From the IMG/VR virus record IMGVR_UViG_3300036845_000374, positions 1 to 41,659 of that record: DNA of 41,659 bases. One strand, written 5' to 3'. The first letter of the stretch is position 1, and each line of letters begins with the position of its first letter. Under the pieces are notes generated by a model. It did not search any database. It worked only from the letters and a program-made list of their open reading frames with translations, and had not been told where the DNA came from. Source of the DNA: a virus. Shown here one piece after another: positions 1-41,659 of this stretch. Made by a program: the position numbers and the translations under genes.

Positions 1-127
1 ACGCCGGATGAACGACCTCGCGATCATCACCGCCATCCTCTACGCCGGGCGCCTGCAGCGCCGGCTGCCGGAAAACGCGGCCCAGAAACTCGCCACTATG
101 CAAGAGTCGCGCAATGATGCCAGACTC
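1..127. repeat. Terminal direct repeat, left copy (circular contig overlap)
   Basis: Bases 1-127 are identical to 41533-41659, the last 127 bases of the window. The identity ends exactly at the window edge and cuts through a small gene rather than an intergenic site. This is what a k=127 assembly of a circular (or circularly permuted) molecule produces, so I read it as an assembly overlap and not a biological terminal repeat. The non-redundant genome is then 41,532 bp. Confidence 0.9.
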
Positions 128-253
128 ATCCTCGCCGCTGTTGACGAATCCTCCCCCCTGTCACCAGCGGCACTGCCGGAACAACCGCAATCGCCGCCGC
201 CGGGCGTTATCGGGCGTTACGCGGACGTGAAGGCAAGCCGCCGCCGGGCTTAA
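8..253 (+). CDS. Small hypothetical protein upstream of the capsid gene
   Basis: An 81-residue protein with a hydrophobic, helix-like N-terminus (roughly residues 3-15), a charged middle and a proline-rich tail (about 50-68). It lies between the scaffold and capsid genes on the circle and runs with the structural operon. No strong Shine-Dalgarno precedes the ATG at 8, and the ATG lies just after a base-paired element in the preceding 80 bases of the circle (41458-41539). The last third overlaps a GC-rich repeat, so the natural C-terminus may be poorly constrained. Function not recognised. Its first 120 bases are seen again at 41540-41659. Confidence 0.55.
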   Translation: MNDLAIITAILYAGRLQRRLPENAAQKLATMQESRNDARLILAAVDESSPLSPAALPEQPQSPPPGVIGRYADVKASRRRA

Positions 254-345
254 CGGGCGTCGCCTTCAGGGCGAGCCGCCGCCGCCGGGCGTAAACGGCG
301 GACCCGCCGCCGGGGTGATATCGGGTGCAAATGCCGCAGGGCGTT
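190..345. repeat. Degenerate GC-rich repeat block (GCCGCCGGGCGTTA-like units)
   Basis: Units resembling GCCGCCGCCGGGCGTTA followed by a second GGGCGT recur near 190, 236, 276 and, more degraded, near 330. The block covers the end of the small upstream gene and most of the 164-base gap before the capsid gene. It may be slippage-derived or form RNA structure in the capsid leader. Apart from it I see nothing in the gap but the capsid ribosome-binding site (GGAG at 404-407). Confidence 0.5.
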
Positions 346-417
346 AAACGATCGGGCCCGCCGCCTGGGTTCAATCCGCACTCGTAAAATCAACCCCGAC
401 GCGGGAGTAATAGTTAC

Positions 418-1527
418 GTGGCCGACATGAACCTGACGGCGGCCCGACCTGGGCTGACGCCGCTTATCTGGGATTCGGACTTCTTCACCGAATACGTCCG
501 CAAGAACCAGTTCGCCCGCTACATGGGCACGACAATGGGCTCGATGATCCAGGTCCGCGAAGACCTGACCCGGAAAGCCGGCGATACCGTGGTGTTCCCC
601 ACCGTCCGGCGACTGGTCGGAGCGGGCGTCACCGGGAACGCCATCCTCGAGGGCAACGAGGAAATCCTCAACGCCCGATCGTTGAACCTGACCGTCTCGT
701 CGTTCCGCCACGCGGTGGCCGTGTCGGACTGGGACGAGCAGAAGTCGGTGATCGACCTCCGCGAGGCCGCGCGCCAGGCGCTGATGACCTGGGAACTGGA
801 GAAAATGCGCAACGACATCATCACCTCGCTCGAGGCGATGACCGCCGACGGCTCGGTCCAGGTGCCGTATTCCACCGCCACGGCGGCGCAGCGCAACGCC
901 TGGATGGTCAACAATGCCGACCGGGTCTTGTTCGGCCACCAGAAAGCCAACGCCGCCTCCGGTGTCATGGCCACCGCGCTGCTGACCATCGCCTCGCCGG
1001 GCGACCGCATGAGCGCCGCGATCCTCACGCTGGCCAAACGGATCGCCCGCTCAGCCTCGCCGCGCATCCGGCCGATCTCGGTCAATGACGACGAAGAGTG
1101 GTTCGTCTGCTTCATGCCGAGCCTCGTGTTCCGCGACCTGCTGCTCGACACCACGATCATCAACACGCTGCAATACGCCTGGGATCGCGGTCGCGACAAT
1201 CCGTTGTTCACGGCTGGCGACATTCTCTACGACGGCATCATCATCCGGGAAATTCCCGAAATGCCGGTCATCGCCGGAGCCGGCGCCGGCGGCATCGATG
1301 TCGCGGCCAGCGTGCTGTGTGGCGCGCAGGCGCTCGGCGTGGCCTGGGCGCAAAGGATGAAGTCGACGACGAACACAAGGGATTATGGCTACATGCACGG
1401 CGTCGGGCTGCAGGAAATGCGGGGTATTGGGAAATTGCGCTTTGGTATCGACCCTACGGTTGACCAGACGAAGCCGGTCGATGCCGGTTGCGTGACTATC
1501 TATACCAGCGCCGTTGCTGACGCGTAA
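418..1527 (+). CDS. Major capsid protein, N4-gp56 / DUF4043 family
   Basis: This 369-residue protein has the layout of the N4-gp56/DUF4043 capsid family: an early W-D-S-D-F segment, a G-S-M-I-Q-V strand, a K-A-G-D-T-V-V-F turn, a G-N-E-E loop, and then a helix with D-L-R-E-A-A and a W-E-L-E motif (about residues 118-133). This family adopts an HK97-like fold and builds the procapsid shell with scaffold and portal. I chose the GTG at 418 because GGAG lies 10 bases upstream; the ATG at 427 would be 19 bases away. It begins the late morphogenesis operon, with scaffold and portal immediately upstream on the circle. Confidence 0.9.
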   Translation: MADMNLTAARPGLTPLIWDSDFFTEYVRKNQFARYMGTTMGSMIQVREDLTRKAGDTVVFPTVRRLVGAGVTGNAILEGNEEILNARSLNLTVSSFRHAVAVSDWDEQKSVIDLREAARQALMTWELEKMRNDIITSLEAMTADGSVQVPYSTATAAQRNAWMVNNADRVLFGHQKANAASGVMATALLTIASPGDRMSAAILTLAKRIARSASPRIRPISVNDDEEWFVCFMPSLVFRDLLLDTTIINTLQYAWDRGRDNPLFTAGDILYDGIIIREIPEMPVIAGAGAGGIDVAASVLCGAQALGVAWAQRMKSTTNTRDYGYMHGVGLQEMRGIGKLRFGIDPTVDQTKPVDAGCVTIYTSAVADA

Positions 1528-1538
1528 GGAGAAAGCAC

Positions 1539-2030
1539 ATGGCAACACCGCCCACGACATCCGGCTCCGGCGGCGGCGCCGAGCCGAAGCCGGCCGACAC
1601 CAAGGCGGCTCCCGCGCCCGCGCCCGCCGAAACGCCCGAGCAGAAAGCCGCGCGCGAGGCGGCGCAGGCGGCGGGCTCGATCGGCGCGCAGGTCATCCTC
1701 GATTTCAACGGCGCCGGCTCGCTCGGGGCCAGAGGCGGCGCCGCGACGACCATCGAGGAGAACAGCGCGGCCTATGCCGCCCACATGGTCGAGCTCGGGC
1801 TCGATCCGGCGGCACCGTCCGGACCGCCGCCGACGCCCGAGGTGCGCAAGGCGCGAGAGGCGGCCGGCGAGGCGATGATCAAGGCCCAGGCCGACGTGCA
1901 GGCGGCGCACGCGACATCGGGCAGCGGCACGGCAACCCGCGTCTCCAGCCTCGCCGCCGGCATCCTGACGGAGCCTGGGGATATCCCGCCGCCGTCGGGC
2001 GGTAGCGTCCGGGGCGCGTCGGCGCACTGA
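1539..2030 (+). CDS. Ala/Pro-rich hypothetical virion-associated protein
   Basis: A 163-residue, low-complexity protein. The first 45 residues are rich in Pro, Ala and Gly and probably disordered; a short ordered patch (about 46-80) contains an I-G-A-Q-V-I-L-D-F strand; a helical stretch follows near 100-125. AAGGAG lies just before the ATG and the gene starts 11 bases after the capsid stop. Position between capsid and gp4-like genes suggests a head-associated or head-completion role. No family recognised; other overlapping frames look like shadows. Confidence 0.7.
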   Translation: MATPPTTSGSGGGAEPKPADTKAAPAPAPAETPEQKAAREAAQAAGSIGAQVILDFNGAGSLGARGGAATTIEENSAAYAAHMVELGLDPAAPSGPPPTPEVRKAREAAGEAMIKAQADVQAAHATSGSGTATRVSSLAAGILTEPGDIPPPSGGSVRGASAH

Positions 2031-2033
2031 GCC

Positions 2034-2678
2034 ATGGCCGTGCCGGTCGCCACCATCGCGCAACAGGCGTTGCGCCGCCTCGGCGTGCGCGTGGTGCCGC
2101 TGGACGACAGCCCGACGCTGACGGAAATGGTCGGCGTCGCGACGATCGCGACGATGGCGCTGGTCGAGCTGGGCGTCATCGCCTCGGACGAGACGCCACT
2201 TGCCAGCGATCAGGCGCTGCTGCTCGACAAGGTGGCGAGCGTTCACGCCGCGCTCGACGCCCAGGGCGCGGTGTTCTGGGACGGGACCGCCGTGCCGCGC
2301 GCGTTTGTCGAGGAGTTCGTCAAGCTGTCAGCGGCGCAGGCCTCCAGTAGCTTCGGCAAAGCCGCCGATCCGGCCGTCGTCGCCATGCTTGAGGCTCGCG
2401 TCCGCAAGGGCGTCATGGTGCTGTCGTCGGACGATCAGGCGCGGCAGGCGGTGATGGACGTCCACAACGACCTCGTCGCGCGCGGGCTCGCGCGATGGAC
2501 GTCGTTCGATATTCCAGAGGCGGTGTCCGATCCATACGTCGTGCTCGCCGCCGACATGCTCGGGCCGCTGTTCAACGTGCAGACGGATCGCGCCGATGCC
2601 GCGGCGGCAAAGCGGTCGCTGTATCAATACATCGCCCTGCCGTCGTCCGGCGAACGCGTCGCGGCGGAGTATTTCTGA
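2034..2678 (+). CDS. Head-completion / tail accessory protein, P22 gp4-like
   Basis: A 214-residue protein resembling P22-type gp4 adaptors, which seal the portal after packaging and carry the tail. Supporting features are the mostly alpha-helical pattern, a C-terminal helix with V-V-L-A-A-D-M-L-G-P-L-F, a charged helix with alternating Asp and Ala, and a final strand ending in A-E-Y-F, the usual end of this family. At 214 residues it is longer than P22 gp4 (166). It sits between the capsid and fibre genes; its TGA overlaps the next ATG by one base (TGATG at 2676-2680), suggesting coupled translation. Confidence 0.7.
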   Translation: MAVPVATIAQQALRRLGVRVVPLDDSPTLTEMVGVATIATMALVELGVIASDETPLASDQALLLDKVASVHAALDAQGAVFWDGTAVPRAFVEEFVKLSAAQASSSFGKAADPAVVAMLEARVRKGVMVLSSDDQARQAVMDVHNDLVARGLARWTSFDIPEAVSDPYVVLAADMLGPLFNVQTDRADAAAAKRSLYQYIALPSSGERVAAEYF

Positions 2679-5113
2679 TGGCATATCGGCTGGCGTACAG
2701 CGACTACAGCACGACCACCACCGGCCCGCCCGATCCGGAGCGGTGGGTCGGACCGCCGGGTCCGCCGGGAGTCCAGGGGCCGATCGGGCCGGTCGGGCCT
2801 CCCGGACCCAACGTGGTGCCATCGGACACGGTGCCGCTCATGGACGGCGCCGGTGCCGCCGGAACCGCCACCACGCAGTCTCGCGGCGATCACACGCACC
2901 CGAGCGATACCTCGCGACTGCCCCTGACAGGGGGCACACTGACCGGCCGCCTGACGCTGGCCACCGGCCCGACCGTGGCCCTGGACGCCGCGACCAAAGG
3001 CTACGTCGATACGACGGCGGCGAATTACCTGCCGCTCGTGGGCGGCAGCGTCACCGGAGCCACCACGTTCTCAGGTGCCGGGACCGGTCTGGCTGTCACC
3101 AATGCCGCGACGGTCGGTGGCACACTGGGCGTCACAGGCGCGCTGACGGCGCCGGTCTCGACCTCCACCGCCATTGCCACGGGCGGCACCACCGCGCGCA
3201 CCGTGGCGGCGCGACTGGTCGATACCATCAACGTTCTCGATATGGGCGTCAGTGGCGCCGCGGTGGACCGGACGGGCGTTACCGATGCCAGCGGCGCGAT
3301 CCAGGCGGCAATCAACCTGGCCCTGGCAGGCGCGCCACAGAAGACCGTCTATATCCCGGCTGGCACCTATCTGATGTCGGCACGAGCCTTGATTGTCGCC
3401 AACACCAACGGACTGACGATCAGGGGTGATCCTGGCGAGACAAAATTGCTGCTCGATCCGGTCAGCAACGCCAACGCGGCGCTTATTGGCGCGCAGGGTA
3501 ACACGTCGAATATCACGATTGAAAACATGATATTCGACGGCAATACCGGCAACAATACGACAAATATGTTTTCGTTGGTCGGTCCTGCCTCGCCATCGCT
3601 GAACTGGACGTTTCGCAACTGCACGTTTCAGAATTCAAACGCAACGGCGATTAACTCAGCCGGGGAAGCACTTATCGCCGTTACTCTCAACGCCACGGCC
3701 AATGCCGGTCAGGCAGTGCTATCGGTCGCCAGCGTACCCGCCACGGTCAAACCCGGTGCCTTTGTTGTCGGCAGCGGTGCCGCCGATCCGAATATGTACG
3801 TGATCAGCACGACCGCGACCACGATCACCCTCAACCGCAACTTGCCCGACACCGCGCTGAGCGGCGCCGGGGTCAGTTTTTGCCGTGCTTTCACCACCAA
3901 TGCCGATGCGCTGTACGGCGCCACGGTGTTGACCGCCGCGGATACCTCCGGGCTGTCGGTCGGTCAGTCGCTCGCCTGTCCGCCCACGTCGGGTGCGCTC
4001 CAGACGGCAACGCGGATCACCGCGATCACCACCAATGTGTCGGTCACTATCGACAAACCTCTACTGTGCAAACTGCCGTCCGGTAGCAACGTGGCCGCGG
4101 CAGGCGGCCATACCAATTTGCGGGTCGAAAGCTGCAAATTCCTCAATATCGGTCAGATGCAGATCGCCAACCTGGCACGCAGCTACAACACGGTCGGCGC
4201 GCAAGGCCCCGGCACCACGCTTACCTTACGTTGTCGTTCCGCCTCCGGTGGCAGCCAGGCGGGCGTATTCCCCGGTCAGAAGATCGGCCCCGCGCCGCCC
4301 GCCAACGTGCCGCCAGTGGGCACCCTGATCGTCGATGGCGTCACCGTGAACAACGCGGCCAACACCTTCACCGTGACACTGGCCTCACCATTGACCGGAA
4401 CAGTTCCCGATAACACGGCGATCCCGTTCATGGTTTCGAATGGCGGCCAGGGGTATGGCGTGTGGCTTGGCTATGGTGCGCCGTTCGCCAACATCAACGC
4501 GAAGTTTCTGAACAATTACTTCGAGCACACCTGGGCTGCCTGTATCTGGGCGGTCGGCAGCGGTGGTGCGTTATTATCAGGCAATCATTATGTGCAGGAT
4601 CAGATGCAGTATCGCGATCCGGTGATCGCGGCTTCACCGTGCATAAACCTTCAATCATCAATGAATGCACGAGTGATCGGTGACATAGGGACAGGTGCCT
4701 CCGGCTGCGGCATCGAGGCTGAACACCCGATGGGTCTCATTATCTCGGGTGGCGAGTTCTCGCGCAACGGTGCCTGCGGCATCGGCATCAACGGTGGCAT
4801 GAACGTCTCCATCACGGGAGTGATCTGCAACAACAATGGCCAGTATCGCAACATCCCCTTCGTGCAGGACTACGAGACCACGTTCAAAGCCGTAGGTGGG
4901 ATCGTCATATCAGGGTCCGCCACGACAGGGCAGCCAGGGACGGCGACAAACTTCAATATTGGCCGCGTCATCGTCTCGGATACCCAACTGGTGCCGACGC
5001 AGACCTACGGCATCCGTAACGGTTATACCGCCGGCGCGTTCGTGAACTTAAACCTGACTGATATCATCGGCAGCGGTAACATCACCGCGCTGGTCGATCC
5101 GGCGTTTCCCTGA
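2678..5113 (+). CDS. Tail fibre/tailspike with collagen-like segment and pectate-lyase-type beta-helix
   Basis: An 811-residue protein. Residues 25-45 form seven Gly-X-Y triplets rich in Gly-Pro-Pro, a collagen-like stalk. Two phage tail repeats (L-P-L-T-G-G-T type, each with A-T-K-G-Y-V-D nearby) follow at about 85-135. A pectate-lyase-superfamily entry motif starts near 190 (V-L-D-M-G-V-S-G, then D-A-S-G-A-I-Q-A-A-I and Y-I-P-A-G-T-Y), and the rest is a right-handed beta-helix with N-N/G-N turns. The start is the ATG in TGATG at 2676-2680; the longer open frame upstream only shadows the gp4-like gene. Bases 3420-3680 look more AT-rich than their surroundings, consistent with a recently acquired receptor-binding segment. 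Likely binds or degrades host surface glycan. Confidence 0.85.
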   Translation: MAYRLAYSDYSTTTTGPPDPERWVGPPGPPGVQGPIGPVGPPGPNVVPSDTVPLMDGAGAAGTATTQSRGDHTHPSDTSRLPLTGGTLTGRLTLATGPTVALDAATKGYVDTTAANYLPLVGGSVTGATTFSGAGTGLAVTNAATVGGTLGVTGALTAPVSTSTAIATGGTTARTVAARLVDTINVLDMGVSGAAVDRTGVTDASGAIQAAINLALAGAPQKTVYIPAGTYLMSARALIVANTNGLTIRGDPGETKLLLDPVSNANAALIGAQGNTSNITIENMIFDGNTGNNTTNMFSLVGPASPSLNWTFRNCTFQNSNATAINSAGEALIAVTLNATANAGQAVLSVASVPATVKPGAFVVGSGAADPNMYVISTTATTITLNRNLPDTALSGAGVSFCRAFTTNADALYGATVLTAADTSGLSVGQSLACPPTSGALQTATRITAITTNVSVTIDKPLLCKLPSGSNVAAAGGHTNLRVESCKFLNIGQMQIANLARSYNTVGAQGPGTTLTLRCRSASGGSQAGVFPGQKIGPAPPANVPPVGTLIVDGVTVNNAANTFTVTLASPLTGTVPDNTAIPFMVSNGGQGYGVWLGYGAPFANINAKFLNNYFEHTWAACIWAVGSGGALLSGNHYVQDQMQYRDPVIAASPCINLQSSMNARVIGDIGTGASGCGIEAEHPMGLIISGGEFSRNGACGIGINGGMNVSITGVICNNNGQYRNIPFVQDYETTFKAVGGIVISGSATTGQPGTATNFNIGRVIVSDTQLVPTQTYGIRNGYTAGAFVNLNLTDIIGSGNITALVDPAFP

Positions 5114-7062
5114 TGACCGCCTTCACCGCATTCCCGATCGCCAACGTCAACATTCCGGCACTGCCGGACCTCGGCGCCGTCTCCGATGCCGTGCTCCTCA
5201 TCGCCGAACGCTCCGGGACCGGACGCGTCACCGCCGCCTCGCTGCGGGACTACGTCTCCGCCTCGTTCGGCATCTCGTCCGGCGGCCCGTTCCTGTCGCT
5301 GTCTGGCGGCACCATGGCGGGGCCGCTGTATCTGGCGGCGGACCCAGGCGCGCCCGCCCAGGCGGCGACGAAGGGTTATGTCGACGCCGTCGTGGGAACC
5401 GGCGGCGGCCCGTTCCTGCCGCTGACCGGGGGCACGGTTTCCGGCGCGACGACGTTCTCGGCCACCGGCATGGCGCTCACCGTCAGCAACAACGCCTCCG
5501 TCCGCGGCACCGCCAGCCTGGGCGGCGGCTCAACCAATTATGTCAATGTGACAGGAGCCGCCGCCAATCCGACGATCCAGGTGGCCGGCACCGGTAACGG
5601 CACCATGCTGCTGCGCGGACTGGGAACCGGCGGCATCAATCTCGGCTCGACGACATCCGGCAACGTGCTGCAACTGCTGCCGGCGGCGTCGAACACCGAT
5701 GCGTTTACCATGTTCCAGCCGACGGCACTCGGCCAGCCGGGTATCCTCGACATGCTACAGGCGGGAACCGGCGGGATTTACATCCGCTCGTTCCTCAGCA
5801 TCGGCAAGCCGCTGACGTTGAACAATCAGGCCAGCACGGTCTGGTTGGCGGCGGGGAACAACCTGTCCGGCACGACGAACACCAACTACGTTTCGTTGTT
5901 TACGTTCGGATCGAACAGCGACGCCGTCCTTGCCAATGGCGGCGCCGGCTCGGTCGTTGTCGTGGACGCGACACACCGGATGGCTACGGGCTGGCAAGGC
6001 GGCCGGGTTGGTCTCAACGCATCCCTTTTCGACACCGGCCCGGCCACGGCGCACGCGCACAATATCATGGTCGCGGTCAACGGGCTTTCGAGCGCCAACT
6101 ATAATCAAGGCGGCGTGGCCGCCGGGTTTGGTGTGTCACAGTTCGGCATGGGCGGCAATTTCGGCGGTGTGTTCGGCATCGGACTGGCGGCGGGCGCCAC
6201 CTACATGCGCGGCGGCACCGGGATCGAGATTGATGTTCACAATCTCGCCGGGTCGAGTAATTCATCTACCGTCGGCATGCAGATCGTCCACGACGGTGCC
6301 CATGCGGTACAGGGCATCAACCTCGATGTCGCGTTCCGTATCGGTGATCAGTCAACCGCGCTGATCGGCTGGAAGAACCTGATTATTCTTGGATCGTATG
6401 ACTCGAAATGGCCGTGCGATCCAAACGGTTACCTGTTGCAGATCCAGCCTTCCTACAGTGGCGCGGCGGCGTCGGCAGCGGGCGGCATCGATCTTCAACA
6501 GTTCGTGCCATCCGGCACCGGGCCGGAAGGCGGCGGCTTCGCGTTGCGGACGAGCGGCACATTCGGTGCCACCGCGATCGATAGCTCGGGCTTCGTCAAG
6601 GTCGGCACCGGGCTCATCAGCGCAAGCGCGGCGGGCCTGATCGTTGACGTTCCGCTCTGGACGCTGAGCGGCACGCCGACGATCGGCGCGGGCGGGACCG
6701 GCTTCTCGGCGGGCGATATCGTCGCCGATGGCCTCGGCAATATCTTCTCGGTCGGTGCCGTGACGGCCGGCGCGGTCACCGCCGTCACCGTGCGCCAGCG
6801 TGGCGAGGGACGCGCGGCGGATGCGTCCGGAACCATCACCTGCACGACGCGCTCGCGGAACGGTACTTCGCTCGGCACGGGCCTGACATTGGTCGAGGCA
6901 TGGGCGCAATCGACGCGGACGCTCTCGCTGCAACCATCGGGCGGGGCCATCGTCATGCCGCTGCTGACGAACGCCGCCAACGACGCGGCGGCCGCGGGCG
7001 CGGGCGTCGCGGTGGGGCAGGTCTACAGAAATGGAAGCGCGGTCATGCAGAGGGTAGCGTGA
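5113..7062 (+). CDS. Tail fibre/tailspike protein with repeated P-L-T-G-G modules
   Basis: A 649-residue fibre. Its first about 50 residues (T-A-F-P-I-A-N-V-N-I-P-A-L-P-D-L, then E-R-S-G-T-G-R-V-T-A-A-S-L-R) closely match the start of the protein at 7777, so both probably use the same particle-attachment domain. Two G-G-P-F-L-x-L-x-G-G-T repeats follow at about 57-115, then a long Gly/Ser/Thr-rich beta-structured shaft and a C-terminal region ending in a Q-V-Y-R-N-G-S motif typical of fibre tips. ATG overlaps the previous TGA (5111-5115). No catalytic motif seen; role inferred as receptor binding. Confidence 0.8.
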   Translation: MTAFTAFPIANVNIPALPDLGAVSDAVLLIAERSGTGRVTAASLRDYVSASFGISSGGPFLSLSGGTMAGPLYLAADPGAPAQAATKGYVDAVVGTGGGPFLPLTGGTVSGATTFSATGMALTVSNNASVRGTASLGGGSTNYVNVTGAAANPTIQVAGTGNGTMLLRGLGTGGINLGSTTSGNVLQLLPAASNTDAFTMFQPTALGQPGILDMLQAGTGGIYIRSFLSIGKPLTLNNQASTVWLAAGNNLSGTTNTNYVSLFTFGSNSDAVLANGGAGSVVVVDATHRMATGWQGGRVGLNASLFDTGPATAHAHNIMVAVNGLSSANYNQGGVAAGFGVSQFGMGGNFGGVFGIGLAAGATYMRGGTGIEIDVHNLAGSSNSSTVGMQIVHDGAHAVQGINLDVAFRIGDQSTALIGWKNLIILGSYDSKWPCDPNGYLLQIQPSYSGAAASAAGGIDLQQFVPSGTGPEGGGFALRTSGTFGATAIDSSGFVKVGTGLISASAAGLIVDVPLWTLSGTPTIGAGGTGFSAGDIVADGLGNIFSVGAVTAGAVTAVTVRQRGEGRAADASGTITCTTRSRNGTSLGTGLTLVEAWAQSTRTLSLQPSGGAIVMPLLTNAANDAAAAGAGVAVGQVYRNGSAVMQRVA

Positions 7063-7238
7063 TGGACAACATCGACTACGACCCCGACATCCTCGACCGC
7101 GAGGCGCGGCTGCGCGAGCAGCAGACGCCGGCGCTGCCCCCGCCCGAGCACGAGGCGCTGCAGCAGATGCTGGCCGAGGCGCACAACCGGGAATACATCC
7201 TGCGGATCGAAATGATCCGGCGGGCGCGCGGCCAATGA
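7062..7238 (+). CDS. Small hypothetical protein between tail genes
   Basis: A 58-residue acidic-then-basic protein, predicted largely helical, beginning M-D-N-I-D-Y-D-P-D-I and ending R-R-A-R-G-Q. Its ATG overlaps the fibre stop (TGATG, 7060-7064) and its stop overlaps the next start (ATGA, 7235-7238), so it is tightly coupled on both sides. A longer open frame starting at 6900 overlaps the fibre gene and is unlikely to be real. Family not recognised; it could be a fibre chaperone or minor tail component. Confidence 0.6.
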   Translation: MDNIDYDPDILDREARLREQQTPALPPPEHEALQQMLAEAHNREYILRIEMIRRARGQ

Positions 7239-7780
7239 GCGGCACGTTCGCCACGCTCATCATCCCGTTCATGCGCACCTCGCCAATCCACGTCCCGCGC
7301 CGCGACTTCGTGGTCACGGCGGCCGATGCCACCACGCTCATGCTGCAACTCGTCGAGAGCGACGATCCGGCGTCGCCCCCCTATGAGGTCTCGGGCGGCA
7401 TCGGTGGCCCGCTGCCGTCGCTGTTCGTCTGGCCGCCACAGCGGGCCGCTGGCGGTCCTGGCTGGGGCGCCGGTTGGGACTATGGCTGGGGATACTTCCC
7501 AGGCGCGCCGGCGACGCCGCTCTGGCAGGGCGATTTCAGCCTCGTCGACGCGCCCTCGGCCACCTACGCCATCGGCTTCCCGCCAGGACCAATGCCGGGA
7601 TCGTACTGGCCGCTGCGCTGCCACTGGTCGCTGCTGCTGACCTGGGGCCACGGCGATCAGTCCGTCACACTCGCCTGGGGCGTGATCAACATCATGCCCG
7701 GCGTCAGACGCGGCTACGCGCCAACGGCGATCATCACCACCGACGGATCGACCATCAACAACGAGGTGATCGTCGCATGA
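7235..7780 (+). CDS. Hypothetical tail/baseplate protein
   Basis: A 181-residue, beta-rich protein with a Gly/Trp-rich middle (about 65-105). The N-terminal part (F-V-V-T-A-A-D-A-T-T-L-M-L-Q-L near residue 24) and the later W-Q-G-D-F-S strand weakly resemble baseplate upper-protein N-terminal domains, which anchor receptor-binding proteins, but the match is too loose to assign. It lies between two tailspike genes and overlaps both neighbours by four bases. I infer a structural tail role only. Confidence 0.65.
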   Translation: MSGTFATLIIPFMRTSPIHVPRRDFVVTAADATTLMLQLVESDDPASPPYEVSGGIGGPLPSLFVWPPQRAAGGPGWGAGWDYGWGYFPGAPATPLWQGDFSLVDAPSATYAIGFPPGPMPGSYWPLRCHWSLLLTWGHGDQSVTLAWGVINIMPGVRRGYAPTAIITTDGSTINNEVIVA

Positions 7781-9552
7781 GCGGGTCGTTCACGGCGTTC
7801 CCCGTCCCGAACATCAACATTCCGGCGCTGCCGGATCTGGTCTCCGTCACCGACGCCTCGATGCTGGTGCTCGAGCGCGCCGGCACCGGACGGGTGACAG
7901 CGGCGGCGCTGCGTAGTTACGCCACCGCGGGGATGGTCGCGAGCAGCGATCTCACCGCCGCTATCTGGTGGAAGAACGTCCGGACCCACGGTGCCGTGGG
8001 CGACGGCGTGACCGACGACACGGCGGCCTGCCAGGCGGCGATCACCGCCGCCGGCGCCGGCGGAACGGTGTTCTTCCCGACCGGAACCTACCTGCTCTCG
8101 GCCACGCTCAACGCCCTGACCGGCCAGCAGATCATCGGCCAGGGGCCCAACAACTCGACGCTGACGCGCACCACGGACTACGGCGATACGCTGAAATTCG
8201 CCCAGGCGTGGGGCGTCGCGATCAAAAATCTGTGGTTCACCCACTCGACCATGTACGGTCTGACGGACAATGCCCTGGCCAACCGTGTCACCTCGGCCAC
8301 CGCGCATATCCGGCTGCAGAACGCCCAGGGCGTGCTGATCGAGGACTGCTGGCTCTGGCGCATGCCGTATCAGGTCTCGATCGACGGCGGCGCGCTGGTC
8401 AAAATCCACCGCTGCAACATCCAGGGCACCTGGGACCCGAACTACACAGCGGCGCAGGAAGGCATCGCCGCGGTGCAGGTCGGCACGACGGCCTACACCC
8501 AGATCGTCGCGATCGAGCATTGCTATTTCGGGGGCAGCGGCAACGGCCCGCGCAACGTCACGTTCACTTCAGCCGATACCGGCGCGCACACGTTCAGCAT
8601 CACGCAGAACTGCGGCAACCAGTATGCCGTCCGGGTGTTCCGCTGCGAGGATCTGTTGATCAGCAACAGTTACTTCGGCGGCAATTCAGGCTCCAATGTG
8701 CTCGCCCTGCCGGTATCGGGTTCGATCAACCTGGACTGGCGGCTCATCGGCAATTTCTTCGACGGCGCCGGTCTCACCGGGGCCATGCTCAGCTTCCTGA
8801 CGTCTGTGGACAACATCTATACGACCGGCGTGGCGATCACCGGCAACGTCTTCAACGGCGAACTGCAGACGCAGAACGCCATCGTCGCGACGAACCCGAC
8901 AGGCAACAATCCGGCGCTGACCGATTTCGCGATCATCGGCAACACGTTCATGGCAACCGTCGGCTCGGCGATCATGCTGCAGCATGCCCGCGGCGGGGTG
9001 ATCTCGGGCAACGCGATCACCGGCTACAACGCGCGCAACGTCACCGCCGGGGGCGACCTGGCATTCTGCGCGGCGGTGTATTTCGCGGCCCACGCGGCAC
9101 ACGTCATCGCCCAGGGCAACCTCGCCGGCGGCTCGGTATCGGCGGTCGATACGCCGTCATACTGTTATCGCGACTTCTACCTGACGGGCGCGCCGGGCAG
9201 CAACGTGGCACTGGGCAACATCGTCACCGGCGGCGGCCTCGCGGGCAACCTCAACGGCATGTCCTCGGCCAACGTCGTCACGCTGACGGCGGCCGGCAAT
9301 TACACGATGATCGGCAACGAAGACGTCATCGTCGTCAACAAGACCGTCGCGGCGGTCACGCAGATCACGCTGCCAACAACGATCCCGTCCGGCTTCACGG
9401 TGACGATCAAGGACGGCAAGGGCGACGCCAACGTCAACGGCACGCAGATGGTCGGCACCGTCGACGGCGCGGCGAACCCGCTCTACACCACGGCGTGGTT
9501 TCAGCGGAAACTGCTGTGGAACGGCAACGCCTGGAACCTGATCGGCGCCTGA
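7777..9552 (+). CDS. Tailspike with pectate-lyase-superfamily beta-helix
   Basis: A 591-residue protein starting at the ATG of ATGA (7777-7780). Residues 1-50 duplicate the N-terminal attachment domain of the fibre at 5113. A pectate-lyase-3 type entry follows near 65 (T-H-G-A-V-G-D-G-V-T-D-D-T-A-A-C-Q-A-A-I, then F-F-P-T-G-T-Y), then a right-handed beta-helix with repeated I-x-G-N-x-F/I turns up to about 520 and a C-terminal domain ending in L-W-N-G-N-A-W-N-L-I. This is the classic tailspike plan. Probably a glycan-binding or depolymerising spike; catalytic residues cannot be placed by eye. The open frame continuing upstream is a shadow. Confidence 0.88.
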   Translation: MSGSFTAFPVPNINIPALPDLVSVTDASMLVLERAGTGRVTAAALRSYATAGMVASSDLTAAIWWKNVRTHGAVGDGVTDDTAACQAAITAAGAGGTVFFPTGTYLLSATLNALTGQQIIGQGPNNSTLTRTTDYGDTLKFAQAWGVAIKNLWFTHSTMYGLTDNALANRVTSATAHIRLQNAQGVLIEDCWLWRMPYQVSIDGGALVKIHRCNIQGTWDPNYTAAQEGIAAVQVGTTAYTQIVAIEHCYFGGSGNGPRNVTFTSADTGAHTFSITQNCGNQYAVRVFRCEDLLISNSYFGGNSGSNVLALPVSGSINLDWRLIGNFFDGAGLTGAMLSFLTSVDNIYTTGVAITGNVFNGELQTQNAIVATNPTGNNPALTDFAIIGNTFMATVGSAIMLQHARGGVISGNAITGYNARNVTAGGDLAFCAAVYFAAHAAHVIAQGNLAGGSVSAVDTPSYCYRDFYLTGAPGSNVALGNIVTGGGLAGNLNGMSSANVVTLTAAGNYTMIGNEDVIVVNKTVAAVTQITLPTTIPSGFTVTIKDGKGDANVNGTQMVGTVDGAANPLYTTAWFQRKLLWNGNAWNLIGA

Positions 9553-9553
9553 C

Positions 9554-10978
9554 ATGCCAATGCAGCGCATCCCCTGGCCGACCGAAAGCTACCGCCACGA
9601 CAGCCTGCCGCTGTCGGACAAGCTGCTGCTGAACATGCTGGCGGAGCAACAACCCGCCGACGCGCGCACGCAGGCGGCGCTGGTGCCGACCGCTGGATTG
9701 TCCTCGACATTCCCGTTCACGCTCGGAGGCGGGCCGGTGCGGGCGATCAATGGCGACTTTCCGGGGTTCGTGTATGTGGTCTCCGGCTCGACGTTCTACC
9801 GCATCACGGTGGCGTCGGGCACGCCGGTCGTCGATAACCTGGGCGACGTCGGCATCCCGTCCGGGCCCTACAGCTACACGCAACTGGTCACGATCGCGGT
9901 GTCGCCCGGCGCCGCCGTCGTCGTGGTGCCGCCCAACGCTTTTGTCTGCGACCATTCGCACGCCGCCAACCAACTCGGCGGCACGTTCCCGGAGGGCGGC
10001 GCCGGCAGCGTCACCTACTTCCAGGGGTATTTCGTGTTCACCAACGCGCAGTCGGGGACACAGTTCTTCATCAGCCTGCTGAACGATCCCAACGATTACG
10101 ACGCGCTGGACTTCGCCACGCTCGAAGCGTTCGGGACCAACCTCGTGCTGACCAAACGGATCGGCGCCAACCTCTGGTTTATCGGCCGCGGCGGCATGGA
10201 GGTGTGGTACAACTCGGGCGACGCCGACTTCCCGTTCCGGAGGCTGGCCGGCGGCATCCTCGAGCACGGCACCGAGGCGCCGAAGTCGGTCGCGGTGATC
10301 GACGGGAGTTTGTTCTGGTGCGGCTTCGACGGCATCGTCTACCGCACCATGGGCTACCAGGCACGGCGTATTTCCACGCATGCGATCGAACGCAGCATCC
10401 GCGACAACGGGGTCAACCAGGTCATGGTCGCCATGTCATGGACCTACCAGGGGCACGCGAATTACGCGATTTCCTGGTCCAACGAAACGCTGGTCTACGA
10501 CGTGGCGACGGACAAATGGCACAACCGGTCGTCGAACGCGGACGGATCAGGACGGTGGCGGCCCGACTGCGCGATGATCGGCGAGGCGGTGCCGATCTTC
10601 GGGGATTCGCTGACCGGCACGCTGATGGCCCCCGTGGTGGATCTGTCCTCCGACATGGGCGTGCCGCTGCTGCGCCGCGTGATCACGCCGCCGATCTGGG
10701 CCGGCACCGTCCGCGCCTTCAACCCGCGCTTCGAGATCGAGATGGAGTGCGGCGGCACGTTCTCTCCCGGCGACATAACGCTCGACTGGTCCGACGACGG
10801 CGGGCGCAACTGGACCGGCGGCCCACGCGTGATGAACGCCGGACGCGCCGAGGAAACGCGCAAACGCGTCTACACCACGCGGCTGGGCAGCTTCCGCCAG
10901 CGCATGTTCCGGATCAGCGCGCAAGGGTGGTCGACGCTCTTCGCCGCGGACGCGGATATCACGCCGGGGGCGTCCTGA
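9554..10978 (+). CDS. Packaged-DNA stabilisation / tail hub protein, P22 gp10-like
   Basis: A 474-residue protein, nearly the length of P22 gp10 (472), which joins gp4 to the tail needle and closes the packaged head. Supporting features are the N-terminal S-Y-R-H-D-S-L-P-L-S segment, a beta-propeller-like series with Y-V-V-S-G-S-T-F-Y-R and Y-F-Q-G-Y-F-V-F, W-F-I-G-R-G-G-M-E-V-W near 210, and a C-terminal D-W-S-D-D-G-G-R-N-W followed by R-M-F-R-I-S. It starts two bases after the tailspike stop and overlaps the next gene (TGATG at 10976-10980). Confidence 0.85.
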   Translation: MPMQRIPWPTESYRHDSLPLSDKLLLNMLAEQQPADARTQAALVPTAGLSSTFPFTLGGGPVRAINGDFPGFVYVVSGSTFYRITVASGTPVVDNLGDVGIPSGPYSYTQLVTIAVSPGAAVVVVPPNAFVCDHSHAANQLGGTFPEGGAGSVTYFQGYFVFTNAQSGTQFFISLLNDPNDYDALDFATLEAFGTNLVLTKRIGANLWFIGRGGMEVWYNSGDADFPFRRLAGGILEHGTEAPKSVAVIDGSLFWCGFDGIVYRTMGYQARRISTHAIERSIRDNGVNQVMVAMSWTYQGHANYAISWSNETLVYDVATDKWHNRSSNADGSGRWRPDCAMIGEAVPIFGDSLTGTLMAPVVDLSSDMGVPLLRRVITPPIWAGTVRAFNPRFEIEMECGGTFSPGDITLDWSDDGGRNWTGGPRVMNAGRAEETRKRVYTTRLGSFRQRMFRISAQGWSTLFAADADITPGAS

Positions 10979-11526
10979 TGGCGCTCGCCCCGCCGATCGC
11001 CGACGCACCGCTGTCGGCCGACGGCACCCAGCACAGCGAGGCCTGGACGGCCTACAACCAGGCCGTGGCCGACCGCCTCGATCGGTTACCCGGCGAACTG
11101 CGGACGGGCGTGACGGACGGCTCCAACGCCGCGACGGGGCAGATCGGCGAATGGCTCTCCTCGGTGGTGGCGAGCGGCAGCGGACTGGCCAACAACATCC
11201 CGGTCAACGTCACGACGCTGGCCCTGACGGCGGGCGACTGGGACGTCCGGGGCGAGGTGTGGTTCACCCTCGGCGGCGGGCCTACCGGCGACGTCGAGGC
11301 CGGGATCGGGCTGACCTCGGCGACGATCCCAGGAACGCCCGGCGTCGGGTCGCGGGTGACGCAGAACTGGGTGCATACACCCGGCACCGGTCAGGTGCTG
11401 GCGCTGGCGAGCAGCCGGCTCTCGCTCGCGGCGGCGGGGACGGCCTATCTGGTGGCCGAGGTCGGCTACTCGTCCGGCACGGCGCCGGTCGCTTACGGGC
11501 GCATCGAGGCGAGGCGGGTGCGGTAA
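10978..11526 (+). CDS. Hypothetical beta-rich tail protein
   Basis: A 182-residue protein with a short helical N-terminus (to about 50) followed by alternating beta strands (D-W-D-V-R-G-E-V-W-F-T-L, Y-L-V-A-E-V-G-Y) ending in Y-G-R-I-E-A-R-R-V-R. This resembles a fibre-tip or carbohydrate-binding beta-sandwich as found at the ends of phage tail operons. ATG overlaps the preceding TGA and its own TAA overlaps the next ATG (TAATG at 11524-11528). Exact role unknown. Confidence 0.65.
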   Translation: MALAPPIADAPLSADGTQHSEAWTAYNQAVADRLDRLPGELRTGVTDGSNAATGQIGEWLSSVVASGSGLANNIPVNVTTLALTAGDWDVRGEVWFTLGGGPTGDVEAGIGLTSATIPGTPGVGSRVTQNWVHTPGTGQVLALASSRLSLAAAGTAYLVAEVGYSSGTAPVAYGRIEARRVR

Positions 11527-12077
11527 TGGCCCACTTCCAACTGATCCATGCCGGCCTCGACGTGGCGCCGATCCTGGCCGAGATCGAGGCGTGCGCGTGG
11601 GACGAGCACAGCGACCGGACGCTGCGCGCGAACAGTCCGCACGCTCAGTCCTCCGATATCTGGCTGCGCTACTTCCCGCGCGAGAGCCTGCGCGACGACG
11701 CCGACTTCGACCGCGAAGGCCGCTGCGTGTTCTACCCGGCATGGCACCTTCTGCCGTCACTTCAACGCGTTGTCTGGGCGCTCATGAGCACGCTGGAGGC
11801 AACCGAACTCGGCGGCTGCCTGCTGACACGCCTGCCGCCCGGCGGACGTATCCTGCCGCACGTCGATACCAGCTGGCACGCGCGGCACTTCAACCGCAAA
11901 GTCTACGGCGTGCTGAAGTCGAACCCGTGGTGCATCAACCGCTGCGAGGACGAGGCCATATCGTTCCGTGGTGGTGAGTTGTGGTCGTTCACCAACACCG
12001 TGCCCCATTCGGTCGAGAACGGCGGTCACGACGAACGTATCGCGGCGATCCTCTGTTTCAGGAACGAGTCGGAATGA
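11526..12077 (+). CDS. 2-oxoglutarate/Fe(II) dioxygenase-like protein (aspartyl beta-hydroxylase type)
   Basis: A 183-residue protein with the iron-binding triad of the 2OG/Fe(II) oxygenases: H112-x-D114 and distal H161, with R171 placed to bind 2-oxoglutarate. The final part (W-S-F-T-N-T-V-P-H-S-V-E-N-G then R-I-A-A-I-L) is the usual end of the aspartyl/asparaginyl beta-hydroxylase fold. Such enzymes hydroxylate protein side chains. The setting is striking: it lies in the tail operon next to a cupin gene, and the operon includes a protein with a Gly-Pro-Pro stalk. I infer modification of a virion protein, but a small-molecule substrate is possible. Confidence 0.72.
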   Translation: MAHFQLIHAGLDVAPILAEIEACAWDEHSDRTLRANSPHAQSSDIWLRYFPRESLRDDADFDREGRCVFYPAWHLLPSLQRVVWALMSTLEATELGGCLLTRLPPGGRILPHVDTSWHARHFNRKVYGVLKSNPWCINRCEDEAISFRGGELWSFTNTVPHSVENGGHDERIAAILCFRNESE

Positions 12078-12415
12078 AACGCGCGGAGAACCAGCCGGAG
12101 CGCAGCCTGTGCCTCTATGCCGGGATTTACGCGCTGACCTGGACGGTGCCGGATCGCGGCACGCTGCTCCCGCAGCACGCACACCGTTTCGATCACGTGT
12201 CGTTTATCGTTTCGGGTGTGGTGCGGGTCTGGTGCGACGGGGAATTGTTGGGCGAGTTCGCCGGGCCGCACGCGCTGAAGATCCCGGCGCGCTCGCTGCA
12301 TAGCTTCCTGACGATGAGCGACAACGTGACGATTCTTTGCATCCACAACGCCGACCACATCGAAGCCGGCGAACCGGCGCTCCATGCGGAGCATAACCTC
12401 GAACTGGAGGACTGA
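12074..12415 (+). CDS. Cupin-fold protein
   Basis: A 113-residue single-domain cupin. The metal-binding motif appears as H35-x-H37 with H41 nearby, the G-x-V-R-V-W-x-D-G turn follows, and a second motif I-P-A-R-S-L-H-S-F places H76 in the barrel. Small cupins serve as dioxygenases, isomerases or sensors, so the reaction cannot be named. It overlaps the preceding hydroxylase-like gene by four bases (ATGA at 12074-12077), so the two are probably made together. An open frame continuing upstream to 11981 is a shadow of the hydroxylase gene. Confidence 0.75.
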   Translation: MKRAENQPERSLCLYAGIYALTWTVPDRGTLLPQHAHRFDHVSFIVSGVVRVWCDGELLGEFAGPHALKIPARSLHSFLTMSDNVTILCIHNADHIEAGEPALHAEHNLELED

Positions 12416-12418
12416 GCC

Positions 12419-13138
12419 GTGCCATTCGCTGTCGCCGCCGGCGTATCCGCCGCCGCCGGGCTCGCCGGGGCCGCGCTGCAATCCAACGCCGTCTCGAAAG
12501 GCCAGAAGTCCGCGATCGACGCGCAGACGGCGGCCCGTGACCAGGCCCGCGCCGACCTCTCGCCGTGGACCGGCACGGGGGGCAGCGCCAACACCGCGAC
12601 GGCCAACCTGCTGGGCCTCAACGGGCCGGACGCGGCGACGGCGGCGATGGGCAACTTCACGTCGTCTCCCGGCTACCAGTGGCAGCTCGGCCAGGGCCTG
12701 CGCGCCATCGACTCCGGCGCGGCGGCCAAGGGCATGCTGCAGTCCGGGGCCACGCTGAAAGCGGAACAGACGTATGGCAGCGGGCTCGCGAACCAGGACT
12801 TCACGAATTACTACAATCGGCTGTTCGACCTGTCGAAGCTCGGCGAGAACGCGGCGGGCGGCTCGGCGCAGGCCTCGACCACCGCCGGGCAGGGGATCGC
12901 GCAGACCGACGCCAGCGCGGCGCAGGCGCAGTCCTCGATCTACGGCAACGCGGCGGCGGGGATCTCCAACGCGGCCAACAACTACGCCAATCAGTCGCTG
13001 TACACCAATGCACTGGCGAACTACGGCGGGGGTGGCATAGCGGGCAACTACAATCCCACGGCGCTCGGCTACACGGCGGGCGGCGGCGGCACCGGCACGC
13101 TGCAGGGCCTGGGGTTTTACACGCCGCTCGGAGCGTAG
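12419..13138 (+). CDS. DNA ejection / injection protein
   Basis: A 239-residue Ala/Gly-rich protein. The core (about 80-145) has the sequence pattern of podovirus DNA-transfer proteins: S-P-G-Y-Q-W-Q-L-G-Q-G, then A-A-A-K-G-M-L-Q-S-G-A-T and Y-N-R-L-F-D-L-S-K-L-G. The N-terminal 25 residues are a small-residue hydrophobic helix suited to membrane insertion, and the C-terminus is Gly/Tyr-rich. Such proteins leave the capsid before the DNA to form a channel in the cell envelope. Start is GTG at 12419, with GGAGG eight bases upstream inside the cupin gene. It is the first of three consecutive ejection-type genes. Confidence 0.8.
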   Translation: MPFAVAAGVSAAAGLAGAALQSNAVSKGQKSAIDAQTAARDQARADLSPWTGTGGSANTATANLLGLNGPDAATAAMGNFTSSPGYQWQLGQGLRAIDSGAAAKGMLQSGATLKAEQTYGSGLANQDFTNYYNRLFDLSKLGENAAGGSAQASTTAGQGIAQTDASAAQAQSSIYGNAAAGISNAANNYANQSLYTNALANYGGGGIAGNYNPTALGYTAGGGGTGTLQGLGFYTPLGA

Positions 13139-13144
13139 CGCGTC

Positions 13145-15547
13145 ATGGCAACCTTCACCGCCTCGCCGACCCCGTCCTCGTTCGGCAACGTGCTCTACAA
13201 CCCGATGATGGTGGACAAAGCGGTCAATGAGACCGTCCAGGGCCAGCAGCAGATCGGCGCCACTGACATGGCGATGGTCGGCCGCGCCGCCTCCTCCCTG
13301 CTCGGCATGTCCGAGGATGACGCGGCGGCGGCTTATCCGGGCATGGTGGCGGACCTGCAACGTAATGGGTTCGCGAGGTTCGCACCCGCCCAATATCCCG
13401 GCCACGCGGCGGTGCAGGGAATGGTGCAACGCGGGATGACCCTGCCGGAACAGTACCAGTATGGCCTGGTGACGGCGCCTGGGGTGACGGACGCGCTGAA
13501 GGCCGCGACGGCGCCGTTGACGTTCGGCAATACCGGAGCGGGCGGCGGCGGCACGGGCGGCTCAGCCGGCGGCGGTGGATCGTTTCTGAGTGCGCTGGCG
13601 GACATCGAGAGCGGTGACAAGAATATCGTCAGCGGCGTCGACACGGACAGCCAGGGGCGAACGGCGGCGCAGGGCGGCAACGTGAGCGAGATCAGCCAGG
13701 GGCACTTTCAGATCCAGACCGGGACGTGGCGGGACTTCGCGAAGCAGGCCGGCGTGGACATCAATCAGTATCCCAACGCCATGTCGGCGCCTCGCGAGAT
13801 CCAGGCGCGGGTCGCATCGGTGATTCCGTTTAGCCGGTTCGGGCCGCGCACGCAGCAACTCATGCACGCGCGGTTCGGCGATTTCGACAACAATCAGCCG
13901 GTCGGCGTACTCGCCGGCCTCGGGCCGAGGACGACGCCCGCCGCTCCGGGCGTGCCGGCGCAGCGGGCGACGGCGCCGACCGCTCCGCCTCCCCAGTACA
14001 ATCCCGCCGCCGGACCGCGTATCGCGAACCTACCGCCGCCATCTCCGCCAGGGTCCGACGCGGCATGGCTGGACAACCAGGCCAAAACCTACCCCGGTCT
14101 CGCGGGGCCGGGCGGGATGCCGACGGTGGTGCCGGATCAGGCTAACGCGACCCCGGCCCCGAGTCCTATCGCGCTCCGGACTGGCGGGACGGATGTCGCC
14201 GGACCCGGCGCGGGCAGCACGACGCTGCCGGACGTGGCGGCGCCGAACCAGCTTTATGGCACCGGATTACCTGGCGTGACGATCAGAGCGGCGCCGCTCG
14301 CGCCCTCCTCTGCCACCGGAGCCCCGGCAGGGACCGCCGTGGTGGCCGCCGGGACGACCCAGCAACCGCCAGCACCGCCTCAACCCGCCGCGCGTCCGGT
14401 GGCTCCCCCGGCGGCTCCTCCCGCGACCGGACAGAACTCGCCGCAGTTCCAGGCGGCCATGGAACTGAACCGCCGTGCGCAGGCGCTCGATATGGTCGTC
14501 GATCCGACCGGACGCGCCAAGGCGCTGGCCGCGAGCCTTCGCGCACAGGCCGCGCTCTACATGCAGGCGGATAGCGTGTCGTACGACCCCACGACCGGCA
14601 TCGGCACGAAAGCGATCACCGGCGAGCGGCTGAACGCCGCGTTGCCGAATGCGCACTATGTCTGGGACGAGGGGCGAGGTGCCTATATCGACACCTCCGG
14701 CACCCACCCACCGGTTACGCCACCATCGCCGCGAATGATGGTCGCACCCAGCGGAGACGTCCTGCAAGCCAAACCAGGCGGCGGCGTGACCGTGGCGCAA
14801 CCCGCCGATCCGGCCTCGATCACGACGCGCAAGGCGGCGGAAACGCAGGGGGAGGGTGTCGGCAAGGATGTCGCGAAGCAGGTGCCCGCACTCGCCGAAC
14901 AGGGTCGCAACGCGGCGCAGGCGATCGGCAACATCGACTACGGCATCAATCAAATCCACGAGGCGACGCGGGGCGGCATCCCGACCGGCTATTTCTCGGC
15001 GGCACTGGCGAACGCGGCCGCCGCGGCAAAGTCGCTCGGCATCGACACGTCCCGCCTCGGGGTCGATCCGGCGGCGGTCGGCAACATCCAGTCGGCGCAG
15101 AAAACGCTCGGTGTCGTGGCCGGAGCGATCCTTCAGCAGGCCATTGGCAAAGGCGGCCAGATCACCGACGCGAAGATCGATCATTTCATCCACACGCAGC
15201 CTGGCATCGAGACCGACCCGATGGCGATCGAGCGGGTGCTGAACTGGGCACGCTCGCAATTCGTCTACGAGAACGAGATGTCGAAATCGGCAATGACGGA
15301 AGCCGCCAGCAGTCCGACCGGCACGCTGCCGCTGAACTGGCAGGCGCGCTACTACCGGGACAAGGGGTTTGCACCGATTTACGACCCAGCGACGCGGGAA
15401 ATGCAGCAACCGGACGGCCGTACCCCTTCGCGCGAGCCACGGCCGTCGATGGCGCCGGTCAACCCGTCAGAGCGCAAAGCGAACACGGTCTATGATACGC
15501 CCAAGGGCGATCTGAAGTGGACCGGTACCGGTTGGGTGGCGCCGTAG
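13145..15547 (+). CDS. Internal virion protein with lysozyme/transglycosylase-like domain
   Basis: An 800-residue protein. After about 145 residues and a Gly-rich linker, residues 146-245 form a lysozyme-like domain: F-L-S-A-L-A-D-I-E155-S-G with E155 as candidate catalytic Glu, a Gly/Gln loop, I-S-Q-G-H-F-Q-I-Q-T-G-T-W and a W-R-D-F-A-K-Q-A-G-V helix. A Pro/Ala-rich linker (about 250-430) follows, then a helical C-terminal region. Ejected virion proteins of this kind open a small hole in peptidoglycan during DNA entry. It sits between two other ejection-type genes. It is also the only recognisable muralytic domain I see in the genome. Confidence 0.78.
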   Translation: MATFTASPTPSSFGNVLYNPMMVDKAVNETVQGQQQIGATDMAMVGRAASSLLGMSEDDAAAAYPGMVADLQRNGFARFAPAQYPGHAAVQGMVQRGMTLPEQYQYGLVTAPGVTDALKAATAPLTFGNTGAGGGGTGGSAGGGGSFLSALADIESGDKNIVSGVDTDSQGRTAAQGGNVSEISQGHFQIQTGTWRDFAKQAGVDINQYPNAMSAPREIQARVASVIPFSRFGPRTQQLMHARFGDFDNNQPVGVLAGLGPRTTPAAPGVPAQRATAPTAPPPQYNPAAGPRIANLPPPSPPGSDAAWLDNQAKTYPGLAGPGGMPTVVPDQANATPAPSPIALRTGGTDVAGPGAGSTTLPDVAAPNQLYGTGLPGVTIRAAPLAPSSATGAPAGTAVVAAGTTQQPPAPPQPAARPVAPPAAPPATGQNSPQFQAAMELNRRAQALDMVVDPTGRAKALAASLRAQAALYMQADSVSYDPTTGIGTKAITGERLNAALPNAHYVWDEGRGAYIDTSGTHPPVTPPSPRMMVAPSGDVLQAKPGGGVTVAQPADPASITTRKAAETQGEGVGKDVAKQVPALAEQGRNAAQAIGNIDYGINQIHEATRGGIPTGYFSAALANAAAAAKSLGIDTSRLGVDPAAVGNIQSAQKTLGVVAGAILQQAIGKGGQITDAKIDHFIHTQPGIETDPMAIERVLNWARSQFVYENEMSKSAMTEAASSPTGTLPLNWQARYYRDKGFAPIYDPATREMQQPDGRTPSREPRPSMAPVNPSERKANTVYDTPKGDLKWTGTGWVAP

Positions 15548-15548
15548 C

Positions 15549-17489
15549 ATGGCGGAAATGTCCGATGCCGAGGTGTTCGGCTCAACCGCCCCGGCCGTTG
15601 CGGCACCACGGGAAATGTCCGATGCCGAGGTGTTCGGCAAATCTCCCCCGCCCACGACGACGCCCAACGATATCTCCGGCGAAGGACGTGACGAATACGG
15701 GCAACCAACGCGACCACTCGCGCCACCCGCGCCAGAGGAGCCGGGCACCGATCTGTTGAGCGTCGCCGGAATGCGCCGGGCGATGCAGCCAGCACCCGGC
15801 TATGTGCCGACCGGCATTCTGCCCTTTTCGCTGCGGGAAACCGTGCCCGGTTCCGGCGAGGCCGATCCGACCTCGGGGGTCGGCGGAATGCGCCCGGACT
15901 GGGGACCGGTCCGGATGGTCGTCAATCCGCTGCTGGATATGCTCGAAGGGACCGGTCTGGCGACCAGTGTCGGCGGCCAGAACGCGCCGCTCGCGGGCAA
16001 AGTCAGCCCGGAGGCGACCGGCTTGCTGTTCGGCGCCATGGCCGGGCGAATCAACCCGCTCGCGCGCGATCTGACAGTGCCGGGACCATTTCGATCGTTG
16101 ACCCCGGAGGAGGTGACTGCCAGCATCGAACGAAACGCCCCGTTGTCGCCGGAGTTCAAAGCTTCGCCCATGGCGCCCGGTGCCGCGGAACGAATGGCGC
16201 AGCCACTGACGCCCGAAGCGCCGACATCGGTCAATCCGAATATCGGCCCGGACATCCCGCCGCCAGAAACGCGAAGCGTCGGCGCGGCCGGTACGCCCTA
16301 CACGCTGGCAACGTTGACGCCGGAGGAAGCGGCGGCAGCCGGTTCGACCGCCGACAAGCAGTGGCTCTACAAGGGCAAGACGCCGGGCGAAGCGGACTGG
16401 ACCATGTATATCGACGGCATCACGCCAACCATGGCGCAGGCAGAGCAGACCACGAACGCGGCGCGCGAAACCAACCGGCTGCGGACACTGAGCCCTGACG
16501 CCGACCAGGCCGAGCGGACCCTGCTTTCCGATCACAGCGAGAAGCGGAAAAACTTTTTCCAGGAGACAGCCGGCTCCGACACCACGCAGCAGATGGCGGA
16601 GAAAGCGGCCAGTGACCGGATCGACAGCGAACTGGGGGCAGCGTTCCGCGCCAACGGCACCGTCGATCCGGCCGGCATTCAGGCACAGATCGCCGCCGAA
16701 CTGGCCTCCCCGGCCGGGAAACTGCCTCCGGTCAAAGGCGCCATGAAGACACTGTCCGATGCGCTCCAGAAAGACGACGGCTCCGGGCCGGAGACCGATC
16801 CGCGCCAGGTCTATGGCGTCCATCGTGTCGCCAATTTCCTGCTGTCGAAGCAGGGGCGGCTGGCGAACCCCGGCTATGGCGATGCCGATGTTGTCGCCGC
16901 GCTCACGCGCGTGAAGCAGGCAACCGCTGGCGCGATCGAACCAGCAGCTCCCGGCTTTCGGGACGCCCTGGCCAACTACTCCGAGGCGCAGCGGGCAATC
17001 GATGCCCGCGAGGCGCTGCAGGCAGCCGAACCCGGCCTCTACGGCGGCCCGAACAACGTCATGCGCTTCCAGTCGTTCCACAATTTCATGAAAAGGGTGA
17101 TCGCGGGCCGCGATCCGAACGCGCCGCTAAACCCGTTCCAGTCGCTGACCGAGGATCAGATGAACCGGCTGAAGTCGCTGCACGACGACCTGCAGCGGGT
17201 GGCGAGCGCCGAGGAACTGAACAAGACCTATGGTTCCTCGACCGCGCGGAACCTCATGGACATCGTGCGCAGCAGCCTGACCAAGACGATCGGGGGTGGG
17301 ATCGGCGGCTTCGTTGGATCGGCGCTCGGCCCGCACGGCTTAATGGCCGGCACCCTGGCTGGCGCGGAGGCGGCGAATAAACTGGTGGGCAAGGTCGCTG
17401 ACGCCAGGAACACCAAAAAGATGGAGCGCATGCTGCGACCCGACCCGGCGAAATATCCGACGACGAAAAACCAGCTGATGAACGATTAG
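15549..17489 (+). CDS. Internal virion / ejection protein
   Basis: A 646-residue protein starting two bases after the previous stop. It opens with two copies of M-S-D-A-E-V-F-G about 19 residues apart, then a Pro-rich stretch (to about 70), a mixed region, a helical middle (about 280-560), and a Gly-rich hydrophobic segment near 575-600 (G-G-G-I-G-G-F-V-G-S-A-L-G) that could insert into a membrane. Position after the lytic protein and this layout fit the third ejection protein. It is the last gene of the rightward operon and converges with a leftward gene, overlapping it by four bases. Confidence 0.7.
   Translation: MAEMSDAEVFGSTAPAVAAPREMSDAEVFGKSPPPTTTPNDISGEGRDEYGQPTRPLAPPAPEEPGTDLLSVAGMRRAMQPAPGYVPTGILPFSLRETVPGSGEADPTSGVGGMRPDWGPVRMVVNPLLDMLEGTGLATSVGGQNAPLAGKVSPEATGLLFGAMAGRINPLARDLTVPGPFRSLTPEEVTASIERNAPLSPEFKASPMAPGAAERMAQPLTPEAPTSVNPNIGPDIPPPETRSVGAAGTPYTLATLTPEEAAAAGSTADKQWLYKGKTPGEADWTMYIDGITPTMAQAEQTTNAARETNRLRTLSPDADQAERTLLSDHSEKRKNFFQETAGSDTTQQMAEKAASDRIDSELGAAFRANGTVDPAGIQAQIAAELASPAGKLPPVKGAMKTLSDALQKDDGSGPETDPRQVYGVHRVANFLLSKQGRLANPGYGDADVVAALTRVKQATAGAIEPAAPGFRDALANYSEAQRAIDAREALQAAEPGLYGGPNNVMRFQSFHNFMKRVIAGRDPNAPLNPFQSLTEDQMNRLKSLHDDLQRVASAEELNKTYGSSTARNLMDIVRSSLTKTIGGGIGGFVGSALGPHGLMAGTLAGAEAANKLVGKVADARNTKKMERMLRPDPAKYPTTKNQLMND
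15554..15638 (+). repeat. 28-bp perfect direct repeat encoding M-S-D-A-E-V-F-G twice
   Basis: GGAAATGTCCGATGCCGAGG and the next eight bases occur at 15554-15581 and again, identical, at 15611-15638. The 57-base period keeps the reading frame, so the N-terminus of the ejection protein has a duplicated short motif. The lack of synonymous change suggests a recent duplication or DNA-level selection. This short acidic motif may be a packaging or targeting signal for the ejection protein. Confidence 0.8.
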
Positions 17490-17971
17490 GCGCCGATTTC
17501 GTCCTCCCGCAGCACCCGCAGCAGCCGGTCCCGGTTCTCCCTGGCCCACTGATCCTCGCGTTCGTCGCTCCACGCGACCCGATTCGTCAGTGCCACTACC
17601 ATTTCCTGAGCAGCCTTTCTTACTTTCTTAACCTCGCTTCGCACTCGTCGGACCCACGGTCTGTCTGTGGAAACACTGGCCTTTTCCGGCATCAGGCGGC
17701 GGTAGAGGTTGGACGATTGCAGCGACCTCCAGCCGATTCGCACCCGCCGCCGCGACCACTCCAGCAGCCCAAGGGCTCTGGCAGCCTCCAGGGCGCGTCC
17801 GACGGTCTTGGTGCAGCAGCCGACGCGCCCTGCCAGCGTGGCGTGCGAGGGCCACGCGAGGCCTCCGGCGTTGAAGTAACTGTCGAGCTCAAACAGGACG
17901 ACGCGCCACGGCAACGTGAGGTTTCCCGCCAGTTGCTCCTGATAAACCCGTGTTCGCCATTGTGGCAGCAT
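17486..17971 (-). CDS. Helix-turn-helix protein (HTH_36 / replication-initiator-like)
   Basis: A 161-residue protein. Residues 20-85 form a winged-helix domain of the type found in plasmid and phage replication proteins: L-F-E-L-D-S-Y-F-N-A-G-G-L-A-W-P-S, then T-L-A-G-R-V-G-C-C-T-K-T-V recognition segment and A-L-G-L-L-E-W. The S-S-N-L-Y-R-R-L-M-P phrase that follows is also usual there. The C-terminus is basic, then acidic helical. GGGGAA lies five bases before the ATG. It is leftward, isolated between a terminator-like hairpin and the convergent ejection gene, so it could be a regulator as easily as a replication factor. Confidence 0.7.
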   Translation of the reverse strand: MLPQWRTRVYQEQLAGNLTLPWRVVLFELDSYFNAGGLAWPSHATLAGRVGCCTKTVGRALEAARALGLLEWSRRRVRIGWRSLQSSNLYRRLMPEKASVSTDRPWVRRVRSEVKKVRKAAQEMVVALTNRVAWSDEREDQWARENRDRLLRVLREDEIGA

Positions 17972-18248
17972 CTGCGTTCCCCGGTTCTGCCAGGGCCGCG
18001 CTCAGGTGACGCCCACCAATCCAGGCAAGGCTTCGCCTCCCGCTGAAAAACGGGGCTTGAAATCTCTGAGCGGATCGGGGAGGATCGTCTTCTCACAGAT
18101 CGATCCATCCCCGGCTCTGCCGGAAATGTTGGGGCCGCCTTCGGGCGGCCTTCAGCATGTTTGACCTCCGAATCGGGACGCGACTCGTCCCGGCACGGAA
18201 CGCTAGATGCGAGGAACGTCCGGAGTCCAGCGGCTATGATATGGCGAA
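17972..18248. other. Intergenic stretch, no gene seen
   Basis: The 277 bases between the leftward HTH gene and the leftward membrane-protein gene hold no convincing reading frame; frames that cross it are shadows. It contains a hairpin with a TTCG loop (18133-18150) and, upstream of the HTH gene, an A-rich patch near 18047 and GATC-rich inverted segments around 18070-18110 that may carry its promoter. I could not identify clear -35 and -10 boxes. Confidence 0.5.
18133..18150. terminator. GC-rich hairpin with TTCG tetraloop
   Basis: GGCCGCC (18133-18139), loop TTCG (18140-18143), GGCGGCC (18144-18150) form a perfect 7-bp stem with a very stable tetraloop when read rightward. The sequence after it is moderately T-rich (TTCAGCATGTTT) on the plus strand and weakly so on the minus strand. 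It lies just downstream of the leftward membrane-protein genes, so it most likely ends that transcript; it may work in both directions. Confidence 0.6.
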
Positions 18249-18524
18249 TTAGTGCCGGGTCGCCGTGGCGGATTCCATGGCGCGCGCCCGAGCGGCGTAA
18301 TACAGATGCGGCAGCCAGGAGATGCCCCAGGCCACGCCGCCGCCGGCGAACAGGGCAACGAGGCCCCTGCCGTCAGTGCTGTTGAACCCCCGGATCATGG
18401 CAAGGATGGTGAACCAGCACGGCACGAACAGCACCAGAAACGTCAGCACGCGGGCGAACCAGTGGTCGCACAGCCAGGCGAACAGCAGCCCGGCGCCGAG
18501 GACGAGAGCAAGTAAGACTGTCAT
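18249..18524 (-). CDS. Small membrane protein, three predicted helices (holin candidate)
   Basis: A 91-residue hydrophobic protein with likely membrane segments at about 3-20, 24-46 and 54-75 and a short basic C-terminal tail. CGGAG lies eight bases before the ATG. It is the last gene of a leftward string of short genes and is followed by a hairpin terminator. Three-helix small proteins near phage tail genes are often class I holins, but no family signature is visible and a superinfection or membrane-inner role is equally possible. Confidence 0.6.
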   Translation of the reverse strand: MTVLLALVLGAGLLFAWLCDHWFARVLTFLVLFVPCWFTILAMIRGFNSTDGRGLVALFAGGGVAWGISWLPHLYYAARARAMESATATRH

Positions 18525-18550
18525 CGAATATCTCCGTTAAATGTTTGTTG

Positions 18551-18817
18551 TCACGGCTTTGCCAACCGGGCGAAGCCATCGGCGATCGTTCGTTCCAGGC
18601 TGTCCAGCCGCGCCTCGATGGCGGTGATGTGGTTGCGCGTCAGTGACGCCTCGCCGGACAGCGCCATGAACTGGTTCAGCATGCGCATGGCGACGTGGTC
18701 GAGTTGTTGTCGCGTGGCAGCGTCGTGCGAGACCTGTTCGTGCGCGGTGCGCAGGTCACGCATGTCGGCGCGCATCTCACCGATCATCCGGCCCAGGTAT
18801 TCAAGGCTGACGCTCAT
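18551..18817 (-). CDS. Small coiled-coil hypothetical protein
   Basis: An 88-residue protein, mainly amphipathic helix with heptad-like spacing (I-G-E-M-R-A-D-M-R-D-L, then I-E-A-R-L-D-S-L-E-R-T-I), so probably a coiled coil. Its ATG at 18817 overlaps the stop of the preceding gene (ATGA). The open frame continuing upstream to 18952 is the antisense-like extension of that gene and is not favoured. No family recognised. Its place among small membrane proteins suggests a partner of one of them. Confidence 0.55.
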   Translation of the reverse strand: MSVSLEYLGRMIGEMRADMRDLRTAHEQVSHDAATRQQLDHVAMRMLNQFMALSGEASLTRNHITAIEARLDSLERTIADGFARLAKP

Positions 18818-18960
18818 CGGTTCGCCCGCCACGCCGAACAGGTCGCGTCGACGATATGCGGCGGGCAGTCGGGAGCAGCGGGCACGCGGGCCGCCATTTC
18901 CATGCCGCCGTAAGCCGCCAGACCGGCCAGCACGAGGGTCACGCGCAGCCACTCGCTCAC
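18814..18960 (-). CDS. Tiny membrane protein with periplasmic Cys pair
   Basis: A 48-residue protein starting at a GTG (18960) that overlaps the previous stop as GTGA. One hydrophobic helix at about 6-22 is followed by a short soluble tail with two cysteines (P-D-C-P-P and A-T-C-S). Small proteins of this size and shape occur in lysis cassettes, sometimes as spanin components, but there is no lipobox and I cannot assign it. A longer frame starting upstream at 19041 is less likely because it would overlap the preceding gene. Confidence 0.45.
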   Translation of the reverse strand: MSEWLRVTLVLAGLAAYGGMEMAARVPAAPDCPPHIVDATCSAWRANR

Positions 18961-19151
18961 TGTGCCAGGCCCATTGCTTTGAGAATTTCGGGTAGCCGGG
19001 TCACGATGGCGGCGAGGATCGCGCCGATCAACAGGAACCACGGATCACGGCCAAACTTTCTGGCTTCAGCCTGGAACTTCCGCGTCTCGGCTATGGCGCG
19101 GTCGATGCGAATGATTTGCTCGCGCAGATCGAGAGGCGGATATTCGCTCAC
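18957..19151 (-). CDS. Small tail-anchored membrane protein
   Basis: A 64-residue protein starting at GTG (19151), two bases after the stop of the ribbon-helix-helix gene. Residues 1-36 are a charged amphipathic helix (E-Q-I-I-R-I-D-R-A-I-A-E-T-R-K); residues 38-60 are a hydrophobic membrane segment. This inverted plan, soluble coil first and anchor last, is seen in some phage lysis-region proteins and in small XhlA-like proteins. Function not assigned. Confidence 0.5.
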   Translation of the reverse strand: MSEYPPLDLREQIIRIDRAIAETRKFQAEARKFGRDPWFLLIGAILAAIVTRLPEILKAMGLAQ

Positions 19152-19153
19152 GG

Positions 19154-19303
19154 CTATAGCTTCTTCAATGTCATCGGGTTTCCCAATCGTCTCGTGTCAA
19201 TGATCCGGCGCAACAGTTCGCTGATGCTGATGCCGAGCGCCTCGGCCTGCTCCTGGAGCCACGACAACTGCACGTCAGGGATCGACAGGCTGATGCGTTC
19301 CAT
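19154..19303 (-). CDS. 49-residue ribbon-helix-helix protein
   Basis: On the minus strand an ATG at 19303 opens a 49-residue frame ending with TAG at 19154. It reads M-E-R-I-S-L-S-I-P-D-V, then W-L-Q-E-Q-A-E-A-L-G-I-S-I-S-E-L-L-R-R-I-I-D. That is the ribbon-helix-helix pattern of MetJ/Arc-type DNA-binding dimers: a polar/apolar strand, helix A, G-I-S turn, helix B. ATG overlaps the stop of the preceding gene as TGATG and the next gene begins two bases after it. Such proteins are usually autorepressors or antitoxins. A perfect palindrome lies upstream of this operon (19669-19680). Confidence 0.7.
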   Translation of the reverse strand: MERISLSIPDVQLSWLQEQAEALGISISELLRRIIDTRRLGNPMTLKKL

Positions 19304-19578
19304 CAGGCGGCGCTCAGAAAGCGCCTGATCGCGGCGGTGTCGTACATGACGTCGAGGGTGGAACGCTCGCGCAGAGGCGCGGGAACGTCGGAGCGGTGGC
19401 CGCGGGCAATCTCGATTGCGGCGCGGATCATGGCCAGCGTGTCACGGTGGGCGTCGAGGCTCTCATCCTCAGGTGCATCAGCGATCAGATCGCGCAGCGA
19501 ATACGCGGCGAGTTCAAGCGCGGTCGTGGTCACGTTCAGGCGGATGACGGCGGCGGCATGGAGGGTTGGGTCGATCAT
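19303..19578 (-). CDS. Hypothetical helical protein, first gene of a leftward string
   Basis: A 91-residue Ala/Leu-rich protein. I place the start at the ATG 19578 because CGGAG lies seven bases before it; the open frame further upstream (to 19629) has no ribosome-binding site and crosses the likely promoter region. The protein is probably all helical (A-A-V-I-R-L-N-V-T-T-T-A-L-E-L then A-M-I-R-A-A-I-E-I-A). It shares a start region (CAACGGAGT) with the gene at 32485. No family recognised. Coupled to the RHH gene by TGATG. Confidence 0.6.
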   Translation of the reverse strand: MIDPTLHAAAVIRLNVTTTALELAAYSLRDLIADAPEDESLDAHRDTLAMIRAAIEIARGHRSDVPAPLRERSTLDVMYDTAAIRRFLSAA

Positions 19579-19604
19579 GTTCGTAACTCCGTTGGTGCTG
19601 CGTT

Positions 19605-19680
19605 TGATACGCACCGTGTAAGCGCCCACGCCTCACCTGTCAACCCAAAACTAACCGCAGTGGCGACGCTTCACGTGAAG
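19605..19680. promoter_or_regulatory. Divergent intergenic region with palindrome CTTCACGTGAAG
   Basis: The 151 bases between the leftward gene at 19578 and the rightward gene at 19730 should contain two promoters. A perfect 12-bp palindrome CTTCACGTGAAG lies at 19669-19680, and TGATACGC at 19605-19612 matches the sequence at the start of the gene at 32689. CTAACCGCAGTGG around 19651 resembles one half of the repressor operator seen elsewhere. I could not place -35/-10 boxes with confidence. Confidence 0.45.
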
Positions 19681-19729
19681 CACCCGCGCACACTCTGGCG
19701 GCGCGTCACCGGACGGGTTACGTTGCGCC

Positions 19730-20014
19730 ATGGGAACCCGCTACGGCCGTGGCACGCTGTATTACCCGCTCGACGCGCGGCGGATGGCGTTGACGTGCCG
19801 GAACCTGGCGCGGGATTTGCGCGCCGAGGCCGCCGCCGGCGCCGATTATGGACCAATCCACCTCAGCCGGCACAGCAACCAGTACGAGCAGAAATTGATC
19901 TCGCGCGCGGGGGCGGCGGCCAGCATGGACGAGCAGGCGGCGCGGTGGGAGATCGAGGCCAACGGCGGGCCGCGCAACAGCCAGGACCGCGAGCGTATCG
20001 GGTTTCCGCCGTGA
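19730..20014 (+). CDS. Hypothetical protein upstream of holin-like gene
   Basis: A 94-residue basic protein (M-G-T-R-Y-G-R-G-T-L-Y-Y-P-L-D-A-R-R) with a helical middle and a polar C-terminus. It starts a rightward unit of three genes leading to a tailspike, and its stop overlaps the next GTG as GTGA (20011-20014). No family recognised. I prefer this frame to the longer alternative that starts at 19396, since that one only overlaps the leftward genes. Confidence 0.55.
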   Translation: MGTRYGRGTLYYPLDARRMALTCRNLARDLRAEAAAGADYGPIHLSRHSNQYEQKLISRAGAAASMDEQAARWEIEANGGPRNSQDRERIGFPP

Positions 20015-20217
20015 CGGGCGAGGAAGCGCATGGCGTCGTGGCGGCCGTGACGAACCTCGGACGCACCGCGTTGACGTCGATCCCGCCGGCGTTCCTCGTG
20101 CTCTGCGCGATCAACGCGGCATTCGTGGGCGGGCTGATGGTGTTTCTCGACCGGCAGTCCGACGCCCGAGAGCGCGTGCTGTCGCAGATCATCACCGCCT
20201 GTCTCGACGACAAATGA
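20011..20217 (+). CDS. Single-span membrane protein, holin-like
   Basis: A 68-residue protein starting at a GTG within GTGA. One hydrophobic segment (about 24-46, I-P-P-A-F-L-V-L-C-A-I-N-A-A-F-V-G-G) is followed by a charged helix with D-R-Q-S-D-A-R-E-R-V and a C-terminal A-C-L-D-D-K. The size and single membrane span followed by a coil are like small phage holin or pinholin-type proteins from high-GC phages. No endolysin is next to it; the following gene is a tailspike. Function inferred from shape only. Confidence 0.5.
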   Translation: MTGEEAHGVVAAVTNLGRTALTSIPPAFLVLCAINAAFVGGLMVFLDRQSDARERVLSQIITACLDDK

Positions 20218-20233
20218 CAATCAGGGGGCTCAC

Positions 20234-21658
20234 ATGACAATCAGACTTGGCACAGACGACCTCGCCGCCGACGCCGAGCAACTTTATACCATGCTGGGCG
20301 CCATGCTCGGCTATGAAGACGGCGGCGGAGACGGCGGCAATGGCGGCGACGGCAACACCGACTACTTCCCGGCCGACCCCGCGCTGGCGCCGTTCCCGAG
20401 CCCGGAGGATTCGCTGCAGCAGATTCTCGACGGCGTCGTGGCCGGGCGACCGTACCTCAAGGACATCAACGCCCGCACCCACACGCTGCGGATCAGCGAG
20501 GCCGGCGCATCCGAGTATTTCATCAACGGATTGTCGCAGATGGACGGCTGGGAAAACCACGCCGACAGCCCGCCCACGCAGCTGCTCGTGCGGCAGGGCG
20601 GCGTCTACATTTTCCTGGCATCCGGCGCCACGCAGATCCAGACCGGGAACGGCTATTACAACACGGCCCCGCCGCCCGCCTGGACCGACGACGGCGGCGA
20701 TACCGGCGGTGGTGGGGGAGGCGGCGGCCTGCCGCCCCTGCCGGGGTTCCCCGTGCCCTCGCCGACCCCTCCAGGCTCGTCCGGACGGATCATCACCGCC
20801 GGTTCCGGGCAGGCGATCGCGACGCTGTCCGATGCGATCCGCGCCGCGCAACCCGGCGACACGATCCAGATGGTTCCAGGTACTTATACGGATGCCCCGC
20901 CGGCGATCCTGGTGCCGGTGCTGCTCGACCTCGGCGGCGCCACGCTGGACATGACAGGGAACCTGGCCAGCCTCGCCTATGGCAAGGGGTGCATCGTGCC
21001 GTGTGCGGATCTGATCATTCAGAACGGAACGATCGTCGGCACCGCAATGGAACAGAACGAGGGCGAACTGACCTGCGCGATCCGGCCGAATGACGGCTGC
21101 GGCTATGTGACGATCCGGAACATGCGGTTGTTCGACAACCAATGCGGCATCGGCCACGGCGGACACCCGTGCGTGATCGACGTCGCGGATAGCGACATCA
21201 GTGACAACGGACTGGCCAACAATCAGGGGGCCAGCACGCACAACCTCTATGTCGGCGACGCCTGCCGCAGGCTGACGCTGACCAACGTCACCTCGGTCGG
21301 CTGCAAGGACGCGCATGCGATCAAATATCGTGGCCCTGAACTTATCGTGAACGGCGGCACGTTCGCGGCCAGCAATGGCTCGTGTTTCGACATTCCGAAT
21401 GGCAGCACGGTGCCATTTTCAATCAACAACGCGGTCATGAACAAAGGCACCGGCGACGTCGACCATCACGTCATGGGCTACGGCGAGGAATACCAGAACA
21501 TGGGCCTCGCGGGCGGCACGATTAACGGCGGATCGATCGCCGCGCTGTGCAACTCGCCGTTCATCACGGGGGCGGGCGGCACGATCACCGCGATCGGCGT
21601 CGCGCTGTCGGGCAACAAGATCATGCCTGATGGTCCGGTGGTGTTGGTGGGCTTCTGA
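20234..21658 (+). CDS. Third tailspike-like protein, right-handed beta-helix
   Basis: A 474-residue protein with a GGGGG ribosome-binding site before the ATG. Residues 1-165 form an N-terminal region with two Gly-rich linkers (about 28-40 and 155-170). From about 185 a beta-helix begins with A-T-L-S-D-A-I-R-A-A-Q-P-G-D-T-I-Q-M-V-P-G-T-Y, the usual opening of parallel beta-helix/pectate-lyase-like folds, followed by regular I/V-x-N-x-x coils to the end. It lies outside the main tail operon and lacks the N-terminal anchor shared by the proteins at 5113 and 7777, so it may bind another virion site or act as a free depolymerase. Confidence 0.8.
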   Translation: MTIRLGTDDLAADAEQLYTMLGAMLGYEDGGGDGGNGGDGNTDYFPADPALAPFPSPEDSLQQILDGVVAGRPYLKDINARTHTLRISEAGASEYFINGLSQMDGWENHADSPPTQLLVRQGGVYIFLASGATQIQTGNGYYNTAPPPAWTDDGGDTGGGGGGGGLPPLPGFPVPSPTPPGSSGRIITAGSGQAIATLSDAIRAAQPGDTIQMVPGTYTDAPPAILVPVLLDLGGATLDMTGNLASLAYGKGCIVPCADLIIQNGTIVGTAMEQNEGELTCAIRPNDGCGYVTIRNMRLFDNQCGIGHGGHPCVIDVADSDISDNGLANNQGASTHNLYVGDACRRLTLTNVTSVGCKDAHAIKYRGPELIVNGGTFAASNGSCFDIPNGSTVPFSINNAVMNKGTGDVDHHVMGYGEEYQNMGLAGGTINGGSIAALCNSPFITGAGGTITAIGVALSGNKIMPDGPVVLVGF

Positions 21659-21806
21659 CGTCCAGCGCGGTGATCCGCTCGGCGCGGCGGCGCGCGGCGG
21701 CATCGCGCCTGCCCTCGTTACGGAAGCCGGCCACCACGGCGGACAGCACGAACACGTAAGCCGCGAGCGCGAACAGGCCGAGCAGGATGAGGAAGGCTGC
21801 TGTCAT
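21621..21806 (-). CDS. Small N-terminally anchored membrane protein
   Basis: A 61-residue protein with one strong membrane helix at about 3-27 followed by a basic, Arg-rich cytoplasmic or periplasmic tail. It is the last gene of the long leftward early operon and its 3' end overlaps the end of the convergent tailspike gene by 38 bases. I place the start at the ATG 21806; a few upstream codons remain open. No family recognised. Confidence 0.5.
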   Translation of the reverse strand: MTAAFLILLGLFALAAYVFVLSAVVAGFRNEGRRDAAARRRAERITALDVRSPPTPPDHQA

Positions 21807-21834
21807 GGTGACATGGCAGCGTGCCACCACGCTG

Positions 21835-22410
21835 TCACTCGTCGGCGAGACCGGTGGACTGCACCAGATCGAGGTCCAGCAGCAGCTTGAGCAGTCGCAC
21901 GCCCGGCTCCATGGGCAGTGTGGCGCGCAGCCAGAGAGCCATGGTCCCGTCCGCCCTGGCTTCCATGCCGAAGACGCCGTCGCGCCCGGCGGCAGGCGCG
22001 CGCGGCGTTCTGGCCGGGGCCGGGACCGGGACCAGGGCAGTGCGCCTCTCCCGTGCCGCGTGCAGCGCCGCCGCCCGCTGCGCCGGTCCCTGGGCGGCGT
22101 CGGCAGGCGGTGTTTTTCTGGGTCGTCCCCTGGGTTGCTTCTTTTTGGGCGTCTTTTTGGGCCGCGTGTTGGGACCGCTATGTTTGATCGGCGAGGCCAG
22201 GGTATCGGGCGGCACGGCCAGGAGCACGCCCAGTTTCGCCGCCATCAGGGGGTGGATGCCGCTGGCGCCTTTCGCCCAGTTTGTCACGGTGGCGTGGGAT
22301 ACCTCCATGGCTTTGGCGATATCGGCGGGCTTCAGGCCGGCGCGAGCCATGGCCCCGGAGAGCGCCTTGCCCATGGGAACCAGATGAGGTCTGGGACGCA
22401 TCGTGGGCAT
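21835..22410 (-). CDS. XRE-type DNA-binding protein with AT-hook-like segment
   Basis: A 191-residue protein. Residues 12-65 form a Cro/C1-type helix-turn-helix (K-P-A-D-I-A-K-A-M-E-V-S-H-A-T-V-T-N-W-A-K-G), then a basic linker with R-G-R-P-R-K (about 93-98), an AT-hook-like minor-groove motif, a Pro/Ala-rich stretch, and a compact C-terminal part (G-V-F-G-M-E-A-R-A-D-G-T-M). There is no LexA-type peptidase. It overlaps the upstream gene by TGATG. As part of the leftward early operon it could be an antirepressor, a second repressor or an early-late switch. Confidence 0.7.
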   Translation of the reverse strand: MPTMRPRPHLVPMGKALSGAMARAGLKPADIAKAMEVSHATVTNWAKGASGIHPLMAAKLGVLLAVPPDTLASPIKHSGPNTRPKKTPKKKQPRGRPRKTPPADAAQGPAQRAAALHAARERRTALVPVPAPARTPRAPAAGRDGVFGMEARADGTMALWLRATLPMEPGVRLLKLLLDLDLVQSTGLADE

Positions 22411-22748
22411 CAGGGTCTGGCCTCGGCGCCGGTCCTGGTCCCGGCACGCTTACGCCGGGCCTTGTTGGTCTCGACGTTGCGCTGCTTCTCGTATGTCTCA
22501 TTGCGCTCGGCCACGGCGGGGGGCGCGATGCGTTCGACCATGCGATACCATGCGTCGCGATACGCCGCACTCATGGATCTGAAGGGACCCGCCTCCACCG
22601 GTCCCCTGGCGTAGTACCAGCCGGAAAACACGATGGGCTCGTCGGCGTCACGCCCTTTGGCCCACAGCCTCGTGGCGGCGAACGACACGTAAAACACCTT
22701 GATATCGGCGTCTTTCACGGCCTCAATTAACGAGTTCGGGAGCCACAT
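22410..22748 (-). CDS. Hypothetical early-operon protein
   Basis: A 112-residue protein with a globular N-terminal two-thirds (V-F-Y-V-S-F-A-A-T-R-L-W-A-K, F-S-G-W-Y-Y-A-R-G-P) and a strongly basic C-terminal tail (K-A-R-R-K-R). No family recognised. Its upstream gap carries a copy of the repressor operator (22782-22796), so it probably begins its own transcript with the XRE gene behind it. Confidence 0.55.
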   Translation of the reverse strand: MWLPNSLIEAVKDADIKVFYVSFAATRLWAKGRDADEPIVFSGWYYARGPVEAGPFRSMSAAYRDAWYRMVERIAPPAVAERNETYEKQRNVETNKARRKRAGTRTGAEARP

Positions 22749-22781
22749 GCGAGGGCTCCTCCTATGTGGCCCGGCGGACGC

Positions 22782-22796
22782 TAACCATAGCGGTTA
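22782..22796. promoter_or_regulatory. Operator copy TAACCATAGCGGTTA with a leftward promoter
   Basis: TAACCATAGCGGTTA differs in one base from the core of the palindrome at 27808-27822 (TAACCGTAGCGGTTA). On the minus strand, GTGACA (22806-22811) and TATGGT (22784-22789), 16 bases apart, form a plausible -35/-10 pair, with the operator covering the -10. I infer that the same repressor controls a second leftward transcript starting before the gene at 22748. Confidence 0.6.
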
Positions 22797-22807
22797 CTCG
22801 GCGTTTG

Positions 22808-22969
22808 TCACCAGCCGCCGCGGAACAGGACCACGAGCAGCAACAGCGCCACGACGAGGCCGAGGCCGCCGTAGTACGGCGCGGGATACCCCGCGTGCCA
22901 GTTATATGAATAACCGCCGTAGCCAAAACCGCCGAGCAACAGGATCAGAACGATGATGACGAGCAGCAT
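22808..22969 (-). CDS. 53-residue Gly/Tyr-rich small membrane protein (DUF3309-like)
   Basis: An ATG at 22969 on the minus strand opens 53 codons ending at TGA 22808-22810. The protein has a very hydrophobic start (V-I-I-V-L-I-L-L-L-G-G), a Gly/Tyr/Trp loop (Y-G-G-Y-S-Y-N-W-H) and a second hydrophobic stretch (about 35-49). This layout matches short DUF3309-like membrane peptides common in proteobacteria. GGACA lies before the ATG, a weak ribosome-binding site. Its role in a phage is unknown; the likeness is by pattern only. Confidence 0.6.
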   Translation of the reverse strand: MLLVIIVLILLLGGFGYGGYSYNWHAGYPAPYYGGLGLVVALLLLVVLFRGGW

Positions 22970-23014
22970 TGGCGTGTCCTTTGTCAGTGGCGGCGGCCCG
23001 GTGGGGGTGCGGCT

Positions 23015-23026
23015 ACGTAGCTACGT
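23015..23026. promoter_or_regulatory. 12-bp perfect palindrome ACGTAGCTACGT
   Basis: ACGTAGCTACGT at 23015-23026 is a perfect palindrome in the 67-base gap between the leftward gene ending at 23037 and the membrane peptide starting at 22969. It may be an operator or part of a small hairpin. It does not resemble the TAACCG-type operators. Confidence 0.35.
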
Positions 23027-23036
23027 GGATATGTCG

Positions 23037-23249
23037 TTACCTCTCCGGCCTGACGAGCGCGGCGGTGTCGGCGAGCCAGTCGGCGTCGTCCATCAGCCGC
23101 CTGACGCGATCGGACGCCGGATCGTGATTGCGCTGAATGCGGGCCTCGGTCTCGGTGCTCATGGCGGCGATCGCCAGCAGCCTCGCCACGAGCCCGCGGC
23201 GCTCGCCGGGGATCGAGAGAAACACGTGGCTGTTGGTGAGCGTTTTCAT
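23037..23249 (-). CDS. Small hypothetical early-operon protein
   Basis: A 70-residue protein with a hydrophobic helix near 18-30 (G-L-V-A-R-L-L-A-I-A-A-M) and a helical acidic/basic remainder (D-R-V-R-R-L-M-D-D-A-D-W-L). ATG overlaps the upstream stop as ATGA (23246-23249). No family recognised; it lies directly downstream of the RecT-like gene and its partner. Confidence 0.5.
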   Translation of the reverse strand: MKTLTNSHVFLSIPGERRGLVARLLAIAAMSTETEARIQRNHDPASDRVRRLMDDADWLADTAALVRPER

Positions 23250-23512
23250 TCCCCCGCCTCCGGCATGAGTTCCCCGACGGCCTGCAGCCGCGTCAGGCGG
23301 CGCGCCTGGCGCCTGCCGGGGGGGCGCTGCTCCGGACCCTGGCGGATCTCGGCGGTGCCCCAGTGGATGCGCGCGGTCTCGCCGCCATCGTCGACGCGGA
23401 CGTGCTGGGTGGCCTGCTCGGCCAGGATCGCCGCCAGGACCGGTTTCGCCACGGCGAGCGTGACGTCGTCGTCGACCGCGAACTCAACGCGCAGCGATAC
23501 GATCTTGGTCAT
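23246..23512 (-). CDS. Hypothetical protein coupled to RecT-like gene
   Basis: An 88-residue protein whose first 50 residues look like a small alpha/beta domain (I-V-S-L-R-V-E-F-A-V-D-D-D-V-T-L-A-V) and whose C-terminus is Arg-rich (R-P-P-G-R-R-Q-A-R-R). Overlaps the RecT-like gene by four bases (23509-23512) and the next gene likewise. The basic tail could bind nucleic acid. A recombination accessory role is inferred from position only. Confidence 0.5.
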   Translation of the reverse strand: MTKIVSLRVEFAVDDDVTLAVAKPVLAAILAEQATQHVRVDDGGETARIHWGTAEIRQGPEQRPPGRRQARRLTRLQAVGELMPEAGE

Positions 23513-24390
23513 GCCGCTACCTCCGGAACGATCGCCAGATCACGGTCCAGGTCGTCGAGGGACGGCCAACCCCCATCCCCGATTGGGTCCTCGACAGCCG
23601 CTGGCGGCGTTGCCGTCTTCGGCTTCGTCCTGTCCACCGCCGCCTTGACGATGCTCGTGAGCCGTGTCCGGGCGCCGTTGCGGGCGCCGTCCATGGCTTT
23701 CTGCACCTCGTCGCTGGCGATCAACGCATCGACCGCCTCGGCCGTGGCGGCGTCGCGGAAACGGACCTCGATCTCGTCGAGCAGCACGGCCCAGGTCCGC
23801 TTCGGCGGCGTGGACTCTTGTGCTGGCGGGGGAGGCGGCGGGGTAGGCTCGTGGTCGATCGTTACGCCGGGGTGGGGGGGCTGCTGGTCGAACTCTTCGG
23901 GCGCGTAGACGCCTAGCATGACTTCCGGTGCGTGTCGGCGCGCCCAGACGCGGGTCGCGGCGTAGACAAGCTGCTGGTCCGGCTGCTTCGTCCACATGCC
24001 GTTGCTCGTCTTGGCTTCCTGTAACGTCAGGCTCACTGAACGCGGCTCGGTCTCGCCTCGCAACGTCCCGGTGACGACAATCGAGCGGCTCGGACCTTCG
24101 CCCATGTGCTTGTAAGTCAGGCGGGATGACATGATGCCGGACGCATTCAATGCAGCGCCGACCAGCTTTCCCTCGAGCATGAGTTTCCCGGAAATAACGC
24201 TGGTGGACTGCGCTACCGCGAACGGGCTCATGCCCAACCGCATCGCCAGCTCGATCACCATCAGGCAATCGCCGGGGCTGGATTGCAGATGCGACGGAAC
24301 CAGCTTTCCGCGCGACATCATCTCGGCGAGTTTGAACGCGCTGTCCATGTTGTCAGGCATGAGCGCGGAAGTAGGAATGACAGCGTTCAT
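23509..24390 (-). CDS. RecT-like single-strand annealing protein
   Basis: A 293-residue protein with the pattern of phage RecT annealing proteins, which coat ssDNA and pair it with a complementary strand. The N-terminal part has L-A-E-M-M-S-R-G-K-L-V-P-S-H-L, then D-C-L-M-V-I-E-L-A-M-R-L-G-M-S-P and I-S-G-K-L-M-L-E-G. The family's W-x-x-x-P ending follows: W-T-K-Q-P-D-Q-Q-L-V-Y-A-A-T-R-V-W-A-R-R-H-A-P-E. The C-terminal third is a Pro-rich linker plus a helical domain. I prefer the ATG at 24390, since GGAAG lies eight bases before it; the ATG at 24405 is the alternative. No exonuclease partner lies beside it; the VRR-NUC gene at 28592 is the nearest nuclease. Confidence 0.78.
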   Translation of the reverse strand: MNAVIPTSALMPDNMDSAFKLAEMMSRGKLVPSHLQSSPGDCLMVIELAMRLGMSPFAVAQSTSVISGKLMLEGKLVGAALNASGIMSSRLTYKHMGEGPSRSIVVTGTLRGETEPRSVSLTLQEAKTSNGMWTKQPDQQLVYAATRVWARRHAPEVMLGVYAPEEFDQQPPHPGVTIDHEPTPPPPPPAQESTPPKRTWAVLLDEIEVRFRDAATAEAVDALIASDEVQKAMDGARNGARTRLTSIVKAAVDRTKPKTATPPAAVEDPIGDGGWPSLDDLDRDLAIVPEVAA

Positions 24391-24956
24391 GGTAAATGCT
24401 TCCATGTCAGTTGTTTTTTGACAGCATATATATAGTTGCGTGCGACACCGTATTGACGTGCGAGAACGCTTCCGGAAAGGCGGCTGGATCGTATTTGGAT
24501 TACTTGTTCGGCGGTAAGTTTGGCCGTCCCCGACAGTTCCCCTCTTGCTCCCTTCCGGGATGCCCTTCCTTTAGCGACCTTATCGGCTGTGTTGTCGAGG
24601 TTCGTTCCGCGCCACAGATGTTTTGGGTTACAGCAGCCTGGGTTGTCGCACGCGTGGCATACAAGGAGTGCACTGCTCCATTGGCCGTCCGTAAGGGACA
24701 ACGCTACTCTATGTGCTCGTAGCTTTCTTCCGCCCCAACTGATCCATCCATAACCATTCTTCATGTCTCGCTTTCCGAGCCATTCCCAGCATGCATCTGG
24801 CTCTGCCATCGACACCTGCTGCCAAAACTGTTCCGAGTTTGTCGCCTTTGCCGCCCCCTGGCATTTTCTTGAGCAAAATTTACGTCCGGAAGCCCTGAGC
24901 AAGGAAGGATAAGTCATTATCGTTTTGCCGCAGGTAGTGCATGGGACAGCAATCAC
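24387..24956 (-). CDS. HNH homing endonuclease with N-terminal zinc ribbon
   Basis: A 189-residue free-standing HNH endonuclease. A zinc ribbon (C-T-T-C and F-C-S-R-K-C, about 5-35) is followed by an HNH core (H-R-V-A-L-S, then V-C-H-A-C-D-N-P-G-C-C-N-P-K-H-L-W-R-G-T and D-N-T-A-D) and a C-terminal helix-turn-helix (V-L-A-R-Q-Y-G-V-A-R-N) ending T-W-K-H-L-P. I start it at GTG 24956, which overlaps the stop of the zinc protein upstream (GTGA) and has AGAGGAAG before it; the open frame reaches 25001. It closely resembles the HNH protein at 25750-26334. It has slipped into the operon without breaking its neighbours. Confidence 0.85.
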   Translation of the reverse strand: MIAVPCTTCGKTIMTYPSLLRASGRKFCSRKCQGAAKATNSEQFWQQVSMAEPDACWEWLGKRDMKNGYGWISWGGRKLRAHRVALSLTDGQWSSALLVCHACDNPGCCNPKHLWRGTNLDNTADKVAKGRASRKGARGELSGTAKLTAEQVIQIRSSRLSGSVLARQYGVARNYIYAVKKQLTWKHLP

Positions 24957-25102
24957 GACACTTCCTCTTCTTCGACGGCAACAAACCCCTCGCCGCCGCA
25001 TGTCTCACAGATTGTTTCGTAACCGTCGGGATCGTTCGGGCCGTGCCGGCCGTGCCAGATCAGGCCCTCGCCGTCGCAGTCCGGGCAGGTGGGCGTGCTC
25101 AT
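24953..25102 (-). CDS. 49-residue DnaJ-type zinc-finger protein
   Basis: An ATG at 25102 on the minus strand opens a 49-codon frame ending with TGA at 24953-24955. It contains C-P-D-C-D-G-E-G near residue 6 and C-E-T-C-G-G-E-G near residue 32, two C-x-x-C-x-G-x-G motifs as in the DnaJ cysteine-rich domain, followed by an acidic end (E-E-E-E). The spacing of one pair of motifs can bind a single zinc ion. Phages use such peptides for unknown regulatory or chaperone-like roles. The stop overlaps the HNH start, and the next gene upstream ends three bases before it. Confidence 0.7.
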   Translation of the reverse strand: MSTPTCPDCDGEGLIWHGRHGPNDPDGYETICETCGGEGFVAVEEEEVS

Positions 25103-25104
25103 GA

Positions 25105-25326
25105 CTAATTGAATCCCGCGATCCAACGCCGTACGCCGTCCGCGTCATGGTTCATGACGGCCATCATGCCGACCATTGTGAGCGCCGGGGGGCATGACGT
25201 TTCGGGGTGCTTTGTCATGTCGCTGGCCATAGAGGCGACCGCATTCGACAAGTCGCCGCGATTCAAATATTCAAGCGCCCGCGCCTTGCACCAATCCAAA
25301 TGCTCGTGCCTTGTGCTGTCGCTCAT
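25105..25326 (-). CDS. Conserved small hypothetical protein (H-P-E-T motif)
   Basis: A 73-residue protein starting at ATG 25326: H-L-D-W-C-K-A-R-A-L-E-Y-L-N-R-G-D-L, then A-S-M-A-S-D-M-T-K-H-P-E-T and a final R-W-I-A-G-F-N. This pattern is familiar from many phage and prophage early regions, but no function is known to me. An open frame reaches further upstream to 25413, overlapping the preceding gene; the ATG at 25326, overlapping its stop (ATGA), is far more likely. Confidence 0.7.
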   Translation of the reverse strand: MSDSTRHEHLDWCKARALEYLNRGDLSNAVASMASDMTKHPETSCPPALTMVGMMAVMNHDADGVRRWIAGFN

Positions 25327-25508
25327 GATTTCCTCTCCGCGTCGGCATCCTTCCGCCGCTCCTGCCATTCCGCGCCGGCCACGAACGCCTCGCGCAACGC
25401 CCAGCCGAGCCACATCAGGTTTTGCTTATCGTCCACGGCGCGCGGGGCCACCGACGTGACGAACTCATAACCGGCTTCGATTTTGGCGAGGTCTGGTTCC
25501 GCGCTCAT
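25323..25508 (-). CDS. Small hypothetical early-operon protein
   Basis: A 61-residue protein (M-S-A-E-P-D-L-A-K-I-E-A-G-Y-E-F) with a W-L-G-W-A-L-R-E-A-F helix and a charged end (E-R-R-K-D-A-D-A-E-R-K-S). ATGA overlaps on both sides. No family recognised; composition suggests a soluble helical protein. Confidence 0.55.
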   Translation of the reverse strand: MSAEPDLAKIEAGYEFVTSVAPRAVDDKQNLMWLGWALREAFVAGAEWQERRKDADAERKS

Positions 25509-25753
25509 GACTGATCCTGTGGATCTTCGGCGTTGGCGTGTTGCCATATGAAATCGATCTGGTGCGCGAGCAGCTTTTCGCGGTACTTCCGGAGTGCCTC
25601 GGCATCGCCGCTCCGACTTCTGTGACCGGCGAGCCAGGTGCCGGTCAGATGGGCCAATACCGCGCCCTGAACCTGAGACGGATGACCAGCCAACAGCGGG
25701 CGTATCCGGTCAACGATCTCGGTGATGAGTGTTACCTTCTCATTTTCGTTCAT
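25505..25753 (-). CDS. Conserved small hypothetical protein
   Basis: An 82-residue mainly helical protein. The central Q-G-A-V-L-A-H-L-T-G-T-W-L-A-G-H segment is a pattern I have seen in short alphaproteobacterial phage and chromosomal proteins of unknown role. It overlaps the HNH gene stop (25750-25753) by four bases, so the HNH insertion kept the coupling intact. Confidence 0.55.
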   Translation of the reverse strand: MNENEKVTLITEIVDRIRPLLAGHPSQVQGAVLAHLTGTWLAGHRSRSGDAEALRKYREKLLAHQIDFIWQHANAEDPQDQS

Positions 25754-26334
25754 GGGACATGCTTCCAGGTGTTGCGGAGCCGGACGGCGTTTACAGTCGT
25801 CCTGGCGACCCCATATTGCTTCGCCATGGCAAGAGCCGTCGCTTTGCTTTGCCTGATTGCAATGACATCGTTCTCTGTCAGTAGGGCTGCTGGATTTCGC
25901 TCGCCGGGGCTGCGCTTGCGTTCGTTACTCTGCCTGCTTTTGGCGACCATATCGGCCGAATTATCAGCCGCTGTACCGAGAAACAGGTGAGCCGGATTGC
26001 AACACGGAGGATTGTCGCAGGTGTGACAGACAAACATGCCTTTCGGGATTGGTCCGACATACAGTTCATACGCTACCCTATGAGCGTTGATCCTGACAGT
26101 TTTGCCATCCTTCCTGATGTTGATTGCTCCATAACCCCACGGCACTCTGGCGCCAGTCCACTCCCAGCAATCCTCAGCGCTTGCCTCAGCAATAAAACGC
26201 TCGAATTTCTGTTGAGATGTCTTTCTGGCCGCAACAGATGAGCATTTGCGAGAGCAAAACCTTCGCCCCTTCCTGATAGAGCTGGGGTAGAAGGAAGCTT
26301 CGCTGCCGCATTCGGCACATGTAATTGCAATCAT
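25750..26334 (-). CDS. HNH homing endonuclease with N-terminal zinc ribbon
   Basis: A 194-residue HNH endonuclease, clearly a sibling of the one at 24387-24956: C-A-E-C at residue 6, F-C-S-R-K-C, D-C-W-E-W-T-G, then H-R-V-A-Y-E-L, V-C-H-T-C-D-N-P-P-C-C-N-P-A-H-L-F-L-G-T and D-N-S-A-D-M; a helix-turn-helix (A-M-A-K-Q-Y-G-V-A-R-T) and T-W-K-H-V-P end it. Free-standing homing enzymes cut intron- or gene-lacking alleles and spread by repair. Starts at ATG 26334 overlapping the previous stop as ATGA. Between conserved small operon genes, it is a typical passenger. Confidence 0.88.
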   Translation of the reverse strand: MIAITCAECGSEASFYPSSIRKGRRFCSRKCSSVAARKTSQQKFERFIAEASAEDCWEWTGARVPWGYGAINIRKDGKTVRINAHRVAYELYVGPIPKGMFVCHTCDNPPCCNPAHLFLGTAADNSADMVAKSRQSNERKRSPGERNPAALLTENDVIAIRQSKATALAMAKQYGVARTTVNAVRLRNTWKHVP

Positions 26335-26807
26335 GACTTCGCGCTCTTCGAGCGGATCACAAGCGAAAGGTCGTTCGGCGTCACCAGTGATGCGCCCTGG
26401 ACAGGCCCGTTTTGCAGGGCGGCTTTGAGCGCTTTCTTGTCCAGTTGCGGCGGAAGCTGCACGAAATAATCGCGCGATATCAAGGCTTCATCATCTATCG
26501 AAAGGAACGCCTGCCTGCGTGCGAGATGGGCTCCATGGTGTTCGCACTGGATACTTGTAGCCCCGGTGTTTTGCATTTCAGACGAGAGCGCGGCGCGGGC
26601 GGCTTTGATGCCGGCCTCGACGGCCAGGTGCATGCCCTCCAGCGCCACGATCACATCGACGAGGCTTTGCATCACCAGGATTATATCGGTCGCCTCGGTC
26701 GCCGCGCGGACGCTGCTGACGAGGCGCCTGCCCGGCTCGACGGTCGGGCGGTAGCTGTCCAACGCCGCTTTGTGCAGCGTCTTCGCGGCCTCTGCCGCCC
26801 CGCTCAT
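26331..26807 (-). CDS. Conserved phage hypothetical protein
   Basis: A 158-residue protein. A helical first half (V-M-Q-S-L-V-D-V-I-V-A-L-E-G-M-H) is followed by a T-G-A-T-S-I-Q phrase, D-E-A-L-I-S-R-D-Y-F and a final V-Q-G-A-S-L-V-T-P-N-D-L-S-L-V-I-R. This layout, helical coil then a short beta domain with Q-G-A and I-R-x-K near the end, recurs in phages beside recombination genes and suggests a Gp157/host-nuclease-inhibitor-like accessory, but I do not assign it. Four-base overlaps on both sides. Confidence 0.6.
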   Translation of the reverse strand: MSGAAEAAKTLHKAALDSYRPTVEPGRRLVSSVRAATEATDIILVMQSLVDVIVALEGMHLAVEAGIKAARAALSSEMQNTGATSIQCEHHGAHLARRQAFLSIDDEALISRDYFVQLPPQLDKKALKAALQNGPVQGASLVTPNDLSLVIRSKSAKS

Positions 26808-27265
26808 GGGTTGTCTCGCAAGATAGCTGTCCGCGCTTCTTCAGCCTCGGCCGCGTTGCGCAGTTCGCCCGCCGACTTCAGACCGACCAGGATCGATGGA
26901 GGCAGCGCATGACCTCGGCGGCTGTCGCGCCACAGATGCAGGCAATGCGGGTGATTGGAGATGTAGCTGCTCTCCGGCGGGTGGAACTGGACAACCGTTT
27001 CCTCAGGCTCCCAGAACAGCGCCTTGACGGCGCACATTTCCGGCCAGTTTGGGCAGCGGTTCGGCAGTGACACAGAAACGTGCTCCCAGCCCTGGGTGTC
27101 GTCACGGCCCGGATCGTTTGTCGCGTCCGATGCGATGATGGTGAGGGCGGCGCCATTCGGACCAATTATGTGGAAGGCACCGTTGTTTCCGTCGATCTCG
27201 GAAGACGCATAATGCCCGGCACGTACGCGCCCGGCATTCAGCCTGGGATGAACGGTTTTTCTCAC
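26804..27265 (-). CDS. Conserved phage hypothetical protein (W-E-H-V-S-V-S family)
   Basis: A 153-residue protein starting at GTG 27265, which overlaps the previous stop as GTGA. The core W-E-H-V-S-V-S, P-N-W-P-E-M, F-W-E-P-E-E-T-V-V-Q-F-H-P and H-C-L-H-L-W-R is a recurrent phage pattern (I recall DUF7694-type proteins) without known function. It is followed by P-P-S-I-L-V-G and a short helical end. The open frame further upstream overlaps the preceding gene in another frame and is not credible as coding. Confidence 0.65.
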   Translation of the reverse strand: MRKTVHPRLNAGRVRAGHYASSEIDGNNGAFHIIGPNGAALTIIASDATNDPGRDDTQGWEHVSVSLPNRCPNWPEMCAVKALFWEPEETVVQFHPPESSYISNHPHCLHLWRDSRRGHALPPSILVGLKSAGELRNAAEAEEARTAILRDNP

Positions 27266-27771
27266 AACTCGCCCCCGTGGCGTTCCTTCCTGGCATCCGC
27301 GGCGGCCTCGGCGACGACGTCGTCGGCCCAGGTCTCGAGGCGCTTCACTTCCAGGCTCAGCCGGTCGAGCTGGGCGGCCTCGGCCGGGTGCGTCGCGGCG
27401 ATCACGCCGGCGATCTGGACCAGCTGCAAATGAACGCTGCGCTCGATCAGCGGCAGCGGGGACACGCGCATGGCGAGGATGTCCAGGCCGTTGGCTTCGA
27501 GCGCCGTGATGATGGCCCTGGCGGCGCGGTGCCACGAGATGTCGATGCCGGTGGCGGCGTCCAGCGCCTCCGCGATCATGTCGGCGAGGTCGGTGCGGAT
27601 CTCAGCCGCGCGGGTGCCGTCACCGCCGCAATAAATGCACGTTAATTGCATGTGATCGCGGCGGTTTCCGCCGCATTGCGTACAAGTCGTTTCGCTATAG
27701 CGGCTTGTCGCCGCCGCTGGCTCGGCTAGTGTGTCGGGAAGGTTACCTGGGTAGGGAAGAATTGATGACAT
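27262..27771 (-). CDS. Zinc-motif helical protein, first gene of the leftward early operon
   Basis: A 169-residue protein with C-T-Q-C-G-G-N and C-I-Y-C-G-G-D-G about 17 residues apart near the N-terminus (a zinc ribbon of DnaJ type), followed by a long helical region ending in a charged helix (R-L-S-L-E-V-K-R-L-E-T-W). I choose ATG 27771: the alternative ATG at 27804 lies within the -10 box of the promoter. It leads the leftward operon, which includes the RecT-like protein and two HNH genes. Confidence 0.65.
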   Translation of the reverse strand: MSSILPYPGNLPDTLAEPAAATSRYSETTCTQCGGNRRDHMQLTCIYCGGDGTRAAEIRTDLADMIAEALDAATGIDISWHRAARAIITALEANGLDILAMRVSPLPLIERSVHLQLVQIAGVIAATHPAEAAQLDRLSLEVKRLETWADDVVAEAAADARKERHGGEL

Positions 27772-27803
27772 GACGGAGGTGCCTCGGGCGGTGTTGCGAG
27801 GCA

Positions 27804-27833
27804 TTTATAACCGTAGCGGTTATAAACTGTCCA
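27804..27833 (-). promoter_or_regulatory. Leftward early promoter overlapped by a perfect operator
   Basis: Reading leftward, TGGACA (27828-27833) and TATAAA (27804-27809) are separated by 18 bases, a good -35/-10 pair. Between and over them is TTATAACCG-TAG-CGGTTATAA (27805-27825), a perfect inverted repeat with 9-base arms. A repressor bound here would block the promoter. A near-identical core occurs at 22782-22796 and related inverted repeats lie next to the repressor gene. Confidence 0.75.
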
Positions 27834-27898
27834 GAGACTTTTCATCTGTTCGCCGCTAAAGGGGAAGTTTAATGGCGTCCAAATTGCGCTTCGTCGGT

Positions 27899-28267
27899 TC
27901 AGCCGGTGGCTGTCAGTTGATCAGATTTCCGTCTCGCGGGGTCGCTGCCCCTGCCGAGATCGAGGATCAGGCGCGCGACACGGGCGCGCTCATCCTCGGT
28001 GAGGCGGCGCCAGCTATCGAGCAGCAGGGCTTCGTAGAGCTGCTCTTCGCCGCGCGCGACGTCCTGTTCCGACGCGATTAGGGCAACTGGCCTGACGCCC
28101 AGAACATCGGCGATTTTCCGCATCCATTCGACGGTTAGCGGGCGCGTTCCCTTTTCGAGACGTCCGATGTGCTGCGGCGTCGTCCCGATGGCGTCGGCCA
28201 GTTGCTGCGCGGTGATCCGCATGGAGCGGCGCAATTCCCAGATACGATTGCTTGGCAAGCTTGACAT
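27899..28267 (-). CDS. XRE/cI-like phage repressor
   Basis: A 122-residue protein. Residues 8-63 form a classic helix-turn-helix: I-W-E-L-R-R-S-M-R-I-T-A-Q-Q-L-A-D-A-I-G-T-T-P-Q-H-I-G-R-L-E-K-G and the helices after it. Residues 70-100 carry a second helical part (Y-E-A-L-L-L-D-S-W-R-R-L-T-E-D-E-R-A-R) typical of short repressors that dimerise without a self-cleaving peptidase. It is divergent from a Cro-like gene with 127 bases between, and the leftward operon promoter lies just downstream. This is the likely immunity repressor. Confidence 0.82.
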   Translation of the reverse strand: MSSLPSNRIWELRRSMRITAQQLADAIGTTPQHIGRLEKGTRPLTVEWMRKIADVLGVRPVALIASEQDVARGEEQLYEALLLDSWRRLTEDERARVARLILDLGRGSDPARRKSDQLTATG

Positions 28268-28280
28268 TGGATAACCTCAG

Positions 28281-28295
28281 TAACCGTCACGGTGA
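28281..28295. promoter_or_regulatory. Candidate operator next to repressor start
   Basis: TAACCGTCACGGTGA (28281-28295) is an imperfect dyad with the same TAACCGT/CGGT halves as the palindromes at 27808 and 22782; a further TAACC lies just before it. It sits 13 bases upstream of the repressor start codon, so it may mediate autoregulation. Confidence 0.5.
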
Positions 28296-28303
28296 GTCCC
28301 TAT

Positions 28304-28324
28304 ATGCCAACGCTGCGTTGGCAT
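28304..28324. promoter_or_regulatory. Perfect inverted repeat ATGCCAACG-CTG-CGTTGGCAT
   Basis: Bases 28304-28312 and 28316-28324 are perfect 9-base inverted arms around CTG. The arm sequence differs from the TAACCG-type sites but shares their 9-3-9 layout, so a second regulator, perhaps the Cro-like protein, may bind here. It lies centrally between the divergent genes. Confidence 0.6.
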
Positions 28325-28360
28325 GGAAGGGTGTCCGGTTAATCTCGGGTTAAGGAGTGG

Positions 28361-28388
28361 TTGACGCAAGCTAACCGACAGGGTTAGC
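28361..28388 (+). promoter_or_regulatory. Rightward promoter/operator before Cro-like gene
   Basis: TTGACG (28361-28366) is a good -35 and TTAGCT (28384-28389) a weak -10 at 17 bases. GCTAACC-GACAG-GGTTAGC (28370-28388) is a perfect 7-base inverted repeat lying between them. The Cro-like ATG follows at 28395, so the message would be nearly leaderless. This is the third dyad of the divergent region. Confidence 0.55.
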
Positions 28389-28394
28389 TGACAC

Positions 28395-28595
28395 ATGCGC
28401 CTCAAGGACTGGCTCACCGACCGCGATGTAACCGCTGCGGCGTTCGCTGTCCGGATCGGCGTGACCCCCCAGGCGGTTCACAGATACCTGCTCGGGCGCA
28501 AGCCGCGCTCGGACGTGCTGGTGGCCATCCTGAAGGCGACCGGGGGCCAGGTGACGCCGAATGATTTTTTTTGCCCTGAGAGGATGGCGGCATGA
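28395..28595 (+). CDS. Cro-like helix-turn-helix protein
   Basis: A 66-residue protein of XRE type: W-L-T-D-R-D-V-T-A-A-A-F-A-V-R-I-G-V-T-P-Q-A-V-H-R-Y-L-L-G, followed by one helix (V-L-V-A-I-L-K-A-T-G-G) and V-T-P-N-D-F-F, the typical end of Cro/DicA-like regulators. It is divergent from the repressor, so the pair forms a lysis-lysogeny-type switch. Its stop overlaps the next ATG by four bases (28592-28595). Confidence 0.8.
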   Translation: MRLKDWLTDRDVTAAAFAVRIGVTPQAVHRYLLGRKPRSDVLVAILKATGGQVTPNDFFCPERMAA

Positions 28596-28999
28596 GCGCG
28601 GCGGCCCCGCGCAAGCCGGCGTTCCGGCTGACGGCCTACGTGCCGCCTGAGGACGACCTGCACCAAAGCGTCGCGGACGCGCTACGGGTGCTGCTGCCGG
28701 CGGACGCTGTCCTGAATACCTGGGAATTACGCAATGCGGCCTCGGCCATCGAGGGCGCGCGCCGCAAACGGCTGCACGCTTTGCCGGGTTGGCCGGATCT
28801 GGGGATTTTCTACCGCGGTGTGGTCGTGCTGCTGGAACTGAAGCGGGCCCGCTACGGGGTGCTGTCGCCGGCGCAACGTGCGCTGCACCCCAGGCTGCTG
28901 CACGCGGGATTTCCGGTCGCCGTCTGCCGCTCGGTCAACGAGGCCGTCGACGCGGTCGCGGCGGCTGGGGTGCCGTTGCGCGGCCGGGTGTCGGCGTGA
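28592..28999 (+). CDS. VRR-NUC domain nuclease
   Basis: A 135-residue protein with a PD-(D/E)xK nuclease core: G-W-P-D69-L-G-I-F then V-V-V-L-L-E82-L-K84, followed by L-S-P-A-Q-R-A-L-H-P-R-L and V-C-R-S-V-N-E-A-V-D. That is the VRR-NUC arrangement found in small phage nucleases that act on branched or single-stranded DNA during recombination or packaging. It is transcribed with Cro and upstream of the replication ATPase. A GAGG ribosome-binding site lies inside the Cro gene. Confidence 0.85.
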   Translation: MSAAAPRKPAFRLTAYVPPEDDLHQSVADALRVLLPADAVLNTWELRNAASAIEGARRKRLHALPGWPDLGIFYRGVVVLLELKRARYGVLSPAQRALHPRLLHAGFPVAVCRSVNEAVDAVAAAGVPLRGRVSA

Positions 29000-29181
29000 C
29001 GCCCACAACCACATTGCGGCGCGCCGATCCGTGCCGTATCAACGCAAAAGGCCCCGGCGGTGCTAACGCCAGGGCCTTATTGCAACTGTTGGAGCGAGGG
29101 CACCCGCTACACAACACACCGTTCTGGCAACACGGTTGTAGCGCGCCCGCCCTCGGCACACAAGGGGGACATGCGCCATGA
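28996..29181 (+). CDS. Possible small protein overlapping a terminator-like hairpin
   Basis: A GTG at 28996, overlapping the nuclease stop as GTGA, opens 61 codons ending at 29181. The protein (early T-P-T-T-T-L-R-R-A, then L-L-Q-L-L-E-R-G-H-P) has no recognised family. The middle of the frame consists of a stable hairpin (29048-29078), which argues that this is non-coding. I list it with low confidence for completeness. Confidence 0.25.
   Translation: MTPTTTLRRADPCRINAKGPGGANARALLQLLERGHPLHNTPFWQHGCSAPALGTQGGHAP
29048..29078 (+). terminator. Strong hairpin, probable attenuator or terminator
   Basis: AAGGCCC-c-GGCG (29048-29059) pairs with CGCC-a-GGGCCTT (29067-29078) around a 7-base loop, with only one mismatch. 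TTATTG follows, a weak U-run. It lies between the nuclease gene and the next ATG at 29178, so it may trim transcription into the replication genes or shield a message end. Confidence 0.6.
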
Positions 29182-29579
29182 GCGCCAACACCACATGCAC
29201 ACCCGATATCCATGCCCTGGCCCGCCAGCTCGCCCAGCCCGTCGTCCGTGGCTGGCTCTCGCGCGGCGCCGCCAACTCGACGCTGATCGCCGCCGCGCTG
29301 GACGAGGAGCGTGACCGCGGCTGGGAGCGCGTGTTCGAGCGGGCGAGGTTCCTGCAATGGCAGATGAACCAGGAGATCCGCTGGCTGGAGATCGCCCGCG
29401 ATATGGCCGAGGCCCGGATCAGGCGCATCGTCCGGAACATGCTCAGGATGCAGCGCCCGCCTAATGCCGTCGCCGCCGAAGCGCACAACATCAACGGCGA
29501 TGCCGGATTCCCGCTCGCCGAATCCTACGTCAACGCCGTCTTGCTCGACGTCGTCGAGGGAGTGCGCCGGTATGGATGA
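29178..29579 (+). CDS. Hypothetical helical protein before RepA-like ATPase
   Basis: A 133-residue mainly helical protein (L-A-R-Q-L-A-Q-P-V-V-R-G-W-L-S, W-E-R-V-F-E-R-A-R-F-L-Q-W-Q-M-N-Q-E, I-R-R-I-V-R-N-M-L). AAGGGGG lies nine bases before the ATG. Its final codons overlap the start of the ATPase gene by eight bases. It could be a helicase loader or DNA-binding partner of the ATPase; that is from position only. Confidence 0.55.
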   Translation: MSANTTCTPDIHALARQLAQPVVRGWLSRGAANSTLIAAALDEERDRGWERVFERARFLQWQMNQEIRWLEIARDMAEARIRRIVRNMLRMQRPPNAVAAEAHNINGDAGFPLAESYVNAVLLDVVEGVRRYG

Positions 29580-30777
29580 CAACCGATCCCCGGAAATCCG
29601 CGCGCTCGACGAGAAACAGGAGGCAGAGCGGGTAAAGGCAGCAGCGACGTTGCAGACGTTTACCCAGCGGGCGGGAACGGTCGTTCAGTTCCCGCCCACT
29701 GGACAGGATCAGGGCAAGAAATCCGAACAACAGGCCCAACCAGAAAAACACGCCTTCCTGACCACGCGTCAGTTCATGAATACGTTCACAGCCCCGGATT
29801 ATCTCGTCGACGGGATCATCCAACGCGGACGCCTCTACGCACTGACCTCACCGATAGGACACGGAAAGACAGCCGTCGCCCTCTACCTCGCGTGCATGAT
29901 CGCAGCCGGAAGAAACATGGGCGGCATCGAAATAGAACAGGCACCTATCCTGTTCCTCGCGGGGGAAAACCCAGACGACCTCTGCGCCAGAGTGCATGGA
30001 ACGGCACAGGAATACGGAATCGATCCTGACACCCTCCCAATAACCTTCTTGTCCGGAAATTTCCCCCTCGGCGCCGACGCCGCCGAACTCCTGCGCAAGG
30101 CGATCGATGACACCGGACAAAGGTTCGGCATGATCATCGGCGATAGCGTCGCGGCCTTTTTTCCCGGCGACAACGAAAACGACAACGTCCAGATGGGAGC
30201 CGCCGCACGAGCGTGGAGGGTGCTGACAAAGTGCCAGGGAAACCCGGCACTCATCGCTCTGTCACACCCCGTCAAGAACGCCAACCACGAAAACCTGCAA
30301 CCGCGAGGCGGTGGGGCGTTTATCGCCGAAATCGACGCAAACCTGACACTTTGGGCTAACGAAGACCGCCTCACAACACAACTACACTGGCAGGCAAAAA
30401 TCCGGGGGCCTGACTTCTCGCCAGTCAGCTTCTCCCTGACGCCCATCAACCTCGACGCCGTCCGGGACAAAAAAGGCCGCCTGTTCAAGTCAGTCGTGGC
30501 ACAGCTGCAAACCGCCGAAGCCGCGGAAAAGGCGGCTAAGGCAACCATCTCAGACGAAAACGTCGTCCTCGAACAGCTGCGCCGATACCCCGGCATCGCC
30601 GTCCGAACCATCGCCGAAAACGCCGGATGGACACGCGACGGAAAACATAACTCGACAAAGGTTCATCGTCTCCTGAATAGCCTTAAGGCAAATAAACTGG
30701 CCAAAATCTGGCGTGGCAAATGGCAAATCACGGACGCCGGGAAGGCCGAACTTCAGGGGAAAATTGATGGAACGTAA
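29572..30777 (+). CDS. RepA-like AAA/RecA-fold replicative ATPase (AAA_25) with winged helix
   Basis: A 401-residue protein. Walker A is S-P-I-G-H-G-K-T (about 93-100); Walker B is M-I-I-G-D191-S. E-N-P (about 132-134) and L-S-H-P-V-K are other RepA/hexameric helicase signature positions. The C-terminal 80 residues form a winged helix (V-L-E-Q-L-R-R-Y-P-G-I-A-V-R-T-I-A-E-N-A-G-W, then W-Q-I-T-D-A-G). Plasmid RSF1010-type RepA helicases and phage replication ATPases share this plan. The start at 29572 overlaps the previous gene. The palindrome-rich DNA right after it is a good origin candidate. Its codon choice leans to GGA, ACA and AAA, unlike the structural genes. Confidence 0.82.
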   Translation: MDDNRSPEIRALDEKQEAERVKAAATLQTFTQRAGTVVQFPPTGQDQGKKSEQQAQPEKHAFLTTRQFMNTFTAPDYLVDGIIQRGRLYALTSPIGHGKTAVALYLACMIAAGRNMGGIEIEQAPILFLAGENPDDLCARVHGTAQEYGIDPDTLPITFLSGNFPLGADAAELLRKAIDDTGQRFGMIIGDSVAAFFPGDNENDNVQMGAAARAWRVLTKCQGNPALIALSHPVKNANHENLQPRGGGAFIAEIDANLTLWANEDRLTTQLHWQAKIRGPDFSPVSFSLTPINLDAVRDKKGRLFKSVVAQLQTAEAAEKAAKATISDENVVLEQLRRYPGIAVRTIAENAGWTRDGKHNSTKVHRLLNSLKANKLAKIWRGKWQITDAGKAELQGKIDGT

Positions 30778-30993
30778 CGGTTTCTGTTCCAGTGGAACAC
30801 TTCCTTGGAACAAAAGTGCCTCAAAAACGAGAAAACGTAGTGTGGGTCTTCTGTTCCAATGGAACACCTGGAAGGAACGAACACGACTTTTAGGAGTGTT
30901 CCGTTCCAGTACCCTTCCTATAGGAAGGAAGTGGAACACTCGGGGCGTTCAGAGCCAGCTCCTGAGAGTGTTAATTGACAGAAGGCAATATGC
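30778..30993. other. Palindrome-rich AT-leaning region, candidate replication origin
   Basis: This 216-base gap carries TGTTCCA-G-TGGAACA (30785-30799), TTCC-TT-GGAA (30801-30810), TGTTCCA-A-TGGAACA (30852-30866), and a larger dyad with GTTCCA (30903-30908) and TGGAAC (30932-30937) flanking the perfect 16-bp palindrome CCTTCCTATAGGAAGG (30913-30928); a half-site GTGTTCC (30896) and GGAACAC (30933-30939) extend it. Frames crossing it are shadows. Directly behind a RepA-like ATPase gene, such iterated dyads resemble an iteron origin, though an operator for the next gene is possible. AGAAGG before 30994 is the next gene's ribosome-binding site. Confidence 0.65.
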
Positions 30994-31422
30994 ATGACCG
31001 ACGAACCTTTCACCCTTAAGCCTGCCAGGTTCCTCGCCACCGATGAGCCATGGGACCCGAGCAAGCTGCCGCCTCGGCGCTACAGAGACGGCAAGCCGAT
31101 CGAGAGCAGGCAAACGCCCGACGAACCACGCACGAGCCATCTGGACACCGTCTGGTGGCTCGGAAAGCAGTGGGCCGTCACAAGCTACGGCATCGAGCAA
31201 CTCGACGGCACATATGTCATCGAGGCTCACCGCCTCGCCGAAGGGCTGGAACGCGAACACCCGCACGGTTGGCCAGCACAGGTCACAGGAAAGACCTGGT
31301 GCGATCCCGATGATTTCTGTACCGCGTGGCTCGTCGCCATCGTACTACACGGCGCAAAGGTCTCGCCGATGCAGGCAAAAATGGCGGTTTCCCGCAGTAT
31401 TTTGCGTGATCCGAAGAAGTGA
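30994..31422 (+). CDS. Hypothetical protein downstream of origin-like region
   Basis: A 142-residue soluble protein (W-D-P-S-K-L-P-P-R-R-Y, W-W-L-G-K-Q-W-A-V-T, R-L-A-E-G-L-E-R-E-H-P). AGAAGG lies eight bases before the ATG. No family is recognised. Its stop overlaps the GTG of the next gene (GTGA at 31419-31422), so both belong to one message. Confidence 0.6.
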   Translation: MTDEPFTLKPARFLATDEPWDPSKLPPRRYRDGKPIESRQTPDEPRTSHLDTVWWLGKQWAVTSYGIEQLDGTYVIEAHRLAEGLEREHPHGWPAQVTGKTWCDPDDFCTAWLVAIVLHGAKVSPMQAKMAVSRSILRDPKK

Positions 31423-31802
31423 GCGAACAACGCTCAGAACAGCAAGAAAGCAGCGTCGTCGTCGGACGACCGTTCGAACGCGGTAAATCCGGCAACCCAG
31501 GCGGCCGTCCAATCGGCGTTCAAAAGCTCGCCCGTGAACACACAGCCGAAGCGATCGCAACGCTGGTGCGGCACCTGAACCATCCTAAACTCGCGGTTCA
31601 GGCAGCCGTCGCACTGCTCGATCGCGGCTGGGGAAAACCAGCGCAGGAAATCACCGGACCAGAGGGCGGCCCGCTGTCATACGTCATCCGCGCGCCAGCA
31701 GCCTGCGAGAGCACCGAACAGTGGTTGGCGATCTACGCGCCGAAAACGATCGACGCGGAACCCCTCAACGAGGCCCCGCGCGATCCGCCGGTGGTGAAAT
31801 GA
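31419..31802 (+). CDS. DUF5681-like protein (G-N-P-G-G-R-P motif)
   Basis: A 127-residue protein starting at GTG. The F-E-R-G-K-S-G-N-P-G-G-R-P motif (about 19-31) followed by a helix with T-A-E-A-I-A-T-L-V-R and an L-L-D-R-G-W-G-K-P-A-Q-E phrase is the DUF5681 pattern, commonly found just before phage terminases and thought to be DNA-binding or a small-terminase-like factor. Here the large terminase is 3.4 kb away. It ends the rightward unit and meets a leftward gene base to base. Confidence 0.72.
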   Translation: MSEQRSEQQESSVVVGRPFERGKSGNPGGRPIGVQKLAREHTAEAIATLVRHLNHPKLAVQAAVALLDRGWGKPAQEITGPEGGPLSYVIRAPAACESTEQWLAIYAPKTIDAEPLNEAPRDPPVVK

Positions 31803-31985
31803 TCAGTCGCCCGCCGCGAGCGCCTCAACAGCAGCCTGCCGGGCGTCGTCGAGCCGGGTGGCCTCAGCGATCCGCTCCAGAGCAGCGCGCCACGCCTCGA
31901 GCCGCTGGCGCTGCCGCTCGCGGCTGCGGTCGCGGCGCTCGGCCGACGTCAGCACGCGCTCAGGGTCCAGACGCGGGCGGGCCAT
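31803..31985 (-). CDS. Small Arg/Glu-rich helical protein
   Basis: A 60-residue protein with a highly charged single helix (R-R-D-R-S-R-E-R-Q-R-Q-R-L-E-A-W) suited to coiled-coil or nucleic-acid binding. ATG at 31985; it overlaps the next upstream gene's stop by one base, and converges exactly with the gene ending at 31802. No family recognised. Confidence 0.5.
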   Translation of the reverse strand: MARPRLDPERVLTSAERRDRSRERQRQRLEAWRAALERIAEATRLDDARQAAVEALAAGD

Positions 31986-32191
31986 CAGAGCGGCCTCAGG
32001 CGGCGGATCTCATCCTCCAGCTTCGTGATACGCTTTCCGAGCGAAAGGCTGTCCTCAAGCGCGTAGACGATGTGGCCCTGGTTGTTCTCGATGTCCTTCC
32101 TGACGACGGACAGCTTGTCGAGGATGTCATCGAGCTTCGTGTTCACCGTCTTCATGACGCCGTCGAAGTAGCCCCGCGTTTCTTCGTCCAT
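31985..32191 (-). CDS. Small coiled-coil protein
   Basis: A 68-residue protein with heptad-like hydrophobics across its length (F-D-G-V-M-K-T-V-N-T-K-L-D-D-I-L-D-K-L and L-G-K-R-I-T-K-L-E-D-E-I). No family recognised. It sits between two other short leftward genes, probably one message from the promoter region before 32485. Confidence 0.55.
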   Translation of the reverse strand: MDEETRGYFDGVMKTVNTKLDDILDKLSVVRKDIENNQGHIVYALEDSLSLGKRITKLEDEIRRLRPL

Positions 32192-32227
32192 CGTTCTGTC
32201 TCCGGTGTGTGGTGGGGGAAGCGGCGC

Positions 32228-32485
32228 TCAGGCCGTCAGGATCGCATCAACTCGTGCGACCGCGTCCGCCACTCGTTTCGTCGTGGCCGCGCGACGCTCA
32301 AGGGCAACGATGTCCTTGGCGTCCGCGATGATCTGGTTGGCTTCTTCCGTGGTGTATCCCTTGGTCGTCAGCGCCAGGCGGGTCGTCGTATGGATGCGCC
32401 GCGCTTTGTTGATGTTCTTGCAAGCCAGCATCGAAGCGATGAACTGGTCTTGGATCTGGATCAGGGTCTTGGTCATCTGGGTCAC
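32228..32485 (-). CDS. Small helical hypothetical protein
   Basis: An 85-residue protein, helical, polar (I-Q-I-Q-D-Q-F-I-A-S-M, T-T-E-E-A-N-Q-I-I-A-D-A-K-D-I-V-A-L-E). CGGAG lies eight bases before the ATG, in a CAACGGAGT context shared with the gene at 19578. First gene of a short leftward message. No family recognised. Confidence 0.55.
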   Translation of the reverse strand: MTQMTKTLIQIQDQFIASMLACKNINKARRIHTTTRLALTTKGYTTEEANQIIADAKDIVALERRAATTKRVADAVARVDAILTA

Positions 32486-32688
32486 TCCGTTGCGTGTTTC
32501 GATGACCAGAACATAGCGTTACGCCCGGTGCGAAACCAGTGTCATGAACGCATGGCAGGCATGTTTAGCCCGGTGCGAAACTACCCGGCCACTCGTTCAA
32601 ACGAGGGTTTGAAGACACATCCGAGGTTTGTAAACGCAACTAACACTACAGCCGCAGGCGTATCACGCATGTCAGTTGCAAATACGTT
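32486..32688. promoter_or_regulatory. Divergent control region with 14-bp direct repeats
   Basis: GCCCGGTGCGAAAC is present at 32523-32536 and 32568-32581, 45 bases apart (about four helical turns). CTCGTT-CA-AACGAG near 32592 is a short dyad, and GCGTATCA (32658-32665) faces TGATACGC (32690-32697) across 24 bases, the latter overlapping the next ATG. Leftward, TATGTT near 32510 could be a -10. No coding frame is credible here. These look like binding sites for one or more regulators. Confidence 0.5.
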
Positions 32689-32937
32689 ATGATACGCGAT
32701 TGCGAGCGCGAGCGCATGGAAGCGGCGTTGCACAGCATCGTGCGCTGGTCCGAGGCTTACCCGCTGTCAGTGTTCCCCGAGCCGGATGCCGCGTATCTGG
32801 CGCGGGCGCATGCTGTCCTGACGGCCAATGGCATGACGCTGGACCGGCTGTCGGCCCATGCCATGCGCCACGCCGTCGAGGGCGTAGGCAAGATCGCCAG
32901 GGATGCGTTGGGCATCTCCGATGCGGCTACGTTATGA
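32689..32937 (+). CDS. Hypothetical protein upstream of methyltransferase
   Basis: An 82-residue helical protein (M-E-A-A-L-H-S-I-V-R-W-S-E-A-Y-P, L-A-R-A-H-A-V-L-T-A-N-G-M-T-L-D-R-L). No ribosome-binding site is obvious before the ATG at 32689; the ATG at 32716 is an alternative. Its stop overlaps the methyltransferase ATG as ATGA (32934-32937). The 15 bases around its start are almost repeated at the methyltransferase start. Confidence 0.5.
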   Translation: MIRDCERERMEAALHSIVRWSEAYPLSVFPEPDAAYLARAHAVLTANGMTLDRLSAHAMRHAVEGVGKIARDALGISDAATL

Positions 32938-34106
32938 TCCGCCTGCTTCAGGGCGACGTTCGCGAGCAGCTTGCGGTGCTGGTGCCGGGCAGCGTGCATT
33001 GCGTTGTGACCAGCCCGCCGTATTGGGGCTTGCGCGATTATGGCACCGGCACTTGGGAAGGCGGTGAGGCGGGGTGTGATCACAAGCGTGCGAAGCAGGC
33101 TCCGCGTGAGTTCGAGTGCGGTCGGAAGGACGGCACGGGAATGCGGTCGTGTTTGAGTTGGACGGAGCGCGACGGCACGACGTTTGGGGGCATCTGCGGC
33201 AAGTGCGGCGCGCGTCGCATCGATCGCCAGATCGGCCTTGAGGCGACGCCGGACGAGTTCCTGGCGGTGATGGTCGAGGTGTTCAGGGGCGTTCGGCGTG
33301 TGTTGCGCGACGATGGAACTTGCTTTGTCAACCTCGGCGACGGTCACACGAACAAGCAGCTTCAGATGATGCCCGCGCGGCTCGCCATAGCCCTCCAGGC
33401 TGACGGCTGGTGGCTGCGCAGCCAGATGCCGTGGGTCAAGCGGTCGGCGATGCCCGAGAGCGTGACGGATCGTCCGGCGAGCGCGGTGGAATACGTCTTC
33501 CTGCTGACGAAGTCGGCGCGGTATTTCTTCGATGCTGAGGCGGTGAAGCGGGCGCCATCCGGCAACGCTCATGCGCAAGGCAACGGCTACGGCCAGAAAG
33601 CGGACGTGCCTGGAAACGGCACCCGGGCCAACAGCAGCGCCAAGGCTGCGATGCACAACGCCACGGCCAGCGATCTGCCGTCCTCCCGCAACTTCCGCAA
33701 CAGCGACCTGTTCTACGACAGCCTGACCGCGCCGCACGGCCTGATCAGCGACCAGGACGGCCACCCTCTGGCGCTGGACGTGAACCCGAGCGGCTACGCC
33801 AACGCGCATTTCGCGACGTTCAGCACAAAGCTGGTGGAACCCTTGATACGTGCCGGGTGTCCGCCCGGCGGGACTGTGCTTGATCCATTCTGTGGGGCTG
33901 CCACGACCTGTCTTGTCGCGGATCGCCTTGGCCGTGATGCGATCGGCATCGATCTCAACCCGGTTTATTTGGAGATGAGCCTCGACCGGCTCGTTTCAGA
34001 CGGCCCGTTGTTCGCGCAAGTTGGAGTGCGAGGCGACGTTTCTCTTCCATCTCGGCACGGTGTTCGCGCAGATGCGATGCCCTTGTTTGAAGGGACAGGT
34101 TCGTGA
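32934..34106 (+). CDS. Beta-class DNA methyltransferase (N4-cytosine/N6-adenine type), 3' end altered
   Basis: A 390-residue methyltransferase. Motif IV T-S-P-P-Y-W (25-30) comes first and the AdoMet-binding motif I D-P-F-C-G-A-A-T-T-C (near 320) comes last, the beta-class order; S-P-P-Y favours N4-cytosine. A Cys/His-rich insertion (C-D-H, C-G-K-C-G) lies at about 45-105. It probably protects the phage from restriction. The open frame upstream of 32934 is a shadow. The natural C-terminus (D-G-P-L-F-A-Q) is followed by about 29 residues read antisense to an HNH gene, so the original end has been replaced. Confidence 0.85.
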   Translation: MIRLLQGDVREQLAVLVPGSVHCVVTSPPYWGLRDYGTGTWEGGEAGCDHKRAKQAPREFECGRKDGTGMRSCLSWTERDGTTFGGICGKCGARRIDRQIGLEATPDEFLAVMVEVFRGVRRVLRDDGTCFVNLGDGHTNKQLQMMPARLAIALQADGWWLRSQMPWVKRSAMPESVTDRPASAVEYVFLLTKSARYFFDAEAVKRAPSGNAHAQGNGYGQKADVPGNGTRANSSAKAAMHNATASDLPSSRNFRNSDLFYDSLTAPHGLISDQDGHPLALDVNPSGYANAHFATFSTKLVEPLIRAGCPPGGTVLDPFCGAATTCLVADRLGRDAIGIDLNPVYLEMSLDRLVSDGPLFAQVGVRGDVSLPSRHGVRADAMPLFEGTGS

Positions 34107-34578
34107 TGTTGTCATTCAGCGGATCGCGGTCCTCGTGATGTATGACCATCCCCCTCGGGACAGGCCCGTGAGCCGCCTGCCAGACGACCAAAGCACGCAG
34201 GTGCCAACTGTTGGGTTCCGCGACTTTAACGAAGGCTCGTTGTCCACCGGTGCGCCTGAATTTCCTGATGCGCTCGGTGCCGATGGGCAGATGGTTGATC
34301 GGCTGGACGCCTGCGCGAAACTCAGTGGCGGGGGAGAAGTGGATGCCTCGCATTCCGGTGTTCCAGGGGCGTTGACCCTTCACGAAGCTGTTGGTTGGGA
34401 TATGGCCCGCTCTGTGCCGGTTCCCGGTGAGGAGTTGGCTGCGATACGTCGAACGGCACACGACACCGCACGTTCTGAGGATCTTGGCCTTGGATGGCGT
34501 GGTCTCGAACGGCATGGCGCAGACGGCACACGGGACGAGGATGCGGTTTTTGGCTGTCATGGCGGCATTATATCGCAT
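33955..34578 (-). CDS. HNH homing endonuclease inserted at methyltransferase 3' end
   Basis: A 207-residue HNH endonuclease on the minus strand. A Cys-rich ribbon (C-A-V-C, then R-T-C-G-V-V-C) is near the N-terminus; the core is W-H-L-R-A-L-V-V-W-Q-A-A-H-G-P-V, then I-H-H-E-D-R-D-P-L-N-D-N-I-T-N-L and H-L-R-E-H. The last about 50 codons overlap the methyltransferase gene in the opposite direction. The ATG at 34560 is a possible alternative start. Free-standing HNH genes move by cutting empty alleles. This one differs in sequence from the two in the leftward operon. Confidence 0.85.
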   Translation of the reverse strand: MRYNAAMTAKNRILVPCAVCAMPFETTPSKAKILRTCGVVCRSTYRSQLLTGNRHRAGHIPTNSFVKGQRPWNTGMRGIHFSPATEFRAGVQPINHLPIGTERIRKFRRTGGQRAFVKVAEPNSWHLRALVVWQAAHGPVPRGMVIHHEDRDPLNDNITNLSLQTRASHLREHRAEMEEKRRLALQLARTTGRLKRAGRGSSPNKPG

Positions 34579-34695
34579 ATTTCAGGTGCAGGAACAACGT
34601 TGCTGACGGGATGGCACGACGAGCCGCTGGCGGACGGTGGGATGGCTGATCTGTTCGCCGTAGCTGATACGGTGCCTTCGGGGGTGGATTTCTGA
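34579..34695 (+). pseudogene. Possible stranded 3' remnant of the methyltransferase gene
   Basis: After the HNH gene start, a rightward frame continues to TGA 34693-34695 and that stop overlaps the next ATG as TGATG, the same coupling used throughout this genome. The peptide (D-E-P-L-A-D-G-G-M-A-D-L-F-A-V) has the look of a methyltransferase tail, whose upstream part ends D-G-P-L-F-A. I infer that the HNH insertion displaced it. It has no start of its own; upstream the same frame is antisense to HNH. Confidence 0.35.
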
Positions 34696-35153
34696 TGGAC
34701 ACGGACGATCGCGACCCGCCAATCGAACCGCTGGACTATCTCCACGGCTTTACGGTTGTAGACTTCGGCGACGTGCGCGTTGCTCGCGGCATGACACGCC
34801 GCGCTCGCTCGGTATGTCCGCACCTTCGACTTGTCTACGATCAGCAAGAGCGGCGCGTCTGGTGCAGGGACTGCGAACACAATGTCGAGGCGTTCGACGC
34901 ATTCCTTATGCTGGCCGAACGATCGTGTCATCAGTGGGAGAGCCTGAAACGGCGTGAAAAGGCGGTGATCGAAGCCGAACAGTTTCAGGTCCGTTCGATC
35001 GCGGCGAAGCAAATCGACAAGGCATGGAGGTCACACAACATGGTCCCGGCGTGCCCGCATTGCAGTAACGGGTTGTTTCCCGAAGATTTTAAGCGTGAGC
35101 CGTCGATGATGGATAAGGACTATGCGCGGGCTCGGCTTGGAAAGAAACGATGA
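34695..35153 (+). CDS. Zinc-binding-motif hypothetical protein
   Basis: A 152-residue protein. Residues 40-60 have C-P-H-L then V-W-C-R-D-C-E, a likely zinc site; later C-P-H-C (about 119-122) could add a second. Helical segments lie between (F-L-M-L-A-E-R-S-C-H-Q-W and R-R-E-K-A-V-I-E-A-E-Q-F). ATG overlaps the previous stop by one base. It lies directly before terminase, where small terminase subunits are often found, but this pattern is not one I recognise as such. Confidence 0.6.
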   Translation: MDTDDRDPPIEPLDYLHGFTVVDFGDVRVARGMTRRARSVCPHLRLVYDQQERRVWCRDCEHNVEAFDAFLMLAERSCHQWESLKRREKAVIEAEQFQVRSIAAKQIDKAWRSHNMVPACPHCSNGLFPEDFKREPSMMDKDYARARLGKKR

Positions 35154-35203
35154 CCTCCCGCTGCCTCATCTGCCGGCACCGAATGAAACGGCGGCGCCAT
35201 GAG
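35150..35203 (+). CDS. 17-residue mini-ORF linking two genes
   Basis: ATG 35150 overlaps the previous stop (ATGA) and the frame ends at TGA 35201-35203, overlapping the terminase ATG by three bases. The peptide is Cys/Arg-rich (S-R-C-L-I-C-R-H-R-M-K-R-R-R-H). It bridges 46 bases that would otherwise be untranslated, so it may serve only to carry ribosomes to the terminase start, which lacks a strong ribosome-binding site. Confidence 0.3.
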
Positions 35204-37649
35204 TGAATCCATCGCCGATGACCGCCCGACCGCATGGAGTCCGCAGCCGGGGCCGCAGACCGCGTTCGTCGGCTGCCCGGTATTCGAGATCTTCTTCGGC
35301 GGAGCCCGAGGTGGCGGTAAGTCCTGGGGAGTTATAGGTGACTGGGCGTTACACAGCGACCGGTATGGATCGGACGCTGTTGGCCTCATGGTCCGACGCA
35401 CACGTGTTGAACTATTAGACCTGTTCGAGCAGGCCAGGAGCGTATATGCGAAGATTGGCGCGACAACGACATATTCGCCCATGCGGATCACCATGCCGAA
35501 TGGCGCGCGGCTGACGTTCGCGTATCTGGAGCGTGATGCTGACGCGGATCAATACCAAGGCCACGGATACTGTGTGGCGGTTGGCACGGGCATCCGTATG
35601 GCAGATGGCGGGCTCAAGCCGATCGAGGCTATTCAGGCGGGAGAGATGGTGGCGACGCTTGAGGGGCCGCGCCGCGTGGTTGCCACTACCAGGCCTTACC
35701 TAGCCGCTTGTGTCCGCGTTTCGGTCCGGGACGCAGGCGGGGGGTTGCTGGGATACCAGGACCACCCTGTTTGGCATCCTGTCTTGACCACCGCTGGATT
35801 GATTTCTGGACACAATTCTCAGACACGCCATAGCGTCGTCCGACTTCGGCAATCGGAATCCGTTCGATGCGGCGCAACCGGAGCACTTCCTCACGGTGGG
35901 GGTCAAGAACTCCCGGGCTGGCTCGCTTGGTCAGAAGATGGTCGAAGCGATTATAAAGCGTCTGAGGATGGACGCCCAGGATGCGGGCGGCTTCCATCGT
36001 GGTGCGTCCCTGTAGTGCTTCACTCGCCGTCCGTTCTGTCAGTCCGGCGACGCGCCCACGATATCCCCGAGACAGCCAGAGAATGCCGTTCTCACGGCAT
36101 ATTTGGGAGAGCGCTCCATAGCTTATCCCAAGCTCTGCCATGGGGATTGACTGGTCTGCGGCTACTTGCCGAACGCGTTCGATCAATGCTGGATCGCGCC
36201 GTCCCTTCCCATGCCAGTGGGCTCTCATATGCTGGGAATGGTCGGCGAACAGTTCCAGATTTGACATATCGTTATCATTCCGGACGTGGTTCCGATGATG
36301 GACTCGTTCGCTCCGCTCAAGATATCGCCCCAGGTGCATCTCCATTATCAGGCGATGCTGGTGGACCATGCCGTAGAGCGCAAAGCGATGGGTTGGACAC
36401 CATTCGTAGATATAGCCCCTCACAATTGTCGTGGGTGCATCCTTATACCGGCGAGGAACGAGATCTTGTGGAATCGGTAATTTGTGGAACGATGGAATAT
36501 CTTGGACACGTCGACGCATTGGTTGCTGATCTCACTGTAGAAGGTGCCAATCATTACATCAGCGCGACCGGCCTCATCAACAAGAATACGAGGCTATATG
36601 TGGAGGAATGCGGCACGTTCCCGTCCCCGGCGCCGATTTTCAAGCTCATGGCGACTTTGCGGTCTGGCGCCGGTGTGCCGGTTGGTATCCGCCTGACGGG
36701 AAACCCAGGTGGTAGCGGGCATCAATGGGTGAAGGCCCGTTACATTGACGACGCGCCGCGTGGTTGGAAGATCATCGCTGATAAAGACACTGGTTTGGAG
36801 CGGATTTATATTCCATCCAGGGTGACGGATAACGCCTATCTTGGAGAGGATTATATCCAGCGCCTGAAGGCGTCCGGCTCGCCGGAACTGGTCAGGGCCT
36901 GGCTTTATGGTGACTTTTCCGTTGTCGCCGGCGCGTTCTTCAGCGAGTGGGACAGTGCCCGGCACGTGGTGTCTCCTCGCGTGCTTCCTGAGCACTGGGC
37001 GCGGTTCCGCTCGTTCGACTGGGGCAGCGCGCGGCCGTTCGCCTGTCAGTGGTGGGCGGTGAGCGACGGATCGATGCCAGAGTTCGCGCGCGGCGCGCTC
37101 ATTAACTACCGGGAATACTACGGCATGAAGCCGGGCGAGCCGAACGTCGGGTTGCGGATGACGGCTGAGCAGGTAGCGGATGCGATCAAGGCGTTGGAGC
37201 GGGATGATCCGACGCCGACGGGCGTGATCACCGGCGTGGCTGATCCGGCGATCTTCGCCGAGGACGGGGGGCCGAGCATCGCGCAGCGCATGGCGTTGCG
37301 CCGGGTGATCTGGCGGCCGGCGGACAACAAGCGGGTGCCCGGGCGTGGCGCGATGGGCGGATGGGATCAGGTGCGGGCGAGGTTGGTAGGCGACGGCGAT
37401 GGCCGCCCGATGGTCGTGTTCTTCGCCACGAGCACGAACCTCATTCGCACGTTGCCGGCGTTGCAGCACGACCCGAGCCGGGCGGAGGATCTGCAAACCG
37501 AGTCCGAGGACCATTGCGCTGACGCAACTAGATACGGACTTATGAGCAGGCCCTACGTCAGAGACGCAACGGTCGTGCCGATCCGCGACAGCTGGAACGA
37601 TGCCTTTAACCGCCGCGACACCGAAACGCGGGACTGGAGGGTGGCATGA
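35199..37649 (+). CDS. terL: Large terminase subunit, interrupted by an intein
   Basis: An 816-residue precursor; splicing out residues 125-463 leaves 477, a normal large-terminase length. ATPase: Walker A G-A-R-G-G-G-K-S (35-42); Walker B L-Y-V-E-E immediately after the intein; coupling motif T-G-N-P-G-G. Nuclease acidic residues lie in F-D-W-G-S, G-V-A-D-P-A and D-A-T-R-Y-G-L near the end. It packages DNA through the portal. The intein is inserted between G-H-G-Y and T-R-L-Y-V-E-E, so precursor cannot hydrolyse ATP normally until spliced. The next gene overlaps by four bases. Confidence 0.9.
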   Translation: MSESIADDRPTAWSPQPGPQTAFVGCPVFEIFFGGARGGGKSWGVIGDWALHSDRYGSDAVGLMVRRTRVELLDLFEQARSVYAKIGATTTYSPMRITMPNGARLTFAYLERDADADQYQGHGYCVAVGTGIRMADGGLKPIEAIQAGEMVATLEGPRRVVATTRPYLAACVRVSVRDAGGGLLGYQDHPVWHPVLTTAGLISGHNSQTRHSVVRLRQSESVRCGATGALPHGGGQELPGWLAWSEDGRSDYKASEDGRPGCGRLPSWCVPVVLHSPSVLSVRRRAHDIPETARECRSHGIFGRALHSLSQALPWGLTGLRLLAERVRSMLDRAVPSHASGLSYAGNGRRTVPDLTYRYHSGRGSDDGLVRSAQDIAPGASPLSGDAGGPCRRAQSDGLDTIRRYSPSQLSWVHPYTGEERDLVESVICGTMEYLGHVDALVADLTVEGANHYISATGLINKNTRLYVEECGTFPSPAPIFKLMATLRSGAGVPVGIRLTGNPGGSGHQWVKARYIDDAPRGWKIIADKDTGLERIYIPSRVTDNAYLGEDYIQRLKASGSPELVRAWLYGDFSVVAGAFFSEWDSARHVVSPRVLPEHWARFRSFDWGSARPFACQWWAVSDGSMPEFARGALINYREYYGMKPGEPNVGLRMTAEQVADAIKALERDDPTPTGVITGVADPAIFAEDGGPSIAQRMALRRVIWRPADNKRVPGRGAMGGWDQVRARLVGDGDGRPMVVFFATSTNLIRTLPALQHDPSRAEDLQTESEDHCADATRYGLMSRPYVRDATVVPIRDSWNDAFNRRDTETRDWRVA
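35571..36587 (+). mobile_element. Intein in terminase (339 residues), splicing blocks present, no in-frame endonuclease
   Basis: Intein codons run from TGT 35571 (Cys1) to AAT 36585-36587 (terminal Asn), followed by extein Thr. Block A is C-V-A-V-G-T-G-I-R-M-A-D-G with P-I-E-A-I-Q-A-G-E-M; block B is G-Y-Q-D-H-P-V-W-H-P-V-L with its His; block F is L-V-A-D-L-T-V-E-G-A-N-H-Y-I-S; block G is G-L-I-N-K-N. The penultimate residue is Lys in place of the usual His. Residues 83 to about 300 of the intein look like antisense translation of an HNH gene, with no LAGLIDADG or HNH motif in this frame. Boundaries are from motif alignment by eye. Confidence 0.85.
35686..36519 (-). CDS. HNH endonuclease encoded antisense within the terminase intein
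   Basis: A 277-residue protein on the minus strand. The HNH core lies at residues 34-101: G-Y-I-Y-E-W-C-P-T-H, H-Q-H-R-L-I-M-E-M-H-L-G-R-Y-L, then V-H-H-R-N-H and N-D-M-S-N-L-E-L-F-A, close to the HNH_3 pattern. Helix-turn-helix-like modules follow (A-S-E-A-L-Q-G-R-T-T-M-E-A-A-R-I-L-G-V, and I-P-I-A-E-V-G-R-R-Y-G-V-S) up to about 250, with a basic end. Both ends overlap intein splicing segments on the other strand: it ends opposite intein residue 39, before block B, and starts opposite residue 317, just before block F. Its mRNA would be antisense to terminase. It would be the homing enzyme of this intein. Confidence 0.85.
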   Translation of the reverse strand: MRRRVQDIPSFHKLPIPQDLVPRRYKDAPTTIVRGYIYEWCPTHRFALYGMVHQHRLIMEMHLGRYLERSERVHHRNHVRNDNDMSNLELFADHSQHMRAHWHGKGRRDPALIERVRQVAADQSIPMAELGISYGALSQICRENGILWLSRGYRGRVAGLTERTASEALQGRTTMEAARILGVHPQTLYNRFDHLLTKRASPGVLDPHREEVLRLRRIERIPIAEVGRRYGVSENCVQKSIQRWSRQDAKQGGPGIPATPRLRPGPKRGHKRLGKAW

Positions 37650-37855
37650 GCGACGACAAACCCGACTACATCACAATGACCGGGCGCGAGTTCATCCGCA
37701 CCGCCGGAGCCGATGTTGACATCTGGACCGACGCGGCGCTGGCGCGTGCGGCCGGCACTCCGGGCTTCACGTTGGATCGTGAGTGGCTGCGTTCGCTGCT
37801 GGACGACGCGATGGCGGCGGCGCGGGCGGATGAGCGTAGGAGGCCGGTGCCATGA
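37646..37855 (+). CDS. Small protein with repeated A-A-A-R-x-D-E-R-R-R-P-V-P tail (first copy)
   Basis: A 69-residue protein; GGAGG lies before the ATG, which overlaps the terminase stop. The C-terminus A-A-A-R-A-D-E-R-R-R-P-V-P is repeated in the next gene. The N-terminus (D-Y-I-T-M-T-G-R-E-F-I-R-T) is unrelated to it. No family recognised. Position between terminase and portal suggests a packaging or head role. Confidence 0.6.
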   Translation: MSDDKPDYITMTGREFIRTAGADVDIWTDAALARAAGTPGFTLDREWLRSLLDDAMAAARADERRRPVP

Positions 37856-38131
37856 GTGAGGAGACGCCGCGGCCGCCCGGTTACTGGAGCAAACGTAACA
37901 TGGACCTGCAGCGGACGTTGCGGGCGACGGGCGGGGATTGGGACGCGTTGCGAGCACAGTTCGCGGATGAACTCGGTGCTGATCCCCGCAAGTGGGCAGA
38001 GTTGATTGACGAGAACGCGTACTATGCCAGCTGGGGCAATTACCAGGAGCGCATCGCGGCTCTTGAGGGTTGGGTCAGGATTGTCATGGCGGCGGCGCGG
38101 GAAGACGAACGCAGGAGGCCGGTGCCATGAG
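37811..38131 (+). repeat. 46-bp imperfect direct repeat carrying AGGAGG and ATGAG (two copies)
   Basis: Copies at 37811-37856 and 38086-38131 agree at 41 of 46 bases (beginning ATGGCGGCGGCGCGGG). Each encodes the shared C-terminal tail, and each includes AGGAGG followed after eight bases by the ATG of the next gene. So the repeat unit is a stop/start plus ribosome-binding-site cassette; it has been copied between neighbouring gene ends. Confidence 0.75.
37852..38130 (+). CDS. Small protein with repeated A-A-A-R-x-D-E-R-R-R-P-V-P tail (second copy)
   Basis: A 92-residue protein ending A-A-A-R-E-D-E-R-R-R-P-V-P, as the preceding protein does. Its body (N-M-D-L-Q-R-T-L-R-A-T-G-G-D-W-D-A-L, W-A-E-L-I-D-E-N-A-Y-Y) is helical and different from it. 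It overlaps the portal ATG by four bases. The ribosome-binding site for the portal is inside its 3' end. No family recognised. Confidence 0.6.
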   Translation: MSEETPRPPGYWSKRNMDLQRTLRATGGDWDALRAQFADELGADPRKWAELIDENAYYASWGNYQERIAALEGWVRIVMAAAREDERRRPVP

Positions 38132-40307
38132 CCAGGCCCTGTATCCCGATCCGCCGACGGCGCCCGAGGCCGCCGAGGCGTCGCGCCCACAGCCTGGGCC
38201 GGGTGCTGATCCTGGCGTGTATCCGCGCGACCTCGACGAGTTGCACGCCAGACTCGTCCGCTGGTTTGAGGAATGCGAGTTGACCACGACGGACGGGCGG
38301 CGGCTGTCGCAGCGGGATCGGGACTATGTCAGCGGCTACCAGTGGACGCGCGAGGAACTGGAGGCGCTCAAGCTGCGCGGCCAGCCGGACGTGACGATCA
38401 ATTACTGTAGCCGGAAGGTGCAGCTCATGTGCGGGCTGGAGCGCAAGAGCCGCACTGATCCGAAGGCATTTTCCCGCAACCCGTCGGACGACGACAAGGC
38501 CGACGCGGCGACGCAGGGGTTGAGGTACATTGCTGACGACAACGATTTCCCGGTCATTCGCAGCGCCGTCTACGAGAACCTGTTGGTCGAGGGTGTGGGT
38601 GGGGCTGAACTGGGGCTTGAGGATGATGGCAAGGGCGGTGCCGACATCACGATCACGCAGGTGCCGTATGACCGATTGTTCTGGGACATCCATTCGCGGC
38701 GTTGGGACTTTAGTGACGCGCGCTACAAGGGGATCGTGATCTGGATGGATCGTGACCAGGCCGATGAGATGTGGCCTGAGGCGCGGGATCTGATCAGCGA
38801 CACGTTCTCGGGCAACAGCGGCGTGTATGGCGGCTACGGCGACCGGCCGGACGCGGTGGTATGGACCGACAGCCGCCGCGAGCGCGTGCGTGTGGTGCAG
38901 ATCCACTGGGACGAGAGGAATGTCTGGTGGACGGCGACGCTGACGCGCGTCGGGTTCCTGGCCGAGCCCTCGCGCTCGCCGTTCCTCGACGATCGCGGTA
39001 AATCGGCGTCCGGGCTGATCATGGCCTCGGCCTACATCGACCGCGAGAACAACCGTTTCGGGATGGTCCGGGATCTGATCAGCGAGCAGGACGAGATCAA
39101 CAAGCGGCGGTCGAAGGCGCTGCATTTGTTGAGCGTTAAGCAGGTGGTGTTGGAAGACGGCGCGGTGACGGACGTCGACAAGGCGCGGCGCGAGATCGCG
39201 CGGCCGGACGGCATGGTCGTCGTGAACCCCGGATTTAAGTTCGAGATCGCTGACGGCGCGCAGCTGGCGGAGGGCCAGTTCAAGCTGCTGCAGCATGCTA
39301 CGGCCGAGATGCAGGCCAGTGGGCCGAATGCGTCGATGTCGGGCAGCGATCCCAGGGAACTGAGCGGGCGCGCCATTCTGGCGCAGCAGGCGGGTGGTTC
39401 GGCGCAGAACGAGCCGATCGCCGACGCGCTGCGGCTGTGGTCGCGCAAGGTCTATGCCATCGCCTGGATGGCCGCGCGGCAATACTGGACGGCGGGACGG
39501 TGGGTGCGGATCACCGACGATCTTGGCACGACGAAGTATGTCGGCATCAACCAGCCGGTCAGGCTCATGGACGAACTGGCTGGTATGCCCGAGCAGCAGC
39601 GCGCGGTTGCGATGCAGCGTTTGCAGATCGTGCCGGGTGACCCGCGTCTCGAGCAGGTGATCCGCGTCGAGAACGACATTGGTGGCATGGACATCGACAT
39701 CACGATCGAGGAGGGGATTGATGTGCCATCGATCCAGGCCGAGCAGTTCCAGGTGCTGATCCAGCTCGCCGGGACGCAGCCTGGGCTGATCCCGCCGGAG
39801 ATTTTGATCGCGGCCTCCAATCTGCGGAACAAGGACCAGTTGCTGCAGCAACTCAAGGAGCATCAGCAGGCGGCGGCGCAGCAGCAGCAGGTCGTGCAGA
39901 AGATGGCGCAGGACAAGGCCCAGGCCGACATCACGGCGACGCAGGGCAAGGCGGCGGCCGACTTCGCGCTGGCCAAGGAGCGCCAGCACGCGAGTGTGCA
40001 TCACATCGCGGACATGCATCAGGGGTTCGTGGACATGAGCGCGCCGCCTGACCCGCCGGCCGATCCGGGGACGGTGGTGCCGCCCGAGGTTCAGCAGGCG
40101 ATGGACGGTGCGACTTTGCGTCAGATGCACGCCAAGGCGGCGGTCGACGAGGCGAAGCTGGCGGAGGGGGCGGCGCGGACGAACGACATCCGCCACCAGA
40201 CGGTGCAGCGCATCAACGACGTCATGATCGCCCGGCACAATGCGCTGGCTCCCCCTGGGGCACCGCCGGATGGCGCAGGCGGAACAGCGGGAAATAATGG
40301 GCCATGA
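38127..40307 (+). CDS. Portal protein, P22 gp1-like
   Basis: A 726-residue protein, almost the exact length of the P22 portal (725). Family-like features are D-R-D-Y-V-S-G-Y-Q-W near residue 63, V-T-I-N-Y-C-S-R-K-V-Q-L, a clip/stem region with F-W-D-I-H-S-R-R-W-D-F-S-D-A-R-Y, I-S-E-Q-D-E-I-N-K-R-R-S-K-A and D-P-R-E-L-S-G-R-A-I, and a long Gln-rich helical C-terminal barrel (about 575-670). Twelve copies form the DNA channel for terminase. ATG at 38127 overlaps the preceding stop as ATGA and has AGGAGG before it. Confidence 0.92.
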   Translation: MSQALYPDPPTAPEAAEASRPQPGPGADPGVYPRDLDELHARLVRWFEECELTTTDGRRLSQRDRDYVSGYQWTREELEALKLRGQPDVTINYCSRKVQLMCGLERKSRTDPKAFSRNPSDDDKADAATQGLRYIADDNDFPVIRSAVYENLLVEGVGGAELGLEDDGKGGADITITQVPYDRLFWDIHSRRWDFSDARYKGIVIWMDRDQADEMWPEARDLISDTFSGNSGVYGGYGDRPDAVVWTDSRRERVRVVQIHWDERNVWWTATLTRVGFLAEPSRSPFLDDRGKSASGLIMASAYIDRENNRFGMVRDLISEQDEINKRRSKALHLLSVKQVVLEDGAVTDVDKARREIARPDGMVVVNPGFKFEIADGAQLAEGQFKLLQHATAEMQASGPNASMSGSDPRELSGRAILAQQAGGSAQNEPIADALRLWSRKVYAIAWMAARQYWTAGRWVRITDDLGTTKYVGINQPVRLMDELAGMPEQQRAVAMQRLQIVPGDPRLEQVIRVENDIGGMDIDITIEEGIDVPSIQAEQFQVLIQLAGTQPGLIPPEILIAASNLRNKDQLLQQLKEHQQAAAQQQQVVQKMAQDKAQADITATQGKAAADFALAKERQHASVHHIADMHQGFVDMSAPPDPPADPGTVVPPEVQQAMDGATLRQMHAKAAVDEAKLAEGAARTNDIRHQTVQRINDVMIARHNALAPPGAPPDGAGGTAGNNGP

Positions 40308-41134
40308 GCGAGAGCCAGAACCAGAGCCAGCTTGACGCATTCCTGAGCAGCGGGACGCAGCCCCCCGAGGGAGCCCCGGAGAGACCCGCGGAACCGGCGC
40401 CGCCGGAACGCGCCGCGACGGAGGCAAAGCCATCCACGGCGCCTCCGGAGGCCAAGGGCGAGGCGAAGGTGCCTGCCGCCGAGCCGGACGACGACCCGGC
40501 CGCGCTGTCCACCGACGGGCGTTCGGTGCCGATCGACGCGTTCCAGCGCGCCAGGACGGACTGGAAGGGCAAGGTCATCGCCGCCGAGACCGAGGCGCGG
40601 CTGCTGCGCGAACAGCTCGAGGCCGCGAAGAAGCCGCCGCCGGAGCCGCCCGCCGCGCCGCCGCCGTTCGTCCCGATCGACCCGGCGCAGGACCCGCAGG
40701 GCTACCACCAGCGCGTGACCGGGGTGGTGCTCAACGAGCGGCTGAACGTCTCCGAGATGCTCGCGGTCGACAAGCACGGCCGTGAGAAGATCGACGACGA
40801 GGTCGGCTACTTCAAGACACGCGCCGAGAAGGACGGGCGGCTGTGGTCACAGCTCTACAACACGCCGCACCCGTACCAGTGGATGCTCGACAGCAACGCG
40901 ACGGCACGGCTGCACGACGAGATCGGCACCGACCCGGCGGCGTACGAGGCGAAACTTCGATCCCGGTGGGAAGCCGAACTGGCCTCGAAACAAACCGCCC
41001 AGCCGGTCTCGCCCGCGGCGGGACTGCCGCCGTCGCTGGCGAACGTCCGGTCCTCGGGCGGGCGGGCGACGAACGGGTTCGCGGGGCCACCAGCGTTAGA
41101 CGACATCCTTCGCCGGGAGCCTCGGCGCAGGTGA
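40304..41134 (+). CDS. Scaffolding-like protein
   Basis: A 276-residue acidic/Pro/Ala-rich protein with a disordered first 65 residues, a helical middle with R-A-R-T-D-W-K-G-K-V-I-A-A-E-T-E-A-R-L-L-R-E-Q-L, and helical C-terminal parts (G-V-V-L-N-E-R-L-N-V-S-E-M, W-S-Q-L-Y-N-T-P-H-P). This composition and its place between portal and capsid fit P22-like scaffolding. ATG overlaps the portal stop (ATGA). It ends inside a convergent minus-strand gene, overlapping by 39 bases. Confidence 0.7.
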   Translation: MSESQNQSQLDAFLSSGTQPPEGAPERPAEPAPPERAATEAKPSTAPPEAKGEAKVPAAEPDDDPAALSTDGRSVPIDAFQRARTDWKGKVIAAETEARLLREQLEAAKKPPPEPPAAPPPFVPIDPAQDPQGYHQRVTGVVLNERLNVSEMLAVDKHGREKIDDEVGYFKTRAEKDGRLWSQLYNTPHPYQWMLDSNATARLHDEIGTDPAAYEAKLRSRWEAELASKQTAQPVSPAAGLPPSLANVRSSGGRATNGFAGPPALDDILRREPRRR

Positions 41135-41392
41135 TCGCCGCTCGGCTCGCTCCTTCGCGCGTAGCATCATCGTCAGGATCACCCGCATCTCGCCCGATAC
41201 ACGCGCCTCGCCGTTCGCCATCCGCCGCATGTGGCGCTCGATTGTCGCCGGGACCCGGTCGTCGCCCTTGCGCTTCATCAGCCGCGCCATGCTCGCCTGC
41301 GTTTCGTCCAGCTTCACCAGCATCTCGCGAAACCAGGCCGCATCCTCGGGATTGCCGCGCAAGGCCGGTGAAGTTGGATCCGCATTGCCCAT
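41096..41392 (-). CDS. Minus-strand helix-turn-helix-like protein between scaffold and capsid genes
   Basis: A 98-residue protein. The middle (T-Q-A-S-M-A-R-L-M-K-R-K-G-D-D-R-V-P-A-T-I-E-R-H-M-R-R-M-A-N-G-E-A-R-V) resembles an XRE-type helix-turn-helix; the following V-S-G-E-M-R-V-I-L-T-M-M is a further helix. It runs against the structural operon. It may have its own promoter in the 147 bases before the small gene on the circle, and so be expressed independently, for example in a prophage. GGCGG lies weakly before its ATG. Confidence 0.6.
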   Translation of the reverse strand: MGNADPTSPALRGNPEDAAWFREMLVKLDETQASMARLMKRKGDDRVPATIERHMRRMANGEARVSGEMRVILTMMLRAKERAERRSPAPRLPAKDVV

Positions 41393-41430
41393 GTTGCTAA
41401 ATTCCGCCGCGTTACTTATGTTGTCCAGGC

Positions 41431-41539
41431 AGGCGGCCCGCTTTCGCGGACCGCCCCCCGGCGTGGCTCAGCGGAAGATCAGTTGGACCCTGATCTTCCG
41501 CCCTCCAAACCGGATTTCACGCCTGTATGGCCACGCCGG
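41431..41539 (+). ncRNA. Highly structured leader element upstream of the capsid gene
   Basis: Three paired elements occur in 109 bases. GGCGG-c-CCGC pairs with GCGG-a-CCGCC around TTTC (about 41433-41456). CCGGCGTGGC (41458-41467) pairs perfectly with GCCACGCCGG (41530-41539). Inside this outer stem GCGGAAGATCAG (41471-41482) pairs with CTGATCTTCCGC (41490-41501), 12 bp, around the 7-base loop TTGGACC. It ends at the ATG of the small gene. It may be a processing site, terminator or translation-control element. It is not a tRNA (D and T arms do not fit). Confidence 0.5.
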
Positions 41540-41659
41540 ATGAACGACCTCGCGATCATCACCGCCATCCTCTACGCCGGGCGCCTGCAGCGCCGGCTGC
41601 CGGAAAACGCGGCCCAGAAACTCGCCACTATGCAAGAGTCGCGCAATGATGCCAGACTC
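41533..41659. repeat. Terminal direct repeat, right copy
   Basis: Identical to bases 1-127; see the left copy. It is redundant sequence from cutting a circular contig, so genes in it should be counted once. Confidence 0.9.
41540..41659 (+). CDS. Partial second copy of the small upstream gene (redundant)
   Basis: The first 120 bases (40 codons) of the 81-residue gene that is complete at 8-253. It is cut by the window edge and is not a separate gene. Confidence 0.55.
   Translation, partial: MNDLAIITAILYAGRLQRRLPENAAQKLATMQESRNDARL

Follow-up and report, generated by a model that had tools for sequence, protein, structure and literature searches.

The terminase gene of the window encloses an intein and an HNH gene on the opposite strand

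The window, by which we mean the whole stretch of DNA that was analysed, is a viral contig of 41,659 bases from IMG/VR and not a finished isolate genome. The outer parts of an 816-codon frame on its plus strand match the PHROG terminase large subunit (TerL; 6.5e-33). These outer parts, the exteins, are 47-48% identical to the TerL proteins of Pseudanabaena phage Pam5 and of MW202489, and when joined (124 + 353 = 477 amino acids) they align with both of these intein-free proteins without a gap, as expected from the junction placed here by the initial annotation. The positions of all features are collected in Table 1.

Table 1. Features of the TerL locus in the window
Feature	Position	Strand	Evidence or remark
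TerL gene including the intein	35199..37649	+	816-codon open frame, no stop
N-extein, 124 aa, end ...QYQGHGY	35199..35570	+	Gapless junction compared to intein-free TerL
Intein, 339 aa, C1 to N339	35571..36587	+	Predicted Hint fold (AlphaFold, Foldseek); profile match to intein set
Block A (CVAVGTGIRMADG), catalytic Cys1	35571..35609	+	C1 invariant in 50 relatives; pLDDT 96-98
HNH endonuclease gene, 277 aa, wholly inside the intein	35686..36519	-	Pfam; purifying selection in relatives
Block B (LGYQDHPVWHPV), His69	35751..35786	+	H69 invariant in 50 relatives
Helix-turn-helix DNA-binding region, HNH residues about 160-245	35785..36042	-	Pfam HTH_23 5e-10, HTH_28 1e-9
Linker, approx. residues 80-288, antisense to the HNH core	35808..36434	+	pLDDT about 40-60 over most
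HNH_3 nuclease motif, HNH residues 53-91	36247..36363	-	Pfam 4e-8
Block F (VADLTVEGANHYI)	36522..36560	+	D320, N327, H328 and Y329 nearly invariant
Possible HNH promoter opposite blocks F/G (TTGTTGATG...TGA-TGTAAT)	36553..36583	-	31 nt before ATG; weak in the window
Block G (ATGLINKN) and Thr nucleophile at +1	36564..36590	+	N339 invariant
C-extein, 353 aa, start TRLYVEE (Walker B region)	36588..37646	+	Junction alignment

The insert between the exteins is an intein. Across 50 relatives the residues C1, T29, G32, H69, H290-P291-Y292 and N339 are invariant, and at +1 the window has T and the listed relatives T, S or C. Usual inteins have TxxH in block B and a block G that ends in HN. In the window, block B reads PVWHP, that is PxxH with Pro replacing the Thr, and block G ends in KN with Lys replacing the penultimate His; both forms are typical for the family. 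The initial annotation had recognized blocks A, B, F and G in the open TerL frame, and its coordinates, frame and blocks stand with these two motifs corrected. Pfam matches of the window's own intein to Hint families stayed below the cut-off; profile comparison with hhalign gave 99.3% for this intein against inteins inserted in the P-loop of TerL, one of which passes the cut-off of Pfam Intein_splicing. The AlphaFold model predicts a confident Hint fold (pLDDT 94-98 for residues 1 to about 70 and about 300 to 339) interrupted by a linker of low confidence (mostly 40-60 between residues about 80 and 280), and nearly all Foldseek matches of this model, including the top ones, were inteins or Hint domains. 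A Pfam search of the window intein detected no in-frame endonuclease family, in line with the initial reading. Rfam returned no match at the TerL insert up to E = 1, and a group I intron, or RNA intron, was ruled out by the lack of a ribozyme core up to that value.

The gene on the complementary strand was recognized by Pfam through its HNH_3 motif and two helix-turn-helix families (Table 1), so the proposal of an HNH_3-type endonuclease with DNA-binding modules was confirmed. Residues H75, N83, N87 and H97 of the HNH protein are invariant in 53 relatives, and its AlphaFold model reaches a pLDDT of 89, with helices of the HTH region above 85. A fold search with the model gave weak matches, and no sequence relative was found in the PDB. 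The C-terminal part of the HNH gene is antisense to block B, and the third base of each minus codon lies opposite the second base of a plus codon, as had been described; this one reading phase is common to all antisense-HNH loci. A second, stand-alone HNH_3 gene lies upstream of TerL in the window (33955-34578, minus strand, 207 aa, 8e-13), convergent with a DNA methyltransferase ORF (32676-34106) whose end it overlaps.

The reverse-strand layout is a family trait

Searching viral contigs with the window HNH returned ten relatives of 39-50% identity, every one of which (10/10) is encoded antisense within a TerL intein, and an HNH-profile scan yielded 57 loci with the antisense layout, the window counted. 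The inteins occupy three sites in TerL: b1, the site of the window, 7 residues N-terminal of the Walker B acidic pair; b2, closer to the pair; and the P-loop. With a profile of the P-loop HNH, 79 of the 80 matches listed were antisense, the one exception lying at a contig end, and the total of P-loop antisense loci is probably larger than the 80 listed. Profiles of the intein ends, which used no HNH sequence and were seeded with members that have an antisense HNH, recovered 82 distinct inteins. Eighty of them had an antisense HNH, the other two were HNH-less mini-inteins of 147 and 178 aa, and an in-frame HNH was found in none of the 82. These searches demonstrate that the layout is a general trait of the family, present in well over a hundred phage sequences.

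The whole 339-aa intein found no match in viral contigs, presumably because the linker is unconserved, and tblastn with the whole inteins of four relatives found none in annotated phages. In cultured Streptococcus and Stenotrophomonas phages, the HNH matches lay outside terminase genes, and a scan of genome contigs gave a single HNH locus, without an antisense terminase frame. In two loci (L051 and L052), the HNH lacks an internal segment and the intein frame is still open.

The plus frame avoids stops and the strand under selection switches at the HNH boundaries

Synonymous reshuffling of the window HNH (1000 reshuffles) gave a mean of 5.1 stops in the plus frame and no stop-free outcome (0/1000). 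Across 45 non-redundant loci we counted 0 plus-frame stops compared to 326.8 expected from synonymous codon shuffles, and across the 80 P-loop loci listed 0 compared to 507.5. The 57-locus set was defined by requiring an antisense ORF, which makes zero stops automatic there, so the argument is carried by the improbability at each locus and by the stand-alone control, in which 24 HNH relatives outside such inteins showed 177 stops in the same phase against 203 expected. A chance open frame is excluded. The linkers were more hydrophilic than the shuffles (z -1.5), and the amino-acid choice of the HNH may be shaped by the plus strand. We also considered that only this phase permits stop avoidance and ruled this out, as the codon-on-codon phase can also be stop-free. 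Separately, stop-free plus-frame coding was possible for all antisense HNH sequences compared to 21% of stand-alone relatives.

Selection was compared in both frames across homologues, using 21 relatives whose 345-aa inteins align without gaps and whose flanks are complete; the relatives in this comparison have a median identity of about 81%. Diversity peaks at plus codon base 3 in the exteins and intein ends. In the overlap, the fastest position is plus base 2, the HNH wobble (0.311), and the slowest is plus base 3, which is HNH base 2 (0.085). Within the overlap the HNH has a dN/dS-like ratio of 0.23; the two Hint/intein ends have ratios of 0.22 and 0.09. The HNH and the Hint ends are under purifying selection, and the strand of selection flips at the HNH boundaries. 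Overlap changes that are nonsynonymous on the plus strand and silent in the HNH occur at a rate equal to that of silent changes in the exteins, and the plus-strand linker in the relatives is essentially free except for stop avoidance. The substitution rates thus bear out the suggestion that the linker is whatever the HNH permits, minus stops. The accompanying claim of the initial annotation, that both proteins are strongly constrained, is incorrect outside short stretches. Around HPYT (residues about 288-303), where the HNH fold begins on the other strand, each of the three codon positions changes slowly, which suggests that both proteins are constrained at this place.

Cultured phages and an E. 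coli prophage carry the same layout

One TerL region is common to Pectobacterium phages Ymer, Abuela, Sabo, Koroua, Amona, Taid and Pappous and to Dickeya phage Setonix, with DNA identities of 91-100% over at least 98% of its length. The five of these eight phages that we looked at in detail have a 288-aa intein between GFG and TGKS of the P-loop, with a 232-aa HNH antisense in it, and the exact empty P-loop site is present in Klebsiella and E. coli phages. In the packaging region of Ymer the sole other annotated terminase is 164 aa long, and since the P-loop is split and the other terminase is so short, an infectious phage would need excision of the intein. The inference of splicing is strongest in Ymer. 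The TerL genes of Ymer and Sabo (L218 and L221) differ at 15 positions, all in the HNH overlap, as if only the overlap had been exchanged.

In the complete chromosome of E. coli MEI003, a prophage TerL frame of 802 codons contains the intein and an antisense HNH, and the prophage of E. coli 167 has an empty TerL site. At least some annotation pipelines garble the layout, an error that the present data expose: in MEI003 the HNH was called and TerL was given as an incomplete pseudogene without its N-terminus, and in the Pectobacterium phages TerL is annotated as "hypothetical protein" and the HNH is unannotated. With cultured hosts, splicing and homing can be tested directly. Near the C-terminus of the MEI003 prophage TerL (L385), a stretch of about 29 aa (VVVNSSNPPVKDRVNSMNAMFCNANGERR) occurs twice in tandem.

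A possible HNH promoter on the strand facing blocks F and G

Many members have a sigma-70-like promoter (TGATATAAT opposite the NHYI codons), in most of them 20-60 nt before the HNH start. Compared to synonymous shuffles, the promoter motif scored z 0.92 for family-level codon choice and a scrambled motif 0.66, and the real motif beat 95.6% of scrambled motifs. Since the scrambled motif also scores, compositional bias explains part of the signal. A strict promoter scan of the window found none, and HNH expression is the weakest link of the explanation given below.

Empty sites, horizontal movement and origin

A 108-aa query across the empty junction had matches in at least 80 viral contigs, with identities of 75-84% and, in nearly all cases, coverage of the entire query. 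In some pairs of loci the intein ends are 82-86% and the HNH 80-82% identical compared to 56-61% for the adjacent exteins, a pattern that fits horizontal movement of intein and HNH relative to the exteins. The b1 members make up one clade and the P-loop members another (support 0.96) in a provisional HNH-core tree, which rests on a short domain, and stand-alone HNHs fall between the two clades, so the HNH may, provisionally, have been captured more than once. A broader generalization is possible, though we hold it to be rather doubtful: reverse-strand inteins might make up a general class with at least two origins on different backbones; in this class the reading phase would let synonymous changes remove stops and tune the linker, and the F/G coding sequence would serve both as splice site and as HNH promoter.

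Proposed mechanism and alternative explanations

We consider it likely, with a probability of roughly 0.87, that the locus holds a mobile TerL intein with its homing endonuclease gene on the reverse strand of the endonuclease insertion site. The plus strand would be translated into a TerL precursor, the two Hint halves would fold together while the roughly 200-residue stretch dictated by the antisense gene loops out, and excision of the intein would leave a TerL of 477 aa. The minus strand would be separately transcribed and translated into the HNH/HTH endonuclease, which would cut intein-free TerL alleles at the insertion site, with repair then copying the intein and the HNH gene together. 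The shared sequence is governed by the HNH frame. The plus frame adds mainly one rule, no stops, and it is mostly the HNH wobble base, opposite plus codon base 2, that satisfies this rule. The empty-site junctions, the antisense HNH in 80 of 82 inteins, the strand-specific selection, the Hint fold and the horizontal movement all fit the bipartite element that the initial annotation had put forward.

A mini-intein could instead have acquired a free-standing HNH that serves packaging, like HK97 gp74, and not homing, the antisense position being incidental. HNH proteins near terminases can aid cos cleavage (PMC10448857), and the window has its second HNH gene upstream at 33955-34578. However, the HNH accompanies the intein in 80/82 cases, and other phages have the pair at a different site. 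Among the terminase and lysis genes shown for the E. coli 167 prophage, which is intein-free, none is annotated as an HNH. The HTH tail and the transfer pattern suit homing; we regard a packaging role as unlikely. Still less probable is a non-splicing insertion kept in TerL with a hidden HNH. Such an insertion would resemble the ShiLan elements, which also have an out-of-frame HNH within an open insertion (PMC11855218), but the ends of the present insert form a Hint domain, with invariant C1, H69 and N339 and T, S or C at +1, and are under purifying selection, and inserts retained in the P-loop would destroy the ATPase motif.

The damage to the HNH in L051 and L052 would suit a dead element, in which HNH and intein are relics with frames open by chance or through recent arrival. 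The 0 stops compared to 327 and, in the 80 P-loop loci listed, 508 expected, and the purifying selection on the HNH and Hint ends among relatives of about 81% median identity, make this a very remote explanation. Lastly, given that the window is an IMG/VR contig and not a finished isolate genome, an assembly artefact or an inversion of an ordinary in-frame HNH intein might be suspected. This has a negligible probability, as the layout is repeated in many independent contigs, in deposited phage genomes and in one complete E. coli chromosome, and no in-frame counterpart occurs among the 82 inteins; the initial annotation had named homologues with the HNH in frame on the plus strand, as a sign of inversion error or misassembly, among the findings that would speak against its proposal.

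Relation to known systems

A mobile intein with a reverse-strand endonuclease would be like canonical mobile inteins (e.g., PI-SceI) in its Hint fold, its splice residues, a conserved catalytic motif as its site, the empty alleles in relatives and the usual nested position of the endonuclease. It is unlike them in that the endonuclease is a separate protein from the opposite strand and the in-frame linker has no detectable endonuclease. Dassa et al. reportedly described, in 2009, fractured genes with split inteins and a free-standing endonuclease between the halves. These share with the present loci a separate endonuclease protein between intein halves, but in the loci described here neither TerL nor the intein is broken, and the endonuclease gene overlaps both of them in antisense. 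Some group I introns carry antisense homing endonuclease genes, so that, as here, the homing gene is opposite in sense to the host gene. A group I intron is, however, an RNA intron, and therefore the host frame need not stay open through the endonuclease gene, whereas here the host frame is open through the HNH and no RNA family was detected. A 2025 preprint by Gosselin, Arsenault and Gogarten is said to treat actinobacteriophage inteins of non-canonical architecture, and its title suggests unusual layouts. No description of an intein whose endonuclease lies on the reverse strand was found in a full-text literature search of partial coverage.

Among published cases, the ShiLan domain comes closest: an HNH that lies out of frame on the same strand of a dispensable phage methylase gene, with no splicing domain and in an insertion thought to be retained (PMC11855218). 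Common to both are an HNH gene hidden in an open insertion within a phage gene and two overlapping frames; the present HNH differs in being antisense and in the presence of a Hint domain. The ShiLan methylase region was among the tblastn matches of a P-loop antisense HNH. The loci described here would represent a further way to build a mobile intein, with the endonuclease overprinted on the reverse strand and neither fused to nor placed beside the splicing domain. Well over a hundred sequences have this overprinted design, and the phage gene that holds it is essential. The loci also amount to an extensive natural collection of overlapping antisense genes, in which the strand of selection switches at mapped boundaries.

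Observations at individual loci

Several loci have further inserts or atypical ends. The TerL gene of L003 (3920-8296, minus strand) apparently has four intein-like inserts, at the P-loop, at b1 with an antisense HNH, at GSGH^C and at EDH^C, and the TerL of L011 has at least two. At L029 (1812-5123, minus strand) the b1 intein ends atypically (FDSRQERSGITPGPVSAN^T), and another intein lies downstream in the same TerL. Related inteins in L160, L161, L162 and L166 apparently end in Gln and not in Asn (e.g., ISSQ^T and IQAQ^T). L053 has a sense, out-of-frame HNH (3587-4219, plus strand) within a glycosyltransferase-like frame (2818-5280, plus strand), an arrangement like that of ShiLan.
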